DNA of 64,000 nt from Siminovitchia terrae (lineage in GTDB: Bacteria; Bacillota; Bacilli; Bacillales; Bacillaceae_C), in contig NZ_QYTW02000001.1 in the NCBI RefSeq assembly GCF_003605405.2, positions 1 through 64,000 of the forward strand, written 5' to 3'. Made by a program: the position numbers and the translations under genes. Shown piece by piece: positions 1 through 64,000 of this stretch (position 1 is its first letter; the number at the start of each line of letters is the position of its first letter). A model generated the notes under the pieces. That model searched no databases. It worked only from the letters and a program-made list of their open reading frames with translations, and was not told the DNA's origin.

Positions 1-255
1 AGCGAGGTTTTTAAGTGAAGATTGAATCGCAGTGCTGTCAACTTCTTTTAACCACACCAATTCCTTTTTAAGTTGTGGTAATTCAGCAGAACAAGCATTG
101 TAGGTTAATCCTTTTCCTGTTTCCTTGTAGGCATCCTTCCACTTTGCTAAAAAATGATTGAATACGAAACGTGAACAGCCCATTGTTTTAGCAATGAGGA
201 TTTCTTGTTTTTTGTTTGGATATATGCGAAATTTGTACGCTTTGTTGACTAACAT
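1..255 (-). CDS. tnpB: IS200/IS605-family TnpB (RNA-guided nuclease), N-terminal part; runs off the window edge
   Basis: The minus strand reads from ATG at 255 for 85 open codons to the window edge. The protein begins MLVNKAYKFRIYPNKKQE and continues with TMGCSRFVFNHFLAKW, the typical N-terminus of TnpB/OrfB proteins (normally about 370-400 residues). A ribosome-binding site (GAGGTG) precedes the ATG. TnpB is an RNA-guided DNA nuclease that helps IS200/IS605 elements persist at their donor site. The catalytic RuvC residues, the zinc finger and the 3' guide RNA lie outside the window, so activity cannot be judged. No tnpA (Y1 transposase) is visible on this side. Confidence 0.87.
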   Translation of the reverse strand, partial: MLVNKAYKFRIYPNKKQEILIAKTMGCSRFVFNHFLAKWKDAYKETGKGLTYNACSAELPQLKKELVWLKEVDSTAIQSSLKNLA

Positions 256-412
256 TCATTTCACCTCACAACAAGAACGTTTGTTTCCATTTTATCATAA
301 TGATACCAGTTTCGGCTATCGCCAACCGACATTCATCTCCCACTTACTCATTGGACTCCGCCCTTTATATTCCTCGAAGTGGGAGTCTTCTGTCGGAAAA
401 TGATAAAGTGTC
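256..412 (-). mobile_element. Left end of the tnpB-bearing IS200/IS605 element
   Basis: Upstream of tnpB lies an imperfect palindrome (326-396): CCGACATTCATCTCCCACTT and its near complement AAGTGGGAGTCTTCTGTCGG. Subterminal hairpins without inverted terminal repeats are the hallmark of IS200/IS605 ends, where the Y1 transposase binds. On the minus strand the end is preceded by TTTATC, an A/T-rich motif of the kind such elements insert next to. The arms closely match the 193-bp elements elsewhere in the window. The exact boundary is inferred. Confidence 0.6.
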
Positions 413-515
413 CACTAAAACTATAATCATTGACTAAAGAACCGATCAGAATCACAAACCCTAAAAAGAAACAAGAAAATTCAGGTGAAAATATAGGATA
501 TCAAAAACCTCATTT

Positions 516-710
516 ATCAAATGCGCCTTGGCGTATTTGCGCCCAGATTTTATCGAGCTCCGCTCGATAAATTTCCTTTGAAAATCTGTGGCATCCGCCG
601 GAGGCTTTAACTTTATTCAGCCGGGTTTTGAACCCCCACCGAATGGAATACCAATAGGCATTCATCTCACCACTTACAGAAGTGGGAGATTTCTGCTGAG
701 TGAAGTTAAA
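516..710 (-). repeat. 193-bp IS200/IS605-derived element, copy 1
   Basis: First of six near-identical copies in the window. Read on the plus strand it starts with a hairpin (CAAATGCGCC-TT-GGCGTATTTG), then a second (TTATCGAGC-TCC-GCTCGATAA) enclosed by CAGAT/ATCTG, then a GC-rich GCATCCGCCGGAGGC. The second half is bounded by TTTAACTTTATTCAGC and GCTGAATGAAGTTAAA-like inverted arms (this copy has GCTGAGTGAAGTTAAA). Between them is the CCACTT/AAGTGG hairpin found in the left end of the neighbouring tnpB element. No target duplication is visible. It is probably a non-autonomous passenger, placed 143 bp before cotJA. Small ORFs inside it are not genes. Confidence 0.8.
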
Positions 711-853
711 CAATTCGCTTTGAAGAAGCACCCTAAATTTTTTCGGTACTTTCAAAAAATACAAACCAATTAGATAGCGAGTATACTTTCAGGAATGTTT
801 GACCGCACATCCCAATATAGTATTAAGGATGACATTTAGAAGGAGGTATTTCG

Positions 854-1084
854 ATGCCTACACATTATAAAACATACACACCATATATCAGTCCATTTGA
901 TCCATGCCCGCCTATTAAGGTTAAATCATATTCCACTCCTCCCCACCTTTATTTAGGATTCCAACCACCCAATCTGCCTCAGTTTCCACCAAGAGAAGCA
1001 TTGAGACATGGAACGCTTTGGAAAGTGTTTTATGATTCGTATTATAGCCCTTATGAAAGAGCAAAGGAGGGTTCTGACACATGA
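854..1084 (+). CDS. cotJA: Spore coat-associated protein CotJA
   Basis: This 76-residue, proline- and tyrosine-rich protein opens MPTHYKTYTPYISPFDPCPP and has the usual CotJA length and composition. CotJA is a minor spore-coat component made in the mother cell and needed for CotJC assembly. The start is fixed by AAGGAGGT 8 bp upstream. Its stop overlaps the cotJB start by 4 bp (ATGA), indicating translational coupling in a three-gene operon. The cotJ operon is sigma-E dependent in B. subtilis; no confident sigma-E promoter could be picked here. Confidence 0.93.
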   Translation: MPTHYKTYTPYISPFDPCPPIKVKSYSTPPHLYLGFQPPNLPQFPPREALRHGTLWKVFYDSYYSPYERAKEGSDT

Positions 1085-1341
1085 AGCAAATGCCTCCAGA
1101 ATATTACAGGCAGTTGGAGGAGCTTCAGGTGATGGATTTTGTCATAGTTGAATTAGCTCTTTACCTGGATACACATCCAGGCGATATGGATGCTATCCGG
1201 CAATATAATGAGTATATAAAAAACAGAAGAGATTTTCTAAAGCAATTTGAAAAAGAATTCGGCCCCATCACAAGCTTCGGTTACAGCTATTCAAAGCATC
1301 CTTGGGAGTGGAAAGAAGCCCCATGGCCATGGCAAGTGTAA
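1081..1341 (+). CDS. cotJB: Spore coat protein CotJB
   Basis: An 86-residue acidic/aromatic protein. It carries the family pattern: YRQLEELQVMDFVIVELALYL near the N-terminus, THPGD in the middle, and a W-rich tail (HPWEWKEAPWPWQV). It works with CotJA and CotJC in an inner-coat subcomplex. It overlaps cotJA by 4 bp and ends 37 bp before cotJC. Product and start are firm; the biochemical role of CotJB is not known for the family. Confidence 0.92.
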   Translation: MKQMPPEYYRQLEELQVMDFVIVELALYLDTHPGDMDAIRQYNEYIKNRRDFLKQFEKEFGPITSFGYSYSKHPWEWKEAPWPWQV

Positions 1342-1378
1342 ATTAACAAAACCATCATTCAAGGAGGTCCTCCCTTTT

Positions 1379-1948
1379 ATGTGGGTGTATGAAAAAAAGC
1401 TGCAGTATCCAGTCCGTGTAAGTCAATGCAATCCAATGCTGGCAAAATTTTTAATTGAGCAGTATGGAGGTGCAGATGGTGAACTAGCAGCAGCTCTTCG
1501 ATATTTAAATCAACGCTATTCCATTCCGGATTCAGTGATCGGGCTTTTAACAGATATCGGCACAGAGGAGTTTGCTCACCTCGAAATGATTGCCACTATG
1601 GTATACAAATTAACAAAAGATGCCACTCCTGAACAAATGAAAGAAGCAGGGCTCGGAGCTCATTACGCGAATCATGAAAAAGCATTGTTCTATAATAATG
1701 CCGCTGGTAATCCTTGGACAGCGACCTATATCCAGGCCAAGGGGGATCCAATCGCCGATTTGTATGAGGATATAGCCGCTGAAGAAAAAGCTCGTGCTAC
1801 GTACCAATGGATCATTAACATGAGCGACGATCCGGACCTGAACGATGGATTGCGCTTTTTAAGAGAACGGGAAATCATTCATTCCCAACGCTTCCGCGAA
1901 GCAGTAGAAATTTTGAAAGAGGAACGGGATAGAAAGAAGGTATTCTAG
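1379..1948 (+). CDS. cotJC: Spore coat protein CotJC (manganese-catalase family)
   Basis: A 189-residue ferritin-like four-helix protein starting MWVYEKKLQYPVRV. The start is chosen because AAGGAGG lies 11 bp upstream; the open frame extends further 5' into cotJB but without a ribosome site. Two metal-ligand motifs of the Mn-catalase superfamily are visible: EEFAHLEMIATM (about residues 60-75) and EREIIHSQRF near the C-terminus. It is a spore-coat protein of the mother cell, possibly with catalase activity. A hairpin terminator follows after a 117-bp gap. Confidence 0.94.
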   Translation: MWVYEKKLQYPVRVSQCNPMLAKFLIEQYGGADGELAAALRYLNQRYSIPDSVIGLLTDIGTEEFAHLEMIATMVYKLTKDATPEQMKEAGLGAHYANHEKALFYNNAAGNPWTATYIQAKGDPIADLYEDIAAEEKARATYQWIINMSDDPDLNDGLRFLREREIIHSQRFREAVEILKEERDRKKVF

Positions 1949-2065
1949 TATTTCATCCGAATAGCTGATCTTTCTCCTAACTTTTGATAGCTTGAACGGC
2001 AGTGCTTCGTCGAAAAAACTCCGTCTGCACTTAATATGGCAAAATAGCATTTCTGTATACCAAGC

Positions 2066-2092
2066 AGGGGGCGAACTCCCCCTCTTTCGTCT
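2066..2092 (+). terminator. Terminator of the cotJ operon
   Basis: Hairpin AGGGGG-CGAACT-CCCCCT followed by a T-rich stretch, between the convergent cotJC and GGDEF-EAL genes. The U-tract is on the plus-strand side, so it mainly ends the cotJ transcript. Confidence 0.6.
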
Positions 2093-2099
2093 TTAATTT

Positions 2100-4514
2100 T
2101 TATATCCCTCCACTTAAAGATTGCTTTAGACTTAAGAGCTTTCTTTCAAATTTTTCAGTTGTCATGGGGTAACCAACATAATAGCCTTGTGCATATTTAC
2201 ATGTAGTACCCAATAAAAACTCTAGGTCTGCCTTTGTTTCTACTCCTTCAGCAACCACCTTTAAATTCAAATGTTGAGCTAATGATAAAATACACTGTAC
2301 AATGGCCGCATTCTCTTTATTGGTTGCAATGCCAGAGATGAATGACTTATCAATTTTTAAAATATTAATCGGATATTTTTGTAAGTAACCAAATGAAGAA
2401 TATCCTGTACCAAAATCATCTATTGATATTTTTACTCCCAGATTTTTTAAAGCATGCAACTTCTTAATTGTAATCGAGTGGTCCATGATTGCTATACCCT
2501 CGGTGATTTCCAATTCGAGATATTGTGGATTAAGTTTTGTTTCGCTTAAAATTTGTGAAACGGATTCAACAAAGTTGTACTCATTAAACTGTTTCATCGA
2601 AACATTCACAGCTATTGTTAGAGGAGGAAAACCCTGTTCCTGCCACTTTTTATTTTGCCGGCATGCTTCTCTCATAATCCACTTCCCAAGCGGTAAAATT
2701 AAATTGGTTTCTTCCGCCAATGGAATAAATTCAGAAGGAGGAATATACCCGAATTCTTTGTTGTTCCATCTCACTAATGCTTCGACACCAGATATTCGTT
2801 CGTGTTCGAGATCCAATTGAGGTTGAAAATTCAATTCAAATTCATTATTTTCCAAAGCCATTCGCAACTGTTTCTGCAAAGTCACTTTACGTTGAAGATT
2901 CTGATTGATTTCTGGAGTGTAAAATTCAAATCCATTTTTTGTCTTTTCCTTCACAGAATACATGGCAGCATCGGCATATTTCATCAATTGAACGGCATGT
3001 CCCCCATTTTCAGGATATAAACTTATACCAATACTGGGTGTAATGAATAAACTATATTTTTCAACCAAAATGGATTGTTTAAATAGATCAAGAACATCAT
3101 TGGCCAGTTTTGAAACAGATTGAATTGAACAATTTTGAAAGATGAAAGTAAACTCATCTCCGCCTATGCGGTATACCCTGACGTCGCGATCACATTTATT
3201 TATAACCAATTGAAGGAGGTATGATATTTCTATTAAGAGTAAATCGCCTATATCATGTCCCAATGTATCATTTATATTTTTAAAACCATCTAAGTCCATA
3301 TAGAAAAGAGCCATTTGATTATTCTGTTTTTTCGCCGCCTTGATTGCCTGACACAAGTCCTCATCGAATAGCCGGCGATTCGGCAATTGCGTTAAAGAAT
3401 CATGATAGGCGAGATTTTTAATTTTCTCTTCCTGCTCCTTTAACTCGGTAATATCGGTTGAAACCCCCAAAACCAAATTGTCATCGATGGTCCGGATAGG
3501 TATTCTAAACGTTTTTAACCATTTTTTGTTGCCATATTGATCTTGTATTTCTTCCTCATGTGCAACGAGTTCATTTGAGGTTTTACTTTCTTCCTTCGCA
3601 AGAAGATCTGAACTTCTTTTTTCCAACTTTGAAATATCCTCTTCAGTTTTACCAATCATATCGTGTGAGTTAAAACCATGTAAATCTGCAAATGCCTTAT
3701 TTGCCAATGCATAGGTTCCATCCTGCTTGATAGCATAAATATAGTTTGGATTTACATCAATCAACTTCTGTAAAAAACTCCTTTGATTGTCCAATGCTTT
3801 ATTCATCTTATTTACCACTTGGACATGTAGTCGTAATGAAAGAATAAAGATGGAAATCGCAAAAAATCCGACAGCAAATCCACTTGGATATAATCTGGTT
3901 TCCGGGATAATGTTTAACATTCCAAAAGCATATCCCATGGTAATCGCAATGATGAAATAGAATAGGAATGATTTATATTCGTCATTTTTCATTTTCAAAA
4001 TCAGCATGACACAAGCTACAATACTTACAACGAACAGGGCTACATTTGAATGGAACGCCCATGAATGTGTGCCATAAATAGGAAAGTAAAAACCCGCATG
4101 GCTACCCGTTTCTATCAGAATAATTTCCTCAATGCCTTTTTTACTCCATCCCATTAAATAAACAATAAAACTCCAAACATAAAATAAAAATACAACATAT
4201 TTGTTAACGAACAATTTCCACCCGCCCCCGAGATCATCCGTTACCAATTCTTTTTCGATTGAATAAGCGAAATGAAATAATGCCGGCGATAACATAATGG
4301 ATCCAATCCGGAGCAGCCTAAACAGAAAATCTATTGTTTCTTTGGAGAGGAAAGTGTATGCATACAAAACGGTTACATCAAATTGCCAAATACTTGCAAA
4401 AAATAAAAAGAGAAACAGAATACGTGACAGCTTTTTCTCCTTAAGAATTTTTAATAATAAAAAACCAATTAATAAGGGAATAACAGCAATTAAAGTAGAT
4501 ATGAGTAAGTTCAT
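2100..4514 (-). CDS. Membrane-bound PAS-GGDEF-EAL protein (c-di-GMP synthesis/degradation)
   Basis: An 804-residue protein that makes and/or breaks cyclic di-GMP. The first 230 residues hold about seven hydrophobic segments. A PAS domain follows (about 245-360), then a GGDEF domain with an intact GGDEF signature at 451-455, then an EAL domain (about 545-795) with the canonical EALVRW, DDFGTGYSS and EGVET motifs. Both catalytic halves therefore look competent. The start is the ATG with GGGGAG just upstream; an in-frame TTG 15 bp earlier lacks spacing. A 193-bp element ends about 18 bp upstream of the ATG, so the original promoter may be displaced. It is the only c-di-GMP enzyme seen here, alongside a c-di-GMP riboswitch 43 kb away. 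Confidence 0.95.
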   Translation of the reverse strand: MNLLISTLIAVIPLLIGFLLLKILKEKKLSRILFLFLFFASIWQFDVTVLYAYTFLSKETIDFLFRLLRIGSIMLSPALFHFAYSIEKELVTDDLGGGWKLFVNKYVVFLFYVWSFIVYLMGWSKKGIEEIILIETGSHAGFYFPIYGTHSWAFHSNVALFVVSIVACVMLILKMKNDEYKSFLFYFIIAITMGYAFGMLNIIPETRLYPSGFAVGFFAISIFILSLRLHVQVVNKMNKALDNQRSFLQKLIDVNPNYIYAIKQDGTYALANKAFADLHGFNSHDMIGKTEEDISKLEKRSSDLLAKEESKTSNELVAHEEEIQDQYGNKKWLKTFRIPIRTIDDNLVLGVSTDITELKEQEEKIKNLAYHDSLTQLPNRRLFDEDLCQAIKAAKKQNNQMALFYMDLDGFKNINDTLGHDIGDLLLIEISYLLQLVINKCDRDVRVYRIGGDEFTFIFQNCSIQSVSKLANDVLDLFKQSILVEKYSLFITPSIGISLYPENGGHAVQLMKYADAAMYSVKEKTKNGFEFYTPEINQNLQRKVTLQKQLRMALENNEFELNFQPQLDLEHERISGVEALVRWNNKEFGYIPPSEFIPLAEETNLILPLGKWIMREACRQNKKWQEQGFPPLTIAVNVSMKQFNEYNFVESVSQILSETKLNPQYLELEITEGIAIMDHSITIKKLHALKNLGVKISIDDFGTGYSSFGYLQKYPINILKIDKSFISGIATNKENAAIVQCILSLAQHLNLKVVAEGVETKADLEFLLGTTCKYAQGYYVGYPMTTEKFERKLLSLKQSLSGGI

Positions 4515-4531
4515 ACTTCCACTCCCCAAAA

Positions 4532-4726
4532 ATCAAATGCGCCTTAGCGTATTTGTGCCCAGATTTTATCGAGCTTAAGCTCGATAAATTTCCTCTGAAA
4601 ATCTGTGGCATCCGCCGGAGGCTTTAACTTTATTCAGCCGGGATTTGACCCCCACTGAATAGAATACCAATTTGCATTCATCTCACCACTTGCAGAAGTG
4701 GGAGACTTCTGCTGAATGAAGTTAAA
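4532..4726 (-). repeat. 193-bp IS200/IS605-derived element, copy 2
   Basis: Same element as copy 1. The inner hairpin loop differs (GAGC-TTAA-GCTC) while the stem is kept; the first hairpin reads GCGCCTTAGCG. The right edge (GAAGTTAAA) falls one base from the stop codon of the KAS-like gene. The left edge lies just outside the ribosome site of the GGDEF-EAL gene, so it fills the whole intergenic space. Confidence 0.85.
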
Positions 4727-4727
4727 G

Positions 4728-5906
4728 CTAAAATTTATTAATCAGAATACATGTATTGTTACCGCCAAGACCATGCGATGTTACCGCAACTCTGTTCACA
4801 GGTTGATAAATCGTTTCATAAACAATCGGTAAACTTTCAAATCCTGTACCCTTTGTAAATAAAGTGGGAGGGATAAAATTATATTCCATAGAAATTAAAG
4901 CGGAAATGACTTGTATGACTCCCATAGCTCCAAATGAATGCCCGATTGAGCCTTTAATTGATGAAATTGGTACAGATTCCCCAAATAAATGTTGATGGAC
5001 GAAACATTCTATTTGATCATTTACATGCAGTCCCAAAGCCTGGCTGTTTACATAATCAGGGACTTGGTTGTTAACCGCCTGTTTCATGGCACTGAGCATC
5101 ATATTACCTGATGTATCTTTATGGAACATCTGTGAGCCTTCATTATTGGATGAGATGCCTTCAATCTTTCCATATATGGTTGCTCCTCTTGCTATAGCAT
5201 CCTCTTCTCTTTCCATTATAAGGACACCAGCTCCTTCGGCCATCACAAAACCTTTATGTTCACTTGAGAAAGGTACCCCGGTTTGCCCAATTTCTGTATT
5301 GATTTCCACCTGACGTAATTTGTTAAAACCGAAAGTTGACCATTGTCCAAGGGGAGCGTCAGCGCCCCCAACGATACAAATATCCGTTTGATTTTGCTCC
5401 AACAGCAGCTTCCCTAACAGGATCGCATCCGAACCTGCGGTACAACCGGTCGTTAGCGTAAACACATGCCCATTCGTACCAAGATGTGATGCAACGGAAG
5501 AGGAGATCGTATGTGAATCCACTATTGCAACACCATGAAGGGGGTACTTCTTAAAATCAGTCGCCCAAACGGAATATTTTTCGATTTCTTTTATACTGCC
5601 AACCGCCGTTCCGATAATGACGGACATCCGAGAAGGATCTTTTCCTGACACTTCAGCCATTTCGATAGCATCATCAGACGCAGCCATTGCAAGCCGACTT
5701 ACCTTTGAATAACGCTTGTAATTTCGTTCCTTTATCGTTAAAAATTCACGGGGGATAATACCCGCAACAATATCAGAGTCATTAGGTCCTATTCCTTTTA
5801 ATAAATCAAGTTTACAAATTCCTTTTTCCAGAGTTTCCTTAAACCCTTCTTTATCATCAATATCCGGAGCTTTTATCCCATACCCCGTGATAACAATATC
5901 CCCCAT
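4728..5906 (-). CDS. Beta-ketoacyl-ACP synthase-like condensing enzyme with altered triad
   Basis: A 392-residue thiolase-fold protein of the FabF (KAS II) class, which elongates acyl chains on ACP by decarboxylative condensation. The nucleophile is present: TTGCTAGSDA with Cys155. GFVMAEGAG and the second histidine (SIGHSFGAMG, His323) are also present. The region that normally reads NAHGTST reads NSQALGL, so the first catalytic histidine is Gln289. The start is the ATG after GGGTGA; an in-frame upstream extension has no ribosome site. The gene stands alone without fab neighbours. It may be a specialised or catalytically altered synthase, and its substrate cannot be read from sequence. Confidence 0.85.
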   Translation of the reverse strand: MGDIVITGYGIKAPDIDDKEGFKETLEKGICKLDLLKGIGPNDSDIVAGIIPREFLTIKERNYKRYSKVSRLAMAASDDAIEMAEVSGKDPSRMSVIIGTAVGSIKEIEKYSVWATDFKKYPLHGVAIVDSHTISSSVASHLGTNGHVFTLTTGCTAGSDAILLGKLLLEQNQTDICIVGGADAPLGQWSTFGFNKLRQVEINTEIGQTGVPFSSEHKGFVMAEGAGVLIMEREEDAIARGATIYGKIEGISSNNEGSQMFHKDTSGNMMLSAMKQAVNNQVPDYVNSQALGLHVNDQIECFVHQHLFGESVPISSIKGSIGHSFGAMGVIQVISALISMEYNFIPPTLFTKGTGFESLPIVYETIYQPVNRVAVTSHGLGGNNTCILINKF

Positions 5907-6168
5907 GCAATCACCCGGATTTCTTTTGTTTTTAAGATTCATTTTTTTGATAATAATCACTATCTGTAATGCACCCATATATCCTTTTAAAGTTAATATT
6001 TTACTATATTTCCTATAAACAGTCGATTTTCGTCGAACTTCTCTAATTTTCGTACCTTTAGACGCGTGTCCTTATACTTATCAAAAACATATTTTAGAAT
6101 ATTCAATCAAAAAAGCGCATATGAACACATGTTGAAGAGGTCGTTATAAGAAAACTAAAAAAGTGAGC

Positions 6169-6215
6169 AAAAACAAACCCGAGTACTTCAAATTGAAAGT
6201 ACCCAGGCTGGGTTT
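6169..6215 (-). terminator. Terminator of the metI-metHF-metE operon
   Basis: Inverted repeat AAACCC...GGGTTT with an inner GTACTTTCAA/TTGAAGTAC-type arm, followed on the minus strand by TTTGTTTTTG. It lies about 60 bp after the metE stop. Confidence 0.75.
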
Positions 6216-6274
6216 CATTAACTCGCTTTAGCAAAAATACGATTTATTGAATTTGTCGAATCTCCTGAACTTGT

Positions 6275-8560
6275 TTATTTCGATTGGACACCAATCAATT
6301 GTACTTCCCTGATCTCTTTTGCCGCTGCTACCATATTTTTAAGGGCAGCAATGGTTTCTGCTTCTTGTCTTGTTTTTAATCCACAGTCCGGATTAATCCA
6401 GTATTGACTGACTGGAATGGTTTGTAATGCACGGTTAACATTAGCCTTTATTTCTTCTTTGCTTGGGACGCGTGGACTATGAATATCATAGACACCAAGT
6501 CCGATTTCTTTATCGTACGTATTTTCTTCAAAGGTTGAGATCAGTTCTCCATGACTCCTAGAGGTCTCAATAGAAATCACGTCAGCATCCAACGCGCTGA
6601 TAGCTTCGAAGATGTCCTGAAAATCCGAGTAACACATATGCGTGTGAATTTGGGTGCTGTTTTGCACAGAAGCGGTAGCGAGCTTGAATGCATTCACTGC
6701 CCTTTGCAAGTATTGATTCCATTTCTCCACTTTGAGCGGCAGGCCTTCTCTTAATGCCGGCTCATCAACTTGGATAATCTTTATCCCATTTTTCTCAAGC
6801 TCTTCGATTTCCAGGCGTAGTGCCGCGGCAATTTGATCTAAAACGTCAAATCGGGAAATATCATCCCTGACAAAAGACCAATTTAATATAGTGACCGGTC
6901 CTGTCAGCATCCCTTTTACTTTTTTCTCGGTCAGCTTCTGTGCATACACACTTTCCTTCACTGTCATAGGCTTATCAAATGAAACATCTCCAAAAATGAC
7001 TGGTGGCCTGACACATCTGGACCCATATGATTGAACCCATCCGAATTTTGTCACTAAAAATCCATCTAATTTTTCACCGAAGTATTCAACCATATCCGTA
7101 CGCTCAAATTCACCATGAACTAATACATCCAAACCGATTTCTTCCTGGATATCGATCCATTTCTTGATTTCACTTTGAATATATTCTTCATATGTCTGAT
7201 CAGTAATGTCCCCTTTACGCCACTTCAACCTTTCCCTTCTAACCTCAGCCGTCTGCGGCAGACTCCCAATGGTTGTTGTAGGCAGTAACGGAAGCTGGAG
7301 TTGTTCCTTCTGTATACTGATTCTTTCCTTAAACGGGAGCTTGCGGTCAGTGTTTAAACTGCCTGCCGGATTTGCATCTGTTTGTTTACGATAGTCTGAA
7401 TGATTCAACGCCTCAATCGCGTTTACACTTTCTTCAATTTCTAAAAGGATAGCTTCTTTCCCGCTTCCAAACCCTTTGGCCAAGAGTGCAATTTCATCCA
7501 GCTTCTCATCAGCAAAAGAAAGAGCGTCTTTAATAACGGGATCCAAAGTTTTTTCGCTTTCTGTTGTTACAGGCACGTGAATCAATGAAGAAGAAGCCTG
7601 CACAATAATTCTTTCCTTATCAACAATATTTCCGATGGACTCTAACAGCCCGGACTGGTGATTTAGGTTCTGACGCCAAACGTTCCGTCCGTCGATCACA
7701 CCAGCAGCGAGTATTTTGTCTTTAGGAAATCCGTGCTTGCTTAAGAGATCCAAAGAATTTCCATGCACAAAATCAAGGCCGATTGCCGTTGCTGGCAAGT
7801 TCACAATGGTCTCGTACGAGTCGACTGATTCAAAATAGGTTTGAATGATAATGTTGATTTCCGGTATCTCTTTTGCAAACGTCTCATATACATATTCGGC
7901 TTGCTCAAGATCTTCTTGCGTCAAAGCAGTTGAAAATATTGGCTCGTCGATCTGGATCCATTTAACCCCTGCCTCTTTCAGTTCCTTTATAACTTGTATA
8001 TATAAAGGCAGAAATTCCTGAACAATTGAAGGGAACTCATTATCTTCATACCCTTTTCCCAGTTTAATAAATGTGATCGGTCCCAATAGGACTGGTTTTC
8101 CCTCGATCCCCAATTCCTCTTTTGCTTCTTTGTAGAAGCTAAGCGGACGATTCTCTTTTAATGAAGGCTTCGATTCATTGAATTCAGGAACGATATAATG
8201 ATAGTTTGTATTGAACCATTTCGTCATTTCCGATGCTACAGCATCATGGGTTCCACGCGCAATGGCGAAATAAGTCTCCAATTGAGTTCTTGTATCGTCC
8301 TCCTGGAACCTCTTTGGAATCACTCCAAACGTGACGGAGGTGTCAAGAACATGATCATACAATGAAAAGTCCCCTACCGGAATTAGGTCAATCCCTTTTT
8401 CTTTCTGCTTCCGCAATCCTTCCAAACGGATCGCTTTCGTTTCCTCCAGCAGTTCTTTTTCAGAAATTTTCCCACTCCAAAATTTTTCCAGTTCCCTTTT
8501 CCACTCTCGCTGCTCTCCGATTCTTGGATAACCTAAATTTGAACTAAAAACCTTCGCCAT
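6275..8560 (-). CDS. metE: Cobalamin-independent methionine synthase MetE
   Basis: A 761-residue 5-methyltetrahydropteroyltriglutamate-homocysteine methyltransferase, the last step of methionine synthesis. It has the family's full length. The C-terminal zinc site is visible as [10 protein letters not shown] (His and Cys) and [10 protein letters not shown] (Cys), and the substrate loop as [10 protein letters not shown]. The start is the ATG preceded by AGGAGG; an ATG 21 bp upstream lacks a proper site. It is the last gene of a three-gene operon, 24 bp after the stop of the bifunctional methyltransferase/reductase gene, which would supply its methyl donor. Control is presumably by the SAM-I riboswitch at the operon head. 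Confidence 0.97.
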
Positions 8561-8584
8561 ACTATTTCCTCCTAATTTCATCGT

Positions 8585-10438
8585 TTATGATAAAACGAAT
8601 TGAGATTGTTTTTTCGCATCCAATTCCTTTGTTCTTTGCTGAATATATTTTGCTAATTCGACACTCAACTCATAACGAATGAATGGTGTGATCAAATAGA
8701 TTCCATTAAAATACTCAATAGCTGTGTCTATTAATTCCTTTGCTATGTCTAATCCTGTTCGGAGCTCCTGCTCCGGGCTTTTAGCAATGGCTATTCTTTT
8801 TCGCGTTTCGTCTGTTAATTTAATTCCAGGAACTTCATTATGAAGAAACTCAGCATTTTTTGAAGAAACTAGCGGCATAATCCCGATATATATGGGAGCC
8901 TTAATATGTTTGGTCGCTTCCCTTGTCTCAATAATTTTTTCACGGCTGAAAATAGGCTGTGTTAATACATAGTCCGCTCCAAACTGGATTTTTTTCTCCA
9001 GACGCTCCGTTGATTTCTTAATATTATGGACATTTGGATTAAAGGCTGTCGCCACATGAAAGTTTGTTTTCTGTTTGAGAGATTTTCCGGAAAAGGAAAC
9101 ACCTTCATTACATTGCTTGATCAGCTTGATCAGATCAAATGATGTTACATCAAAGACAGATGTTGCGCCTGGAAAATCTCCTATCTTCGTCGGATCACCA
9201 GTGATCGCCAATATATCCCGAATTCCCAATGTGTGCAAACCCATTAAGTGAGACTGCAACCCAATCAAGTTACGGTCCCGGCATGTCACATGAACCAGCG
9301 AAGAAAGGCCGATGTCCCTCTTGACGAGCGATGCCATTGTTTTATTGCATATCCTGGGAGATGCAAGAGAATTATCAGCTACTGTCAAGCCATCGATTCC
9401 GGCTTCTTTCAGCGCCTTTGCCCCTTCAAAGAATCTTCTTGTGTCCAAATCTTTTGGAGTATCGAGCTCTACAATAATCGAGCGCTTCGTTTTGACTTTC
9501 TCAAATAACGTCAATTCATCAAGCTTTTTTGTTTCTGCTATTTCAATTCTTGCTTGCTCTTTGACCTTCTTTTTCTTAATCGGCTTTAGTCCCTGTATGC
9601 CTTCCTTCATGGATCGGATATGGTCAGGAGTTGTTCCGCAGCAGCCTCCCATCAAGCGAACTCCTTCATCCCGGAAATGGGCCGCAAATTTCTTGAAGTA
9701 TTCCGGCTCAGATTTGTAAAGTAACTTTCCATTCCGAAACTCCGGTAGACTTGAATTCGGATATGCTGATAAGAAGGCTTTTTCTGGGATAGGGACGGTC
9801 TCTAAAGCTTTTAGCACATGATACGGCCCCAGCCTGCAATTCACCCCGACCACATCAGCTCCTAAATCCTCCAAACGTTTAATAGCCTCAGATAACAGAA
9901 TTCCATTTTCAAGGACTCCAGGCTCATGCATGGACACATTTGTAATGATCGGTATATTGGTCACTTGACGCGCTATCTTGAGTACAGTGATCAATTCATC
10001 GAGGTCATAATACGTTTCCAACAGAAGGCCGTCCACGTTCTCAAATAGAAGACAATACAGCTGTTCTCTGAAACTTCGTTTAATCTCCTCCGACAGCTCT
10101 GAATGAAATCTTGCTCCATGAATTCCACCGATCGTTCCAATTACAAAGGCATCCTTTTTTGCTGCCCTTCTTGCAATTTTAACTGCTTCGCTGTTGATTT
10201 CCTTGACGCGTTCTTCCAAACCATATCTGTTCAGTTTAATATAATTGGCGCCATAAGTATTTGTTTGAATTACTTCTGCGCCAGCTTTCAAATATTCTTC
10301 GTGAATGTGAAAAATACCATCCGGATGAGTGAGATTCAATTCTTCGAAGCAGCGGTCTATACCGTATGAATAAAGCAGTGTGCCTGTCGCCCCGTCACCA
10401 ATCAATATTCTTTCTTTTAAACTATCTAACAGATTCAA
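8585..10438 (-). CDS. Bifunctional homocysteine S-methyltransferase / 5,10-methylenetetrahydrofolate reductase
   Basis: A fusion protein of the YitJ type (617 residues). The N-terminal half is a zinc-dependent homocysteine methyltransferase, with GDGATGTLL at the start, VGVNCRLGP and the [14 protein letters not shown] cysteine pair. The C-terminal half (from about residue 320) is a TIM-barrel methylenetetrahydrofolate reductase with the conserved IVELDTPKD start. TTG at 10438 is preferred because AGGAGG lies 8 bp before it; a GTG three codons earlier abuts the Shine-Dalgarno. It overlaps the end of metI by 17 bp, so the two are translationally coupled. It provides methyl-THF for MetE. Confidence 0.94.
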
Positions 10439-11579
10439 CTTGACCACCTCCTCTTTCTTTTGTTGAAGGCGCCAATCTATCTTTTTCTAATTGATTGAAA
10501 GCTTGCTCTAAATCTGAAATCAAGTCATCTGCATGTTCGATTCCTACTGAAATACGCAGAAGACGGCTGCTAAGACCGTAGCTTTTTCTGGTTTCCTCTG
10601 GAATATCATCATGCGTCTGTGTTGCCGGGTATGTAATCAAACTTTCCACACCCCCCAAACTCTCAGCAAAGGTGAAAATCTTCAATGCGCTTAAAAACGG
10701 AGAGACCCATGATTCATTGGCGATTTCAAAGCTGACCATGCCCCCTTTTCCAGGGTAATGCACGGTTGTCACTAATGGATGCTGGATTAAATATGAATGA
10801 ATCTTTCTCGCATTTTCCTCATGCTGCCTCATGCGCAAGGCCAATGTTTTCATCCCCCTGATCAGCAGCCAGGAGTCAAACGGCCCAAGCACCGCTCCGC
10901 AGGTGTTATGAATTTCAAATAGCTTTGTGCTCAACTCCTCATCACCCGAAACGACCAAGCCAGCCAGGAGATCATTATGGCCGCCCAAATATTTGGTTGC
11001 ACTATGAATGACTATATCTGCACCCCACTCTATCGGCCTTTGAATCAGTGGAGTGTAAAACGTATTATCAACAATTAACAGTAGTCCGTTTACTTTTGCA
11101 ATTTCGGCTAAAGCGCGGATATCTGTTTCCTTCATCAATGGATTAGTGGGTGTTTCAATAAATAAAGCTTTCGTATTAGATTGAATCAGCGGATGAATGC
11201 TTTCATGTTCTTGATTCCAAAAGGAAAATTGCAAATGATAATTGGTTGAAAACCATTCAAACATCCGATATGAGCCACCGTACAAGTCTCTGACCGCGAT
11301 AATGTGATCTTCAGATGTAAATAAGGAAAAAACTAATTGAATCGCACTCATTCCAGAGCTGCAGGCAAATCCCCGATTCCCTTTTTCCAATTCCGCTATT
11401 GATCGTTCAAGGACATCGCGTGTAGGATTTCCAGTTCTGATGTAATCATAGCCATTTGACAAACCGATATTTTGATGGCGGTATGGTGCTGATAAATAAA
11501 TGGGAGTGTTGATTGCCCCAAGTGGTTCTTTTCTGTCATTCCCCGTTTGGACAAGCAGAGTTTCCCTTTTTAAAGACAA
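10422..11579 (-). CDS. metI: Cystathionine gamma-synthase / O-acetylhomoserine thiol-lyase MetI
   Basis: A 385-residue PLP enzyme of the Cys/Met metabolism family that converts activated homoserine plus cysteine (or sulfide) to cystathionine (or homocysteine). The PLP lysine is in [14 protein letters not shown], and the cofactor-binding SSGMSAIQ and VDNTFYTP motifs are intact. The start is TTG with AAGGAG 8 bp upstream. It is the first gene of the operon. The leader contains a SAM-I riboswitch and, between that and the ribosome site, a 193-bp repeat element. In B. subtilis metI is followed by metC; here no metC is seen. Confidence 0.93.
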
Positions 11580-11605
11580 TGTTATTCTCCTTCCCAGATG
11601 AGATA

Positions 11606-11800
11606 ATCAAATGCGCCTTGGCGTATTTGCGCCCAGATTTTATCGAGCTCCGCTCGATAAATTTCCTTCGAAAATCTGTGGCATCCGCCGGAGGCTTTAA
11701 CTTTATTCAGCTGGGGTTTGAACCCCCACTGAATGAAATACCAATAGGCGTTCATCTCACCACTTGCAGAACTGGGAGACTTCTGCTGAATGAAGTTAAA
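11606..11800 (-). repeat. 193-bp IS200/IS605-derived element, copy 3 (in the metI leader)
   Basis: Same element and orientation as the other copies, with the loop GAGC-TCC-GCTC. It lies downstream of the SAM-I riboswitch terminator and ends about 27 bp before the metI start codon, so it is transcribed as part of the leader whenever the riboswitch allows read-through. Confidence 0.85.
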
Positions 11801-11810
11801 ACCCTTTTTC

Positions 11811-11854
11811 AAAAGAAAAAGGCCTTCCCAACAAGAAGAAGCCCCAAATTAATA
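11811..11854 (-). terminator. Expression-platform terminator of the SAM-I riboswitch
   Basis: On the minus strand GGGGCTTC...GGAAGGCC forms a hairpin with one internal mismatch, followed by TTTTTCTTTT. Its position directly after the aptamer fits a transcription-termination platform. Confidence 0.6.
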
Positions 11855-11860
11855 GGTTTC

Positions 11861-11970
11861 TTCTCATCTTCCAAGTTGTTTCCAACTTGATGGATTTAGC
11901 ACCTTTCCGCATGAAGCGGTGGTTGCTGAGGCGTCATAGGGCCATTCCCTCAACCTCTCTTGATAAGAAA
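11861..11970 (-). promoter_or_regulatory. SAM-I riboswitch (S-box)
   Basis: The minus strand reads CTTATCAAGAGAGG, then GAGGGAATGGCCC, GACGCCTCAGCAACC, and the P1 closing strand GATGAGAAG. These are the conserved S-box blocks in order, with P1 pairing CUUAUC/GAUGAG. Binding of SAM should promote the downstream terminator and shut off metI and the two genes after it. It is the only S-box visible, so the whole operon likely depends on it. Confidence 0.95.
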
Positions 11971-12003
11971 AAAACTGCCATATCAAATTTTATCCTTCCC
12001 CAA

Positions 12004-12052
12004 ACAACAAAAAACCGAAAATACAAGCCTAAAAAAGGCTGTATTTCCGGTT
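12004..12052 (-). terminator. Terminator after ypbF
   Basis: Long inverted repeat AACCG(G/A)AAATACA-AGCC with its complement and, on the minus strand, a following T-rich run (TTTTTTGTTGTTT). It separates the ypbF transcript from the metI leader. Confidence 0.75.
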
Positions 12053-12179
12053 GACCGGTCAATACTATTTTTATTGTGTTGGTAAGTTAAATCGAATTAT
12101 ATCCGGTTAACTTCTATTTGTCAACAGCGTTTTCAAAAATACTTTGCACCCATACGAGCAAGTAGCTTCACATGCTATT

Positions 12180-12635
12180 TCACTTACTTTCATAATATAA
12201 ATTAATGTCGTACTTTTTTTTCATCTCATCAAAAACGCGATGACGGCTGCTCCAATGCTCCTCATTCCAAATATCATGGCTTTTTTCGATGATTTCACAT
12301 CTTAAATCATGGAATTCAGTTTCAGCCTTCTCTTTTTTCTCGAAATAAAATTTTAAGGCTCCAAACAAAAGAACTCCCATCAAAAAAAGAAAAATAAGAT
12401 GGTTTGTCCCTAGCAATGCGGTAATACTGTTCATGATAGAATAGTCGTTTGGAATAACGACGAGTGGGTAGCAGATAAATAACAGGGTCAGACAATATAG
12501 TATGAAAAATGACAGAATAAAGAAATGGGTATTTTTATAATGGTCATATTTCATTTTTCTCTCAATTAAGTGTAGCATCATTCTTTTCGTTGCTTCGTCC
12601 ACCTGCTCATCAAGTGTAAGCCTCACTTTGTCCAT
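12180..12635 (-). CDS. ypbF: YpbF-like membrane protein (DUF2663)
   Basis: A 151-residue protein with two hydrophobic segments (about 37-60 and 72-95) flanked by charged helices. The start is the ATG after a GGGGGGG ribosome site; the open frame upstream is not preceded by one. Length, topology and the ypbE/ypbD neighbourhood match B. subtilis YpbF, whose function is unknown. The upstream region begins with a large GC-rich dispersed repeat only about 14 bp before the start, so its promoter must lie in or beyond that repeat. Confidence 0.75.
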   Translation of the reverse strand: MDKVRLTLDEQVDEATKRMMLHLIERKMKYDHYKNTHFFILSFFILYCLTLLFICYPLVVIPNDYSIMNSITALLGTNHLIFLFLMGVLLFGALKFYFEKKEKAETEFHDLRCEIIEKSHDIWNEEHWSSRHRVFDEMKKKYDINLYYESK

Positions 12636-12648
12636 ACGATCCCCCCCA

Positions 12649-13008
12649 TAAGAAAAGCGAAAGGCCTCAGCCTTAGGCGACAAACAGAAGGCGAATTTTG
12701 ATGAGGGAGCTCCTCAGCCATCACAGCAAAGCTGCTAATTACATCGTGAAAAGCTTCCTTGAATAAGCTGTGCCGCAGGAGTACATTCTTCCTGAATAAA
12801 CTTCCGCATGACTTGATCCTTGCGCTGATGGCGCCTGGCCGACTCAGACCGCCACATCCTGTGGCTTCGCTTGCACTAGTTCCTGTACGTCGGCCGGCTC
12901 AAGCAGCGACGTCCTGTCGCTTCGCCTGCACTAGTACTTCCTGTACGGCGCAGCTAGACAGATAAAATCTTAATTCGAACAAAATATTTTATCTAATTTT
13001 ATACTTTC
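12649..13008 (+). repeat. Large GC-rich dispersed repeat (family 2), copy A
   Basis: Composite repeat shared with 54847-55153 and, inverted, with 36962-37203. It starts AGAAAAGCGAAAGGC and carries TTGATGAGGGAG. Two modules then follow in which GTCCTGTCGCTTCG-like and GCACTAGTACTTCCTG-like blocks end in TGTACGTCG or a variant. It closes with an A/T-rich tail ending TTTATACTTTCTTAC. The modules can fold on themselves around ACTAGT. A small plus-strand ORF in it is not a credible gene. Confidence 0.75.
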
Positions 13009-13017
13009 TTACCCTTT

Positions 13018-13051
13018 CAAAAAGCCCCTCATCTTAATCATATGAGGGGCT
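13018..13051 (-). terminator. Terminator of ypbE
   Basis: AGCCCCTCAT...ATGAGGGGCT stem with TTTTT following on the minus strand, 20 bp after the ypbE stop. Confidence 0.88.
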
Positions 13052-13070
13052 AATCCACTTTATGAAACTA

Positions 13071-13886
13071 TTAGGGCAGTGGGATTTTCAATGTTTGGCC
13101 AACACTGATTTCATTGCCTGCAAGTCCATTTGCCTGTCTTATTTTTTCAACACCTGCTTGGGAACCATAATATTTCAGCGCAATCCGGAAGAGGTTCTCT
13201 CCTTGCTGGACTGTATGGTAAGTGACATTCCCTTCAGTATTTTCATTGTTGGCCTGATTTTGTTCTTCCTGCTGATTCACTGGTGGTTTTTCAGATTCTG
13301 CTGCTTTAGCCTGTTCTTCTTTCTTTGCTGCTTCTCTCTTAGCCGCTTCTTTTTTGGCTGCTTCTTGCCTGGCTTTTTCTTTCTCAGCAGCTTCTCTTTT
13401 AGCTTTTTCTCTTTTGGCTGCTTCTCTTTTAGCTTTCTCTTTCTCTGCTTCTCTTTTAGCTTTCTCTTTCTCTGCTTGCTCTTTTTTGATTTTTTCTTGT
13501 TCGTTTTCCTCTTTTTTGTCGGATTCATCGGCTGATTTTTCCGTTTCCTTTTCTTTTTTGTCTTCTGTTTTAGACTCCTTTTCCATCACTGAATCTTCTG
13601 TTTCAAAAGAAACTTCTTCCCCCGAACTACTGTTTGCAGGATTCGCTTTGGAGCGATCCCCATTGTTGATGATTGACAGTATCACGATCGGGAGCATTAA
13701 TAAAATAAGCAAAAGAACAAGCGGTATAGAAACTTTTTTCTTCTTTTCATTCCCGTTACGAGCTGTATTCGGATTTCTCTTTTCTCTGTGATAATCAGCT
13801 CTTGAAGGGAGCGCATCTTTTCCTGTATCCTGTTCGTTTTCGTTATCGGCCATTTGCCGATTTAGACGATTTTGATTCATTTCCAT
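13071..13886 (-). CDS. ypbE: YpbE-like LysM-domain membrane protein
   Basis: A 271-residue protein with a charged cytoplasmic N-terminus, one transmembrane segment (about 51-72) and a long low-complexity Lys/Glu/Ala stretch (about 95-205) built of EKAKREA-like repeats, probably coiled coil. A C-terminal LysM domain ([19 protein letters not shown] ... GQTLKIPLP) should bind peptidoglycan outside the membrane. The start ATG follows GAGGGGAT. It lies 16 bp downstream of ypbD. The repeat region gives long spurious ORFs on both strands. Its role is unknown beyond wall binding. Confidence 0.88.
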
Positions 13887-13902
13887 CTTTAATCCCCTCT
13901 TC

Positions 13903-14490
13903 TTACAAATCCTTTCGGAAAGAACCGAACTTTATATATATCCCCAACAAAAAGTCTATCGTAAAATGCATGGCGATTACCGGCCACAGCAGCTGACCAG
14001 CCAAGTTATAGACAATGCCAATCCAGAAGCTCAATAAAATGACATTCACCAATAAATACCAATGAGACCAATATCGCAAATGAATAATAGCGAAAATAAT
14101 GCTTGCTGCCACTAGTCCTACGGATGTTTGCACAATCCCTCGAAACAGCAGCTCTTCTGTAAAAGCAATGACGAAAGCTACAATAGGAATCTGCCATAAA
14201 GGCATCGATTTGAATATTTTATTATTGATTCCACCATCGTCATAATACTTTTCCGGCAATAGATTCATCATAATAATATCAATGCTTACTACTACTGCAC
14301 CATTAACAATCCCCCAAACAAACCACTTGAAATCAAATTTGAATTTCTGACCAATTTCAGCCATATCAAAAATGAAGGCCCCTATTACTAAGGAAATCCC
14401 CAGTAATATGAATTGGGTTAAATATAAATGGACTGTAAGCTCCCGATGAGTCATCTGGTCGATGAGCTCTGACTGTCTGCTTTTTCTCAT
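13903..14490 (-). CDS. ypbD: CPBP-family intramembrane glutamic protease YpbD
   Basis: A 195-residue polytopic membrane protein with the three abortive-infection/CPBP motifs: EELLFRG (catalytic Glu pair and Arg), HLRYWSH, and HFTIDFLLG near the C-terminus. Family members cleave prenylated or membrane substrates or act in bacteriocin self-immunity; the substrate here is unknown. The ribosome site is weak (GAGTGA), and a 193-bp element starts only about 18 bp upstream of the ATG. Confidence 0.87.
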
Positions 14491-14507
14491 GTAAAATCAC
14501 TCTTTTT

Positions 14508-14704
14508 AATCAAATGCGCCTTGGCGTATTTGCGCCCATATTTTATCGAGCTTAAGCTCGATCAATTTCCTCTGAAAATCTGTGGCATCCGCCGGAGGCT
14601 TTAACATTATTCAGCCGGGGTTTGAACCCTCGCTGAATAAAATACCAATTTGCATTCATCTCACCACTTACAGAAGTGGGAGACTTCTACTGAATGAAGT
14701 TAAA
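14508..14704 (-). repeat. 193-bp IS200/IS605-derived element, copy 4
   Basis: Same element; loop GAGC-TTAA-GCTC as in copy 2. One edge sits directly beside the ribosome-binding region of ypbD. Confidence 0.85.
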
Positions 14705-14940
14705 CCAATTATCCATCATATGTATGAGATAGCCCTCCCTTTATTTCCCAGCGCTCCAGGTATGCACAATGCCTCGTTAAACATCTTTTGTGAAAAAATT
14801 TGCATTATGCTGTTCTTTGCTTTGAATAAAAAAGAAAAGGTTTCTTTAATTTTATCACGAATTGGTTTTTTCGACTATGTTCTCTATGATCTTCCGTGGA
14901 ATAAAATAGTTCGACAAATTCATTACAGCTTTCTTTTATG

Positions 14941-14969
14941 TTGAAATGTTGTTTCCAGAGGATTAATAT
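14941..14969 (+). promoter_or_regulatory. Candidate sigma-A promoter for ferredoxin
   Basis: TTGAAA and TAATAT separated by 17 bp, about 80 bp before the fer start. The remaining 14705-14940 stretch shows no gene. Confidence 0.4.
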
Positions 14970-15028
14970 ATGTATAGAAATAAATCTTCATGCCAATTAT
15001 GTTATCCAAACAACATTGACATAGATGA

Positions 15029-15295
<267 letters not shown>

Positions 15296-15301
15296 ATTTC
15301 A

Positions 15302-15460
15302 TTAAAGGAGCCCGTCTAAAAAGTCCCTAACATTAATCAGTCGGAGGAAAACGTTTTTCGTTTTTCTCCGACTGATTTGCATTTGTGGGGGGTCCGCCCG
15401 AAAGCAGCCAGCGGATGCCTCCACTTTCAAGATATTGTGAGCCATTGCCACAATCCATCT
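15302..15460 (-). pseudogene. C-terminal remnant of an IS1182-like transposase
   Basis: The minus strand encodes WIVAMAHNILKVEA and ends RDFLDGLL followed by a stop. This resembles the closing part of IS1182-type DDE transposases (pattern (L/V)xxxAHNLLK ... FLDS). An in-frame TGA lies shortly upstream and no more of the gene is recognisable. It is a short decayed relic next to fer; the family assignment rests on memory of the motif. Confidence 0.5.
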
Positions 15461-15544
15461 TCAATGGGATACAGATCTTTTTCCTCACTTCTATAGTCAA
15501 TTAGCGACAGAAGCATAATGAAAATACGGGAACAAGAGGCCAGT

Positions 15545-15725
15545 TTGGCTGAAATACTGTATGAAAAAAAGGGATACTATCTGGAAAAAGCCATACTGTC
15601 CTACTTCGATCAAATACTGGTCAAGCAAGAGGTGATACATCCAAAAAAAGTGAAATACTATTCGCTTTTACCATAATACTGGCAAAAAAAAAGAAATACT
15701 GTCCAGACAGGAATGATATCCAAAA
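15545..15725 (-). repeat. Degenerate 20-21-bp periodic array (core ATACTG)
   Basis: The tetramer ATAC (once ATAT) recurs at 15554, 15574, 15593, 15614, 15635, 15655, 15676, 15696 and 15716, spaced 19-21 bp. It is usually within (A)AATACTGTCC or variants. This is the reverse complement of the GGACAGTATTT core of the large array at 48.3-49.3 kb. No gene is visible in 15461-15844. Confidence 0.65.
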
Positions 15726-15843
15726 AATGGGATGACTTTCTTTTATCTTAGAAGTTCGTCCACTAATCGTGACTGCTTTTATTAGAAACCACATATGATA
15801 GGCATTTTTCTCTACTGTCAGTGACCATTTTTATTGGAAACAT

Positions 15844-15866
15844 CAAAGAACGGGCACTAAGCCCGT
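15844..15866 (-). terminator. Putative terminator of the RND transporter gene
   Basis: ACGGGC-TTAGT-GCCCGT hairpin on the minus strand followed by TCTTTG, 35 bp after the stop codon. The U-tract is modest. Confidence 0.5.
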
Positions 15867-15899
15867 CCTAACGTCCACTTACTTTTCTGGACAGCCACT

Positions 15900-18800
15900 T
15901 TACATTGCAATGTCAGTTTCTTTCGCCAATCGCTGTTTTTTTGCTTTTTTAAAATGAAATAGCTCATATACTACAGGGATGATGACTAATGTCAGTAAAG
16001 TTGCAGCTGACAATCCACCAATAACAACAACAGCTAACCCTTTCGAAACAATACTTCCCATTTCTTCTTTGCCGATTAAAAGTGGGATCATGGCAAAGAT
16101 AGTAGCCAAAGCTGTCATGATGATTGGCCGGAACCTTGTAGCACCCGCCTCAAGCAAAGCTTGTCGAATTGGCATCGTCTTTTCATTCTGCCTTACCCGG
16201 TCAAGTAAGACAATTGCATTTGTCACGACAATTCCTATCAGCATAAGTGCCCCAATCATAGCTCCAATATCAATAGGTGTCCGGGAAATAAGAAGTCCAA
16301 GAATGGCACCGATTAAAGCCAACGGCAATGTAAACAGAATAACGAGTGGAGCCCGAAGCGTTTTAAATGTGAGAACCATAATCAAATAGACAAGGCCGAT
16401 GGAGACAGCCATCAATTGGAATAATTCCATAAACTGTTCCGACTGTGCACTTGCTGCTCCCCCATATTCCAGTGAAATTCCATCAGGCAAAGACAATTTA
16501 GCTGCCTTCATATTGACCTCATTCGCTATTTTAGACAGATTTTTCGGGTCTGCCTCCACACTAACACGAACATATTCCTTGTTATCTTTCCGGAGAACAC
16601 TTGTCGGTTTCTCCGCTCTCTCGATTTTTGCAATTGAGGAGAGCTTCACTGGTTTTTCATTAGCAATAACAGATATTTCCTTTAATTCGCTCTCTGAAGT
16701 CGGATGAATAGAGCTGTCAAGCAACACCGAAGTATCTTTGCCATCCAGTTTGATCATACCGATTGGAAATGGGTTAAGCACCATCTGCACTTGCCTTGCC
16801 ACTTCCTCTGTGTTTACCTTCTTCTGATCAATATTAATATCATAGACCGTTTTTAGCTTATTTTGATTGCTTGTAACTTTTTCTACTCCATCGATTCCCT
16901 TTACTTCATCCATCACTTGCTTGGATGCTTTGATTAGTTTGTTGGGGTCGTTTCCGACGACATCCAATGTGATCGTTGAATCACTAAAGTTTACAAGGGA
17001 TGCAAACATTATGTCGAAATCCGCATCTGCGTACTTTTCTTTTTGCTGATCTATCTTTTCCATCATTTTTTCAGTATTTGCGTCTTTCTTCATCACTACG
17101 TGGAAGCTTCCCTGATTTTGTGAATTGATCTGGCTAAACTGTGCATCCTCCGGATTCGAGCCAAGGAAGGTAATGACTTCTTTCACTTCAGGCTGATCCA
17201 TCAAAAAGGACTCAAATTCAAAAGTTTCATCCTTTACTTTTGAAAAAGGAACATCATCTGGGTAGACCATACTTACGGAAACATCATTATCCGCAGCATC
17301 AGCCGCTCCTTTCGGCATAACGACGTACATGCCAACCGCTCCGGCAAAAATAAAGAAAGAAAGTATAAGCGGTACCCATTTATGCCTTAAACTCCAATCT
17401 AATATTTTAATATACCGTTTTGGTTTCTTATATACTGGCATTTTTCCCTGCTTCAACATCCGTGAACTCATGAGCGGAACAACGACCAACGCAACAAGAA
17501 GTGAGGAAAGAAGCGCATATGTAATTGTCAGCGCAAACGGGAGCAATAATTCTTCAAGTGACTTCACAAGTCCCATTGGTAAAAATACGGCAACGGTTGT
17601 CAAAGTCGATGAAGTAATCGCCGCTGCAACCTCTTTTGTTGAGGTCACAATTACTTCTTTGGAAAAATCTCCGCCTTGAGCTTTTCTGAATATGTTTTCT
17701 ATCACAACAATACTGTCATCCACCAAGCGGCCCACAGCAACGGCAACTGCGCCAATTGTCAGCACATTCAACGTAATTCCGGATTGTGAAAGCAAAAATA
17801 AAGTCAATCCGAGAGATAACGGGATGCTCACAATGGTGATGAGTGTCATCCGAATATGCCGTAAAAAGACGAAAATAACAATTGTGGCAAATAAAGCTCC
17901 GATGAGTACTGCCTGCATCATGCTATCTACAGAATTAACTATAAATTCAGAAAATGAAATAAGCATAGACGCTTCGATGGTAGGATTAAATTCCTTATTC
18001 ACCTTTTCCATTGTTTGTTCTACTTTTTTACCAATTGAGACAGCATTGGCATTGGACTCTTTATGAAGAAGCAGCGCTACGGCTTCCTCTCCATTCACCC
18101 GCGTGAAAAATGTTTCACTTGAATCACTAATACTGACCTTTGCAATATCTTTCAGTCGAATTTCCGATGCAATCTGCATGTTCTCGAGTTCTTTTATTCC
18201 GTCAATCTGTCCAACCACTTTCAAATTGGCTTTTCGGTCATCAATGGCTTCTTCACCTACAGCCACTGCGAGGTTCTTTCCTTGTAGAATCCCCATCAAA
18301 GCTTGAACAGGAATATGGTAATCGGTCATTTTTTTCTGATCAAGTGTGATATTCACCTGTGTCTGTTGTTTCCCATGTACAAGCACATTAGACACACCTG
18401 AGATCCCCTGAAACATTGGAATGATCTCATTTTCTATTTTCTCCATGTCATCTCGATCGATTCCTTTCGGAAAGGAAAGCCCGATTTGCCATAAAGGAAT
18501 CATATCCAAGTTTAACTGTGAAACGATTGGTTTCGTATATTCCTCTGGAAGCTCAATACCAGCTAATGCCTCTTGAACCTGAGTTTTAGCTTCTTTCATA
18601 TCAACCGAAGGATCTAGTGTAATATCTATGGATGAATACCCATCTGCAGACGTGGAAAATACATGTTTTTTACCTTTAACTGATCCAATCGCTTTCTCTA
18701 TAGGCTTTGTAACTTGTTCAGCCATGGTATCTGCATCTGTCCCCTGCCCCATGACAATGACGGTTACCGCAGGGTTATTTGCGGAAGGCATAAACTCCTT

Positions 18801-18902
18801 TGGCAATGTAAAGTAACTGAGTGCTCCAAGCCCCAAAACCAAGACAGTCATCAAAATGACAGCTGCCTTATTTTTTAAAGCCCAAGTTGTAAATCTAATC
18901 AT
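15900..18902 (-). CDS. RND-family efflux transporter (SwrC/AcrB-like)
   Basis: A 1000-residue inner-membrane proton-driven exporter of the AcrB/MMPL superfamily. It begins with a transmembrane helix (AVILMTVLVLGLGALSYF) and shows the duplicated RND plan: two large external loops and twelve membrane helices. Transmembrane helix 4 carries GRLVDDSIVVIENI with the paired aspartates used for proton relay. It resembles B. subtilis SwrC (surfactin resistance, swarming), slightly shorter. No membrane-fusion-protein gene is adjacent. The substrate cannot be inferred; lipopeptides or detergents are possible by homology. Confidence 0.93.
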   Translation of the reverse strand: MIRFTTWALKNKAAVILMTVLVLGLGALSYFTLPKEFMPSANNPAVTVIVMGQGTDADTMAEQVTKPIEKAIGSVKGKKHVFSTSADGYSSIDITLDPSVDMKEAKTQVQEALAGIELPEEYTKPIVSQLNLDMIPLWQIGLSFPKGIDRDDMEKIENEIIPMFQGISGVSNVLVHGKQQTQVNITLDQKKMTDYHIPVQALMGILQGKNLAVAVGEEAIDDRKANLKVVGQIDGIKELENMQIASEIRLKDIAKVSISDSSETFFTRVNGEEAVALLLHKESNANAVSIGKKVEQTMEKVNKEFNPTIEASMLISFSEFIVNSVDSMMQAVLIGALFATIVIFVFLRHIRMTLITIVSIPLSLGLTLFLLSQSGITLNVLTIGAVAVAVGRLVDDSIVVIENIFRKAQGGDFSKEVIVTSTKEVAAAITSSTLTTVAVFLPMGLVKSLEELLLPFALTITYALLSSLLVALVVVPLMSSRMLKQGKMPVYKKPKRYIKILDWSLRHKWVPLILSFFIFAGAVGMYVVMPKGAADAADNDVSVSMVYPDDVPFSKVKDETFEFESFLMDQPEVKEVITFLGSNPEDAQFSQINSQNQGSFHVVMKKDANTEKMMEKIDQQKEKYADADFDIMFASLVNFSDSTITLDVVGNDPNKLIKASKQVMDEVKGIDGVEKVTSNQNKLKTVYDINIDQKKVNTEEVARQVQMVLNPFPIGMIKLDGKDTSVLLDSSIHPTSESELKEISVIANEKPVKLSSIAKIERAEKPTSVLRKDNKEYVRVSVEADPKNLSKIANEVNMKAAKLSLPDGISLEYGGAASAQSEQFMELFQLMAVSIGLVYLIMVLTFKTLRAPLVILFTLPLALIGAILGLLISRTPIDIGAMIGALMLIGIVVTNAIVLLDRVRQNEKTMPIRQALLEAGATRFRPIIMTALATIFAMIPLLIGKEEMGSIVSKGLAVVVIGGLSAATLLTLVIIPVVYELFHFKKAKKQRLAKETDIAM

Positions 18903-19135
18903 TCATTTCCCCCTCAAAAAGTATTACTCCCACAACATCCAGTATAATTTATTCTCTGATTTATCATATAGACTTAAGTCGTAATTTTTCTTACTCCTTT
19001 GTATTTAGTTAGAGGAGAAAGCCGCACACCTTTAAGCGATCAACACAAACTGAATTTTGACCTCATCATATTATGTGGAACGTCCCCTTGCCTCAAGCGA
19101 TGTCAGCAATTCGTATCTTCTTGAAGTAATGATGA

Positions 19136-19175
19136 AAAGAGCCAGCAATGAAAAGCTTCATTGCTGGCTCTTTTA
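19136..19175 (-). terminator. Terminator of ribU
   Basis: Near-perfect hairpin AGAGCCAGCAATGAA / TTCATTGCTGGCTCT followed by TTTT on the minus strand. The preceding 18903-19135 stretch shows no gene. Confidence 0.9.
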
Positions 19176-19183
19176 AAATATAT

Positions 19184-19765
19184 TTATATATTCCGATAAA
19201 CAACTTGCTTATCAATCCAATTACGCATGCGGCTGTATACAAGTAAAAAGATGAGGGTTACAATGAGCCCTTTGATTATATTAAATGGCAGTATGGCGGC
19301 TACAACCAACTGGCGGAGATCCGAAGTGGACATTGGATCCCATCCAAGCAAGATTATGTAGGCCGGCAGAATTGCCACATAATTCAGCACACTCATAAAA
19401 ACTGCCATAAATATGCTTCCAACGATTAGCGATACAGCTAATCCCCATTTTATTTTCAGTTTTTTAAATACATAATAAGTCGGTAATACGAACATAGTCC
19501 CTGCCAGGAAGTTCGAAAAGTTTCCAATTGGGATACCGGCTTCGCTGCCGATCATTAAATAATCAAGAATATTTTTAATCAATTCAACTATTATTGCTGC
19601 AAGTGGACCAAACATCAACGCAGCGATCAATGCAGGAATATCGCTGAAATCCACCGTAAGATATGCCGGAAACGGCGGGATCGGGAACTTAATGAGCATC
19701 AGTACAAAAGACAAGCTGCTCAGCATCCCGATTGCTACAAATGATCTCGTATTAAATTTTTTCAA
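19184..19765 (-). CDS. ribU: Riboflavin transporter RibU (ECF S-component)
   Basis: A 193-residue, six-helix membrane protein, the substrate-binding subunit of an energy-coupling-factor riboflavin importer. Family motifs visible are FPAYLTVDFSDIPAL and GFG-less EAGIPIGNFSNFLAG in the ligand region. The TTG start has AAAGGAGAG upstream; the annotated-looking ATG eight codons earlier overlaps that ribosome site. An FMN riboswitch and terminator precede it, so import is repressed when flavin is plentiful. Confidence 0.94.
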   Translation of the reverse strand: MKKFNTRSFVAIGMLSSLSFVLMLIKFPIPPFPAYLTVDFSDIPALIAALMFGPLAAIIVELIKNILDYLMIGSEAGIPIGNFSNFLAGTMFVLPTYYVFKKLKIKWGLAVSLIVGSIFMAVFMSVLNYVAILPAYIILLGWDPMSTSDLRQLVVAAILPFNIIKGLIVTLIFLLVYSRMRNWIDKQVVYRNI

Positions 19766-19829
19766 AATCCTCTCTCCTTTGAGATTCATCCCATGTTGAA
19801 GAAAGATAAGCCGAACTTCACTGCCTAAA

Positions 19830-19864
19830 ATGAAAACTCCCTCAAAGTTTAAACTTTTGAGGGA
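19830..19864 (-). terminator. Expression-platform terminator of the FMN riboswitch
   Basis: CTCCCTCAAAAG...CTTTGAGGGAG stem followed on the minus strand by TTTTCATTTT, between the aptamer and ribU. Confidence 0.85.
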
Positions 19865-19927
19865 GAATTAAGGCATGTCTTAATAAACGTTCAAATTCCT
19901 GCCATTTGAACGTATAGCGGCTACCTT

Positions 19928-20056
19928 CATCTTCTCCCATCCAGACTATACTGTCGGCTTTGGAATCGCACCAAATCCTGCCTTTATCAGGCTCGCGGGC
20001 TCAGAGACTTATGCCTCATTACCGCCGGTCGGGAATTTCACCACGCCCCGAAGATG
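19928..20056 (-). promoter_or_regulatory. FMN riboswitch (RFN element)
   Basis: Minus-strand blocks in canonical order: CATCTTCGGGGCGTGGTG, AAATTCCCGACCGGCGGTAA, AGCCCGCGAGCC, GATTTGGTGCGATTCC, and GGATGGGAGAAGATG closing P1. FMN binding should favour the downstream terminator and silence ribU. Confidence 0.97.
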
Positions 20057-20256
20057 AATCATATATGTTATTTTGCTTTATTATACAACAAGAGTCCTAA
20101 TTTGTGAAGATATTTGTCAAAATACTATTATTTGTATTGTTTACCTGTCTTAATGACATCATGTATCCCATTGATTTAGCCGAACTAAGCTTTTATTGAA
20201 CGACCCAATTTGTTACGCATGAAACAAGATTAGACGTCAATATTCAGCATGTTTCT

Positions 20257-22032
20257 TCATTTTCTATTTGGCAAAAACAAAGTGAAAGTCGTTCCTTCAC
20301 CAAGCTTGCTTTCCACTGTCAATTGACCATGATGCGCGTCAATAATATTTTTAGCGATGGCAAGTCCAAGTCCTGTACCGGCCCTTCCTCTTGTTCTCGC
20401 TTTGTCCGCCTTATAAAAACGTTCGAATACAAACGGCAGATCTTCCTCCGGTATCCCTGTACCATCATCCTGTACAGATATGGTGATTCCGCCTTGTACA
20501 ATCGATTGGGTAACTGTTATTTTCCCATTTTCATGCGTATGCCTTATCGCATTATCGATCAAATTCGTTAACACTTGTTCTATTTTGTCAGGGTCGAGCG
20601 AAAACATGATGTTTTCTTTATCTATATGGCTTTGCAATTCAATTTTGTTGTCGCGGGCGATTGTTTGAAATTTAAAAGTAATCCTTTCGACAAATGCTCC
20701 GACATCCACTTCTTCAAAGTTCAAAGTGATATGCCCCGCTTCCATTCTTGCCAAATCAAGCAGCTCATTGACAAGCCTTCCGATCCGAAGTGATTCGTCG
20801 TAGATAATTTTAACGATTTCCTGTTTTTCCTCTTCGGAACCGGCGATATCGTCTATGATTGCTTCACTGTATCCCTGAAGCATCGCAATTGGAGTTCGAA
20901 GTTCATGAGATACATTCGACACGAAATCAATTCTGAGCTTGTCCAAACGGCGTTCCTCTGTCATATCTCTTATTACAGCCACAGCACCGCGCACACTTTT
21001 TTGATCATGAGTATACAGCGGACTGACAATCACAACATAGTACCGCCCCTGAATCGTTAGTTCTCCGGTATGTTCTTTTTCATCAGCTATCGCCTGTTCC
21101 AGCAGGTCCGCCATTTCAGGTGGAATTGGATCCGCTTCGTTCCCATCAATGGGCCATTGCTGCAAAAACCTTTCCGCTGGAGGGTTTGTGATCAAAACGG
21201 TACCGTCCCGACTGAATGTCATAACGCCGTCAGCCATACTGCTCAGAATACTTGTCAACTGCTCCTTCTCCTGCCTTAAAACATTCATATTAAATTTCAG
21301 ACGTTTTCCCATTTGATTGAAAGCAATGGCTAACTCTCCAATTTCATCCTGGCTTAGAAACGGAACTCTTGTATCAAAGTTCCCTTTTGACAATTCAAAT
21401 GCTGCTTCTTTCATCTTACGCAACGGGGCAGTAATGCGGGTAGATAAAAAGAAGGCAAAGATGGTCGTCAAAACAATGGCAATCCCTGCTGCAAGAAGAA
21501 TGAGATTGGCTGTCTGTTTCGTCGTTTCCTTCAAAACTCCTAGTGACTGGTAGATGAAGATGGCCCCTGTTTCTTTATCATTCAGATGAAGCGGAACACC
21601 AGCCACAAGATAATTTCTAAACCTGCTGCCCGGGTCATGAAGATCAGACAGGGAGAGTTCTTTCTTAACCACTTTTTCTTCTGTAAATACAGTACTCAGT
21701 TCATCATCATTCAAAAATACGTATGCAGGAATTTTATTTTTTTCCTCTATATTGGGAGAATAGTGAAACTTCTCTTTGTCATAGGCAATGACAACCCTCA
21801 TCGGGGCGTCCACGATTTCAAATACAATTTCTTCACCGAGTCCGTCATTCCGATGAGATTCAATAATCCGTGATATTTTTTCAGCTGTATCTGACAAACT
21901 CTTTTCAATTTGGTTTACATGATACTTCTCAAAAAACTGTATCAATAGTATGGTAAGAATGATCAAAACAAAGGAGACCAGCAGCAGAATGGTCATCCAT
22001 ACCTTTCCAACAACACTGCGCCAAAGTCTCAT
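20257..22032 (-). CDS. resE: Sensor histidine kinase ResE
   Basis: A 591-residue membrane kinase. It has an N-terminal helix (about 12-32), an extracytoplasmic domain to about 165, a second helix, HAMP (about 190-240), PAS (about 255-350), HisKA with FVSNVSHELRTPIAML, and HATPase with NLIDNAIRHT and DDGTGIPEED. It phosphorylates ResD in response to oxygen limitation, nitric oxide or redox state and controls respiration genes. It overlaps resD by 4 bp. Order and family leave little doubt about the assignment. Confidence 0.95.
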   Translation of the reverse strand: MRLWRSVVGKVWMTILLLVSFVLIILTILLIQFFEKYHVNQIEKSLSDTAEKISRIIESHRNDGLGEEIVFEIVDAPMRVVIAYDKEKFHYSPNIEEKNKIPAYVFLNDDELSTVFTEEKVVKKELSLSDLHDPGSRFRNYLVAGVPLHLNDKETGAIFIYQSLGVLKETTKQTANLILLAAGIAIVLTTIFAFFLSTRITAPLRKMKEAAFELSKGNFDTRVPFLSQDEIGELAIAFNQMGKRLKFNMNVLRQEKEQLTSILSSMADGVMTFSRDGTVLITNPPAERFLQQWPIDGNEADPIPPEMADLLEQAIADEKEHTGELTIQGRYYVVIVSPLYTHDQKSVRGAVAVIRDMTEERRLDKLRIDFVSNVSHELRTPIAMLQGYSEAIIDDIAGSEEEKQEIVKIIYDESLRIGRLVNELLDLARMEAGHITLNFEEVDVGAFVERITFKFQTIARDNKIELQSHIDKENIMFSLDPDKIEQVLTNLIDNAIRHTHENGKITVTQSIVQGGITISVQDDGTGIPEEDLPFVFERFYKADKARTRGRAGTGLGLAIAKNIIDAHHGQLTVESKLGEGTTFTLFLPNRK

Positions 22033-22745
22033 TCATTTCCTGCCTCAAATTTGTAACCGACTCCCCAAACAGTGACAATCATTCCTGCTGCTTTTTCCGA
22101 TACGCGGTTTAATTTCTCGCGCAATCGTTTAATGTGAGTATCAACTGTTCTTAAGTCCCCGAAAAATTCATATTGCCATACTTCTTTTAACAGATGCTCG
22201 CGGTCAAACACCTTATCAGGTGATTTGGCTAAAAAATGGAGAAGTTCATATTCTTTCGGAGTTAGGTTCACTTCTTTTCCATCAGCTGTAACCCGGTGAG
22301 CATCATGATCAATCGATAAATGCGGATAGACGATAATATCTCGTGCTGTAGGATCCGTTTGAAGAAAGCTTGTTTGAGAAGACCTTCTTAGAACCGCCTT
22401 TACCCTTAACACAACTTCCCTCGGACTGAATGGTTTGACAATGTAGTCATCTGCCCCGACCTCAAAACCCTGCACTCGATTTGCTTCTTCGCCTTTTGCT
22501 GTCAGCATGATAATCGGAGTAGCCTTTTCTTCACGTAATTCCTTACAAACTTCAATCCCGTCTTTTTCCGGCATCATCAAATCAAGCAAAATACAATGGT
22601 ATTCATTCATCAGCGCTTTTTCAAGCGCCTCTTCACCATCAGCCGCCTCATCGATAATATAATTCTCACGTTCAAGATACATTTTTAATAATCTGCGAAT
22701 ACGATCTTCATCGTCTACAACCAAAATTTTGACTTCTTGTTCCAT
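22029..22745 (-). CDS. resD: Response regulator ResD (OmpR family)
   Basis: A 238-residue two-domain regulator. The receiver domain has the acidic pocket DDED, phospho-acceptor Asp in LLDLMMPEKDG and TAKG. The C-terminal winged helix ends VDTHIKRLREKL ... WGVGYKFE. It activates aerobic and anaerobic respiration genes with ResE. The ribosome site is GGGGGAAAG. A terminator separates it from resC, so resDE likely has its own promoter as well as any read-through. Confidence 0.96.
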   Translation of the reverse strand: MEQEVKILVVDDEDRIRRLLKMYLERENYIIDEAADGEEALEKALMNEYHCILLDLMMPEKDGIEVCKELREEKATPIIMLTAKGEEANRVQGFEVGADDYIVKPFSPREVVLRVKAVLRRSSQTSFLQTDPTARDIIVYPHLSIDHDAHRVTADGKEVNLTPKEYELLHFLAKSPDKVFDREHLLKEVWQYEFFGDLRTVDTHIKRLREKLNRVSEKAAGMIVTVWGVGYKFEAGNE

Positions 22746-22796
22746 TTTCTTTCCCCCTTGGCTTCATCTTAACGTACTTACTTACTATTGTATAAG

Positions 22797-22826
22797 AAAA
22801 ACGCCCACACCTAAAGAGTGAGGGCT
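22797..22826 (-). terminator. Terminator after resABC
   Basis: GCCCTCAC...GTGTGGGC hairpin with TTTTT on the minus strand, just past the resC stop and before resD. Confidence 0.65.
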
Positions 22827-22849
22827 TTGAGCACAAAATTTCGCATTTA

Positions 22850-24043
22850 TCATGCGTAGGAATGAAGACCTGCGATAATCAAGTTGACGAATACAAGATT
22901 GAAAATAATAATTGCAATCCCAACAACTGCAAGCCATGCAGACCTTTCCCCATGCCATCCCCTTGATAATCGCAAATGAAGAAATGCGGCATAGAAAAGG
23001 AATGTGATAAGTGCCCAAACTTCCTTTGGATCCCATCCCCAAAATCTCGTCCAGGCAATCTGTGCCCAAATCATGGCGAAAATGAGACCACCCAAGGTAA
23101 ATACCGGGAATCCGATTAAGACGGACCGATATCCGATCTCATCAACAAGATCAAGGTTGACATTCTTAACAAGCGGTTTTAATAATAAGCTAACCCGCTT
23201 CCTGGTAATAAGCCGAATCAATAAATAAAGAATTGTACCGGCAATGACCGTCCAAATAACGGTGTTAAGCTTCTTTGCATTGACAATAGCCGGCACAGTA
23301 ACAAGCGGGCTCATCCGATCCTTGGTTAGAAGTTCTCCTTCATGGGGTCCAACAAGAGCAGGCAACTGATAAGAGATTTCTGCCGGCCTATCATTTTTAT
23401 CCACCCAAGCGAAATCTGCATTATAATGAGCTAAATTGAACGATGTTGAGATAATGATAAAAGCGATGGTCGCGACAACACAATACATGATGGTTTCAAG
23501 CCAAAAAGATCTCTTATCCTTTACTGTTGGATCAACAGATTTTAATAGATAAATTATCCCCGCAACAAAGCTGATGGACAGGATCGCCTGTCCTGCTGCG
23601 GCTGTTGTGACATGGATATGAAGCCAGTCACTTTTCAATGCAGGAATAAGCGGACTGACATCCCTTGGAAACATGCTCCCATAAGCGATTAAAAGAAAGG
23701 CTGTTGGCAGGGCAAACAACCCGAGCACATTCAGTTTATAAATAAAAAACAGAAGAATGAATGCACCGACAACCATCATTCCGAAAAAAGTCGTAAATTC
23801 GAAAAGGTTACTTACAGGTGCATGCCCGGCTGCAACCCATCTTGTAATGAAATAACCCAGCTGGGATATGAAGCCGATTACTGTTGCAATGATCGCGAGC
23901 ATTCCCCAGCGGTTAACACCCGTCTGCTTTTCCCTTCCCCTTTTATCGCGGATGGCCCCGCTGAAAAGGAAGGTTGCAACAAGATATAAAATAAGTGAAG
24001 CATATAGCAAATTGCTACTTATCTGGACGAGTCCTGTCATCAC
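22850..24043 (-). CDS. resC: Cytochrome c biogenesis protein ResC (CcsA family)
   Basis: A 397-residue polytopic membrane protein of the System II cytochrome c maturation pathway. The haem-handling tryptophan-rich motif [11 protein letters not shown] is near residue 330, with flanking conserved histidines. With ResB it moves haem to the outer face and attaches it to apocytochrome c. The GTG start overlaps the resB stop by 4 bp; ATG one codon in is equally possible. Confidence 0.95.
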
Positions 24044-25683
24044 GTATTCCCACTTTCTTTTCCTTTATTTTCTCCCGTCTGGTCTATGACATCTGGTATA
24101 GATGTATCTTTAATAAGATCAGATATATCTTTTTTCAACCCATGCCAGTTTTTATTTGTATGGCCTGCAATTAAAATTTCTCCATCTTTGCGCTGAAGCC
24201 AGATTCTTCGGTGCATCCAGAACGAACCTTGAATGACACCAATCATGAAAATAGCGCCGCCGACTCCTAAAATCCATAAAGTCATGTCTTTCCTGACAGT
24301 GAGTGCTGTCGCATTCCTTGTATCAATACCTTTGAAAGTCATTTTATAATCGGTTTCTCCCAGCGGCTCCACCGTTTGCCTAATAGCCGTAAAGCTGACT
24401 TCCCCCTTCGGGTGTTCTGGAGAGATCATGTTAAATACAAAGGCAGGATTATTTGGATTTGGCGAATTTGTCTGGGGCTCCCCATTTTCGGCAAAGCCCG
24501 AAAAATCCGGATAATAGCCAACCAGTTCAACTTTATATCCATTGCCCAAATCATAGCTGTCCTTAGGATCGAATAAATCGATTGTCACATCTCCATAACC
24601 CTTTTCCTGCTTCTTGTTCATAAGGGTAAAAGTCATTGACTGAAACTCATCTGACCTATAGCTTTGTTGATAGATGGCGAAGTGGTCAAATTTCAAAGGT
24701 TCGTTAACAATTATTTTCGCTTTTTTCACTTCGACAAGATCGCTTTCCGATCCAAGCGTCTGTTCAGGATCCCGTTTGTATAAAACTACGTCAGACTTGA
24801 ATTCCTTTACTACGGGACCGGCTTTCTCCAATGCTGAATTGTATACTTCCTTATCCTTTTCCTTATCATAAAAATCGACTGTGAATTTTTTGTTTTCCAA
24901 GACATATTCGTTATTGGTCCCAGGGATTGTTTTTGTTTCTCCATCACGGAGCCAAAGCACTTCGTCGACATACATACCGGGAACGAACCGCAGCATACCT
25001 CCAATCAGGAATATGATGAGTCCAATATGGTTAACGTAAGGGCCCCATCTTGAAAACCTTCCTTTTTCGGCAAGAATGTTTCCGTCTTCTACTCGGATAT
25101 TATATTTTTTATCCTTAAGTGCTTTTTCGAATTTTTCAATATCCCCGTCCGAAATGTTCGCTTCCTTACGGTTAAAGAGACGCTGTCTTTTCAAAAATCC
25201 CTCATGGCGGTCCACACGCTGATTCTTCAATGCTCTATGAAGCGGAATCACCCTGTCCAGGCTGCAAATGACAAGGGAGACCCCGATGGAAGCAATCAGT
25301 AGCAGATACCACCAGGAGCTATATAAATCGTGTAAACCAAGCCAATAATAAATTTGGCCCAAAGTACCGTATTGTTCGCCATAATATTGAGCCGGATCCA
25401 CATTTGGCGGTATGTACATCACTTGGGGAAATATAGTCCCAAGCGCTGAAGCAATCAGCGTGATCACGATAAGCCAAATTCCCACTTTGACCGAGGAAAA
25501 AAAGTTCCACGTTTTATCAATGAAAGTCTTATTGTACGTCTGTGACCGACGTGCGCTACCTTCATAACGCATGTCATGAAGTTTTCCCTTCTTTGCCTCA
25601 TCCGTGAGGGCACGGCCACATGATTCACACAGGATGGTCCCGTGTGGATTGACATGGCCGCAGACACATTTTACTTCATTCAT
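24040..25683 (-). CDS. resB: Cytochrome c biogenesis protein ResB
   Basis: A 547-residue System II component. The cytoplasmic N-terminus carries a small zinc-ribbon-like segment ([10 protein letters not shown] ... CESCGRAL). Transmembrane helices lie at about 70-90, 120-145 and 215-235, a large external domain at about 250-465, and a last helix near 470-490. It pairs with ResC for haem delivery. It lies between resA and resC with a 6-bp gap and a 4-bp overlap, so the three are one transcription unit. Confidence 0.95.
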
Positions 25684-25689
25684 AAATAA

Positions 25690-26232
25690 CTAGCTCCCCT
25701 TAGGTTTGATACTCTCCATCATTTCCCTAATCTTTTGCTCTGTTAATTCACCTTCTTCAACTTTTATGACCTTTCCCTCTGGATTTACAAGAAGGGTGGC
25801 CGGCAAATTGAAGACACCATACATATTCATAATATCTTTGCTTTTATCTTTTAAAACTGGAAAATCCAAGCCATGTTTTTTCACAAATTTATTAATCTGA
25901 AATTCAGGTTCGCCAACATTGACCGCCAATATTTCGACTCCCTGATCTTTGAATTCCTTGTATTGATTATTCATATAAGGCATTTCCCGCTCACATGGCT
26001 TGCACCATGTTCCCCAAAAATTCAGGAAAACACCTTTACCCTTATAACTGGACAATTGATGCTTGTCCCCATTCAGATCCTCTAGAACAAAATCCGGAGC
26101 CATATCACCTGCTGAAACCTTTGATCTTGATTCCTTCGTAAAGTTTGCATATAAAGTATAAATAACAGCAGCCGTCATTACAGTTAATATAACTGTTCTG
26201 ATGATCAGACGACGCTTCTTTTTCGAAGCCAT
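25690..26232 (-). CDS. resA: Thiol-disulfide oxidoreductase ResA
   Basis: A 180-residue membrane-anchored thioredoxin-fold protein. A single N-terminal helix follows KKKRRLIIR. The TlpA-like domain carries the active site WGTWCKPCE and the cis-proline region NLPATLLVNPEG. It reduces the haem-binding CXXCH of apocytochrome c before haem attachment. The ATG is taken to match the family start; AAGGAGG is 14 bp upstream, and a TTG three codons earlier is the alternative. Confidence 0.95.
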   Translation of the reverse strand: MASKKKRRLIIRTVILTVMTAAVIYTLYANFTKESRSKVSAGDMAPDFVLEDLNGDKHQLSSYKGKGVFLNFWGTWCKPCEREMPYMNNQYKEFKDQGVEILAVNVGEPEFQINKFVKKHGLDFPVLKDKSKDIMNMYGVFNLPATLLVNPEGKVIKVEEGELTEQKIREMMESIKPKGS

Positions 26233-26350
26233 AAGAATCAATCCAACCTCCTTAAAGCACAAATATTCAACACACATTATATCACTATATAAGTTTTGTT
26301 CAGGCTTTTGATATGAAGGTTATGTGAAAATCGAACAATTCCTCTCTACA

Positions 26351-27076
26351 TCATTGCCCTGTTTTGGCTAGAACTTTCAACCTTTTCACCTCATGAGGAG
26401 TCAATTCCCTGAATTCTCCCGCATTTAAACCATGTAGATTGAGAAAAGCAAGATTTTCCCGCTTTAGCTTTATAACAGGATGTCCTATAGCTTCCAGCAT
26501 TCTTCGCACTTGGCGGTTTCTACCTTCATGGATGGTGATCTCCAAAATTGCACTGTTCTTTCTCTTGTCCGCCGTTTGGAGCTGCACTTTTGCTGGAGCC
26601 GTTTTCCCGTCTTCAAGGACAATTCCTCTTTCCAATTTTTTTAAGGCTTCACGAACAGGGATTCCTTTTACCTTGGCAACGTATGTTTTCTTGATTTCAT
26701 GCATCGGATGCGTCAACAGATGAGTGAATTCACCATCATTGGACAATAGTAAGAGCCCAGACGTATCATAATCAAGTCGTCCGACTGGATACACCCTTTC
26801 AGGAATATGGGTAAAGTAATCTGTGACAACTTTGCGGCTTTTATCATCTTTGACTGCGCTGATTACGCCCCTCGGCTTATAAAACAAAAAATACTTTTTT
26901 TCTTCTTCTACAAGCGGAATGCCATTTACCTCTATTTTATCCGCTGCAGCCACTTTCGTTCCTAGCTCGGTCACAACTTGGCCGTTCACCTTCACTTTGC
27001 CTTCAATAATTAAATTCTCTGCTTTTCGGCGTGAGGCTACTCCAGCCTGAGCAATAACTTTTTGCAATCTTTCCAT
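26351..27076 (-). CDS. rluB: Ribosomal large-subunit pseudouridine synthase RluB
   Basis: A 241-residue RsuA/RluB/E/F-family enzyme that modifies 23S rRNA. The N-terminal S4 RNA-binding domain (about 1-60) begins MERLQKVIAQAGVASRRKAE; the catalytic domain contains GRLDYDTSGLLLLS with the nucleophilic Asp and EGRNRQVRRML. Ribosome site AGAGGTGAG. It lies between res and spm genes as in B. subtilis. Confidence 0.94.
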   Translation of the reverse strand: MERLQKVIAQAGVASRRKAENLIIEGKVKVNGQVVTELGTKVAAADKIEVNGIPLVEEEKKYFLFYKPRGVISAVKDDKSRKVVTDYFTHIPERVYPVGRLDYDTSGLLLLSNDGEFTHLLTHPMHEIKKTYVAKVKGIPVREALKKLERGIVLEDGKTAPAKVQLQTADKRKNSAILEITIHEGRNRQVRRMLEAIGHPVIKLKRENLAFLNLHGLNAGEFRELTPHEVKRLKVLAKTGQ

Positions 27077-27190
27077 TCTCTCACCTCTAGGGATGCTTTT
27101 TCTGTATGAATTATTGCATACAAAAATAGAAAATCAAAGAATCTTAGCTTTTAGTCATCATTTCTTCAAAAAGTAACGATATTTTTTTCA

Positions 27191-27221
27191 CAAAAAAAAA
27201 CGCCCGGCCTATAGACCGAAC
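27191..27221 (-). terminator. Terminator of the dacB-spmA-spmB operon
   Basis: GTTCGGTC-TATA-GGCCGGGC stem, with G-U pairs, directly followed on the minus strand by a run of nine T. It overlaps the spmB stop codon. Confidence 0.85.
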
Positions 27222-27748
27222 ATCATGACCACAATGAGGATTGCTGCCGATATGCCTATGAAGTCGGCGAGCAGACCGACTTTGATTGCGTCTCCCATTT
27301 TTTTGATTCCTACTGCTCCAAAATAGACTGTTAATACATAAAAGGTTGTATCCGTGCTCCCCTGTATGGTTGAAGCCATCCTCCCAATAAGGGAGTCTGG
27401 TCCATGAACTGAAATGATATCGCTCATCAACCCCAACGCAGCCGTACCGGAAATCGGTCTTATAAGAGCCAGCGGTACAACTTCTGCTGGCACTCCGATC
27501 TGATCCAGGATGGGCTTGACCAGTCCTATGAAAAAATCTAGGGCGCCAGATGCTCTAAACACCGTAATGGCAACGAGCATTCCAACCAAAAACGGTATGA
27601 TGGAGACGGCAATCTTGATGCCTTCTTTCCCGCCTTCAACAAAGGACTCATACGTAGGAATCTTCTTCCATGTTCCATAAAGCAAAATATAGGCGATGAT
27701 AATTGGAACAATCCATAACGAAATAATAGAGATCATCTGCATTGTCAT
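27209..27748 (-). CDS. spmB: Spore maturation protein SpmB
   Basis: A 179-residue, five- to six-helix membrane protein of the nucleoside-recognition/gate family (ALIRPISGTAALG motif). SpmA and SpmB together are needed for full dehydration of the spore core. It overlaps spmA by 4 bp and ends in the terminator. Confidence 0.94.
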   Translation of the reverse strand: MTMQMISIISLWIVPIIIAYILLYGTWKKIPTYESFVEGGKEGIKIAVSIIPFLVGMLVAITVFRASGALDFFIGLVKPILDQIGVPAEVVPLALIRPISGTAALGLMSDIISVHGPDSLIGRMASTIQGSTDTTFYVLTVYFGAVGIKKMGDAIKVGLLADFIGISAAILIVVMMFGL

Positions 27749-28338
27749 TTATCTCCCTTTTTGACCCTGCGGTGGTAAAAATACCTGTCGAATATGATAG
27801 CTCCGGCGGTTGCACAAATTGTGGCCACTAATGTAGGCCCTACAATATCAGTTGGACCGGCAGAGTTATAGTTCATTCTAATGGCAATCACCGTTGTTGG
27901 TATTAAAGTCAGACCTGACGTATTCAATGCAAGAAACGTAATCATAGACCTGCTTGCTTCGGATTTCCCACCATTCAATACCTTCAACTGTTCCATCGCT
28001 TTGATCCCAAGTGGAGTTGCAGCGTTGCCCAAGCCAAACATATTCGCGATGATATTTGACAAAATATAGCCAACCGCCGGATGATCACTTGGAACCTCTG
28101 GAAAAAGCTTCAGTATGATCGGCTTGAATAAATTGGATAATTTCTGAAGCAATCCTGCATCCTGCGCTATCCTCATCATCCCCAGCCAAAATACAAGGAC
28201 ACTGATTAATCCGATACACAGCGTTACTGCTTCGTTGGCTGATTGGAAAATCGCTTCATTGACTTCTTTCATCTTCCCGTTGACTGCAGCAAAGATAAGT
28301 CCAATTACTGTCATGGCGACCCAAATAATATTGATCAT
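27745..28338 (-). CDS. spmA: Spore maturation protein SpmA
   Basis: A 197-residue membrane protein with the conserved NMFGLGNAATPLGIKAM motif. It partners with SpmB in core dehydration during spore maturation. Its ATG overlaps the dacB stop (ATGA) and its stop overlaps spmB, giving a tightly coupled dacB-spmA-spmB operon as in B. subtilis (sigma-E controlled there). Confidence 0.94.
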   Translation of the reverse strand: MINIIWVAMTVIGLIFAAVNGKMKEVNEAIFQSANEAVTLCIGLISVLVFWLGMMRIAQDAGLLQKLSNLFKPIILKLFPEVPSDHPAVGYILSNIIANMFGLGNAATPLGIKAMEQLKVLNGGKSEASRSMITFLALNTSGLTLIPTTVIAIRMNYNSAGPTDIVGPTLVATICATAGAIIFDRYFYHRRVKKGDK

Positions 28339-29471
28339 GGTATGATTGCACCTGCCTGTCCAAAGAACAGAGCCTTGAGCCTCTTTGTCAACGACATTTT
28401 TTCCTGCTGTTCTTCCTCTGTAATATAGACCGGTATTTTTCGAACCGCATGATCCTGTATAAGAATAACTGCCCTGCCAACCTCCCCGCCTTTCATTTCT
28501 CTCATGTCCTTAGGTGAAAGGAGCTTATAACGAATGTGTACATCTTTGTACTCTTCCTTCATCAACGGATAATAAACTGAATCCTCTATATATAATGTTC
28601 TTTTACCTTTAAACGGCCGTACGTCCTTCAATGGGCCTTCAGGCAAAATTTTCTTCATTTTAAAATGGCTAAAACCATATTCATACATGGAGATATGGTC
28701 ATTCCAGTCATCAGAAGCATTCAATGTGACGGCAATCATATCCTTGTCCTTTTTCGTGGCTGTTGTCACAAGTGTCCTTCCGGCCCTTTTCGTATAGCCC
28801 GTTTTTCCACCGGTGGCATATTTGTATTTTTCAGTCAGAAGCCTGTTTTTATTTTTCCAGTGCTGCGAATGCTCTTCCCGTTCAAAGGAGTATATCTTCG
28901 TTCCCGATATGGTTCTAAATGTTTCATTATGCATTGCATAGCGCATAAGCAACGCCATATCATAAGCTGTTGAATAATGTTCTTCATGGCTGTCCAATCC
29001 CGAAGGGTTAGAAAAAGTGGTATTCCTCATTCCGATTTCTTTTGCTTTTTGATTCATCATGAAGACAAACCCTTCCATACTTCCCCCTACATGCTCCGCA
29101 ATAGCATCTGCTGCATCATTCCCAGATCGGAGCATCAACCCATACACAAGATCCCTCAGCTTTATTTTTTCTCCCGGTACAAGATAGATAGATGACCCTT
29201 CCTCATAAGCTGCAGAGCGGCTGACCTTCACTGTTTCATCCATTTTTCCGGATTCAATAGCGAGTATAGCGGTTAAGATTTTTGTGATTGAGGCGATTCT
29301 CCGGACTTCATGGGGTTTTTTTTCAAAAAGAACCCTTCCTGTTTTCTGCTCCATCAAAACCGCACTGGAGGCACTGACTGGAACATCCGGATCCTCTTTT
29401 GGTGAAAAGGCGGTGAGTATCAACATTACACTGATGATAAAAATGACGAACAAACCTTTCAAAAACGACAT
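28335..29471 (-). CDS. dacB: Sporulation D-alanyl-D-alanine carboxypeptidase DacB (PBP5*)
   Basis: A 378-residue penicillin-binding protein with an N-terminal hydrophobic signal segment, SxxK active site at Ser61 (SITK), SGN at about 115 and KTG in GGKTGYTKRAG. It trims stem peptides of spore cortex peptidoglycan and so sets cortex cross-linking. The ATG directly abuts GGAGG; a TTG three codons downstream has better spacing and may be the true start. Confidence 0.93.
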   Translation of the reverse strand: MSFLKGLFVIFIISVMLILTAFSPKEDPDVPVSASSAVLMEQKTGRVLFEKKPHEVRRIASITKILTAILAIESGKMDETVKVSRSAAYEEGSSIYLVPGEKIKLRDLVYGLMLRSGNDAADAIAEHVGGSMEGFVFMMNQKAKEIGMRNTTFSNPSGLDSHEEHYSTAYDMALLMRYAMHNETFRTISGTKIYSFEREEHSQHWKNKNRLLTEKYKYATGGKTGYTKRAGRTLVTTATKKDKDMIAVTLNASDDWNDHISMYEYGFSHFKMKKILPEGPLKDVRPFKGKRTLYIEDSVYYPLMKEEYKDVHIRYKLLSPKDMREMKGGEVGRAVILIQDHAVRKIPVYITEEEQQEKMSLTKRLKALFFGQAGAIIP

Positions 29472-29528
29472 CCTCCCGCCCCTCTCGTGCGTTTGTACAA
29501 GTCTATGCGTCGATCATATTGTTATGAT

Positions 29529-29562
29529 AAAAAAATGGCCCCCAGAGGGAACCATTTTTTTA
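29529..29562 (-). terminator. Terminator of scpAB
   Basis: AATGGTTCCC-TCT-GGGGGCCATT stem flanked by A and T runs on both sides, so it could work in both directions; it lies just past the scpB stop. Confidence 0.8.
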
Positions 29563-29565
29563 AGC

Positions 29566-30150
29566 TTATTCACTTGTACTTGCTGTCAAATCAAAGAGGG
29601 GGCCTGCTTCTGAAAGCTTCGGATTTTGTTTAGCCGGCTCCGGTAATGGCGGCAATTCCTTTATATCTGTCAATCCAAAGTAATCGAGGAATTCCCTCGT
29701 TGTCGCGTATAAAATAGCCCGGCCTATCCCTTCTCTCCTACCCGCTTCCTTAATTAATCCCTTCGTTAAAAGGGTCCGAAGCGGACGCTCTGTTTTCACT
29801 CCGCGGATTTCTTCAATTTCCACCCTGGTAATCGGCTGCTTGTACGCAATGATTGCCATTGTCTCCAATGCAGCCTGTGAGATTGAATCTGTTTGTGTAT
29901 TTTCTACAAGCTTTTGCAAGACACGGGAAAACTTTCTTTTGGTCACAAGCTGATAAGTCCCGGCAAGCGTCGCAATTGTAAGCCCCCTGTCTTCATTTGC
30001 CTCGTATTCATCGCGAAGATCTTCGATTAACTGACCAGCTTTGTTCTCAGATATGTCAAGCGCTGTTCCTATCTGCTTTGGAGTCAATCCTTCATCCCCC
30101 GCAGCAAACAGCAAGCTTTCAAGTGCTGCTTTTAAATTAACTGCTTTCAA
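29566..30150 (-). CDS. scpB: Segregation and condensation protein ScpB
   Basis: A 194-residue winged-helix protein that joins ScpA and SMC in the bacterial condensin. Recognisable motifs are ALESLLFAAGDEGLT and EIRGVKTERPLRTLL. The start is TTG with GAGGAG upstream. It overlaps scpA by 14 bp. Confidence 0.95.
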   Translation of the reverse strand: MKAVNLKAALESLLFAAGDEGLTPKQIGTALDISENKAGQLIEDLRDEYEANEDRGLTIATLAGTYQLVTKRKFSRVLQKLVENTQTDSISQAALETMAIIAYKQPITRVEIEEIRGVKTERPLRTLLTKGLIKEAGRREGIGRAILYATTREFLDYFGLTDIKELPPLPEPAKQNPKLSEAGPLFDLTASTSE

Positions 30151-30895
30151 GAACTAATGACTCCTCTCTTGATGATATATATATTTCTTCGAAATTTTGA
30201 CTTTGCCATACTATAATGGCATTAGATTTCATCAATTCCAGCATGGCCAAAAAAGTGAGAATGATGAATTCCCTGTCGAGGATATGGAAAAATGATGAAA
30301 AGCTTAGCTTCGTATCACTTTTTTCAATTATCTCCAACAATTCATCCATCCGTTGTTGAATCGTTATCCTCGGCCTGGCGACCTTGGCAGACAACGGCTG
30401 ACGGATTCTTTTTCGCCTTAATAGCTTATTAAAAGCCCCAATCATATCGTAAATCGTTACACCAGATGGCTGGAGCTTAGGTAGTTCATCAGCAAAGTGA
30501 GAAAGGTCACTGGGGGGTTTTGTAAAAATCTCGCTTCTCACACTTTCCTTTTGACGAAAAAGCATAGCAGCTTCTTTGAATCTTTTATATTCGATAAGCT
30601 GTTCCACTAATTCTGTTCGCGGATCTTCTTCCTCATAAACTGTTTCGTCTTCCTGCACCTCTTCGTTTTTAGGCAAGAGCATTTTGCTTTTAATTGAGAG
30701 CAGAGTTGCCGACATGACAAGATACTCGCTTGCCTGATCAAGTTCGAGTTCTTTCATTGTATGTATATATAATAAATATTGATCTGTGATTTCAGCCATT
30801 GGAATATCATAAATATCGATTTCCATTCGCTTAATCAAATGCAGAAGGAGATCAAGCGGACCTTCGAACACTTCCGTTTTAATTTGGTAAGACAT
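30137..30895 (-). CDS. scpA: Segregation and condensation protein ScpA (kleisin)
   Basis: A 252-residue kleisin with the N-terminal FEGPLDLLLHLIKRMEIDIYDI signature that binds the SMC neck, a charged middle, and a C-terminal winged helix (about 170-250) that binds the SMC head. It is essential for chromosome condensation and segregation. It forms an operon with scpB, divergent from ypuF. Confidence 0.96.
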   Translation of the reverse strand: MSYQIKTEVFEGPLDLLLHLIKRMEIDIYDIPMAEITDQYLLYIHTMKELELDQASEYLVMSATLLSIKSKMLLPKNEEVQEDETVYEEEDPRTELVEQLIEYKRFKEAAMLFRQKESVRSEIFTKPPSDLSHFADELPKLQPSGVTIYDMIGAFNKLLRRKRIRQPLSAKVARPRITIQQRMDELLEIIEKSDTKLSFSSFFHILDREFIILTFLAMLELMKSNAIIVWQSQNFEEIYISSREESLVLESS

Positions 30896-31046
30896 TAAAT
30901 ATCACCAATTTCGACATAAACATTGATATTTCTACCTTATCATCATACAATACTTTCCTCCGGGTGTGGTCAATATTTTTTTAAAACTTCGATTTAGTAT
31001 GTTAAACTGATACATAATGCTATCGAAATGGAAGGAGTCATCACTT

Positions 31047-31544
31047 TTGATTTTTCCTTTATCATACATTGAATTTCTTACCCACTTTCACGGGGACAGA
31101 GATTTCTTTGAATGCCACGAAGTTTTGGAGGATCATTGGAAAAAAAACGGCATGAAAAAAAACTCCGTGTGGGTCGGGTTGATCCAAACCGCCGTGAGCT
31201 TTTACCATTACCGCCGGGGAAATAGAAAAGGCGCTGTCAAAATGATGAAAAAGGCCATTGAAATTTTAGACAAAAATAGGACCGAAATCTATTCCCTCGG
31301 AATAAGCCATGAACAGCTGATGCCAATGTTGATTCGGAGCTGCCATGATATGCAAACAGGTTCGCCATATGAGCCCATTTCTTTTCCTATACTGGATTCC
31401 GAATTATTGACTGTGTGCAAGGAACGTGTACGTTTCCTTGGATTGGAATGGGATGGAAACGATAAACTGGATGAGTTTATCATCAATAAGCATATCGCCA
31501 GGAGAAGCCTCGATAAAAGCCGCTTCGAAACAGTAAAAGTTTGA
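31047..31544 (+). CDS. ypuF: YpuF-like DUF309 protein
   Basis: A 165-residue soluble protein with the DUF309 signature FHGDRDFFECHEVLEDHWK near the N-terminus. TTG is taken as start because GGAAGGAGT lies 10 bp upstream and B. subtilis YpuF aligns from about there; an ATG 30 bp earlier has no site. Function unknown; the His/Glu-rich motif could bind metal. It converges on ribT. Confidence 0.85.
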   Translation: MIFPLSYIEFLTHFHGDRDFFECHEVLEDHWKKNGMKKNSVWVGLIQTAVSFYHYRRGNRKGAVKMMKKAIEILDKNRTEIYSLGISHEQLMPMLIRSCHDMQTGSPYEPISFPILDSELLTVCKERVRFLGLEWDGNDKLDEFIINKHIARRSLDKSRFETVKV

Positions 31545-31554
31545 TAACAGATGA

Positions 31555-31939
<385 letters not shown>

Positions 31940-31972
31940 TTACCCCTCATCATTATTATTTCGAATAGTACT

Positions 31973-32068
31973 TCATTTATTCGGCACAATAAAAAGCCAA
32001 TAAATCAATCCCCATACGAACGCCATGGCAAATAGGATAGCAAATAAAATAATGTTGTTTTTACGCAA
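31973..32068 (-). CDS. Small membrane peptide, 31 residues
   Basis: A TTG-started reading frame with GGCGGGAG 9 bp upstream encodes MRKNNIILFAILFAMAFVWG followed by one more hydrophobic stretch and the tail VPNK. It is basic at the N-terminus and a single transmembrane helix after that. It lies 33 bp upstream of ribT on the same strand. No homologue is recognised with certainty; it may be a real small protein or chance. Confidence 0.45.
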   Translation of the reverse strand: MRKNNIILFAILFAMAFVWGLIYWLFIVPNK

Positions 32069-32114
32069 AAACAAACACTCCCGCCAATATTATGATCAGT
32101 TATATAAAAATAGT

Positions 32115-32310
32115 AATTAAATGCGCCTTGGCGTATTTGCGCCCAGATTTTATCGAGCTTTCGCTCGATAAATTTCCGCTAAAAATCTGTGGCATCCGCC
32201 GGAGGCTTTAACTTTATTCAGCCTGGGTTTGAATCCCCGCTGAATGAATACCAATAGGCATTCATCTCACCACTTATAGAAGTCGGAGACTTCTGCTGAA
32301 TAAAGTTAAA
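32115..32310 (-). repeat. 193-bp IS200/IS605-derived element, copy 5
   Basis: Same element and orientation. It has the loop GAGC-TTTC-GCTC and starts TAAATGCGCC where other copies have CAAATGCGCC. It lies downstream of lysA and upstream of the small peptide gene. Confidence 0.83.
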
Positions 32311-32374
32311 TCCAACACCGACCATTTTACCGATATTCCTTGTTTAACGCAAATGTTTGTCCATTTCGTAAACC

Positions 32375-33694
32375 CTATATGGTTGATTTTTCACTAAACG
32401 GGATATCAAGTCGCACAAGGTCCTCATACGTTTCTCTTTTGATAACGACACGACTGTTTCCATTTTCCACAAATACAACCGGCGGTCTTGGAATCCGATT
32501 ATAATTGTTTGCCATAGAATAGCCGTATGCTCCTGTACAAAAAACAGCCAAAATATCATTTGTTCCCGGCTCAGGCAATGAAAGGTCCCAAATAAGCATA
32601 TCTCCGGATTCACAGCATTTCCCTGCGATTGACACAACTTCATCTTGCTGATCAAGCGGTCTGTTGGCAAGTACCGCTTCGTATTTGGCATCATATAAAG
32701 CAGGCCTGATATTATCGCTCATACCTCCGTCAATCGCTACATATTTTCTTACGTTCGGCACAGTTTTTTTGGAACCGATCGAATAGAGTGTAGTACCAGC
32801 ATCTCCAACAAGGGATCTCCCGGGCTCTATCCAAATTTCCGGCATCGGAAGGGACAACCGATCTGTTTCTTTCCTCACTTCAAAGATCATTTCTGCAACA
32901 TACTGCTCAGGAGAAAGCGGAATATCCTCCTCAGTGTAACGGATGCCAAATCCACCTCCAAGGTTTAGAACCTGAGGGACAAATCCATATTCGCCATTCC
33001 AATAGCTCAGTTTCTCCAAAACCTTTCTTGCAGCCAGCAAAAAGCCAGCAGTTTCAAAAATCTGCGATCCAATATGACAATGGATTCCCAGCAAATTCAA
33101 ATACTCGCTGTCCATTGAGACGGCAAGTGCAGTTTCCGCCTGGCCGTTTTCCAGGTCAAATCCAAACTTCGAATCTTCCTGGCCAGTAAGGATATAGTCG
33201 TGGGTATGTGCCTCAATACCGGGTGTAACACGAAGCAAAATATTCATGTTTTGTTTTCTTTCCTGGCAAAGATGATGGAGCATATGAAGTTCATGGAAAT
33301 TATCGACAACGATGCAACCGATTTTATAGTCCAGAGCCATTTCCAATTCTTCTTCACTCTTATTATTCCCATGAAAATGAATTTTTTCCACTGGAAATTT
33401 CGCAGCCACAGCAGTGTACAATTCCCCACCAGACACTACATCCAAGGAAAGCCCCTCTTCATGGGCAAGCTGAAGCATCGCTATTGACGAAAAGGCTTTG
33501 CTTGCATAGGCAACCTGTGATTTGACTCCATGCTTTTCAAACATTTTTTTAAAGGCACGCGCCCGATTTCTGATTAATTCCACATCATACACATATAAAG
33601 GGGTGCCGTATTTTTCAACCAATTCTACTGTGTCACATCCGCCAATTTCAAGATGACCTTTATCATTGACTAATGCCGTTCCATGTAAGTACAT
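32375..33694 (-). CDS. lysA: Diaminopimelate decarboxylase LysA
   Basis: A 439-residue fold-III PLP enzyme catalysing the last step of lysine synthesis, meso-diaminopimelate to lysine. The PLP lysine is in VAYASKAFSS, the phosphate-binding LNLGGGFGI is present, and the active-site cysteine is in GKCCESGD. The ATG with GGAGGGAT upstream is chosen; the frame extends seven codons further without a site. Its length equals the B. subtilis protein. No lysine riboswitch was found upstream. Confidence 0.96.
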   Translation of the reverse strand: MYLHGTALVNDKGHLEIGGCDTVELVEKYGTPLYVYDVELIRNRARAFKKMFEKHGVKSQVAYASKAFSSIAMLQLAHEEGLSLDVVSGGELYTAVAAKFPVEKIHFHGNNKSEEELEMALDYKIGCIVVDNFHELHMLHHLCQERKQNMNILLRVTPGIEAHTHDYILTGQEDSKFGFDLENGQAETALAVSMDSEYLNLLGIHCHIGSQIFETAGFLLAARKVLEKLSYWNGEYGFVPQVLNLGGGFGIRYTEEDIPLSPEQYVAEMIFEVRKETDRLSLPMPEIWIEPGRSLVGDAGTTLYSIGSKKTVPNVRKYVAIDGGMSDNIRPALYDAKYEAVLANRPLDQQDEVVSIAGKCCESGDMLIWDLSLPEPGTNDILAVFCTGAYGYSMANNYNRIPRPPVVFVENGNSRVVIKRETYEDLVRLDIPFSEKSTI

Positions 33695-33811
33695 CTTTAT
33701 CCCTCCAAACAACATCTATAATCAGAACTGCGAAAGGTGCCAGTCTATCAGCGACAAGCACACATGATTTTTCTAATAAAAAAGCCAACACTTTTACTTT
33801 CTACATATTTA

Positions 33812-33975
33812 TGAAAAGCGCAAGCGCCCTTTTAGCGACATACAAACCAAGCACTCCGAAATAAGCTAAAGAAACACAGCACTGATGGATCCGATGTTTA
33901 GAGTGCTCTGAATCCAATTTTTTCGAAGAAATGAGCGCAAAGTTTGTTGGTTGCTGGGCGCTGAAGCTAGAAAAC
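33812..33975. repeat. Dispersed repeat with GAAAAGCGCAAGCGCC start
   Basis: The 33695-34115 gap has no gene. It holds a stretch starting GAAAAGCGCAAGCGCCC and closing GGGCGCTGAAGCTAG, so the ends can pair through GCGCCC/GGGCGC. The start resembles that of the family-2 repeats and repeats common in Bacillus genomes, from memory. Confidence 0.4.
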
Positions 33976-34115
33976 GAAATATGTTATACGATATCCGAAT
34001 ATTCACAAAAAAATCTGTTTCCTTTTAACAAATTAATCAGATGTACGCGGATTACGTCACCCAAAAATAAGTAAGCATTACTTTACCATATTTTATGCCT
34101 TTTAGCAACGGTCTG

Positions 34116-35606
34116 TCACGGCTTGCTCTCTGGCTGGCGAAATCGATTGCGTGGATGGACAATGCTTGGCCTAAGCCTACTTCCTGGAACAGGCCTCCTG
34201 ATGAGCACTTGGAAAAGAGCTACCGGATTGAATGGAATTAACGGCCACATATACGGTGCATTTAACGGTCGCAGCGATATCAAATACAAAATATAAACCG
34301 TGCATCCTACTATAAATCCCGGTGCTTTAAATAAAGCAACGGTAATCAACAGAAGCATTCTGAAGATTTTATTTGCAACACTCAATTCATAGCTCGGAGT
34401 AGAAAACGTCCCAATAGCAGCAATGGATACATACAGGATCACTTCTGAATGGAACAGACCGACATCCACTGCAATCTGTCCAATTAATACCGCTGCAATC
34501 AATCCCATCGCCGTTGACAGCGGAGTAGGAGTATGGATAGCTGCAATTCTTAAAAACTCTATCCCTAAATCAGCAATAAGCAATTGAATGATCAAAGGGA
34601 TGTCAGATTCTTTATTCGGCCCAATATAAGCGAGTTTTTCAGGTAAAAGCGAAGGTTCTATTACAAAAAGAAACCAAAGGGGCAATAAAAAGATGGATGC
34701 CCAAATCCCTAGAAACCTCGTCCAGCGAACGAAAGTTCCGACAGCTGAAGACTGGCGGTACTCTTCAGCGTGCTGAACATGGTGGAAATAAGTTGCCGGA
34801 GTAATCATCACGCTGGGGGACGTATCGATAAAAATCAGTACGTGACCCTCCAAAAGGTGGATAGCCCCAACATCCGCTCTTTCTGTGAAGCGGACAAGGG
34901 GATAAGGATTATAGCTCTGATTCATTAAATACTCTTCTATTGTCTTGTCCGCCATGGCGATCCCATCGATATCTATGCTGGAAATTTCTTTCCTGATCGT
35001 TTCAATCAATTGGGGATTTGCCACATCTTTAATATAGCCGATAGCAATATCTGTTTTCGAACGTTCACCGACTTTATACATTTCAAATCTTAAATTCTCA
35101 TCCCTAATCCTTCTTCTTGTCAGTGCAGTATTGACAATGATATTTTCCACATAGCCATCCCTGGATCCCCTGACAACTTTTTCAGTATCCGGTTCCTCCG
35201 GTTGCCTTCCTGGATAGCTCCGTACATCCACAATCAGTGCTTGCGGTTCACCTTCTACAACAATTGCCGTCAGTCCAGACAGTACCTGATCAGTTACTTC
35301 ATCGAGAGTTTTTACGATTTCAATTGATTCATGTACAAGCCTGTTCTGGATGATTTCAAAGACATTTTTTGAAGGCCGTTCATGATCATTCAAATTGACA
35401 AGTTCTTTAATTAATTCAATGATAAATTCCGTATCGCAAAGACCATTCACATAATACATTTGCACATGAGTCTTTAATATAACCAGTTTCCGCTGGCCAA
35501 TATCACAGCTTGTTCCCAGGCCGACCCTGTCTTTGAAATACTGCTCAATGAGGTGAAGGTCCTCAGGAATTCTTTTAAAGTTATTTTCTGCTTTTTTTTC
35601 CATCAT
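34116..35606 (-). CDS. spoVAF: Stage V sporulation protein AF (GerA family)
   Basis: A 496-residue membrane protein of the GerA/SpoVAF family. A soluble N-terminal half (about 1-250) contains the LTAIVVEGEPQALIVDVRSYPGR region; the C-terminal half has about five helices. In B. subtilis SpoVAF sits at the end of the spoVA operon, whose products move dipicolinic acid during sporulation and germination. Here it directly follows spoVAB (22-bp gap), without spoVAC, AD or AE between them. Confidence 0.9.
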   Translation of the reverse strand: MMEKKAENNFKRIPEDLHLIEQYFKDRVGLGTSCDIGQRKLVILKTHVQMYYVNGLCDTEFIIELIKELVNLNDHERPSKNVFEIIQNRLVHESIEIVKTLDEVTDQVLSGLTAIVVEGEPQALIVDVRSYPGRQPEEPDTEKVVRGSRDGYVENIIVNTALTRRRIRDENLRFEMYKVGERSKTDIAIGYIKDVANPQLIETIRKEISSIDIDGIAMADKTIEEYLMNQSYNPYPLVRFTERADVGAIHLLEGHVLIFIDTSPSVMITPATYFHHVQHAEEYRQSSAVGTFVRWTRFLGIWASIFLLPLWFLFVIEPSLLPEKLAYIGPNKESDIPLIIQLLIADLGIEFLRIAAIHTPTPLSTAMGLIAAVLIGQIAVDVGLFHSEVILYVSIAAIGTFSTPSYELSVANKIFRMLLLITVALFKAPGFIVGCTVYILYLISLRPLNAPYMWPLIPFNPVALFQVLIRRPVPGSRLRPSIVHPRNRFRQPESKP

Positions 35607-35627
35607 GCAGCTCCTTCACTAATAGCT

Positions 35628-36053
35628 TCAAAAATTCACAAAAACCAACCATTGGAACAAAGAACCCGCGAGTTTTCCAATGACAAGAGCCATAAGCAGA
35701 CTGATAAGCAATCCTTCCATTCCTATCCTCTTTGATAAAATCGGCAGTACATTGAGGACTTCAGTAAGAGCCGCCGCAAGCATGCCGATAAAAATTCCGC
35801 TGGCAAATCCAATGGGGATCAAAATACCAGCGCCGATAGGAAATGAAGAGTTATTCAAATCCGCAAAGCTGCTCAAAACTACACTGATAACAACTGCCCA
35901 TTCATAATATCGAATATAATCACCGGTTTTGGTAAGCTGCGTTAGCCGCGGAATCACGCCAAGCACAGTTAAAAATGCAACGAATCCTATTCCCACAGCA
36001 ACGCCCCCAGACAGGCCTGTGAATATGACTGCAATAGCTTTAATGATCGTCAC
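35628..36053 (-). CDS. spoVAB: Stage V sporulation protein AB
   Basis: A 141-residue, four- to five-helix membrane protein with the same length as B. subtilis SpoVAB and motifs GLSGGVAVGIGFVAFLTVLG and GRL-less VIPRLTQLTKT. It is part of the dipicolinate channel system. It overlaps spoVAA by 14 bp. Confidence 0.9.
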   Translation of the reverse strand: MTIIKAIAVIFTGLSGGVAVGIGFVAFLTVLGVIPRLTQLTKTGDYIRYYEWAVVISVVLSSFADLNNSSFPIGAGILIPIGFASGIFIGMLAAALTEVLNVLPILSKRIGMEGLLISLLMALVIGKLAGSLFQWLVFVNF

Positions 36054-36663
36054 TGTATTTCGTGCTTTCTTTGTGTTTATTCAGGACAACATATTGATCA
36101 AGATCCTGCTGGTAATTAAACATTTCTATTTCCAATGGACTCGGTTCTTTGTTGATCCTTTTCTTGAATAAATGATTAAAAAACAGAATCATACCTAGTC
36201 CGAGACCGAGTGAATAAGGAATCTGGACAATATACGGAGTGGAATTTATTTTTCCCGTCATCATCCAGTAAATTTTTTGATGCATTGTCTGCATGCTTGT
36301 TTCCTCATGGAAGTTCATAATGGCCAGCCCAGATCCAACAAAAAGGAGCAGCCATACAAGAACAAATAAAAAGGAAGGCACTGACCTCCTTTTTTCCACT
36401 AATTCAATGATCGTTTCCGAGGGTCCAATCACTTGAATATCTGAATCGGGATATCGGCTCGTTATTTTACTGATCACAGTCATTACATCTAGGACGATAA
36501 ACTTTTTCTCTATATCAGAAGTCTTGGAAAGCACAACCATTTGATGCAAGTCTTTCATTCTCTCTGGTGCAATGATCTGTGCCATCTCTCCTAGCTTCAT
36601 ACTGGAGCTCTTGTTAATCGTCAAGCGGCGCTTCATTTGAATGTAAACCGTATTCTCCATCAT
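36040..36663 (-). CDS. spoVAA: Stage V sporulation protein AA
   Basis: A 207-residue protein with a soluble N-terminal domain (about 1-95) and two helices (about 97-117 and 148-165). Recognisable stretches are VYIQMKRRLTI and VIGPSETIIELV. It is the first gene of the spoVA operon, as in B. subtilis where the operon follows sigF and is sigma-G dependent. About 620 bp of repeats and terminator separate it from sigF here. Confidence 0.9.
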   Translation of the reverse strand: MMENTVYIQMKRRLTINKSSSMKLGEMAQIIAPERMKDLHQMVVLSKTSDIEKKFIVLDVMTVISKITSRYPDSDIQVIGPSETIIELVEKRRSVPSFLFVLVWLLLFVGSGLAIMNFHEETSMQTMHQKIYWMMTGKINSTPYIVQIPYSLGLGLGMILFFNHLFKKRINKEPSPLEIEMFNYQQDLDQYVVLNKHKESTKYSDDH

Positions 36664-36742
36664 TCCACATCCCGCATGTTGTTTATGTATTTGTTATTAT
36701 GCTACATTACATTCCAGCCATTCATTATTTATCAGAAGTGCG

Positions 36743-36887
36743 TGTTCAAAAAGTTGCCAAATTAGAAGCAAGAAGGTCAAGGCGGCGCAGTTTCGAGCAG
36801 CGCAATGTATGCTTTTAGATACATGAGCAGCACAGAAACAAGCCAACGAAGAGATTCGACGCTTATCATTTGGTGACTTTTTGAACA
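36743..36887. repeat. 145-bp MITE-like element with inverted ends
   Basis: Begins TGTTCAAAAAGTTGCCAAAT and ends with its near complement ATTTGGTGACTTTTTGAACA (two mismatches in 20). The interior is GC-richer. No target duplication is apparent. It sits upstream of spoVAA. A 63-codon minus-strand ORF through it is not credible as a gene. Confidence 0.6.
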
Positions 36888-36961
36888 TCCTCTAGAAGGT
36901 AACCCTTCATTTTTAATGAGTAAAGAGGGTATAACTGTTATGGAAAATTTTATTCAGAGGA

Positions 36962-37203
36962 AGGTTTTTCTTTGTTCAGCTACGACGTACAGGAAGTACT
37001 AGTCCAAGCGAAGCGACAGGACGTCGCGTTCTGAGCCTGCCGACGTACAGGAAGTACTAGTGCCACCGAAGCCACAGGATCGCGGTTTGAGGCGGCCAGC
37101 GCCTAGCCCCGCAAGGATCAAGCCGCTTCCCTATGGTGGCTAAGAACTGCCTCCTCGGGAATTGTCTTGTTTGCCCCCGCTGACTAAGGCGATTTTCTTA
37201 TAA
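36962..37203 (-). repeat. Large GC-rich dispersed repeat (family 2), copy C (inverted)
   Basis: Reverse-complement copy of the repeats at 12649 and 54847: two GACGTACAGGAAGTACTAGT modules, each followed by GAAGCGACAGGA or the variant GAAGCCACAGGA, then TTGGC-type linkers and a GACTAAGGCGATTTTCTTAT end. Confidence 0.7.
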
Positions 37204-37264
37204 AAGTGCAAACAGAGCTGAACACGGTATGAAGTAATAAGCTTAGACATTCTAATTTCTTATA

Positions 37265-37303
37265 CAAAAAAACGTATGGACCCGACTAAGTGGTATCCAT
37301 ACG
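37265..37303 (-). terminator. Terminator of the dacF-spoIIA operon
   Basis: CGTATGGATA...GGTCCATACG stem followed on the minus strand by seven T. It overlaps the end of sigF and separates it from spoVAA. Confidence 0.85.
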
Positions 37304-38047
37304 CTCTTTCATCTGTTCAAGTATTTTCTTTTCCAGCCTGGACACTTGCACCTGCGAGATCTCCAGGCGTTTTGCCACCTCAGACTGTGTCTGATCTTTA
37401 TAATATCTCAGGTAGACAATGAGCCTTTCCCGTTCATCGAGCCCACGTATCGCTTCTTCAAGAGCGATTTTATCGAACCATTTATGGTCGTTCTGATCCG
37501 ACAGCTGATCCATTAATGTAATGGGATCGCCGTCATTTTCATAAACGGTTTCATGTATGGACGCAGGGGTCCGCCCTGCGTCCTGGGCCATAATCACATC
37601 TTCTAAGGGTACGTCGAGATGCTCTGCGATTTCTGAAACAGTGGGTACCCTCCCATGCTTTTTCGCGAGTTCATCCTTTGACCTTCGGATTTTATTGCTC
37701 AATTCTTTTAAAGAACGGCTTACCTTTACTGTTCCGTCATCGCGGATGAACCGTTGAATTTCTCCAATAATCATTGGAACGGCATAGGTTGAAAATTTGA
37801 CATCGTATGAAAGGTCAAACTTATCAACGGATTTCAACAAACCGATGCTTCCGATTTGAAATAGATCATCAGGTTCATAGCCCCTATTGAGAAAGCGCTG
37901 TACGACCGACCAGACGAGCCTCATGTTTTTCTCAACAAGTATATCGCGGGCTTCTTGATCCCCATTCTGGCTTTTCCGAATATATTCCTTTACTTCATCG
38001 TCTTTTAGAAATGATGTGTTTGAGTCTTTTTTAAGTTCCACATCCAT
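37286..38047 (-). CDS. sigF: Forespore sigma factor SigF
   Basis: A 253-residue sigma-70 family factor with region 2 (NMRLVWSVVQRFLNRGYEPDD, FSTYAVPMIIGEIQRF), region 3 and region 4 (SQVQVSRLEKKILEQM). It directs early forespore transcription after septation and is held inactive by SpoIIAB. It is the last gene of dacF-spoIIAA-spoIIAB-sigF, the order known from B. subtilis. Confidence 0.98.
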   Translation of the reverse strand: MDVELKKDSNTSFLKDDEVKEYIRKSQNGDQEARDILVEKNMRLVWSVVQRFLNRGYEPDDLFQIGSIGLLKSVDKFDLSYDVKFSTYAVPMIIGEIQRFIRDDGTVKVSRSLKELSNKIRRSKDELAKKHGRVPTVSEIAEHLDVPLEDVIMAQDAGRTPASIHETVYENDGDPITLMDQLSDQNDHKWFDKIALEEAIRGLDERERLIVYLRYYKDQTQSEVAKRLEISQVQVSRLEKKILEQMKERMDTT

Positions 38048-38059
38048 AGGCGCGGCTCC

Positions 38060-38500
38060 TTAATTGCACAACGCTTTATTTTTCGTTAAATACTTGACTA
38101 AACGAATGGTTGTGCCTGTCCCTGGGTGGGATTGTATTTCCAAATGGTCAGTGAAATTTTCCATAATTGTAAAGCCCATGCCAGAACGTTCCATTTCCGG
38201 TTTTGTTGTAAATAACGGCTGTCTTGCCTCATCAATATTCGCGATGCCAACTCCTGTATCTTTAATCACAAGGTCGACCTTCCCATCCTCAATGACTGTT
38301 GAAATATAGACAATTTCTGCAGGATTTTGCTCGTAACCGTGTATGATTGCGTTTGTAACAGCTTCAGAAACTACTGTCTTGATCTCCGTCAGCTCATCCA
38401 TAGTCGGATCTAATTGGGCGATAAATGCAGCGACTGTCACACGGGCAAATGATTCATTTTGGCTGAGCGCACTGAACTGAATTTGCATCTCGTTTCTCAT
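38060..38500 (-). CDS. spoIIAB: Anti-sigma F factor / kinase SpoIIAB
   Basis: A 146-residue GHKL-type serine kinase with the N-box [12 protein letters not shown] and G-box DTGVGI ... [10 protein letters not shown]. It binds SigF and phosphorylates SpoIIAA. It lies 2 bp after spoIIAA and 12 bp before sigF. Confidence 0.98.
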
Positions 38501-38502
38501 TA

Positions 38503-38853
38503 TCAGGCAACCCCCAATCTTTCAAGCGCAAATTTTTCAGAAGACTCCAAGCGGACGATTTTGAATAGACCGGACATTTCAAATAACCGTTTGACAGGCG
38601 GGGAAATGGAGCAGACAACCATTTCTCCCCTCTTCAATTTAATTTGCTTATATCTTCCGAGGATTACCCCAAGCCCGGAACTGTCCATAAAGGATAGTTT
38701 TTCCAGGTTCAGGACAATGTGCAAAATATCATGAGCTTTCATTTCCCTAGTGATCTGTTCGCGTAAATTCTCCGCCGTATGATGGTCCAGTTCACCGGAA
38801 AGCCGGATGCATAGAACATCTTGCTTTACTTCCATATCAATCTTCAATCCCAC
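38503..38853 (-). CDS. spoIIAA: Anti-anti-sigma F factor SpoIIAA
   Basis: A 116-residue STAS-domain protein with the phosphorylated serine in [14 protein letters not shown]. The dephosphorylated form frees SigF from SpoIIAB. The GTG start is chosen for AAGGAGG 8 bp upstream and agreement with B. subtilis; the frame extends further 5' without a ribosome site. Confidence 0.97.
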
Positions 38854-38962
38854 ATGCACAGCCTCCTTATGTGTCGTATAGGGATTCAATTCTACCTCCA
38901 TGCACCCGAATCCTTCTTCATGACAAAACTAGAACCGATTCGCTAATCTTATTGAATTTTCA

Positions 38963-40126
38963 TCATTTTGACTGTGTAAACAGCCCGAATGATCTCTTGT
39001 ACATCTGCCACCAAGAAGCTTTCTTAACAGCCTTGTCTGCAACCAAGGTCGATTCAGCCAATTTCTTGCCATCTTTTTTAATCACGATCTTGCCAACTTT
39101 ATCACCTTTTTTGATAGGGGCTTTCAAATTTTTATCCAGTTTCAGTTCAGTGGTGAAATCTTTGGCTTTTTCTCCCTTTTTGGTCAAGAGAGAAACTGGT
39201 TCACCGGTCTGTGCATGAACCTCTTTAATATTCCCTTTGCTCACTTTGACCTTTCCAAGATTCTCTCCTTTTTTATAAAGGGAATGAGTAGCATATTGTG
39301 AAAAAGCATAGTCAAGCATTTTGGAAATCTGATCATTCCTGCTTTTAGATGTCGGAGCGCCAAAGACAACAGCAATAACACGCATGCCATCTTTTTTCGC
39401 CGTGACTGTGAGACAGTACTTCGCCTCACTTGTGAAGCCTGTTTTCAAGCCATCGACTCCAGGATAAAACCGGACAAGTTTGTTCGTGTTAACAAGCCAG
39501 AACTTTTTCTCCGAGTCTTCTCTTAAATAAGATTCATATAGCTTTGTAAAATCAGTGATTTCTTCATGCTTCAGCAATTCCTTGGCCATGACAGCCATAT
39601 CATGAGCGGTACTGTAGTGGCCCTTTGCAGTCAAGCCTGTCGTATTTTTGAATTTGGTATTTTTCAAACCCAATTCTTTTGCTCGTTCATTCATTTTTGC
39701 AACGAAGGCTTCTTCGCTTCCTGATATTTTTTCCGCCATTGCTACCGAAGCATCATTGGCGGAAGCAATGGCAATTCCGAGAAGCATTTCTTTTACTTTC
39801 ATCTCTTCTCCAGGCTCAAGAAAAATCTGCGATCCCCCCATCGAAGCTGCATATTCGCTCGCCCGCACTTTTTCATCCATAGAAATCTGTCCGCTGTCCA
39901 GCGCCTCCATGATTAGCAGCATGGTCATCACCTTTGTCATCGAAGCTGGCGGCAGTTTTTCATCGCTGTTTTTGTCATACAGAACCTTCCCTGTATCCCT
40001 TTCTATTAAAATTGCCGACCGTGAATCTTCCGACAATTCTTTTTGCTTCTCCTCCGCCAATACCGGCTGTATTGTCAATGAGAATATGAGCAAGAAAGGA
40101 AAAAATATACCGGCTAACTTTTTCAT
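38963..40126 (-). CDS. dacF: D-alanyl-D-alanine carboxypeptidase DacF
   Basis: A 387-residue penicillin-binding protein with a cleavable signal peptide (hydrophobic to about 20, VLAEE cleavage region), active-site SMTK (Ser62), SAN in IASANDASVA and KTG in GLKTGFTSEAK. It acts with DacB on spore cortex cross-linking. The ATG after GGAGGGG is chosen. It heads the sigma-F operon; in B. subtilis a sigma-F/G promoter drives dacF and sigma-H drives spoIIA. Confidence 0.95.
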   Translation of the reverse strand: MKKLAGIFFPFLLIFSLTIQPVLAEEKQKELSEDSRSAILIERDTGKVLYDKNSDEKLPPASMTKVMTMLLIMEALDSGQISMDEKVRASEYAASMGGSQIFLEPGEEMKVKEMLLGIAIASANDASVAMAEKISGSEEAFVAKMNERAKELGLKNTKFKNTTGLTAKGHYSTAHDMAVMAKELLKHEEITDFTKLYESYLREDSEKKFWLVNTNKLVRFYPGVDGLKTGFTSEAKYCLTVTAKKDGMRVIAVVFGAPTSKSRNDQISKMLDYAFSQYATHSLYKKGENLGKVKVSKGNIKEVHAQTGEPVSLLTKKGEKAKDFTTELKLDKNLKAPIKKGDKVGKIVIKKDGKKLAESTLVADKAVKKASWWQMYKRSFGLFTQSK

Positions 40127-40295
40127 CCGAACCCCTCCATTTGTATGATAAAAAACGGTAATGTTTACCAACTATCACCATTGTCTCCCGGAAAGGTTTT
40201 TTTATACTTTTGTTTTTTATAAAAAAGAGCCCGGCTTTAACCGCTTTATGTAAAACATGGCTAAATATGCTTAAGGTTGTACTATGCTACCTTAA

Positions 40296-40384
40296 ATTGG
40301 ATGCCCCTTGAATAGCTTCCTTTTGACTTTTGTCCCGCTTTACCGACTTCCTCTGACCGCCACATCCTGTCGCTTCGCTCTATT
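40296..40384 (+). repeat. Partial family-2 repeat (copy E)
   Basis: Contains CTTGAATAGCTTCC and GACCGCCACATCCTGTCGCTTCGC as two separated fragments of the family-2 repeat, truncated by the deoB terminator. No gene is seen between dacF and deoB. Confidence 0.5.
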
Positions 40385-40418
40385 AAAAAGGCCTTGCGGT
40401 TCAATTATCGCAAGGCCT
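40384..40418 (-). terminator. Terminator of deoB
   Basis: AGGCCTTGCG...CGCAAGGCCT stem followed by TTTTTAAT on the minus strand. Confidence 0.85.
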
Positions 40419-40429
40419 ATCACTTTTTA

Positions 40430-41623
40430 TCACTTTTCAACTGTTAATTCCGAAAGGAAGCTTTCTCCTGCACCCTTCCAACCTATGCCGAAGTTATGTG
40501 CTATTGTCGCACCGACATCAGCAAATGTTTTCCTGACTGAAAGCTCCCGGCCGCCATTAAAACGTTTGGAATACACAAGGAGAGGCACGTATTCCCTCGT
40601 GTGATCAGTCCCATGATGTGTAGGGTCATTCCCATGGTCAGCTGTGATGATCAATAAATCGTTCTCTTGCATTCTTTCAAAAACCTCAGGAAGCCGCTCG
40701 TCGAACTGTTCCAATGCAGCTCCATACCCTTCTGGATCCCGCCTATGACCAAATTTCGCATCAAAGTCAACGAGATTAATAAAGCTGAGGCCAGTGAAAT
40801 CTTTTTCCATTACCTGGATCAGCTTATCCATGCCATCCATGTTAGATTGAGTCCTAATAGACTCCGTAATCCCTTCACCGTCATATATGTCATGAATTTT
40901 CCCAATAGCAATAACATCAAGATTATTGGAAGACAGCTCATTCATCACGGTCCGGCCGAATGGTTTCAAGGCATAGTCATGACGATTGGCTGTACGCTGG
41001 AAATTGCCCGGTGAACCGATAAACGGGCGTGCAATCACCCTGCCTACCTTATATTCTTCAGCAAGGGTAAGCTCTCTCGCCTTTTCACAAATTTTATATA
41101 GCTCCTCTAGCGGAATGATCTCTTCATGGGCGGCAATCTGCAAAACAGAATCTGCAGATGTATACACAATTAATGCCCCTGTTTTCATATGTTCGGGACC
41201 AAGCTGTTCAATGATTTCCGTTCCGCTCGCAGGAATATTTCCTATGACCGACCTTCCTGAAGCCTCTTCAAGACGTGAGATCAGTAACTCTGGAAATCCT
41301 GTTGGAAACACTTTAAAAGGGTGGCTGGTGATGAGCCCCATGATTTCCCAATGGCCAGTCAGTGTGTCTTTTCCTCTTGATGCCTCTTGCATCTTTGTAA
41401 AAAAGGCAAGTGGCTTTTCAGCCTTATCTATCCCTTTTATTTCCCTGATGTTAGATAACCCGAGCTTTCCCATGTTCGACATGTTCAGCCCATTTACTTT
41501 TTCTGCAATATTTCCGAGTGTATCTGCACCAATATCACCAAAATCCTTCGCATCCGGTGCTTCACCGATACCCACAGAATCCAATACGATTAAGTGAACT
41601 CGTTTAAATGAAGAACTTTCCAC
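40430..41623 (-). CDS. deoB: Phosphopentomutase DeoB
   Basis: A 397-residue alkaline-phosphatase superfamily enzyme that interconverts ribose (deoxyribose) 1- and 5-phosphates in nucleoside salvage. Metal-site motifs are [25 protein letters not shown] and [22 protein letters not shown] is taken as start because GGAGGGATGATT spaces it properly; an ATG two codons earlier abuts the ribosome site. No pupG/pdp neighbour follows, unlike B. subtilis. Confidence 0.95.
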
Positions 41624-41685
41624 AATCATCCCTCCGAATCAAAAGCTAATAATGTTTAATCGTATCATACCTGTTTACAAACGTT

Positions 41686-41712
41686 AAAAAAACCGCTTTT
41701 GAATGGAGCGGT
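41686..41712 (-). terminator. Terminator of xerD
   Basis: ACCGCT...AGCGGT stem followed by TTTTTTTAA on the minus strand, just after the xerD stop. Confidence 0.8.
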
Positions 41713-41713
41713 C

Positions 41714-42607
41714 TTAAGCACGAGGATGATACTGTTTGTATACATCTTTCAATCTTGATTTGGATACGTGTGTATATATCTGTGTGGTTGAAATGTCTGC
41801 ATGGCCCAGCATTTCCTGGACAGCCCGCAAATCCGCCCCATTTTCAAGGAGGTGGGTTGCAAACGAATGCCTTAACGTATGCGGCGTCAATTTCTTTTCG
41901 ATGTTTGCCTTGGCTGCAAGCTTTTTTAAGTTTTTCCAAAAGCCTTGCCTAGTGAGCCGCTTGCCATGATGATTTAAAAATAACGCATCTGTCCTGTTCT
42001 TGTCTTTTTGAAGCCTTGGCCTCACGTCTTTCAAATAAAGCTCGATCGCTTTAGTGGCCTCTGCTCCGATAGGAATAATCCTTTCCTTATTTCCCTTTCC
42101 CCTGCATCTGACAAAACCGATTGTAAGATGGATGTCATCAAGATTCAAATCAAGAAGCTCACTGATCCGTGTACCTGTCCCGTATAAAAGCTCAAGCATC
42201 GCTTTGTCGCGAACTCCAAAAAGAGTTGAACGGTCTGGAGCTTCAAGAAGAGACTGCACATCTGAGACAGAAAGGACTTTCGGTAAATTCTTTTCTTGCT
42301 GAGGCGTTTCAATATGTATAGTGGGATCATGCCCGGCGACCTTTTCCCGTAATAGAAACTGGTGGAAAGAACGTATTGATGCGATATGCCGGGCAAGCGT
42401 CCTACTAGATTTGCCTTCACCCTTTAGCTGCCCCAAAAATTGTATGATATGCATACGAGTAATGTCATCAAAACTATCGATTTTCAACATGTTTTGAATA
42501 TAGGCAAGATAGTTCACCAAGTCACGTTCATAAGCCTTTATCGTGTTTTGCGACAATCCTTTTTCCACAATCATGAAATGAATAAAATCCTGCAGACGGT
42601 CTTTCAT
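41714..42607 (-). CDS. xerD: Tyrosine recombinase XerD
   Basis: A 297-residue site-specific recombinase that resolves chromosome dimers at dif. An N-terminal SAM-like DNA-binding domain (about 1-85) precedes a catalytic domain with Arg in [32 protein letters not shown] and the nucleophile Tyr in IYTHVS. The ATG with GGGGAG upstream is chosen over the longer open frame. yqzK precedes it by 8 bp. Confidence 0.96.
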
Positions 42608-42615
42608 ATTCTTTT

Positions 42616-42852
42616 CTACTCCCCATTTGAATAAAAAAACAACAGGCGAGAGAGCCAATCACTCTCCGCGTCACTTTTATGCTGCTGAATCACTTTGACG
42701 GCTGTGCCCTCAGGCTCATCGTATCTCCGATAATTTTCATACTCCTGACTAACCCATATAATACCATAGTAAAACATAATCGTACATGCTGCAAAAAGCA
42801 GAAACACCCTTATTACTTGGAAAATCACCCTAGCCGCGTTCCTCATTTTCAT
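42616..42852 (-). CDS. yqzK: YqzK-like small membrane protein (DUF4227)
   Basis: A 78-residue protein with one helix (about 10-33) and a charged, tyrosine-rich tail ([18 protein letters not shown]). It lies between fur and xerD exactly as yqzK in B. subtilis. Function unknown. Confidence 0.85.
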
Positions 42853-42963
42853 CAAACCCTTTTCAAGTATTCAGACTGCTTGTACCAGTAATACATGATA
42901 TGCAATAAATGTCCGAGTTTATACGTATCAGGGGCGAATATTGATGTTGGAGGATAACTTTGC

Positions 42964-43006
42964 GAAAAAACACCCATCCTCTACTTATAAAGGATGGGTG
43001 TTTTCA
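42964..43006 (-). terminator. Terminator of fur
   Basis: Perfect stem ACACCCATCCT / AGGATGGGTGT with a following TTTTTT on the minus strand. Confidence 0.92.
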
Positions 43007-43008
43007 CT

Positions 43009-43491
43009 TCATTTCTTTTTGCTGGCTGACGGTTCTTTCCGTTCATTCTCCACTTTATCGTGACAGCGCCAACAAATGCCGTGAAATGTCAGCCTGTGGT
43101 CTTTAATTTTAAAATTAAAATCATGTTCAACTTTTTTTTCAACATCTCCGAGAAGATCTTCCTGGATTTCATCCACCGAGCCACATTCAATGCATATCAG
43201 GTGGTGATGGAAATGATCGGCACCTTCCTGTCGCAAATCATATCTGGAAACCCCGTCTCCAAAATTAATTTTGTCAACCACTTTCAACTCAGTCAAAAGC
43301 TCGAGGGTCCTATATACGGTTGCCAGGCCGATGTCAGGAGACTTATCCTTGACAAGCAAATAGACATCTTCCGCACTCAAATGATCTTCCTCATATTCAA
43401 GCAACACCCTAACCGTGGCTTCACGCTGGGGAGTAAGCTTATAGCTTGCGGAATGCAGTTGTTTCTTAATACGATTAATGCGACTTTCCAT
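43009..43491 (-). CDS. fur: Ferric uptake regulator Fur
   Basis: A 160-residue Fe(II)-dependent repressor. The N-terminal winged helix ends GLATVYRTLELL; the dimerisation domain has the HHHLICIECG metal motif and a second CWRCHDK pair for structural zinc. The ATG following GGGAGG is chosen. The promoter region carries a PerR-type and a Fur-type box, suggesting control by peroxide stress and iron. Confidence 0.96.
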   Translation of the reverse strand: MESRINRIKKQLHSASYKLTPQREATVRVLLEYEEDHLSAEDVYLLVKDKSPDIGLATVYRTLELLTELKVVDKINFGDGVSRYDLRQEGADHFHHHLICIECGSVDEIQEDLLGDVEKKVEHDFNFKIKDHRLTFHGICWRCHDKVENERKEPSASKKK

Positions 43492-43522
43492 CAAACAATC
43501 CTCCCTCGCCACTATCCCTTTT

Positions 43523-43550
43523 ATTATAACAGACAGTGAATAATAATCAA
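43523..43550 (-). promoter_or_regulatory. Sigma-A promoter of fur
   Basis: Minus strand TTGATT, 16-bp spacer, TATAAT; about 30 bp upstream of the start codon. Confidence 0.65.
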
Positions 43551-43551
43551 A

Positions 43552-43566
43552 TTAAAATCATTATAA
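43552..43566 (-). promoter_or_regulatory. PerR-type box upstream of fur
   Basis: TTATAATGATTTTAA matches the Bacillus PerR consensus TTATAATNATTATAA except for one base and abuts the -35. fur is a PerR target in B. subtilis. Confidence 0.6.
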
Positions 43567-43584
43567 AAATGGGAGGTTTCTACT

Positions 43585-43599
43585 TGAAAATCATTATCA
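43585..43599 (-). promoter_or_regulatory. Fur-type box at the end of spoIIM
   Basis: TGATAATGATTTTCA matches the 7-1-7 Fur consensus TGATAATNATTATCA except for one base. It overlaps the spoIIM stop codon and lies about 35 bp upstream of the fur -35. Confidence 0.5.
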
Positions 43600-44244
43600 T
43601 TTAGTAATCGACATGATAATGGATTTCATCAATGCCGGCGCAATAAATGCCTCAATACTTGCAGCAAGCGTGATGACAGCCATGGCCGCAATGAAGGACA
43701 AAAAATATCGCGCAAACTCCGGAACAAAATGAAAGGAAAAACCCTGCCTTATAAAAATTTTCCTCATGAGCTTAATTGAGAATGCTGTCGAGATAACAGC
43801 AATAAATATATATACAGGTATAAACAGCAGATTTTGTGGCAGCAAAGTCACAAAAGCAAGAAGCAGGCCATGCCAGCCCATTTGATTCACAAGAAAGCCG
43901 ACCGAAAATCCTACAACGACTCCTTTTAAAAACAATAGTATCAAAATCAACGGAAAACCGATAATGGAAATTCCAAGCACCCACATCAACCCGGTGAATT
44001 TGACATTGTGAAAGAAGCTAAGCTTTAACAGATCTTCCGCCTGCCCCGTTTTTCCATCCGCCACTTGTCCAAAAAAATGATTCAAGTAATGAAAAAGATC
44101 TTCCTTCTGTGCAATTGATAGACTATTGACAATGACCGCTCCGAAAATAATCCCCATGATAAACAAGACCATGATAAATGAATAGATAGAAGAATAGGTC
44201 CGAATGTGTCGTGTAATATAACTAGTATACATTTTTTTCCGCAT
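43597..44244 (-). CDS. spoIIM: Stage II sporulation protein M
   Basis: A 215-residue, five-helix membrane protein of the DMP engulfment complex (SpoIID-SpoIIM-SpoIIP), which thins septal peptidoglycan. Recognisable regions are IGFPLILILLFLKGVVVG and the N-terminal RKKMYTSYITRHIRTYSS. The ATG after AGGGGGAAG is chosen; the frame is open 12 codons upstream. Confidence 0.94.
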   Translation of the reverse strand: MRKKMYTSYITRHIRTYSSIYSFIMVLFIMGIIFGAVIVNSLSIAQKEDLFHYLNHFFGQVADGKTGQAEDLLKLSFFHNVKFTGLMWVLGISIIGFPLILILLFLKGVVVGFSVGFLVNQMGWHGLLLAFVTLLPQNLLFIPVYIFIAVISTAFSIKLMRKIFIRQGFSFHFVPEFARYFLSFIAAMAVITLAASIEAFIAPALMKSIIMSITK

Positions 44245-44340
44245 ATGCTGCTTCCCCCTGTCCTGCGATTGATACATCATATGAGAAAGAAGCTATGCAT
44301 ATGACTCGTTTCTCTATCATTTTCAAGTTAGGATTGTCTA

Positions 44341-45501
44341 TCATTTCGCAACTTTTCCGTAGCGCCCTCCTCCTCCTTCTTCCAGCTGCAGTTCTCCTGA
44401 CCTGGCTTTCACAATCAAGTCCGCCAGTCCGTCCGATAGTACGTTTTTCAATTCGGCCTCAGAAACCCGGTGCAGGATATTCATTTCCGATCCGAAATGG
44501 CTGTATAGTTTCTCCCTTGTTTTAACCCCCAGCCCAGGTAAAAAATCTAGCGGCACTTGATGGATATATGGCGGCCTTTTAGAAGGATTATTTTCTTGAT
44601 CCGCCAGCTCTGCAATCCTCTCGGAAACCCCTTTTGTAAATTTTTTCGAACCGCAATTTGTACATATGTCTTCCTGTTTCAATGTGAAACACTTGGCGCA
44701 AACCGTCCGATAGTATTTACCCAAAAAAGGATTTAAGCCGTAATTTTCGTCGATTTTATTTCCTCCTACACCATGCAGGGCTTTTTTAACTGCCCTGAAG
44801 GTTGGTGCTTCAAGAGTCATTTTTTGATATTCTCTGGCCATCTTAGGCAATGAATGCGCATCTGAATTCGACACAAACGTAAATCCATTCAGTTCTCTGA
44901 TCTGGTCAGCCATCATTGTATTGGAGCTAAGTCCAAGCTCCACACCGTCTATTAATTTCGGATTCAGAACTTCCTTCAACGATTGCTTCACTCCTTTTCC
45001 GTAAAGACTTTTAAAAGGAGTAAAAACATGAGCAGGAATGAACAATCCGTCCAAAGACTTTACTTTCTCTTGAATATTAACAGCTTTTTCGTATACCCGC
45101 TGTGTACTCAGTTGAAGATTTGTAACACGCGTCGAAAGCCAACTGGAATATTCCTTGAGTTGTTTAAAACCGGGGAAATAGGCCAACAAATGAATCGGGC
45201 CATTACAGCTTTCATCCAGAACTTCCATTTCCGTTCCTGGTATTAATGTCACTTCATTCTCAAATTGGAAACCGCCTTCTTCCATTTCTATTAAGCGTCC
45301 CTCTTGAAAGAGCTGTTCCATTTCTGCCAATACTTCAGGGGAGTGACAATCGATCACTCCAACAATGTCAAGCCCTTTGGGAAACTTGGCTGTTTGTAAG
45401 ATATTTGTCAACGTCAAGCTTTTTGCTGCAGTGATTTTTACCGGTTTCCCTGAAAAAGTCCTGCCTATATGAATGTGCAGGTCCACAAAATACTGTTCCA
45501 T
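44341..45501 (-). CDS. EndoQ-like endonuclease (PHP domain; TIGR00375 family)
   Basis: A 386-residue protein. The N-terminal PHP domain has metal motifs DLHIHIGRTFSG, GVIDCHSPEV, HVFTPFKSLYG and SNSDAHSLPKMAREY. A zinc-finger segment (CAKCFTLKQEDICTNCG) and a helix-hairpin-helix-like C-terminal stretch (LPGLGVKTREKL) follow. This architecture is that of Endonuclease Q, which nicks DNA 5' of deaminated bases; a Bacillus EndoQ has been characterised. It sits 1 bp after nudF, suggesting an operon of nucleotide/DNA sanitation. Confidence 0.87.
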   Translation of the reverse strand: MEQYFVDLHIHIGRTFSGKPVKITAAKSLTLTNILQTAKFPKGLDIVGVIDCHSPEVLAEMEQLFQEGRLIEMEEGGFQFENEVTLIPGTEMEVLDESCNGPIHLLAYFPGFKQLKEYSSWLSTRVTNLQLSTQRVYEKAVNIQEKVKSLDGLFIPAHVFTPFKSLYGKGVKQSLKEVLNPKLIDGVELGLSSNTMMADQIRELNGFTFVSNSDAHSLPKMAREYQKMTLEAPTFRAVKKALHGVGGNKIDENYGLNPFLGKYYRTVCAKCFTLKQEDICTNCGSKKFTKGVSERIAELADQENNPSKRPPYIHQVPLDFLPGLGVKTREKLYSHFGSEMNILHRVSEAELKNVLSDGLADLIVKARSGELQLEEGGGGRYGKVAK

Positions 45502-45502
45502 A

Positions 45503-46048
45503 TCATCTTTTCTCCATCAACTGCAAATATTGGACGGCAAAAACAGTTTTGGCATCATAAATCCTTTTATTTTTCATACAATTAAGTGCTTCCTCAAGCG
45601 AAAGTTCAATCAGCTCAATAAATTCATCTTCATCGCCGTCCGCTGGATTTTCCAACTTTTCTAACTCAGTCGCCAAATAAAGATGAATGATTTCATTGGC
45701 AAAACCGGGCGACGTATAAAAAGAAGAAATGTACTCCATTTTGCCTGCACGATATCCAGTTTCCTCCTCAAGTTCCCTTTCCGCAGTGACCGCTGATTCT
45801 TCCCCTGGCTCCAATTTCCCTGCAGGAATTTCCAACAAAGATCTTTCCAAAGGCTTTCTATATTGTTCCACCATGACTATTTTATTTTCGTCTGTTAGTG
45901 CAATCAGGCCAACAGCGCCGGGATGGTGGACAATCTCGCGCTTTGACAGCTCTCCGTTTGGAAGTTCCACTTCATCTACTTGTACACTGATAATTTTCCC
46001 TTTAAAAATTGGTTCCGTACTTACTGTTTTCTCTTCAAACTTATTCAT
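45503..46048 (-). CDS. nudF: ADP-ribose pyrophosphatase NudF (Nudix)
   Basis: A 181-residue Nudix hydrolase with a complete Nudix box (GKLEPGEESAVTAERELEEE then TGY). It splits ADP-ribose to AMP and ribose 5-phosphate. It is divergent from mciZ and yqkF as in B. subtilis. Confidence 0.94.
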   Translation of the reverse strand: MNKFEEKTVSTEPIFKGKIISVQVDEVELPNGELSKREIVHHPGAVGLIALTDENKIVMVEQYRKPLERSLLEIPAGKLEPGEESAVTAERELEEETGYRAGKMEYISSFYTSPGFANEIIHLYLATELEKLENPADGDEDEFIELIELSLEEALNCMKNKRIYDAKTVFAVQYLQLMEKR

Positions 46049-46120
46049 TATGCTCAGCTCCCTGTTCTATTTCATTTGCTGATAATCATACATTTTACCA
46101 TACATCAAGGAGGGATCATG

Positions 46121-46255
46121 ATGAGAGTAAACATTAGTGAAGATCGCATTATTTTGACAGGAAAAGCATGGGAAATTCAAGGCTTGCTTCGAAAGTATGC
46201 AAAACAACATAAACTTGTGAAAGACTGGATAGAATCCTGCGCAATGGTTGAATAA
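46121..46255 (+). CDS. mciZ: MciZ, mother-cell inhibitor of FtsZ
   Basis: A 44-residue peptide (RVNISEDRIILTGKAWEIQG ... VKDWIESC). It matches the B. subtilis MciZ pattern V(L)xGKAWEI(R)xxLxxY ... VKDWI and sits between nudF and yqkF as there. MciZ caps FtsZ filaments in the mother cell to block extra Z-rings during sporulation. AAGGAGG is 7 bp upstream; an adjoining ATG one codon earlier is possible. Confidence 0.88.
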   Translation: MRVNISEDRIILTGKAWEIQGLLRKYAKQHKLVKDWIESCAMVE

Positions 46256-46304
46256 CGCGACCTACTTCAGATAAAATAGAAAAACGAAGAAAGGCGGGAT
46301 TTGA

Positions 46305-47228
46305 ATGGAGAAACGCACACTTGGAAAATCGGATTTGTCTGTATCAAAAATGGGACTGGGATGCATGTCATTAGGAACCGATTCGGCCAATGCCGAAAAA
46401 ATTATAAAAGCGGCTTTGGATGAAGGCATAAACTATTTTGATACTGCCGATTTATACAATTACGGTGTAAATGAAGAATTAGTTGGAAAAGCCCTCGCTT
46501 CCATACGTGATCAAGTGGTCATTGCTACAAAAGTGGGGAATCGATGGACAGAAAATAAGGATGGTTGGAGCTGGGACCCTTCTAAAAAATATATAAAAGA
46601 AGCAGTAAAAAAGAGTCTCAAACGCCTTGGTACAGATTATATCGACCTATACCAGCTGCACGGCGGAACCATCGATGACCCAATTGATGAAACAATTGAA
46701 GCTTTTGAGGAATTAAAATCTGAAGGTTTCATTCGCTATTACGGAATTTCCTCCATCAGACCCAATGTCATTCGTGAATACGTAGACCGTTCTTCCATTG
46801 TAAGTGTCATGATGCAATACAGTCTTTTGGACAGACGCCCGGAAGAAGTCATGGCTTCATTGAAGGAAAATGGGGTCAGTGTTGTAACAAGAGGATCTGT
46901 GGCAAAAGGCATATTAAGCGATACAATACTGAGCATCAAAGAAAATCAGTGGGAAGGAAAAGAATACCTTGATTACTCTTCAAATGAGATAAAAGAGCTT
47001 ATAGAAAGCATTCAAGCTAAACTATTACATGATAAAAGGTCTCTGAATGAATTGGCGCTTCAATTCAATTTAGCCAACAAAGCTGTTGCTGCTGTTGTAA
47101 CAGGGGCCAGCACCATTGAGCAGATAAAAGACAACGCCCGAGCAGTTAACTCAACGGCCTTGACAAAAGAAGAGTGGGCATTTTTACATATGGTGACACG
47201 CGAAAGCCACTATACAGCGCATCGTTGA
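46305..47228 (+). CDS. yqkF: Aldo/keto reductase YqkF
   Basis: A 307-residue TIM-barrel NADPH-dependent oxidoreductase. The catalytic tetrad is visible as DTADLYNYG (Asp, Tyr), the lysine in VIATKVGN and the histidine in YQLHGGTIDDP. The C-terminal cofactor region contains VTGASTIEQIKDN. Substrate unknown. The ribosome site (AAAGGCGGG) is about 7 bp upstream. Confidence 0.93.
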   Translation: MEKRTLGKSDLSVSKMGLGCMSLGTDSANAEKIIKAALDEGINYFDTADLYNYGVNEELVGKALASIRDQVVIATKVGNRWTENKDGWSWDPSKKYIKEAVKKSLKRLGTDYIDLYQLHGGTIDDPIDETIEAFEELKSEGFIRYYGISSIRPNVIREYVDRSSIVSVMMQYSLLDRRPEEVMASLKENGVSVVTRGSVAKGILSDTILSIKENQWEGKEYLDYSSNEIKELIESIQAKLLHDKRSLNELALQFNLANKAVAAVVTGASTIEQIKDNARAVNSTALTKEEWAFLHMVTRESHYTAHR

Positions 47229-47462
47229 AAATTATCGTTCGCCAAACTTTTACCTTTTTTCTAACATTTCCACATATATTTTATAAACATATTTTACTAT
47301 AATGGTCATAACGAATCACTTATTCCATTCCCGGGATTTTTCTGAGATAAATCGACAGCTTTCTATTTAAATGAACGAGTATTTGTTTCGTTTCAGTGCT
47401 TTTGGTCAACGACATTTTTTTCAGGACTATGACTTTGGAAACGCTTATACTAAGATTTATAC

Positions 47463-47553
47463 TTAGTGAAAAAGGCAAATCTGTTCGAAAGTCAGAGACG
47501 CAAAGCCACAGGCCTAAGGTTAATATGACTAACTATGGCGGCTGGGTTACCCG
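47463..47553 (+). promoter_or_regulatory. Cyclic-di-GMP-I riboswitch (GEMM-I)
   Basis: The conserved blocks appear in order: AAAGGCAAA, a P1b-type hairpin with a GAAA tetraloop (TCTGTTCGAAAGTCAGA), GACGCAAAGCC, GGCCTAAGG, then CTATGGCGGCTGGGTTACC. These are the ligand pocket, tetraloop/receptor and P2-P3 stems of GEMM-I. It ends 30 bp before the sinI-like start. No U-tract terminator follows; the closing GGGTTACCCG can extend to pair CCC with the GGG of the GGGAGG ribosome site, suggesting translational control. The stretch 47229-47462 shows no gene. Confidence 0.92.
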
Positions 47554-47582
47554 AATACATTCCGTATTTATGGGAGGTAGCA

Positions 47583-47708
47583 ATGAAAAAATCCGTCGTA
47601 ACAAAGCCAGAGAAGCTGGACGAAGAATGGGTAGAGCTCATATTGTCTGCGCTAAGCGTAGGAATCAGCCCTCAGGAAATTAAGGAATTCTTTAGGGAAC
47701 GTCTATAG
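47583..47708 (+). CDS. SinI-family anti-repressor, riboswitch-linked (SinI-1)
   Basis: A 41-residue protein: MKKSVVTKPEK, then LDEEWVELILSALSVGISPQ, then EIKEFFRERL. The central helix pair matches the SinI/SinR dimerisation motif (LDxEWVELxxxAxxxxIS(P/K)EEI). SinI binds SinR and stops it repressing biofilm matrix genes. GGGAGG lies 6 bp upstream and may be masked by the riboswitch platform. It is shorter than B. subtilis SinI (57 residues), lacking the tail. A sinR homologue follows after 91 bp. The c-di-GMP link is directly visible; the regulatory sign is not. Confidence 0.88.
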   Translation: MKKSVVTKPEKLDEEWVELILSALSVGISPQEIKEFFRERL

Positions 47709-47799
47709 TACATAATCATGACCCGTCAATCGGGAATTTTGCTCTATTCATAACCTATTATTTTATGTTATAATAGGCAAAGAGTAGGTGACTGTGTAA

Positions 47800-48120
47800 A
47801 TGATAGGTCAACGAATAAAAGATTATCGGCTTCAAAAAAAATTATCACTATCTGAATTGGCGGACAGAGCTGGAATTGCCAAATCCTATTTGAGTTCAAT
47901 TGAGCGCAATATCCAATCCAATCCGTCTATTCAAATACTCGAAAAACTTTCATCTGTCCTCGATGTTCCCGTCCATGTTCTCCTTCACGGAGAAACAGGT
48001 AAAATCGAATTAGACCACGATTGGGAAGAGCTAGTTTACGAAGCAATGTCTTCAGGTATTACAAAAGAAGAATTCCGTGAGTTTCTGGAATTCAATAAAT
48101 GGAAAATGAAGAACAAATAA
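47800..48120 (+). CDS. SinR-family biofilm repressor (SinR-1)
   Basis: A 106-residue protein with an N-terminal XRE helix-turn-helix (MIGQRIKDYRLQKKLSLSEL, GIAKSYLSSIERNIQSNPS) and a C-terminal SinI-like dimerisation hairpin (LDHDWEELVYEAMSSGITKE). This is the full SinR plan (111 residues in B. subtilis). It should repress matrix and adhesion genes at GTTCTYT sites and be antagonised by the upstream SinI-like peptide. The ribosome site is weak (AGGTG); a TATAAT lies at 47769, so it may have its own promoter. Confidence 0.92.
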   Translation: MIGQRIKDYRLQKKLSLSELADRAGIAKSYLSSIERNIQSNPSIQILEKLSSVLDVPVHVLLHGETGKIELDHDWEELVYEAMSSGITKEEFREFLEFNKWKMKNK

Positions 48121-48162
48121 GCGTTCCATGGCGATCATATCGTCTGGGCGTTTTTATTTTGT
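48121..48162 (+). terminator. Probable terminator of sinR-1
   Basis: GCGTTCC...GGCGAT pairs imperfectly with ATCGTC...GGGCG and is followed by TTTTTATTTT, directly after the stop codon. Confidence 0.5.
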
Positions 48163-48283
48163 CTAGAAAATCACTTGGTACCGATCAATTTCTCAATCAA
48201 ACTGATGGTTTGGGAACACCGAAGGAACGGTTTCCTCCGCTGATTTTTGCATTTTGGGCCGCCAGTTGCGCCCGTTTGGACTT

Positions 48284-49256
48284 TTCGGACAGTACTTCCT
48301 TGATGCGGATAGTATTTCTTTTTTCTGGATAGTATTTGCCTGGGCGCAGACAGTATTTATTCTTTCTGGACAGTATTTGCCTGGGCGCAGACAGTATTTA
48401 TTCTTTCTGGACAGTATTTGCCTGGGCGCAGACAGTATTTATTCTTTCTGGACAGTATTTGCCTGGGCGCAGACAGTATTTATTCTTTCTGGACAGTATT
48501 TGCCTGAGCGCAGACAGTATTTATTCTTTCTGGACAGTATTTGCCTGAGCGCAGACAGTATTTATTCTTTCTGGACAGTATTTGCCTGGGCGCAGACAGT
48601 ATTTATTCTTTCTGGACAGTATTTGCCTGGGCGCAGACAGTATTTATTCTTTCTGGACAGTATTTGCCTGAGCGCAGACAGTATTTATTCTTTCTGGACA
48701 GTATTTGCCTGAGCGCAGACAGTATTTATTCTTTCTGGACAGTATTTGCCTGGGCGCAGACAGTATTTATTCTTTCTGGACAGTATTTGCCTGGGCGCAG
48801 ACAGTATTTATTCTTTCTGGACAGTATTTGCCTGAGCGCAGACAGTATTTATTCTTTCTGGACAGTATTTGCCTGAGCGCAGACAGTATTTATTCTTTCT
48901 GGACAGTATTTGCCTGGGCGCAGACAGTATTTATTCTTTCTGGACAGTATTTGCCTGGGCGCAGACAGTATTTATTCTTTCTGGACAGTATTTGCCTGAG
49001 CGCAGACAGTATTTATTCTTTCTGGACAGTATTTGCCTGAGCGCAGACAGTATTTATTCTTTCTGGACAGTATTTGCCTGGGCGCAGACAGTATTTATTC
49101 TTTCTGGACAGTATTTGCCTGGGCGCAGACAGTATTTATTCTTTCTGGACAGTATTTGCCTGAGCGCAGACAGTATTTATTCTTTCTGGACAGTATTTGC
49201 CTGAGCGCAGACAGTATTTATTCTTTCTGGACAGTATTTGCCTGAGCGCAGACAGT
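48284..49256 (+). repeat. Phased tandem array: 22 units of 41 bp plus diverged edge units
   Basis: From 48348 to 49249 there are 22 units of exactly 41 bp. Each consists of GACAGTATTTATTCTTTCTG (20 bp) and a 21-bp half with GACAGTATTTGCCTG then GGCGCA or AGCGCA. The only variable base is G/A in GCCTGRGCGC. After an initial run of G it alternates GG and AA pairs, so the last expansions copied a 164-bp block of four units. Left-edge half-units (48284-48347) are diverged (GGACAGTACTT, GGATAGTATTT). There are 48 AGTA cores, spaced 20 or 21 bp. All coding frames are shadows of the repeat. Confidence 0.97.
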
Positions 49257-49418
49257 ATACCGCTTAAATTGCATTACCGTTTTTTCCTCCCCTATTCTTA
49301 CTAATAGGTTTTGCTCCATTTAAAAAACTTCAATTTCTACAGTATTTTCTCAATTAAGAACCTTTTTCTTTCAAATGCAACTGTTTTCTCATTTTTACTT
49401 ACTATTTCCCGACTTTAT

Positions 49419-49446
49419 AAAGAACGATCCGTTCCTTATAATGAAC
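49419..49446 (+). promoter_or_regulatory. SinR-like inverted operator and -10 of sinR-2
   Basis: AAAGAAC-GATCC-GTTCCTT is an inverted pair in which AAAGAAC is an exact complement of the SinR site GTTCTTT and GTTCCTT differs by one base. TATAAT starts at 49437 and a further GAAC follows at 49443. The arrangement suggests autorepression or cross-control by a SinR protein. The rest of 49257-49472 shows no gene. Confidence 0.45.
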
Positions 49447-49472
49447 ATAACAATGAAAGGGGGTCATGTTTT

Positions 49473-49802
49473 GTGATCGGGCTTTATATTAAGGAGCTCA
49501 GGGAAAAAAGGGGGTTCTCACTCTCCAAACTTGCCCTAAAGGCTGGCATATCAAAATCATATCTAAGCTACATAGAACGGGATATGCAAAAAAACCCTTC
49601 ATTGCAAGTCCTCTCCAAAATCGCCCGCCCTCTCGGAGTTTCGGTTGAACAGCTTTTGCAAGAAAGCACCCAAAGAGAGATCAAATTAGACCGAGAATGG
49701 CAATTGCTGGTGCAAAAAGCAATACACGCCGGCATGAGGAAAGAAGATTTTCTGGAATACTATGAATTCATTCGTTTTAAAAACCGCCATAAGAAAAGAT
49801 GA
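49473..49802 (+). CDS. SinR-family repressor (SinR-2)
   Basis: A 109-residue protein with the same plan as SinR-1. An XRE domain (IGLYIKELREKRGFSLSKLA, GISKSYLSYIERDMQKNPSL) is followed by a dimerisation hairpin (LDREWQLLVQKAIHAGMRKEDF). The GTG start has AAAGGGGGT 9 bp upstream; the open frame extends 54 codons 5' through A/T-rich DNA without a site. A sinI-like gene follows 24 bp later, so here the repressor precedes its likely antagonist. Confidence 0.92.
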   Translation: MIGLYIKELREKRGFSLSKLALKAGISKSYLSYIERDMQKNPSLQVLSKIARPLGVSVEQLLQESTQREIKLDREWQLLVQKAIHAGMRKEDFLEYYEFIRFKNRHKKR

Positions 49803-49826
49803 ATTTCCATAAAGGAGAATGGAACA

Positions 49827-49985
49827 ATGGGAGATCATAAAGGGGGTAATCAGTATCTTGGTTATCTTGATTACGAATGGGTTTTACTGTTAAATGAGGC
49901 GAAGCAAATGAGTATTACAAAAGAAGAGATTCTCTTATTTTTTAAGAGTAAAAGGATTCAAGAGGATAAAGAAATAAATTGTTAA
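49827..49985 (+). CDS. SinI-family anti-repressor (SinI-2)
   Basis: A 52-residue peptide whose core LDYEWVLLLNEAKQMSITKE followed by EILLFFKSK matches the SinI/SinR helix hairpin. The N-terminus is unrelated to SinI-1 (GDHKGGNQYLGY). AAAGGAG lies about 10 bp upstream. Its probable partner is SinR-2 just upstream, whose hairpin has the same LDxEW start. Confidence 0.82.
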   Translation: MGDHKGGNQYLGYLDYEWVLLLNEAKQMSITKEEILLFFKSKRIQEDKEINC

Positions 49986-49989
49986 ATAA

Positions 49990-50125
49990 GAAAACCGCAA
50001 GGACATCTTAGGAGACAAGTACAGGGCGAATGGCGAGGAGGCAGTCCCACAGCCACCGATGCCATTTGACTTGATCCTTGTGCGAATGGCGCCTGGATCT
50101 AGGTCGATTTTATACTTTATCTATA
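49990..50125 (+). repeat. Partial family-2 repeat (copy D)
   Basis: Contains GCCATTTGACTTGATCCTTG and GCGAATGGCGCCTGG then the A/T tail TTTTATACTTTATCT, a degenerate match to the family-2 repeat at 12.8 kb. It lies between sinI-2 and the scoB terminator. Confidence 0.5.
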
Positions 50126-50126
50126 A

Positions 50127-50160
50127 TAAGAGGCCTGGTTTTGGCAAAACCAGGCCCTTA
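50127..50160 (-). terminator. Terminator of the thiolase-scoAB operon
   Basis: GGGCCTGGTTTTG / CAAAACCAGGCCTC stem on the minus strand with a CTTATT tail, a few bases after the scoB stop. Confidence 0.75.
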
Positions 50161-50163
50161 TGC

Positions 50164-50826
50164 CTAATATGCCTCCATCATAACATCTTCGCTTACAGTC
50201 AGCTCCGGTTCCGTCGATTGTTGAATATCCTCGACTGAATAGCCCTTAGCCACTTCCTTTAATACCAGTCCGTCTTCCGTTACATCTATGACCGCACGAT
50301 CCGTGATAATCCGATCCACGACTTTCTTACCTGTCAAAGGCAGGACGCATTCGTTTAAAATTTTCGGTTCGCTGTTTTTGTTGACATGCTCCATAATAAC
50401 AATGATTTTCCCTGCACCATGAACAAGGTCCATCGCTCCTCCCATGCCTTTGATCATTTTACCGGGAATCATCCAATTTGCAAGATCGCCATACTTTGAA
50501 ACTTCCATTCCGCCCAAGATAGCCAGATTCACATGCCCTCCTCTAATCATGGCAAACGATTCAGCGCTATCAAAATAGACAGCTCCCGGAATAGCGGTCA
50601 CAGTTTCTTTTCCTGCGTTGATTAGATCGGCATCCACTTCGAGTTCTGTAGGATAGGGGCCGATGCCGAGTAGCCCGTTTTCCGACTGGAGTACCACCTG
50701 TTTGTTGCCTGAAATATAGTTGGCCACTAAAGTTGGCATTCCAATACCAAGGTTTACATAATATCCGCTTTTTATCTCTTTTTCCGCTCTTCTTGCAATC
50801 TTTTCCCTCACAGCAGCTTTACTCAT
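50164..50826 (-). CDS. scoB: 3-oxoacid CoA-transferase subunit B
   Basis: A 220-residue family I CoA-transferase beta subunit with the catalytic glutamate motif [10 protein letters not shown] and the N-terminal [14 protein letters not shown]. With subunit A it moves CoA from succinyl-CoA to acetoacetate. It is the last gene of a thiolase-scoA-scoB operon. Confidence 0.95.
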
Positions 50827-50841
50827 TTGACAACCCCCTTT

Positions 50842-51531
50842 CTATGAACTGACTATCCGTCTTTCAATCCTCTTCTCAAGTTCTCCTTGTATCAATCCCT
50901 GAACATAAATGCTCGGGGTATGGATGCAACCCGGATCCAGTTCGCCGACCGCTACGAGATTTTCAACCTGAGCGATAGTCACTTTTCCCGCTGCTGCGAT
51001 CATCGGATTGAAATTTCGAGCAGTCTTTCTGTAGACAAGATTGCCCATCTTATCACCTTTCCAAGCATTTATAAGGCTAAAGTCCGCTGTCAGTGCCTCT
51101 TCCAGTACATACTCCTTTCCATTAAATTCCCGGATTTCCTTTCCTTCCGCAATAGGTGTGCCAACTCCTGCCGGGGTATAAAAAGCTGGGATCCCTGCAC
51201 CACCGGCTCGAATTCTTTCTGCGAGAGTCCCTTGGGGAGTCAGTTCAACTTCGATTTCACCCGCCAATACCTGACGTTCAAACTCCTTGTTCTCTCCTAC
51301 GTACGAACCGATGATCTTTTTGATCTGCTTATTTTGAAGCAGCAGGCCGAGCCCCCATTCATCCACTCCGCAGTTATTTGAAATGACGGTTAAATCCTTT
51401 ACTCCCCTATCAACGAGTGCCATGATCAGGTTTTCCGGAATCCCACATAGACCAAATCCTCCAACCATCAGGGTGGATCCATCTCTGATATCAGCCACTG
51501 CATCCTGAAATGTCGCAAATATCCTTTTCAT
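50842..51531 (-). CDS. scoA: 3-oxoacid CoA-transferase subunit A
   Basis: A 229-residue family I CoA-transferase alpha subunit with the glycine-rich [14 protein letters not shown] loop near the N-terminus and [16 protein letters not shown]. It pairs with ScoB, 15 bp downstream. Confidence 0.95.
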
Positions 51532-51552
51532 CCCGATCCAACCTCCTTTGAA

Positions 51553-52746
51553 TTATTGTTCTGCCAGTTCAACAATCGTTGCTACCCCCTGGCCGCCGCC
51601 AATACAAAGAGTAGCAAGTCCTCGTTTTGCCCCTCTCCTTCTCATCTCATACAGAAGTGTAACTAAAATTCTCGCTCCACTGGCTCCGATCGGATGTCCA
51701 AGTGCAATCGCACCTCCATTGACATTCAAGATGGACTTATCCAAATCCAGCTCTCTGTCCACCGCAAGCGATTGGGCTGCAAATGCTTCGTTTGCTTCAA
51801 TAAGTTCTATATCTTCCAGTGACAAACCGGCCTTTTGCAGCGCTTTTTTCACAGCGGATACAGGACCGATTCCCATAATGCTTGGATTGACCCCTGCATT
51901 GGCATTAGCTCTAATAAAAGCAAGCGGTTTGATGCCAAGTTCATCCGCTTTTTTTCTTGACATAACCATAATGGCTGCCGCTCCGTCGTTGATGCCGGAT
52001 GAATTACCAGCTGTGACGCTTCCTTCCTTTTTAAAAGCGGGTCTTAGACCTGCCAGCTTTGCAGCGGTCGTGCCCTTACGCGGATATTCGTCTGTGTCAA
52101 AAACAATCGGGTCGCCTTTTCTCTGCGGGATTTCAAACGGTACAATTTCCTCTTTGAACTTGCCTTCCTCAATCGCTTTCACGGCTTTATCCTGACTCCA
52201 TGCCGCAAATTCGTCCTGCTCTTCTCGGCTGATATGATATTGCTCACATAAATTTTCAGCTGTGACACCCATATGATAATCATTAAAAATGCAGGTAAGA
52301 CCATCACTCATCATGCTGTCAACAAGCTTTTGATCGCCCATTTTGAAGCCTTCCCTGGCATTTTTCAAAAGGTACGGCGCCTGGGTCATATTTTCCATCC
52401 CGCCAGCAACAACTATTTCCGCATCACCTGCCAAAATAGCCTGTGTTGCCAAATGAACGGCCTTCAAACCAGATCCACACACTTTATTAATTGTCATAGA
52501 GGAAACGCTTTCAGGAATGCCGGCCTTCATCGCAGCTTGCCGTGCTGGGTTTTGTCCGAGCCCAGCTTGGAGAACGTTCCCCATTATGACTTCATCTACA
52601 TCTTCTGGTTTAACTCCTGCCCTATTTAGTACCTCTTTGATAGCTGCTGCTCCCAAGTCAGGAGCTGGCGTATTCTTCAACGTTCCTAGAAAACTTCCGA
52701 TAGCTGTCCGAACTGCACTAACAATCACCACTTCCTGCTGACTCAT
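51553..52746 (-). CDS. Acetyl-CoA C-acetyltransferase (thiolase)
   Basis: A 397-residue thiolase. The nucleophilic cysteine is Cys90 in [21 protein letters not shown] and CIGGGQG carry the other active-site histidine and cysteine. It makes or splits acetoacetyl-CoA. With ScoAB it converts acetoacetate to acetyl-CoA, and the HMG-CoA lyase 3.5 kb away produces acetoacetate, so the region serves leucine/ketone-body catabolism. AAAGGAGG lies upstream, and a 26-bp palindrome lies in the leader. Confidence 0.95.
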
Positions 52747-52775
52747 TCTTTTTAGCCTCCTTTGAATAATGCCTC

Positions 52776-52801
52776 CTGTAACCTTTCGGTAAAAGTTACA
52801 G
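52776..52801. promoter_or_regulatory. 26-bp palindrome upstream of the thiolase operon
   Basis: CTGTAACCTTT-CGGT-AAAAGTTACAG: two 11-bp arms with one mismatch and a 4-bp centre, 29 bp before the thiolase start. It could be a repressor operator or an mRNA hairpin. Confidence 0.5.
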
Positions 52802-52951
52802 AAATCCTCTTTTTAACAGAGGAATGGGTGAAAACCAACATTCTTTGCCTTTCAATAAATCTTTAAATTCCTTATAATGAAGATAATGAAACTTCTACGG
52901 GTGATAATCGTATATAAGGTAAAAGCAAGTTTGGACAGGAGTGGATGCAGC

Positions 52952-53605
52952 TTGAAATCGTTTTTTTCTTTTTTTCTTGGAATGTTTACTACTGCTGAAG
53001 CAGTTATTATATGGCTTATTTTGTTCTTGGGCTTTGATATGAGCTTCCTTGCCTCATCAGGCATCTCGGTCCTAGCCGGTCTTGTGACATTCTACGGAGT
53101 CAAGTTCGTTTCGGACTACCGTTTTTTAAAGAAAAACCGACTGACCCGAAAAGAATACGCCTATATTCAAAAAAATTTGCTGGAAGCCAAAAGAAAGATA
53201 GCACGCCTGCAAAAATCATTTTTTTCCGTCAGGACGATGGGAGCCTTCAAACAGTTGTATGAACTAAACAGGCTGGTGAAAAGAATGTACTCCATTGTCC
53301 ATAAAGACCCTCGGAGGTTTTACCAGTCAGAGCGCTTCTTCTTCTACCATCTGGACTCGGTTGTGGAAATATCTGATCGGTACGCTCGACTTGCTGCCCA
53401 GCCAGTGAAAAATGATCAAATCTATCTATCACTGAAAGAAACTCAAAGCACTCTCGAGGATTTGAATGAATCCATCAAAAAAGACATTTACCACGTACTG
53501 TCTTCAGACGTGGATGAATTGCAATTCGAATTAGATGTTGCAAAACACTCGCTGAAAAAACTGGAGTATCACCCCCTTGATGACGAAAGGAGTACTAAAA
53601 AATGA
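52952..53605 (+). CDS. xpaC: XpaC-family membrane protein
   Basis: A 217-residue protein with two hydrophobic segments near the N-terminus (about 5-25 and 35-52) and a long charged, probably coiled-coil tail. It belongs to the family named for hydrolysis of 5-bromo-4-chloroindolyl phosphate (XpaC), always next to a TelA-like gene. TTG with AGGAGTGG upstream is preferred; an ATG 75 bp earlier has no convincing site. It overlaps telA by 4 bp. Function poorly known. Confidence 0.83.
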
Positions 53606-54780
53606 GTGAACCGATGAATGAAAAAGTATTGAAAGACGAATTTACAGATGGGTTGGATGACTTACTCGCCAATCCGTTTGGAGAGCAGGAGCTCTCTTTA
53701 CAGCCGCAAACGTCAGAGACCGTTGCCCCCAAGCCGGTTAAGCTTGTGGATGCCTTGCCAGAAGAGAGTAAAAAACGGGCGTTGGATCTTGCAAAGCAAA
53801 TCGATCCATCCAACCATCAGGCGATCATCTCATATGGTACACAAGCACAGTCACAGCTGCTTAATTTTTCAAGCTCCATGCTGGATCATGTTCAAAATAA
53901 AGATATCGGACCGATTGGCGATGTTTTAAATGAGTTGATGGGAAAGTTGAAATCCATCAATCCCGAAGAACTGTCGCCTGAGAAAAAGAATTTTTTCTCT
54001 AAAATGTTTGGCAAAATATCAAACTCCATTCAGGAAACGATGTCTAAGTATCAAAAAACCGGCGCTCAGATCGACCGGATCAGCATTAAGCTGAACCAGT
54101 CAAAAGATGTGCTCATTTCAGATATACAGATGCTTGAGCAATTATATGAGAAAAACAAGGAATATTTTCATGCATTGAATATTTTTATTGCAGCAGGCGA
54201 GTTGAAGCTTGAAGAGATTCGGTCAGAGACCGTTCCTGCTTTGAAGAAAAAAGCGGAAGCATCAGGAGATCAAATGGCATTTCAGGATGTAAATGATATG
54301 ATCCAATTTGCAGACCGGCTTGAAAAAAGGTTACATGACCTCAAATTAAGCCGGCAAATCACGATTCAAAGTGCTCCACAAGTCCGGATGATTCAAAATA
54401 CAAACCAGGCTTTGGCAGAAAAAATTCAGACATCAATTGTAACAGCCATTCCTCTTTGGAAAAACCAAATTGCGATTGCTCTTTCCCTTTTCCGCCAGCG
54501 GCAGGCTGTTGAAGCGCAGAAACAGGTATCGAAAACGACAAACGAGCTGCTTCTTAAAAACGCTGAAATGCTGAAATCCAATACGTTGGAATCTGCCCGG
54601 GAAAACGAGCGTGGGCTTGTCGATATTGAGACATTAAAGAAAACCCAAGCGAATCTGATCTCCACACTGGAAGAAACAATCAAGATCCAGGAAGAAGGCC
54701 GGACAAAACGTGCCCAAGCCGAGCAGGAGCTTGTCACAATGGAAAACGAATTGAAACAAAAGCTGCTTAATTTAAAATAA
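53602..54780 (+). CDS. TelA-like toxic-anion resistance protein (YaaN)
   Basis: A 392-residue, mostly helical soluble protein of the TelA family ([37 protein letters not shown]). Family members are linked to tellurite or nisin resistance and to envelope stress. In B. subtilis xpaC and yaaN are adjacent in the same order. Cotranscribed with xpaC. Confidence 0.9.
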
Positions 54781-54846
54781 GCTGATGCGACTTAACAGAC
54801 GGGCATCCCCTTCATAAAACCGAATCTTGCAAATATCATTCAACAA

Positions 54847-55153
54847 TAAGAAAAGCGAAAGGCGCGCAGCCTTAGGCGACAAGCTCAAGGCGAATTTTGA
54901 TGAGGGAGTTCCTCAGCCCACCACAGCGAAGCTGCTCATTTCAAATGCATCGTGAAAAGCTTCCTTGAATATGCTGTGGCTCCCCATTGGCACTAGGACG
55001 TCCTGTCGCTTCGCCTGCACTAGTACTTCCTGTACGTCGGCTGGCTCAAGCAGCGACGTCCTGTCGCTTCGCCTGCACTAGTACTTCCTGTACGTCGCAG
55101 CTAGATATATTAAATCTTAATGCGAACAAAATATTTCATCTAATTTTATACTT
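54847..55153 (+). repeat. Large GC-rich dispersed repeat (family 2), copy B
   Basis: Long match to copy A: AGAAAAGCGAAAGGCG..., TTGATGAGGGAG, GAAAAGCTTCCTTGAAT. Two nearly identical tandem modules follow, in each of which GACGTCCTGTCGCTTCGCC then TGCACTAGTACTTCCTGTAC then GTCG, joined by GCTGGCTCAAGCAGC. The A/T tail ends TTTATACTTTCTTAC. Confidence 0.78.
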
Positions 55154-55168
55154 TCTTACTCAACCACG

Positions 55169-55197
55169 AAAAACCGGACTTTACTGTCCGGTTTTTT
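55169..55197 (+). terminator. Terminator of xpaC-telA
   Basis: AAACCGGAC...GTCCGGTTT stem followed by TTTT; it also insulates the HMG-CoA lyase gene 20 bp on. Confidence 0.85.
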
Positions 55198-55216
55198 ATC
55201 TAAGGAGGTTTTTTCA

Positions 55217-56113
55217 TTGAATTTACCGACAAAAGTGACCATTATTGAAGTCGGACCGCGTGACGGTCTCCAGAATGAAGAAAGTTTCGTGGATACCGAA
55301 GTGAAGAAAAAATTTATTTTGCAGTTGGTGGGGGCAGGAATCAAAGAGATGGAAGTTACTTCTTTTGTTTCTCCTAAGTGGGTGCCTCAAATGCGTGATG
55401 CTGCGGAAATTGTTCAAGCTGTGCCTGCCGGGGTCAAAAGCATTGTCCTTGCACCGAACCGGCGTGGAGTGGATCGGGTGATGGAAACTTCCATCAATGC
55501 AGTTGCAGTTTTTGTTGGCGTCAGCAATACTTTTAACAAGAAAAATATCAATAAGCCGACAAAAGAAAGTATGGAAGAATTAATACCTATCATATCCGAA
55601 TTGAAAAAGAGAAACTATTTCGTCAGGGCCTGTATTTCTACCGCCTTTTATTGCCCTTATGAGGGAAAAGTAGCGGAAGCCGATACAATATCGCTCTGCC
55701 GGGAATTTGCGGAAGCCGGGGTTGATGAGCTGAGCGTGGCGGATACAATCGGCATGGCTGTACCGACTGAAGCATTTTCACTTTTTTCAAAGATCAAAAA
55801 GGAACTTCCTGAACTGATGGTTGCAGCTCATTTCCACGATACTAGAAAGACAGCCTTGGCCAATATATTTGCTGCACTGCAAGCAGGTATCGACCGCTTT
55901 GACACGTCGGCTGGCGGACTCGGCGGCTGCCCTTTTGCTCCTGGAGCGACCGGCAATGTGGCAACGGAGGATGTCGTCTATATGCTGCAGCGCATGGGAA
56001 TCGATACAGGAATCAACCTTGACAAACTAACAGAAGCAATTGACCTGATTACTCCCGCAGTCTCCAGACCAATCACTACAGGTTATTACCAATTGGCTAG
56101 AAAATCCAACTAA
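55217..56113 (+). CDS. Hydroxymethylglutaryl-CoA lyase
   Basis: A 298-residue TIM-barrel lyase that cleaves HMG-CoA to acetoacetate and acetyl-CoA, the last step of leucine degradation. Motifs are VGPRDGLQNE (metal and substrate), VAAHFHDTRKTAL and GGLGGCPFAPGATGN with the catalytic cysteine. The TTG start follows AAGGAGG. It stands alone, not in the usual leucine-degradation (yng/mmg-like) cluster, but near the thiolase-scoAB genes. It converges on the YqkB-like gene with a 4-bp overlap of the 3' ends. Confidence 0.94.
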   Translation: MNLPTKVTIIEVGPRDGLQNEESFVDTEVKKKFILQLVGAGIKEMEVTSFVSPKWVPQMRDAAEIVQAVPAGVKSIVLAPNRRGVDRVMETSINAVAVFVGVSNTFNKKNINKPTKESMEELIPIISELKKRNYFVRACISTAFYCPYEGKVAEADTISLCREFAEAGVDELSVADTIGMAVPTEAFSLFSKIKKELPELMVAAHFHDTRKTALANIFAALQAGIDRFDTSAGGLGGCPFAPGATGNVATEDVVYMLQRMGIDTGINLDKLTEAIDLITPAVSRPITTGYYQLARKSN

Positions 56114-56430
56114 TCAAACAGGCTCATTCTTCCGTTGAGGATTTCGTTTGGACTGGATAATTGAAAGGCATGGCTCTGTTCAGAAAAATCAATTTCCAGT
56201 TGTTCATCCAAAAATAAGAGTTTAGACTGTTCCAGCCAAATTGGCATTTCGTTCGTCATTACCGATATCTCATCGCTTCCCCTCTCCTGCTTGTCTGCAA
56301 GCCTGAGAGTGGGAATGCCGCTGAGAGAGCAGCCTTCGATGTCATACATCAGCTTCAGATCCAACTCCCTGCCTGCAAGCTTTTTTTTGATCTGCTCAGT
56401 TGCTTTTGGAGTAAGAGTTATATTTACCAA
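56110..56430 (-). CDS. YqkB/HesB-like iron-sulfur biosynthesis family protein
   Basis: A 106-residue protein with the HesB-like fold signature (ITLTPKATEQIKKKL, MYDIEGCSLSGIPTL). Only one of the three cluster-binding cysteines of true A-type carriers is present, as in the YqkB/YneR group, so cluster carriage is doubtful. Function unknown. Confidence 0.75.
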   Translation of the reverse strand: MVNITLTPKATEQIKKKLAGRELDLKLMYDIEGCSLSGIPTLRLADKQERGSDEISVMTNEMPIWLEQSKLLFLDEQLEIDFSEQSHAFQLSSPNEILNGRMSLFD

Positions 56431-56669
56431 CTTTTGCTCACCCTTTCTATTATTTTTAGATGGCTTTATTCTTTCACTTCAAACCGTATACTATTTAAAA
56501 GAGGTTCCCAAACGGAAGCTGGCTCGAATTGTACCCAGTTTCGAAAAACTGAGCGTTTAGAAACGAGTAAAGACCATCAAACATTTTTCTGTGATGGTAC
56601 GTACTGCGTCAGGTCAATGAAAAACAACACAGGAAGATTCTAAACCGGGGGTACAACGGACTTCTGGTT

Positions 56670-57623
56670 TCAGTTTTCGAAACTTCCTGTTTCTTCTCCA
56701 TCAATTTTCAACTTCCAAATTCCTTTTTCCGGAAAAGTCAGTTTCCCGCTGTATATATAAATAGGGCTGTTTGTTGAAGCATCCATCTGTTCGGTTTCTT
56801 GAACAAAAATATGCTCCGATACCGATTTTCCATTCTCGTTTATTAATTGTACATCAATTTTCTCTTTATCTTTCCCCGAACTTTCTATCGTTATATCTGT
56901 TTTCTTGCCAACTTCCATTTCTTTTGGAGATTTTTCAAGTGTATAGTACTCGGTTTTAGGGAATGGGGGCAAAACTTTCAATGAAAACTTATCGAATAAT
57001 TGACCATCCACGTAAAACGAGAGCTGCCATAACCCTTCCTCGGGAAAAGGAGTAAATGATGTCAATATATGGGCATCATCTCCATTAAGCCCCTGCTGCG
57101 ATAAAACCCCTTTTGACAATTGAAGGCTTTCGTTATGATTTGCCGCTTCTATTTCGTATTCTTTCCCAGCTAGCTTCTCAGGATTTCCCCAATAGAAAAT
57201 CATCAGCTTGGCAACCCTTCTTGGATCTTCCGCAACGAAGTGGTCAAAGGTATTTAAAATCCCGACCTTGCCTTCCATTCCAAAAACCTCCTGCTTCGTA
57301 TCCGGGAGAATAAATGACTGCCCTTGCGGTACACTTTCAAGATCCGTAAAACTCTCAGTTTTGTCCTCCATCGAGGTTTTCATTTGAAAAGATTGACTTT
57401 CTTCCTTAGCGGTTTCGCGGCCAATCCCCCCTTCAAGCAGTGAGAAAGCAAGTATCAATAAAATAGCTGAAAGAGAGAGGATCGCTGCAGCTGGCTTAAA
57501 TCTATTTCTTTGATGAGTTCTATTCTGTTGCAGTTTCGATAATATATTTTGCCGCTGCTCTTTCGTTAATGAATATTTAGGAAGGCTCTTTAGACTTTCT
57601 TTGATTTGCTCCATTTCCCTCAA
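56670..57623 (-). CDS. Putative anti-sigma factor, membrane anchored
   Basis: A 317-residue protein with a short cytoplasmic N-terminus (about 1-42), one transmembrane helix (AAAILSLSAILLILAFSLLE) and a large extracytoplasmic beta-rich domain (repeated G(x)WKL / GLWQLSFY elements, Ig-like). This topology, directly after an ECF sigma gene and overlapping it by 47 bp, indicates a cognate anti-sigma factor. TTG with GGAGGGG upstream is the chosen start; an ATG three codons on is possible. The signal sensed is unknown. 56431-56669 shows no gene. Confidence 0.75.
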   Translation of the reverse strand: MREMEQIKESLKSLPKYSLTKEQRQNILSKLQQNRTHQRNRFKPAAAILSLSAILLILAFSLLEGGIGRETAKEESQSFQMKTSMEDKTESFTDLESVPQGQSFILPDTKQEVFGMEGKVGILNTFDHFVAEDPRRVAKLMIFYWGNPEKLAGKEYEIEAANHNESLQLSKGVLSQQGLNGDDAHILTSFTPFPEEGLWQLSFYVDGQLFDKFSLKVLPPFPKTEYYTLEKSPKEMEVGKKTDITIESSGKDKEKIDVQLINENGKSVSEHIFVQETEQMDASTNSPIYIYSGKLTFPEKGIWKLKIDGEETGSFEN

Positions 57624-58122
57624 GATCAAACCCCTCCTCTTCTAAAAATTCCTTCAATTTTTTCAATGCACGGTGATAAGTAACATTAACATTGTTTGGG
57701 CTGCACTTTAATATTTCACCAGTATCATTGGATGACAGTTCCAAAATCCCCCGCAATATTACCACTTCTTTTTGCTGGGAAGAGAGTCTATCAATGGCAT
57801 CATATAATTGCCGCTGTTCAAGACTTTGGATGATAATGTCCTCCGATCCAGGGACTTGCTCCCGATCCGCAATGAAATAGTGCCTGATTCTCTGCCATAC
57901 TTTCTTTCTTCTGTAGCGGTCTATTACAATATTTCTAGCAATGGCTATGAGCCAGGTTTTTGGATGAGAGTTCCCCTTAAATTTGGATAATTTATTCATT
58001 GCGATTAAAAAGGTATCCTGCACCAGGTCCTCCACATCTGTAAATCCTGTATAGTAAATAAGGAAACTGGTAATATCTCTTTCATATTTCTCAAACCAGT
58101 CTTCAATCGAATACTCCTTCAC
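57577..58122 (-). CDS. ECF-type RNA polymerase sigma factor
   Basis: A 181-residue sigma factor with region 2 (DVEDLVQDTFLIAMNKLSKF, HPKTWLIAIARNIVIDRYRR) and region 4 (LSSQQKEVVILRGILELSSN, NNVNVTYHRALKKLKEFL). The GTG start follows GAGGAGGG. It forms a two-gene operon with the membrane anti-sigma factor. It is not clearly any named B. subtilis factor. Confidence 0.92.
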   Translation of the reverse strand: MKEYSIEDWFEKYERDITSFLIYYTGFTDVEDLVQDTFLIAMNKLSKFKGNSHPKTWLIAIARNIVIDRYRRKKVWQRIRHYFIADREQVPGSEDIIIQSLEQRQLYDAIDRLSSQQKEVVILRGILELSSNDTGEILKCSPNNVNVTYHRALKKLKEFLEEEGFDLEGNGANQRKSKEPS

Positions 58123-58235
58123 ACTGTCCCTCCTCTCCTTTATATATTAGACGATTATAGATCAATTACCTTACACTTTTCATGAAAAAATAAAGAAGGC
58201 TTTAAAGGCAAGGTTCCGGAGACAGAATGGAAAAT

Positions 58236-58266
58236 CAAAAACGCGGAGATGGATTATCCCCGCGTG
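58236..58266 (-). terminator. Terminator of the permease gene
   Basis: ACGCGGGGAT-AATCC-ATCTCCGCGT stem followed by TTTTGATTTT on the minus strand. Confidence 0.85.
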
Positions 58267-58281
58267 CATATGTCTTTTTAT

Positions 58282-59679
58282 TTAATTCGCTTTTGGCATA
58301 TCGGTTGCTGCTTCTTTTTTAATATAATATTTTCCTTGGGTTGCAACTGCCAATATAATCGTCAATACGAACGCCAATATTCCTGCGAAGAAGGCTGCAA
58401 ACCCTTCCAAGAAACTCCCCATCAATCCAAATGCGGCAATCGTTCCAACGACGCTGGAAATAATCAATGAAAGAACGCCTACCGGATTCCAGGCATATAA
58501 ATATTCCTGACGGTATTCAAAATAATCCGGACCGATCTTGAGCATTTTTTTAACGACAAATGCATCGCAGATGACGATGGCTGCCCAAGCAAATAGAAAT
58601 ACGCCCTGGAATGTCAGCAACGGACCGAGATGATCCATGACGCCAGCCAGCATGCAGGCAACCGCAGCTGCGGCTGTGAAAAACACCCAGAAATTCCTCC
58701 CTGGCTTGAAACGGAAAACATTTTCAAAGAAGTTCGCCAACGAAAGTGAACCGCTGTACAGATTGGTAATATTAATTCGCAATTGAGTAAGGATTGTAAA
58801 TAAGGCCCCAAAAATTCCAATCAATTGTACAAAATAGATGCCCGGATTTTCCTGCATGAAACGCGCGCCAAACCAGATTCCAATCAGACCCATCACGAAA
58901 AAGCATACAAGCGCCGGGATGAATCCTACCATGAAAACGCCCATTTTAAACTGGCTTGGTTTGATAAAACGTGCATAATCTGAAATAAGCAATGCGATAA
59001 TTCCCACCAGACCGTTCATGATACCGATACAAGTAACAAGGGATGATCCTCCGACAGCCATACCCTCTGGAAGCACACCCCAGAGACTGCCCACATATTC
59101 AGGCTCAAGTCTTGAAGCAACGACAATCCCAGCCCCCATCAAAATAACAAATATCGGCAGTGTCCACTTTTGCAGCTTATCAAGCTGCTTCACCCCAAAC
59201 CAGTTGAAAGGAACAACAGCCAATCCGAAAAATATCATTAAAGACCAAACAGGAATACCTGGAATATATTCATGAACAGCATAAGCCATGATAGCCCCTT
59301 CGATGGCACAATACATAATGAAGTTCAAAGCGTAAATAAGGGATGTGATAGACGCTCCAATATAGCCGAAGCCGCCTCCTCTGGCCATCAAGTTCACATT
59401 CAGTCCGGATTTACCCGCAATGTAGGCGATTCCAATTCCCAAAACACCTGCAATGATGGTGGCATAGATTTCAGCGAGCAAAGCGTTCACCGCTCCGAAG
59501 CTTACGGTCATCAGACTCCCCATTTGCATAAATAGCATAGCTGTAGCCACACCCAGCGTCACATTCGTGATGCTCCACCAGTTCATCCGGTAATGTTCAG
59601 GCACGCGCTCTAATGCGTAATCCTCTTTTTTCTCTTGCTTCTCTATGATCTTTCCATCATTTTTAATTACTTCCGCCAC
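58282..59679 (-). CDS. NCS1-family cytosine/purine permease
   Basis: A 465-residue, twelve-helix membrane transporter of the nucleobase-cation-symport-1 family (ERVPEHYRMNWWSITNVTLG at the start of helix 1; GGGFGYIGASITSLIYALNF). It should import a nucleobase or related compound with Na+ or H+. GTG start with AGAGGGGGAAA upstream. A cre-like site about 100 bp upstream suggests carbon catabolite control. No catabolic enzyme gene is adjacent, so the substrate is open. Confidence 0.9.
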   Translation of the reverse strand: MAEVIKNDGKIIEKQEKKEDYALERVPEHYRMNWWSITNVTLGVATAMLFMQMGSLMTVSFGAVNALLAEIYATIIAGVLGIGIAYIAGKSGLNVNLMARGGGFGYIGASITSLIYALNFIMYCAIEGAIMAYAVHEYIPGIPVWSLMIFFGLAVVPFNWFGVKQLDKLQKWTLPIFVILMGAGIVVASRLEPEYVGSLWGVLPEGMAVGGSSLVTCIGIMNGLVGIIALLISDYARFIKPSQFKMGVFMVGFIPALVCFFVMGLIGIWFGARFMQENPGIYFVQLIGIFGALFTILTQLRINITNLYSGSLSLANFFENVFRFKPGRNFWVFFTAAAAVACMLAGVMDHLGPLLTFQGVFLFAWAAIVICDAFVVKKMLKIGPDYFEYRQEYLYAWNPVGVLSLIISSVVGTIAAFGLMGSFLEGFAAFFAGILAFVLTIILAVATQGKYYIKKEAATDMPKAN

Positions 59680-59776
59680 ACTGTTTCCCCCTCTTATTTT
59701 ATACTCATATAAATCTTCCTGAAAAATAGTTTGTGTCCTTTTTCCCAGTCACCTTTCCCTCCTTCCCTTAGCAAAT

Positions 59777-59790
59777 AGTAATCGCTTACA
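59777..59790 (-). promoter_or_regulatory. Catabolite-responsive element (cre)
   Basis: TGTAAGCGATTACT on the minus strand fits the CcpA consensus TGWNANCGNTNWCA at all but the last base, upstream of the permease gene. Confidence 0.55.
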
Positions 59791-60671
59791 TCAAAGGGGG
59801 CACCTGACCACCTTGATGAAGAACATATCGCAATAATCATACCAACATATGAATTTAGGCCTATTTTTTATAAAAAGCGACAGAAACCTTTTGCTTATCT
59901 GCTAAAAGACGAATATGTGATATGAAAGATCACGTTTCGTCATCAAGGATAATCGTTCAATTTTGCAATACACTTTTCACTTTTGCAAAAAATCTAATAA
60001 TTGAATGTACCTTGGGGATATCTTACTCAAGGAAAAAATAAATAAGAGGAACGCACCTTTATACAAATTCCGGGCCATTATCATAATCAAATGTGTTCGA
60101 TTCTGTTCAGTAAAATACGCCAGACGGTTCATGATCCGGAACATTTTTGCAAATTATCAAAATGGTGGATTTTGTCTGGCATCTGGAATGGGTCTCTTTA
60201 ATCGCTTCTACCAATTGTTTCATCAAGCGTCTCAAGCTTTTGCTTACACAATTTTTTCACGTATACATTCGCTTACCACGGGAGCATTGGCGAATGTCAT
60301 TTTGATTTTGCTTCGTTAAATCATCTACTCTTCTTGCAAGTCGTTTGAAGCAGAGCCATGCCCAAAAGCGCCATTACTCAATATAACGGCGCTCGTTTGC
60401 TGAATTGCACATTCCATCAAGTTAATTCTGAAAAGAAACATAACCATATAGGGACTGAGACATCATTAGAAAGTTCTTTTTGCTGTTCTTGATCACTATT
60501 ATCTTCATAACTGTTTTCGATAGAGCTGAACAACTTACCGCATTAACCGTACCAAAAGAAAAACCACTGCCAAAGGTATCCCCCTAACGCTAACGATGCA
60601 CTAACCATGAAAATCCCTCAAAAATCCAGTACATCCATATTCCATATATTGTCCTCTGACATGTCACAGCT
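59791..60671. other. Gene-poor stretch between permease and VOC genes
   Basis: No convincing gene is seen. A 104-codon plus-strand frame at 60005-60319 lacks a ribosome site and family resemblance. A hairpin AGCGCCGTTAT...GTAATGGCGCT followed by TTTT on the minus strand (60364-60393) may terminate the VOC transcript. Confidence 0.5.
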
Positions 60672-61355
60672 TTATGAATCTGTGCTATTCATAAAAAATT
60701 CATTTTGTTCATCTACACCTAAAACGACCTTATCAAGTGTTATTTTCAGTGGGAAGATTTTAGATTTTTTTTCCGAGAACAACCACCTTCTACCGATGCT
60801 AGTTAAAATAATGAAAACCCCGTTTTTGTTTTCTTGCATGAAATGTAAAGAAGAATGAGTAATTGGTTCATTATCACTTTCCAAAATGTTGATTGCTTTC
60901 AATTGTTCGCCGACCTTTGGCGCATCTTTTACAACTAAACCAATTTCACTGATATTCAAAATATGATTTACCGAAAATGGTGATTCATTCATCGGATTCT
61001 CCTTATATCGTGCAATGAGTTCAACAATATTTCCTGATGGATCTTCAAAATAACAAGCATGTGCAGGCCAAAATGAGAAGTCTGCCTCATCTTCTCCATC
61101 CTCTAATAACAGCGTTGTTTTTCCTTTCAACCATGCCTTTGCTTCTTGAAATTGATTGGATGGAATATTGAAAGCAAAATGGTAATAGGGGGCCCCTGCT
61201 ACATTTTTATTGGTAAATTCTAAAATGCTCGTTCCCACTTGGATTTGAAAACCATATGGACTTTCACCATGAAGGGCAAAACCTAAACATTCCGTATAAA
61301 ATTCTTTCATTGTTTCTAATTGAGTAGTTTTTAACGTTAGCAACTTGATTTCCAT
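60672..61355 (-). CDS. VOC-superfamily (glyoxalase/dioxygenase-like) protein
   Basis: A 227-residue protein of two vicinal-oxygen-chelate modules. The first (about 1-115) has KTTQLETMKEFYTECLGF, HFAFNIP and CYFEDPSGNIVELIAR with metal-site His and Glu; the second is degenerate (ISEIGLVVKDAP). AGGAGGGG upstream. Possible roles are an isomerase, dioxygenase or antibiotic-binding protein; the substrate is unknown. Confidence 0.85.
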   Translation of the reverse strand: MEIKLLTLKTTQLETMKEFYTECLGFALHGESPYGFQIQVGTSILEFTNKNVAGAPYYHFAFNIPSNQFQEAKAWLKGKTTLLLEDGEDEADFSFWPAHACYFEDPSGNIVELIARYKENPMNESPFSVNHILNISEIGLVVKDAPKVGEQLKAINILESDNEPITHSSLHFMQENKNGVFIILTSIGRRWLFSEKKSKIFPLKITLDKVVLGVDEQNEFFMNSTDS

Positions 61356-61521
61356 AAAAAATATCCCCTCCTAAAAATATAGTAATCATGATAAACGAGC
61401 CCTTAAATATTTACTTCTATAGTTTAATATCCATAGAACTTCTCCTTTAATCAAATTTTTTGATTTATTGAACTCTTACCTTTTCATCTTATGATAAAAT
61501 ACATTAATTCCCAGTATTAAA

Positions 61522-61564
61522 CGAACATATATTCCCATATAATATAGATGCGAATATACGTTCT
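61522..61564 (+). promoter_or_regulatory. Two LexA (SOS) boxes flanking the uvrX -10
   Basis: CGAACATATATTCC (61522-61535) and CGAATATACGTTCT (61551-61564) each match the Bacillus LexA consensus CGAACRNRYGTTYC with one or two differences. TATAAT starts at 61538 between them. This predicts SOS control of uvrX-yolD. Confidence 0.75.
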
Positions 61565-61588
61565 GTTACGAAGGTGGGAGATAACTGA

Positions 61589-62818
61589 ATGAAGAACAAA
61601 GTGATTTTCCTTACAGACATCCAATCGTTCTACGCATCAGTTGAAAAGGTCCGTGACCACTCATTAAAGGATAAACCTGTAATCGTCGCAGGAGATCCAG
61701 AACGCAGAAGCGGAATTGTTCTAGCTGCATGTCCATTAGCAAAAAAATTCGGCATTACTACTGCCGAGACTTTAGGATCTGCAAAGCTAAAGTGTCCTCA
61801 TGTAGAAGTGGTCCGTCCTCACATGCAGCTATATATCGATGTATCTATTCAGCTTGGCAAAATCATGGAACAATTTACTGATTTAGTCGAACCATTTTCA
61901 ATAGATGAGCAGTTCATGGATGTCACGGGCAGTCAAAGAATATTTGGTCATCAGTTTGAGATGGCTAAAAAATTGCAAATGAAAATACTGAATGATATAG
62001 GCGTCTACTCAAGAATCGGCATCGGTCCTAATAAAGTGCTGGCCAAAATGGCATGCGATAATTTTGCCAAGAAAAATAAGGTTGGCATTTTTCGATTAGA
62101 TGAAAATAATATCGATCGACTATGGGAATTACCAATTGAAAAGACACTTGGTGTAGGTAAAAAAATGGGGAAGCACTTGCGAGGAATGGGAATTTCTACA
62201 ATTGGAGGATTGGCTAAATTTCCAGTTGAATTGCTGAAGAAAAGATGGGGCATTAATGGAGAGGTTTTATGGCAAACAGCCAATGGTATCGACTATTCGC
62301 CGGTCACTGTCAAGACGCATAATCAACAAAAAGCTGTTGGCCATCATATGACCTTGCCCAGAGACTACACGAAAATAGAGGACATAAAAATAGTACTCCT
62401 GGAGTTATGTACCGAGGTCGCTCGAAGATGTCGAAAAAAAGGGTATATGGGTGTAACAATATCATGTAGCGTCAGAGGTGCAGACTTTGATTATCCTACT
62501 GGATTTAATCGACAAGTGACGCTTCCAGTTCCAACCAATTACGACCTGGACATTTTTCAGGCGGCATACAAATTACTTATAAAATACTGGGATCGCGAAC
62601 CCATCCGAAGTTTAGGAGTGTCTCTGTCTCACCTTCAGCCATCTCATCAGTATCAGATCGATTTATTTGACAACTACCTTTATCGAGAGCAGTTGAATAC
62701 AGCGCTAGATAAAATCTGGGATAAATATGGACGTACTGCTATATATAGAGCCTCATCCATCACAAGTGCCGGGCAAGCTCATGAGAGAGCGTACAAAATT
62801 GGAGGTCATTATAAATGA
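61589..62818 (+). CDS. uvrX: Y-family DNA polymerase (UvrX/YqjW-like)
   Basis: A 409-residue translesion polymerase with catalytic DIQSFYASVE and FSIDEQFMDVTGS, helix-hairpin-helix (LGVGKKMGKHLRGMGI) and a little-finger domain. It bypasses DNA damage and is error-prone. The ATG follows GGTGGGAG. It overlaps the yolD-like gene by 4 bp; uvrX-yolD pairs are typical of SPbeta-like prophages and their chromosomal relics (yqjW-yqjX). No other phage genes are seen. Confidence 0.93.
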   Translation: MKNKVIFLTDIQSFYASVEKVRDHSLKDKPVIVAGDPERRSGIVLAACPLAKKFGITTAETLGSAKLKCPHVEVVRPHMQLYIDVSIQLGKIMEQFTDLVEPFSIDEQFMDVTGSQRIFGHQFEMAKKLQMKILNDIGVYSRIGIGPNKVLAKMACDNFAKKNKVGIFRLDENNIDRLWELPIEKTLGVGKKMGKHLRGMGISTIGGLAKFPVELLKKRWGINGEVLWQTANGIDYSPVTVKTHNQQKAVGHHMTLPRDYTKIEDIKIVLLELCTEVARRCRKKGYMGVTISCSVRGADFDYPTGFNRQVTLPVPTNYDLDIFQAAYKLLIKYWDREPIRSLGVSLSHLQPSHQYQIDLFDNYLYREQLNTALDKIWDKYGRTAIYRASSITSAGQAHERAYKIGGHYK

Positions 62819-63162
62819 GAGTTAATAAGCTCACTCCTGGTTACAATTTACGTTGGGAATCAAGTAGAATGATGCTGCCTGAACATAGGGAACAGTTATT
62901 GGAGGAGATGCGTAAACAGCAAGAATTTATCCCTGCTATACTAGACAACGATCAACTTCAAGAAATCGATCGTGTAATCGTTAAATCGATTGAAACAAGG
63001 CAAGCTGTTACAATTACTTATGCAAAAAAACATGGGCCTGCTTACTTTTTTGGGTGGATTCAAAAAGTAGATATAAATGAAGGTTGGTTAAAAATGTTTC
63101 ATAATGCTGATACTCTTACTATTCCCTTTAAGAGGATTATAAATGTTGAAATCAATGGTTAA
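62815..63162 (+). CDS. yolD: YolD-like protein
   Basis: A 115-residue protein of the YolD family (NLRWESSRMMLPEHREQLLE, FGWIQKVD). It is translationally coupled to uvrX (ATGA overlap). The family is thought to be a UmuD-like partner of the polymerase, which is inference from context. Confidence 0.9.
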   Translation: MRVNKLTPGYNLRWESSRMMLPEHREQLLEEMRKQQEFIPAILDNDQLQEIDRVIVKSIETRQAVTITYAKKHGPAYFFGWIQKVDINEGWLKMFHNADTLTIPFKRIINVEING

Positions 63163-63262
63163 GCTGATTATAATGATTGACCTATATAACGCTATTTGCC
63201 AACAAAAAACCAAGCGGTATGTTTGGCTTTGGCTGAAGAAAAGATCAAGTAGGAGGGGAAGA

Positions 63263-63457
63263 ATCAAATGCGCTTTGGCGTATTTGCGCCCAGATTTTAT
63301 CGAGCTCCGCTCGATAAATTTCCTCTAAAAATCTGTAGCATCCGCCGGAGGCTTTAACTTTATTTAGCCGGGATTTGAACCCCCGCTGAATGGAATACCA
63401 ATAGGCATTCATCTCACCACTTACAGAAGCGGGAGACTTCTGCTGAATGAAGTTAAA
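63263..63457 (-). repeat. 193-bp IS200/IS605-derived element, copy 6
   Basis: Same element and orientation; differences include GCGCTTTGGCG in the first hairpin (a C-G pair becomes U-G) and TTTAGC in the inner arm (C-G to U-G). It lies about 100 bp after yolD. Confidence 0.85.
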
Positions 63458-63557
63458 CTCTCTATAAAAAGCTGATTATGCTATAATTTTCCTCATACAA
63501 TAGAATGGCTCTCTCAAGGGCGGTCTGGCTCATCCCCAATGAAAGGGGGTGATGCTT

Positions 63558-63587
63558 ATGACGGTATTTGAAGCTTTATCACTTTAA
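63558..63587 (+). pseudogene. Truncated type I (holin-like) toxin start
   Basis: After CATCCCC-AATGAAA-GGGGGTGATG, a hairpin masking a strong ribosome site as in bsrG/txpA-like toxin mRNAs, the frame reads MTVFEALSL and then stops. Full toxins of this group start MTV(Y/F)E(A/S)L and run about 30 residues. It is probably a remnant cut by decay or insertion. Confidence 0.5.
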
Positions 63588-63589
63588 AT

Positions 63590-64000
63590 GGACTATTATT
63601 AACGATAAAAAAAGTATTTGCTTCTAAATTCAGATGGGTATCCAGTAAAACCTGTAGTTAGATATCTAAAATACTTAGATCATACGGGTAAATCTGATAA
63701 CACGCTTAAGACTTACTGTTATCACCTAAAACTTTATTACCAATTTTTGAAGCAATCAAAAAATTTTATACGGACTTGGATTTAAATCTATTGGCCTGCT
63801 TTATTAGCTGGCTAAGAAATCCTAATCAGTTATGACGCTGTTAAAAATATATTGTTCAAATTGTCCCATCAATATGATGTACATTTAGATATCGTTCAAA
63901 TACCTGATTTTGATGATGAAAGCTTTATTGATCATCATTATGAGGAAATGGAAAACATTGATAGTACTGATGAACATATAGTATTAAAATTATACGGTAG
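63590..64000 (+). pseudogene. Decayed Tn554-like tyrosine recombinase (N-terminal part)
   Basis: Three frames give consecutive parts of one protein: LLLNSDGYPVKPVVRYLKYL then DHTGKSDNTLKTYCYHLKLY, then (shifted) YTDLDLNLLACFISWLRNP, then (shifted) YDAVKNILFKLSHQYDVHLD. This is the SAM-like DNA-binding start of transposon-type integrases. At least two frameshifts and no clear start codon mark it as broken. It continues beyond the window. Confidence 0.65.

Follow-up and report, generated by a model that had tools for sequence, protein, structure and literature searches.

A conserved pairing of a c-di-GMP-I riboswitch with the anti-repressor gene sinI and its predicted translational platform

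Riboswitches for c-di-GMP and the SinI/SinR switch

The textbook picture of the SinI/SinR biofilm switch comes from B. subtilis, in which sinI is under the control of Spo0A and the genes repressed by SinR are the matrix genes. Outside B. subtilis, a riboswitch for c-di-GMP has already been placed in front of sinI. In B. methanolicus, putative c-di-GMP riboswitches precede, among other genes, sinI, which encodes the antagonist of the biofilm regulator SinR (PMC4342826), and the RNA-seq study of strain MGA3, in which mapped 5'-UTRs were compared with Rfam, carries a row named "(c-di-GMP)-sinI" in its Table 4 (PMC4342826). This entry puts the pair in print as a prediction, and supersedes the remark, made in a first-pass annotation of the DNA analyzed here, that no published example was known. 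In B. thuringiensis, overexpression of a diguanylate cyclase is described as having raised sinI (PMC7793685), and the riboswitches Bc1 and Bc2 of this species have as their targets, respectively, mcpE and a collagen adhesion protein (PMC11218506, PMC4933901, PMC4759541). Bc1 is reported to bind its ligand, yet downstream expression hardly tracks c-di-GMP (PMC11218506).

The sinI locus of Siminovitchia terrae and its recurrence

The window, by which we mean the whole 64-kb stretch of S. terrae DNA under analysis, contains a c-di-GMP-I (GEMM-I) aptamer that lies directly upstream of a 41-codon gene and of sinR, all of them in the same orientation (Table 1). The aptamer matches the RF01051 model over its entire length (model positions 1-87 of 87), scoring 77.3 bits, where the gathering score is 35, with an E-value of 1.9e-13 in the search of the 64-kb window. 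The GGCAAA, GACGCAAA and CGAAAG blocks and the closing CC agree with the Rfam consensus, so that the first-pass claim of a complete set of GEMM-I blocks is confirmed by the covariance-model search that had been proposed for it. In Vc2, the contacts to the ligand are made by G20, A47 and C92 (PMC4744006). Mapping this numbering onto the window aptamer places the three contacts in columns that are intact, as is the GAAA tetraloop, and one C of the closing CC corresponds, as mapped here, to C92 of Vc2.

Two elements upstream of the aptamer resemble a promoter -10 hexamer. The TATACT listed in Table 1 is common to three relatives (S. fordii, B. norwichensis and S. fortis), and the position of the aptamer behind this conserved element, a predicted promoter read from the sequence, fits a location in the 5'-UTR; a second TATACT (47458-47463), which is the one reported by the consensus scan, is not conserved in the same three relatives.

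The gene downstream of the aptamer starts with ATG, runs for 41 codons plus a stop and encodes a SinI-family protein. Residues 12-38 score 44.5 bits with the PF08671 (SinI) model, whose cut-off is 31.4, and the alignment of residues 10-37 to 1b0n_B, a SinI chain of solved structure, has an E-value of 1.5e-4. Both results bear out the identity originally proposed for this product, and no match to the 41 residues was obtained with HTH models. The aptamer does lie just 5' of this gene, as had been stated, but the gap to the ATG measures 28 nt and not 30. The partner gene, sinR, adjoins sinI on its downstream side, and its product passes both the PF01381 (HTH_3, 60.6 bits) and the PF08671 (50.3 bits) cut-offs. 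The promoter-like site preceding sinR was obtained in a consensus scan that found 4 sites against 2.7 expected in shuffles, and its TTATAAT stretch is kept in a related locus (L123) that carries neither the riboswitch nor the upstream sinI.

Table 1. Features of the sinI-sinR locus, in positions of the window
Feature	Position	Strand	Basis
TATACT, probable -10 element of the sinI leader promoter	47446..47451	+	read from sequence
c-di-GMP-I (GEMM-I) riboswitch aptamer	47464..47554	+	Rfam RF01051
Predicted anti-Shine-Dalgarno hairpin, CCCGAATAC/loop/GTATTTATGGG	47550..47574	+	fold, -7.0 kcal/mol
Rival hairpin masking the Shine-Dalgarno when CC is held	47556..47579	+	constrained fold, -6.2 kcal/mol
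Shine-Dalgarno GGGAGG, 5 nt 5' of ATG	47572..47577	+	sequence
sinI, SinI-family anti-repressor, 41 aa	47583..47708	+	PF08671, 44.5 bits
Promoter-like site of sinR, TTCATA-16-TATAAT, 10 of 12	47747..47774	+	consensus scan
sinR, HTH repressor with C-terminal SinI-type domain	47800..48120	+	PF01381 and PF08671

The aptamer is the sole c-di-GMP-I match in the 64-kb window and one of two in the 5.3-Mb genome. The other (contig 9, 25162-25245) precedes an EAL-domain match (25338-26012) and is followed on its 3' side by a terminator-like stretch that can be read by eye (L001). Five GGDEF and four EAL domains are counted in the genome, so that c-di-GMP can probably be both made and degraded there. Within the window itself, GGDEF and EAL matches at 2169-3410 (- strand) share a single open frame of 810 residues, likely a c-di-GMP turnover protein, and two further riboswitches are present on the - strand, one for SAM (11861-11969, 101.5 bits) and one for FMN (19925-20059, 116.9 bits).

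A second SinR-SinI pair is located at 49461-49985, with a SinR-like gene ending at 49802 and a SinI-like gene (49827-49985) that scores 31.5 bits against the cut-off of 31.4; the c-di-GMP-I search found nothing at this pair. Between it and sinR lies a tandem array (48283-49258) of a 41-base unit, in 23.9 copies with 97% matches. Further SinI-like genes map to contigs 17 and 37 of the genome, and no aptamer was detected at E 0.01 in the stretches around them (L064 and L103).

Within the named collection, the SinR loci closest to that of the window belong to Bacillus sp. HF117_J1_D (98%), Siminovitchia fordii (97%), B. norwichensis (97%) and S. fortis (95%). We built a model (R1) from 32 aptamers and ran it over the best 80 of 307 named SinR loci, which yielded 70 matches in 69 of them. 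In 66 of the 80 an aptamer lies less than 150 nt upstream of a co-oriented SinI match, a proportion that is biased as an estimate for the order because the 80 are the best of the 307 by similarity to the window SinR. Another 13 of these best 80 present a SinI without a co-oriented aptamer within 150 nt, and a single one, L123, has neither aptamer nor SinI. In 19 of these 66 loci, aptamer and sinI run antiparallel to sinR, which indicates that the riboswitch travels with sinI rather than with sinR. Across 34 genomes of the window's family, an aptamer match is present in 28 of 90 SinI/SinR loci, some of which overlap, and within the genus, G001 and G004, two genomes out of six, carry no aptamer at the sinR locus.

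In one close relative, leader and gene are also missing together. The SinR of L123 is 98% identical to that of the window, and the alignment of this locus stops at window position 47223 and resumes at 47702. The missing block (47224-47701) comprises the leader and nearly all of sinI, gone as one piece, while the aldo/keto reductase gene that borders it on one side is retained, as are sinR and its promoter-like site on the other. In S. thermophila (L135), the alignment is broken between window positions 47181 and 47738, and neither the aptamer nor an upstream sinI was found at its sinR locus. Positions ~2300-2440 of L135, 5' of sinR, look by eye like a decayed remnant of sinI.

In order to follow the complete leader, a second model (R2) extending from the aptamer to the start codon was built from 33 leaders. 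Of the 249 genomes of the order that were searched with it, 222 contain a match, plain aptamers included. We examined 90 places scoring at least 88.3 bits, in which the downstream frames were scored with a SinI profile derived from the named loci. A SinI follows the match in 80 of the 90, and in all 40 of those examined that reach 105.6 bits or more; the genomes in which the 80 reside span, by hand tally, 22 families and 29 genera. Outside the 90, at least 11 further R2 matches attain 88.3 bits (in G000, G008, G009, G013, G018, G034, G080, with two, G108, G141 and a second place in G198), and in the first five of these genomes the aptamers are located, by their coordinates, just 5' of SinI-domain matches. 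The survey of relatives that the first-pass annotation had called for recovers the pair in both collections, and we take the pair to be real, conserved and probably functional.

The remaining ten R2 matches of the 90 have no SinI downstream (L244, L271, L273, L277, L278, L286, L287, L288, L289 and L291) and were removed before the pair counts of the platform stem given below. In L288 (G127:C82:52353-52470), which scores 89 bits with R2 and bears a similar CC...GG platform, the downstream ORF is Spo0E-like (PF09388, 51.4 bits), and the same RNA arrangement may elsewhere connect c-di-GMP to Spo0E-type regulators. In L278 and L291 (from G217 and G193, the latter with further R2 matches), a c-di-GMP-I aptamer with a very short platform of the CCTGATA/TATCAGG type sits directly 5' of a family 2 glycosyltransferase, PF00535 having been scored on the L278 protein only. 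In a similar vein, L244 and L273 (G072 and G140) combine an aptamer with a GTATTTT-GGAGG-type platform and no SinI downstream, the longest ORFs starting near these leaders having 55 and 44 codons.

The leader as a predicted anti-Shine-Dalgarno platform

Most sinI leaders end in the arrangement GCUGCC-UGAAAUAC-loop-GUAUUUUAGGAGG-start, in which CCUGAAAUAC pairs with GUAUUUUAGG, so that the closing CC of the aptamer binds the first GG of the Shine-Dalgarno sequence. In the window, the 5' arm of the predicted hairpin likewise opens with the conserved CC of the aptamer, and its 3' arm includes the first GGG of the Shine-Dalgarno sequence. The loops of this platform vary across leaders and the stems are conserved, and the platform is retained in three relatives of the window.

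The hairpin is conserved and covaries in the 80 leaders that precede a SinI: its ten pairs are 98.4% formed and six of the ten show changes on both sides, two figures that lean towards the stem because the model used to retrieve and to align the leaders already contains it. None of 500 shuffles of these leaders reached any of five stem measures, and sliding the partner lowers pairing to 28-53% (maximum 52.7%). The 33 training leaders of R2 were hand-picked from the 67 named ones to thin near-copies, with the divergent leaders of short or no hairpin left out, so that the matches of R2 lean towards the hairpin type, and some of the genomes searched are the same organisms as training rows. An unfitted alignment of the 67 named tails gives a stem pairing of 92.9%, versus 40-54% when slid, and in this alignment the stem covariation is not above that of shuffles; the CCC:GGG of Siminovitchia (versus CCU:AGG) is scored there as broken owing to a one-position shift of register. 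RNAalifold predicted no pairs on a MAFFT alignment of the 67 leader tails, and the single-sequence fold of the 157-nt leader is no better than that of shuffles (z 0.00). The hairpin is short, different or absent in the seven most divergent named leaders (L130, L161, L164, L176, L177, L199 and the first copy in L196). Four other loci (L154, L136, L165 and L182) were excluded from the named-leader counts on account of short weak matches or of a distant or interrupted aptamer.

Direction of the switch and comparison with known systems

We consider it probable that the leader acts as a translational ON riboswitch, in which c-di-GMP frees the Shine-Dalgarno sequence, raises SinI and relieves repression by SinR. 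An mRNA started at the promoter just upstream would begin with a c-di-GMP-I riboswitch that possesses a very short translational platform. When the ligand is absent, the hairpin would join the two 3' Cs of the aptamer to the GG within the sinI Shine-Dalgarno sequence, and little SinI would be made. Once c-di-GMP is bound, the aptamer would retain these Cs, and the hairpin would be weakened by the loss of two G-C pairs at the ribosome site; ribosomes would gain access and SinI would increase, sequester SinR and open the genes that SinR represses. Ligand binding, the ON direction and the effects on SinR and on biofilm are the parts of this scheme that we infer.

The energetic competition between aptamer and hairpin can be computed in relatives of the window. 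When the aptamer helices are imposed and the CC is held, the accessibility of the Shine-Dalgarno sequence, chosen by its best AGGAGG match, increases in 32 of 33 leaders, among which none of the seven divergent ones is included, and its mean goes from 0.46 to 0.75. Two of the 32 rises are negligible, namely those of L128 (+0.02) and of L188 (1.00 in both states), where the Shine-Dalgarno sequence may be a wrong pick. A simpler test, without imposed helices, shows a rise in 59 of 67 leaders. The window is the sole exception among the 33, since holding the CC with the helices imposed lowers its accessibility from 0.42 to 0.20, and in the simpler test the value falls from 0.36 to 0.20. The AUUCC of its loop allows a second hairpin to hide GGGAGG once the main one is blocked, and the drop arises because this rival hairpin, at -6.2 versus -7.0 kcal/mol, masks the Shine-Dalgarno sequence again. 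In this fold model, the ON reading hence fits the group of leaders well and, the window being the exception, its own genome only moderately. The initial proposal that the riboswitch controls sinI, and would give a one-step route from c-di-GMP to SinR, is partly supported, in that the aptamer precedes a genuine SinI and the pair recurs, but the fold of the window shows no release of the Shine-Dalgarno sequence with the CC held.

Under constrained folding, the leaders of the window and of L125 from B. norwichensis share the rival hairpin, which would fit a switch that is OFF or weak in this genome, in which the ligand-bound RNA also hides the Shine-Dalgarno sequence and c-di-GMP lowers SinI or changes it little. 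We regard this as unlikely, given that no such hairpin forms in the S. fordii and S. fortis leaders, that 32 of the 33 leaders are ON in the fold model and that the 0.8 kcal/mol separating both hairpins is within the error of a model that leaves the tertiary energy of the aptamer outside. A ligand that chose between termination and read-through before sinI would have a parallel in Bc1 of B. thuringiensis, which uses terminators (PMC11218506), and in the terminator-like stretch seen by eye behind the other c-di-GMP-I aptamer of the genome. Such transcriptional control is nonetheless very improbable here, as only 28 nt separate the aptamer from the ATG and the scan of 47220-48200 found no terminator (0 sites), on which ground a transcription terminator was rejected as the platform. 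The mechanism can be narrowed to a predicted translational anti-Shine-Dalgarno hairpin formed on the 3' end of the aptamer.

Control by Spo0A has also to be weighed. Among 66 leaders, 49 carry within 160 nt 5' of the aptamer a box that resembles TGTCGAA, which we take to be the Spo0A box, with at most one mismatch, against 34% of composition-matched control windows, and 22 carry a perfect one, against 2.7%, an enrichment that amounts only to a hint because related loci are counted separately. The enrichment across the whole set, together with the two of six genus genomes that have no aptamer at the sinR locus, would be compatible with a window riboswitch that is decayed or does not bind its ligand and a SinI level set by Spo0A-type transcription alone, though the window itself presents only a single one-mismatch Spo0A-type box, 113 nt 5' of the aptamer. 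This appears improbable to us, however, since the aptamer is full-length, stands 42 bits above the cut-off and keeps GGCAAA, GACGCAAA and CC intact, and the platform is kept in three relatives. Returning to the translational ON riboswitch, it may add to Spo0A control instead of replacing it, and a gate with two signals would result, in which Spo0A acts on transcription and c-di-GMP on translation.

More tentatively, and at somewhat less than even chances, it can be postulated that c-di-GMP has long controlled SinI translation directly and does so widely in the Bacillus order, as part of a two-signal gate with Spo0A-type transcription, and that B. subtilis represents a lineage without it. Should c-di-GMP set the translation of SinI across much of the order, one short RNA would join c-di-GMP and SinR, and B. 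subtilis would be a poor guide to its relatives as far as this link is concerned. The predicted use of one and the same aptamer end for ligand contact and as anti-Shine-Dalgarno makes the platform compact, and also offers a readily testable riboswitch design.

As in the SinI/SinR pair of B. subtilis (1b0n_A, 1b0n_B), a small SinI devoid of a DNA-binding domain adjoins an HTH repressor with a matching C-terminal domain; B. subtilis differs in that the search of control genomes found the SinI family in it, whereas a c-di-GMP-I match was present in none of these genomes. The (c-di-GMP)-sinI pair of B. methanolicus MGA3 shows the same putative c-di-GMP riboswitch before sinI (PMC4342826). It belongs to another organism and is entered there as a prediction, with no analysis of a platform or of conservation and no functional assay described alongside it (PMC4342826). 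As far as we have searched the open-access PMC literature, we found no earlier account of the breadth of the pair, the conserved platform and the predicted direction, which are the new elements here. The Bc1, Bc2 and Bc3-5 riboswitches of Bacillus thuringiensis bring the same c-di-GMP-I aptamer class in a Bacillus (PMC11218506, PMC4933901, PMC4759541), but Bc1 is described with a long platform and two terminators (PMC11218506), whereas the sinI leader has a short predicted anti-Shine-Dalgarno hairpin and an anti-repressor as its target.
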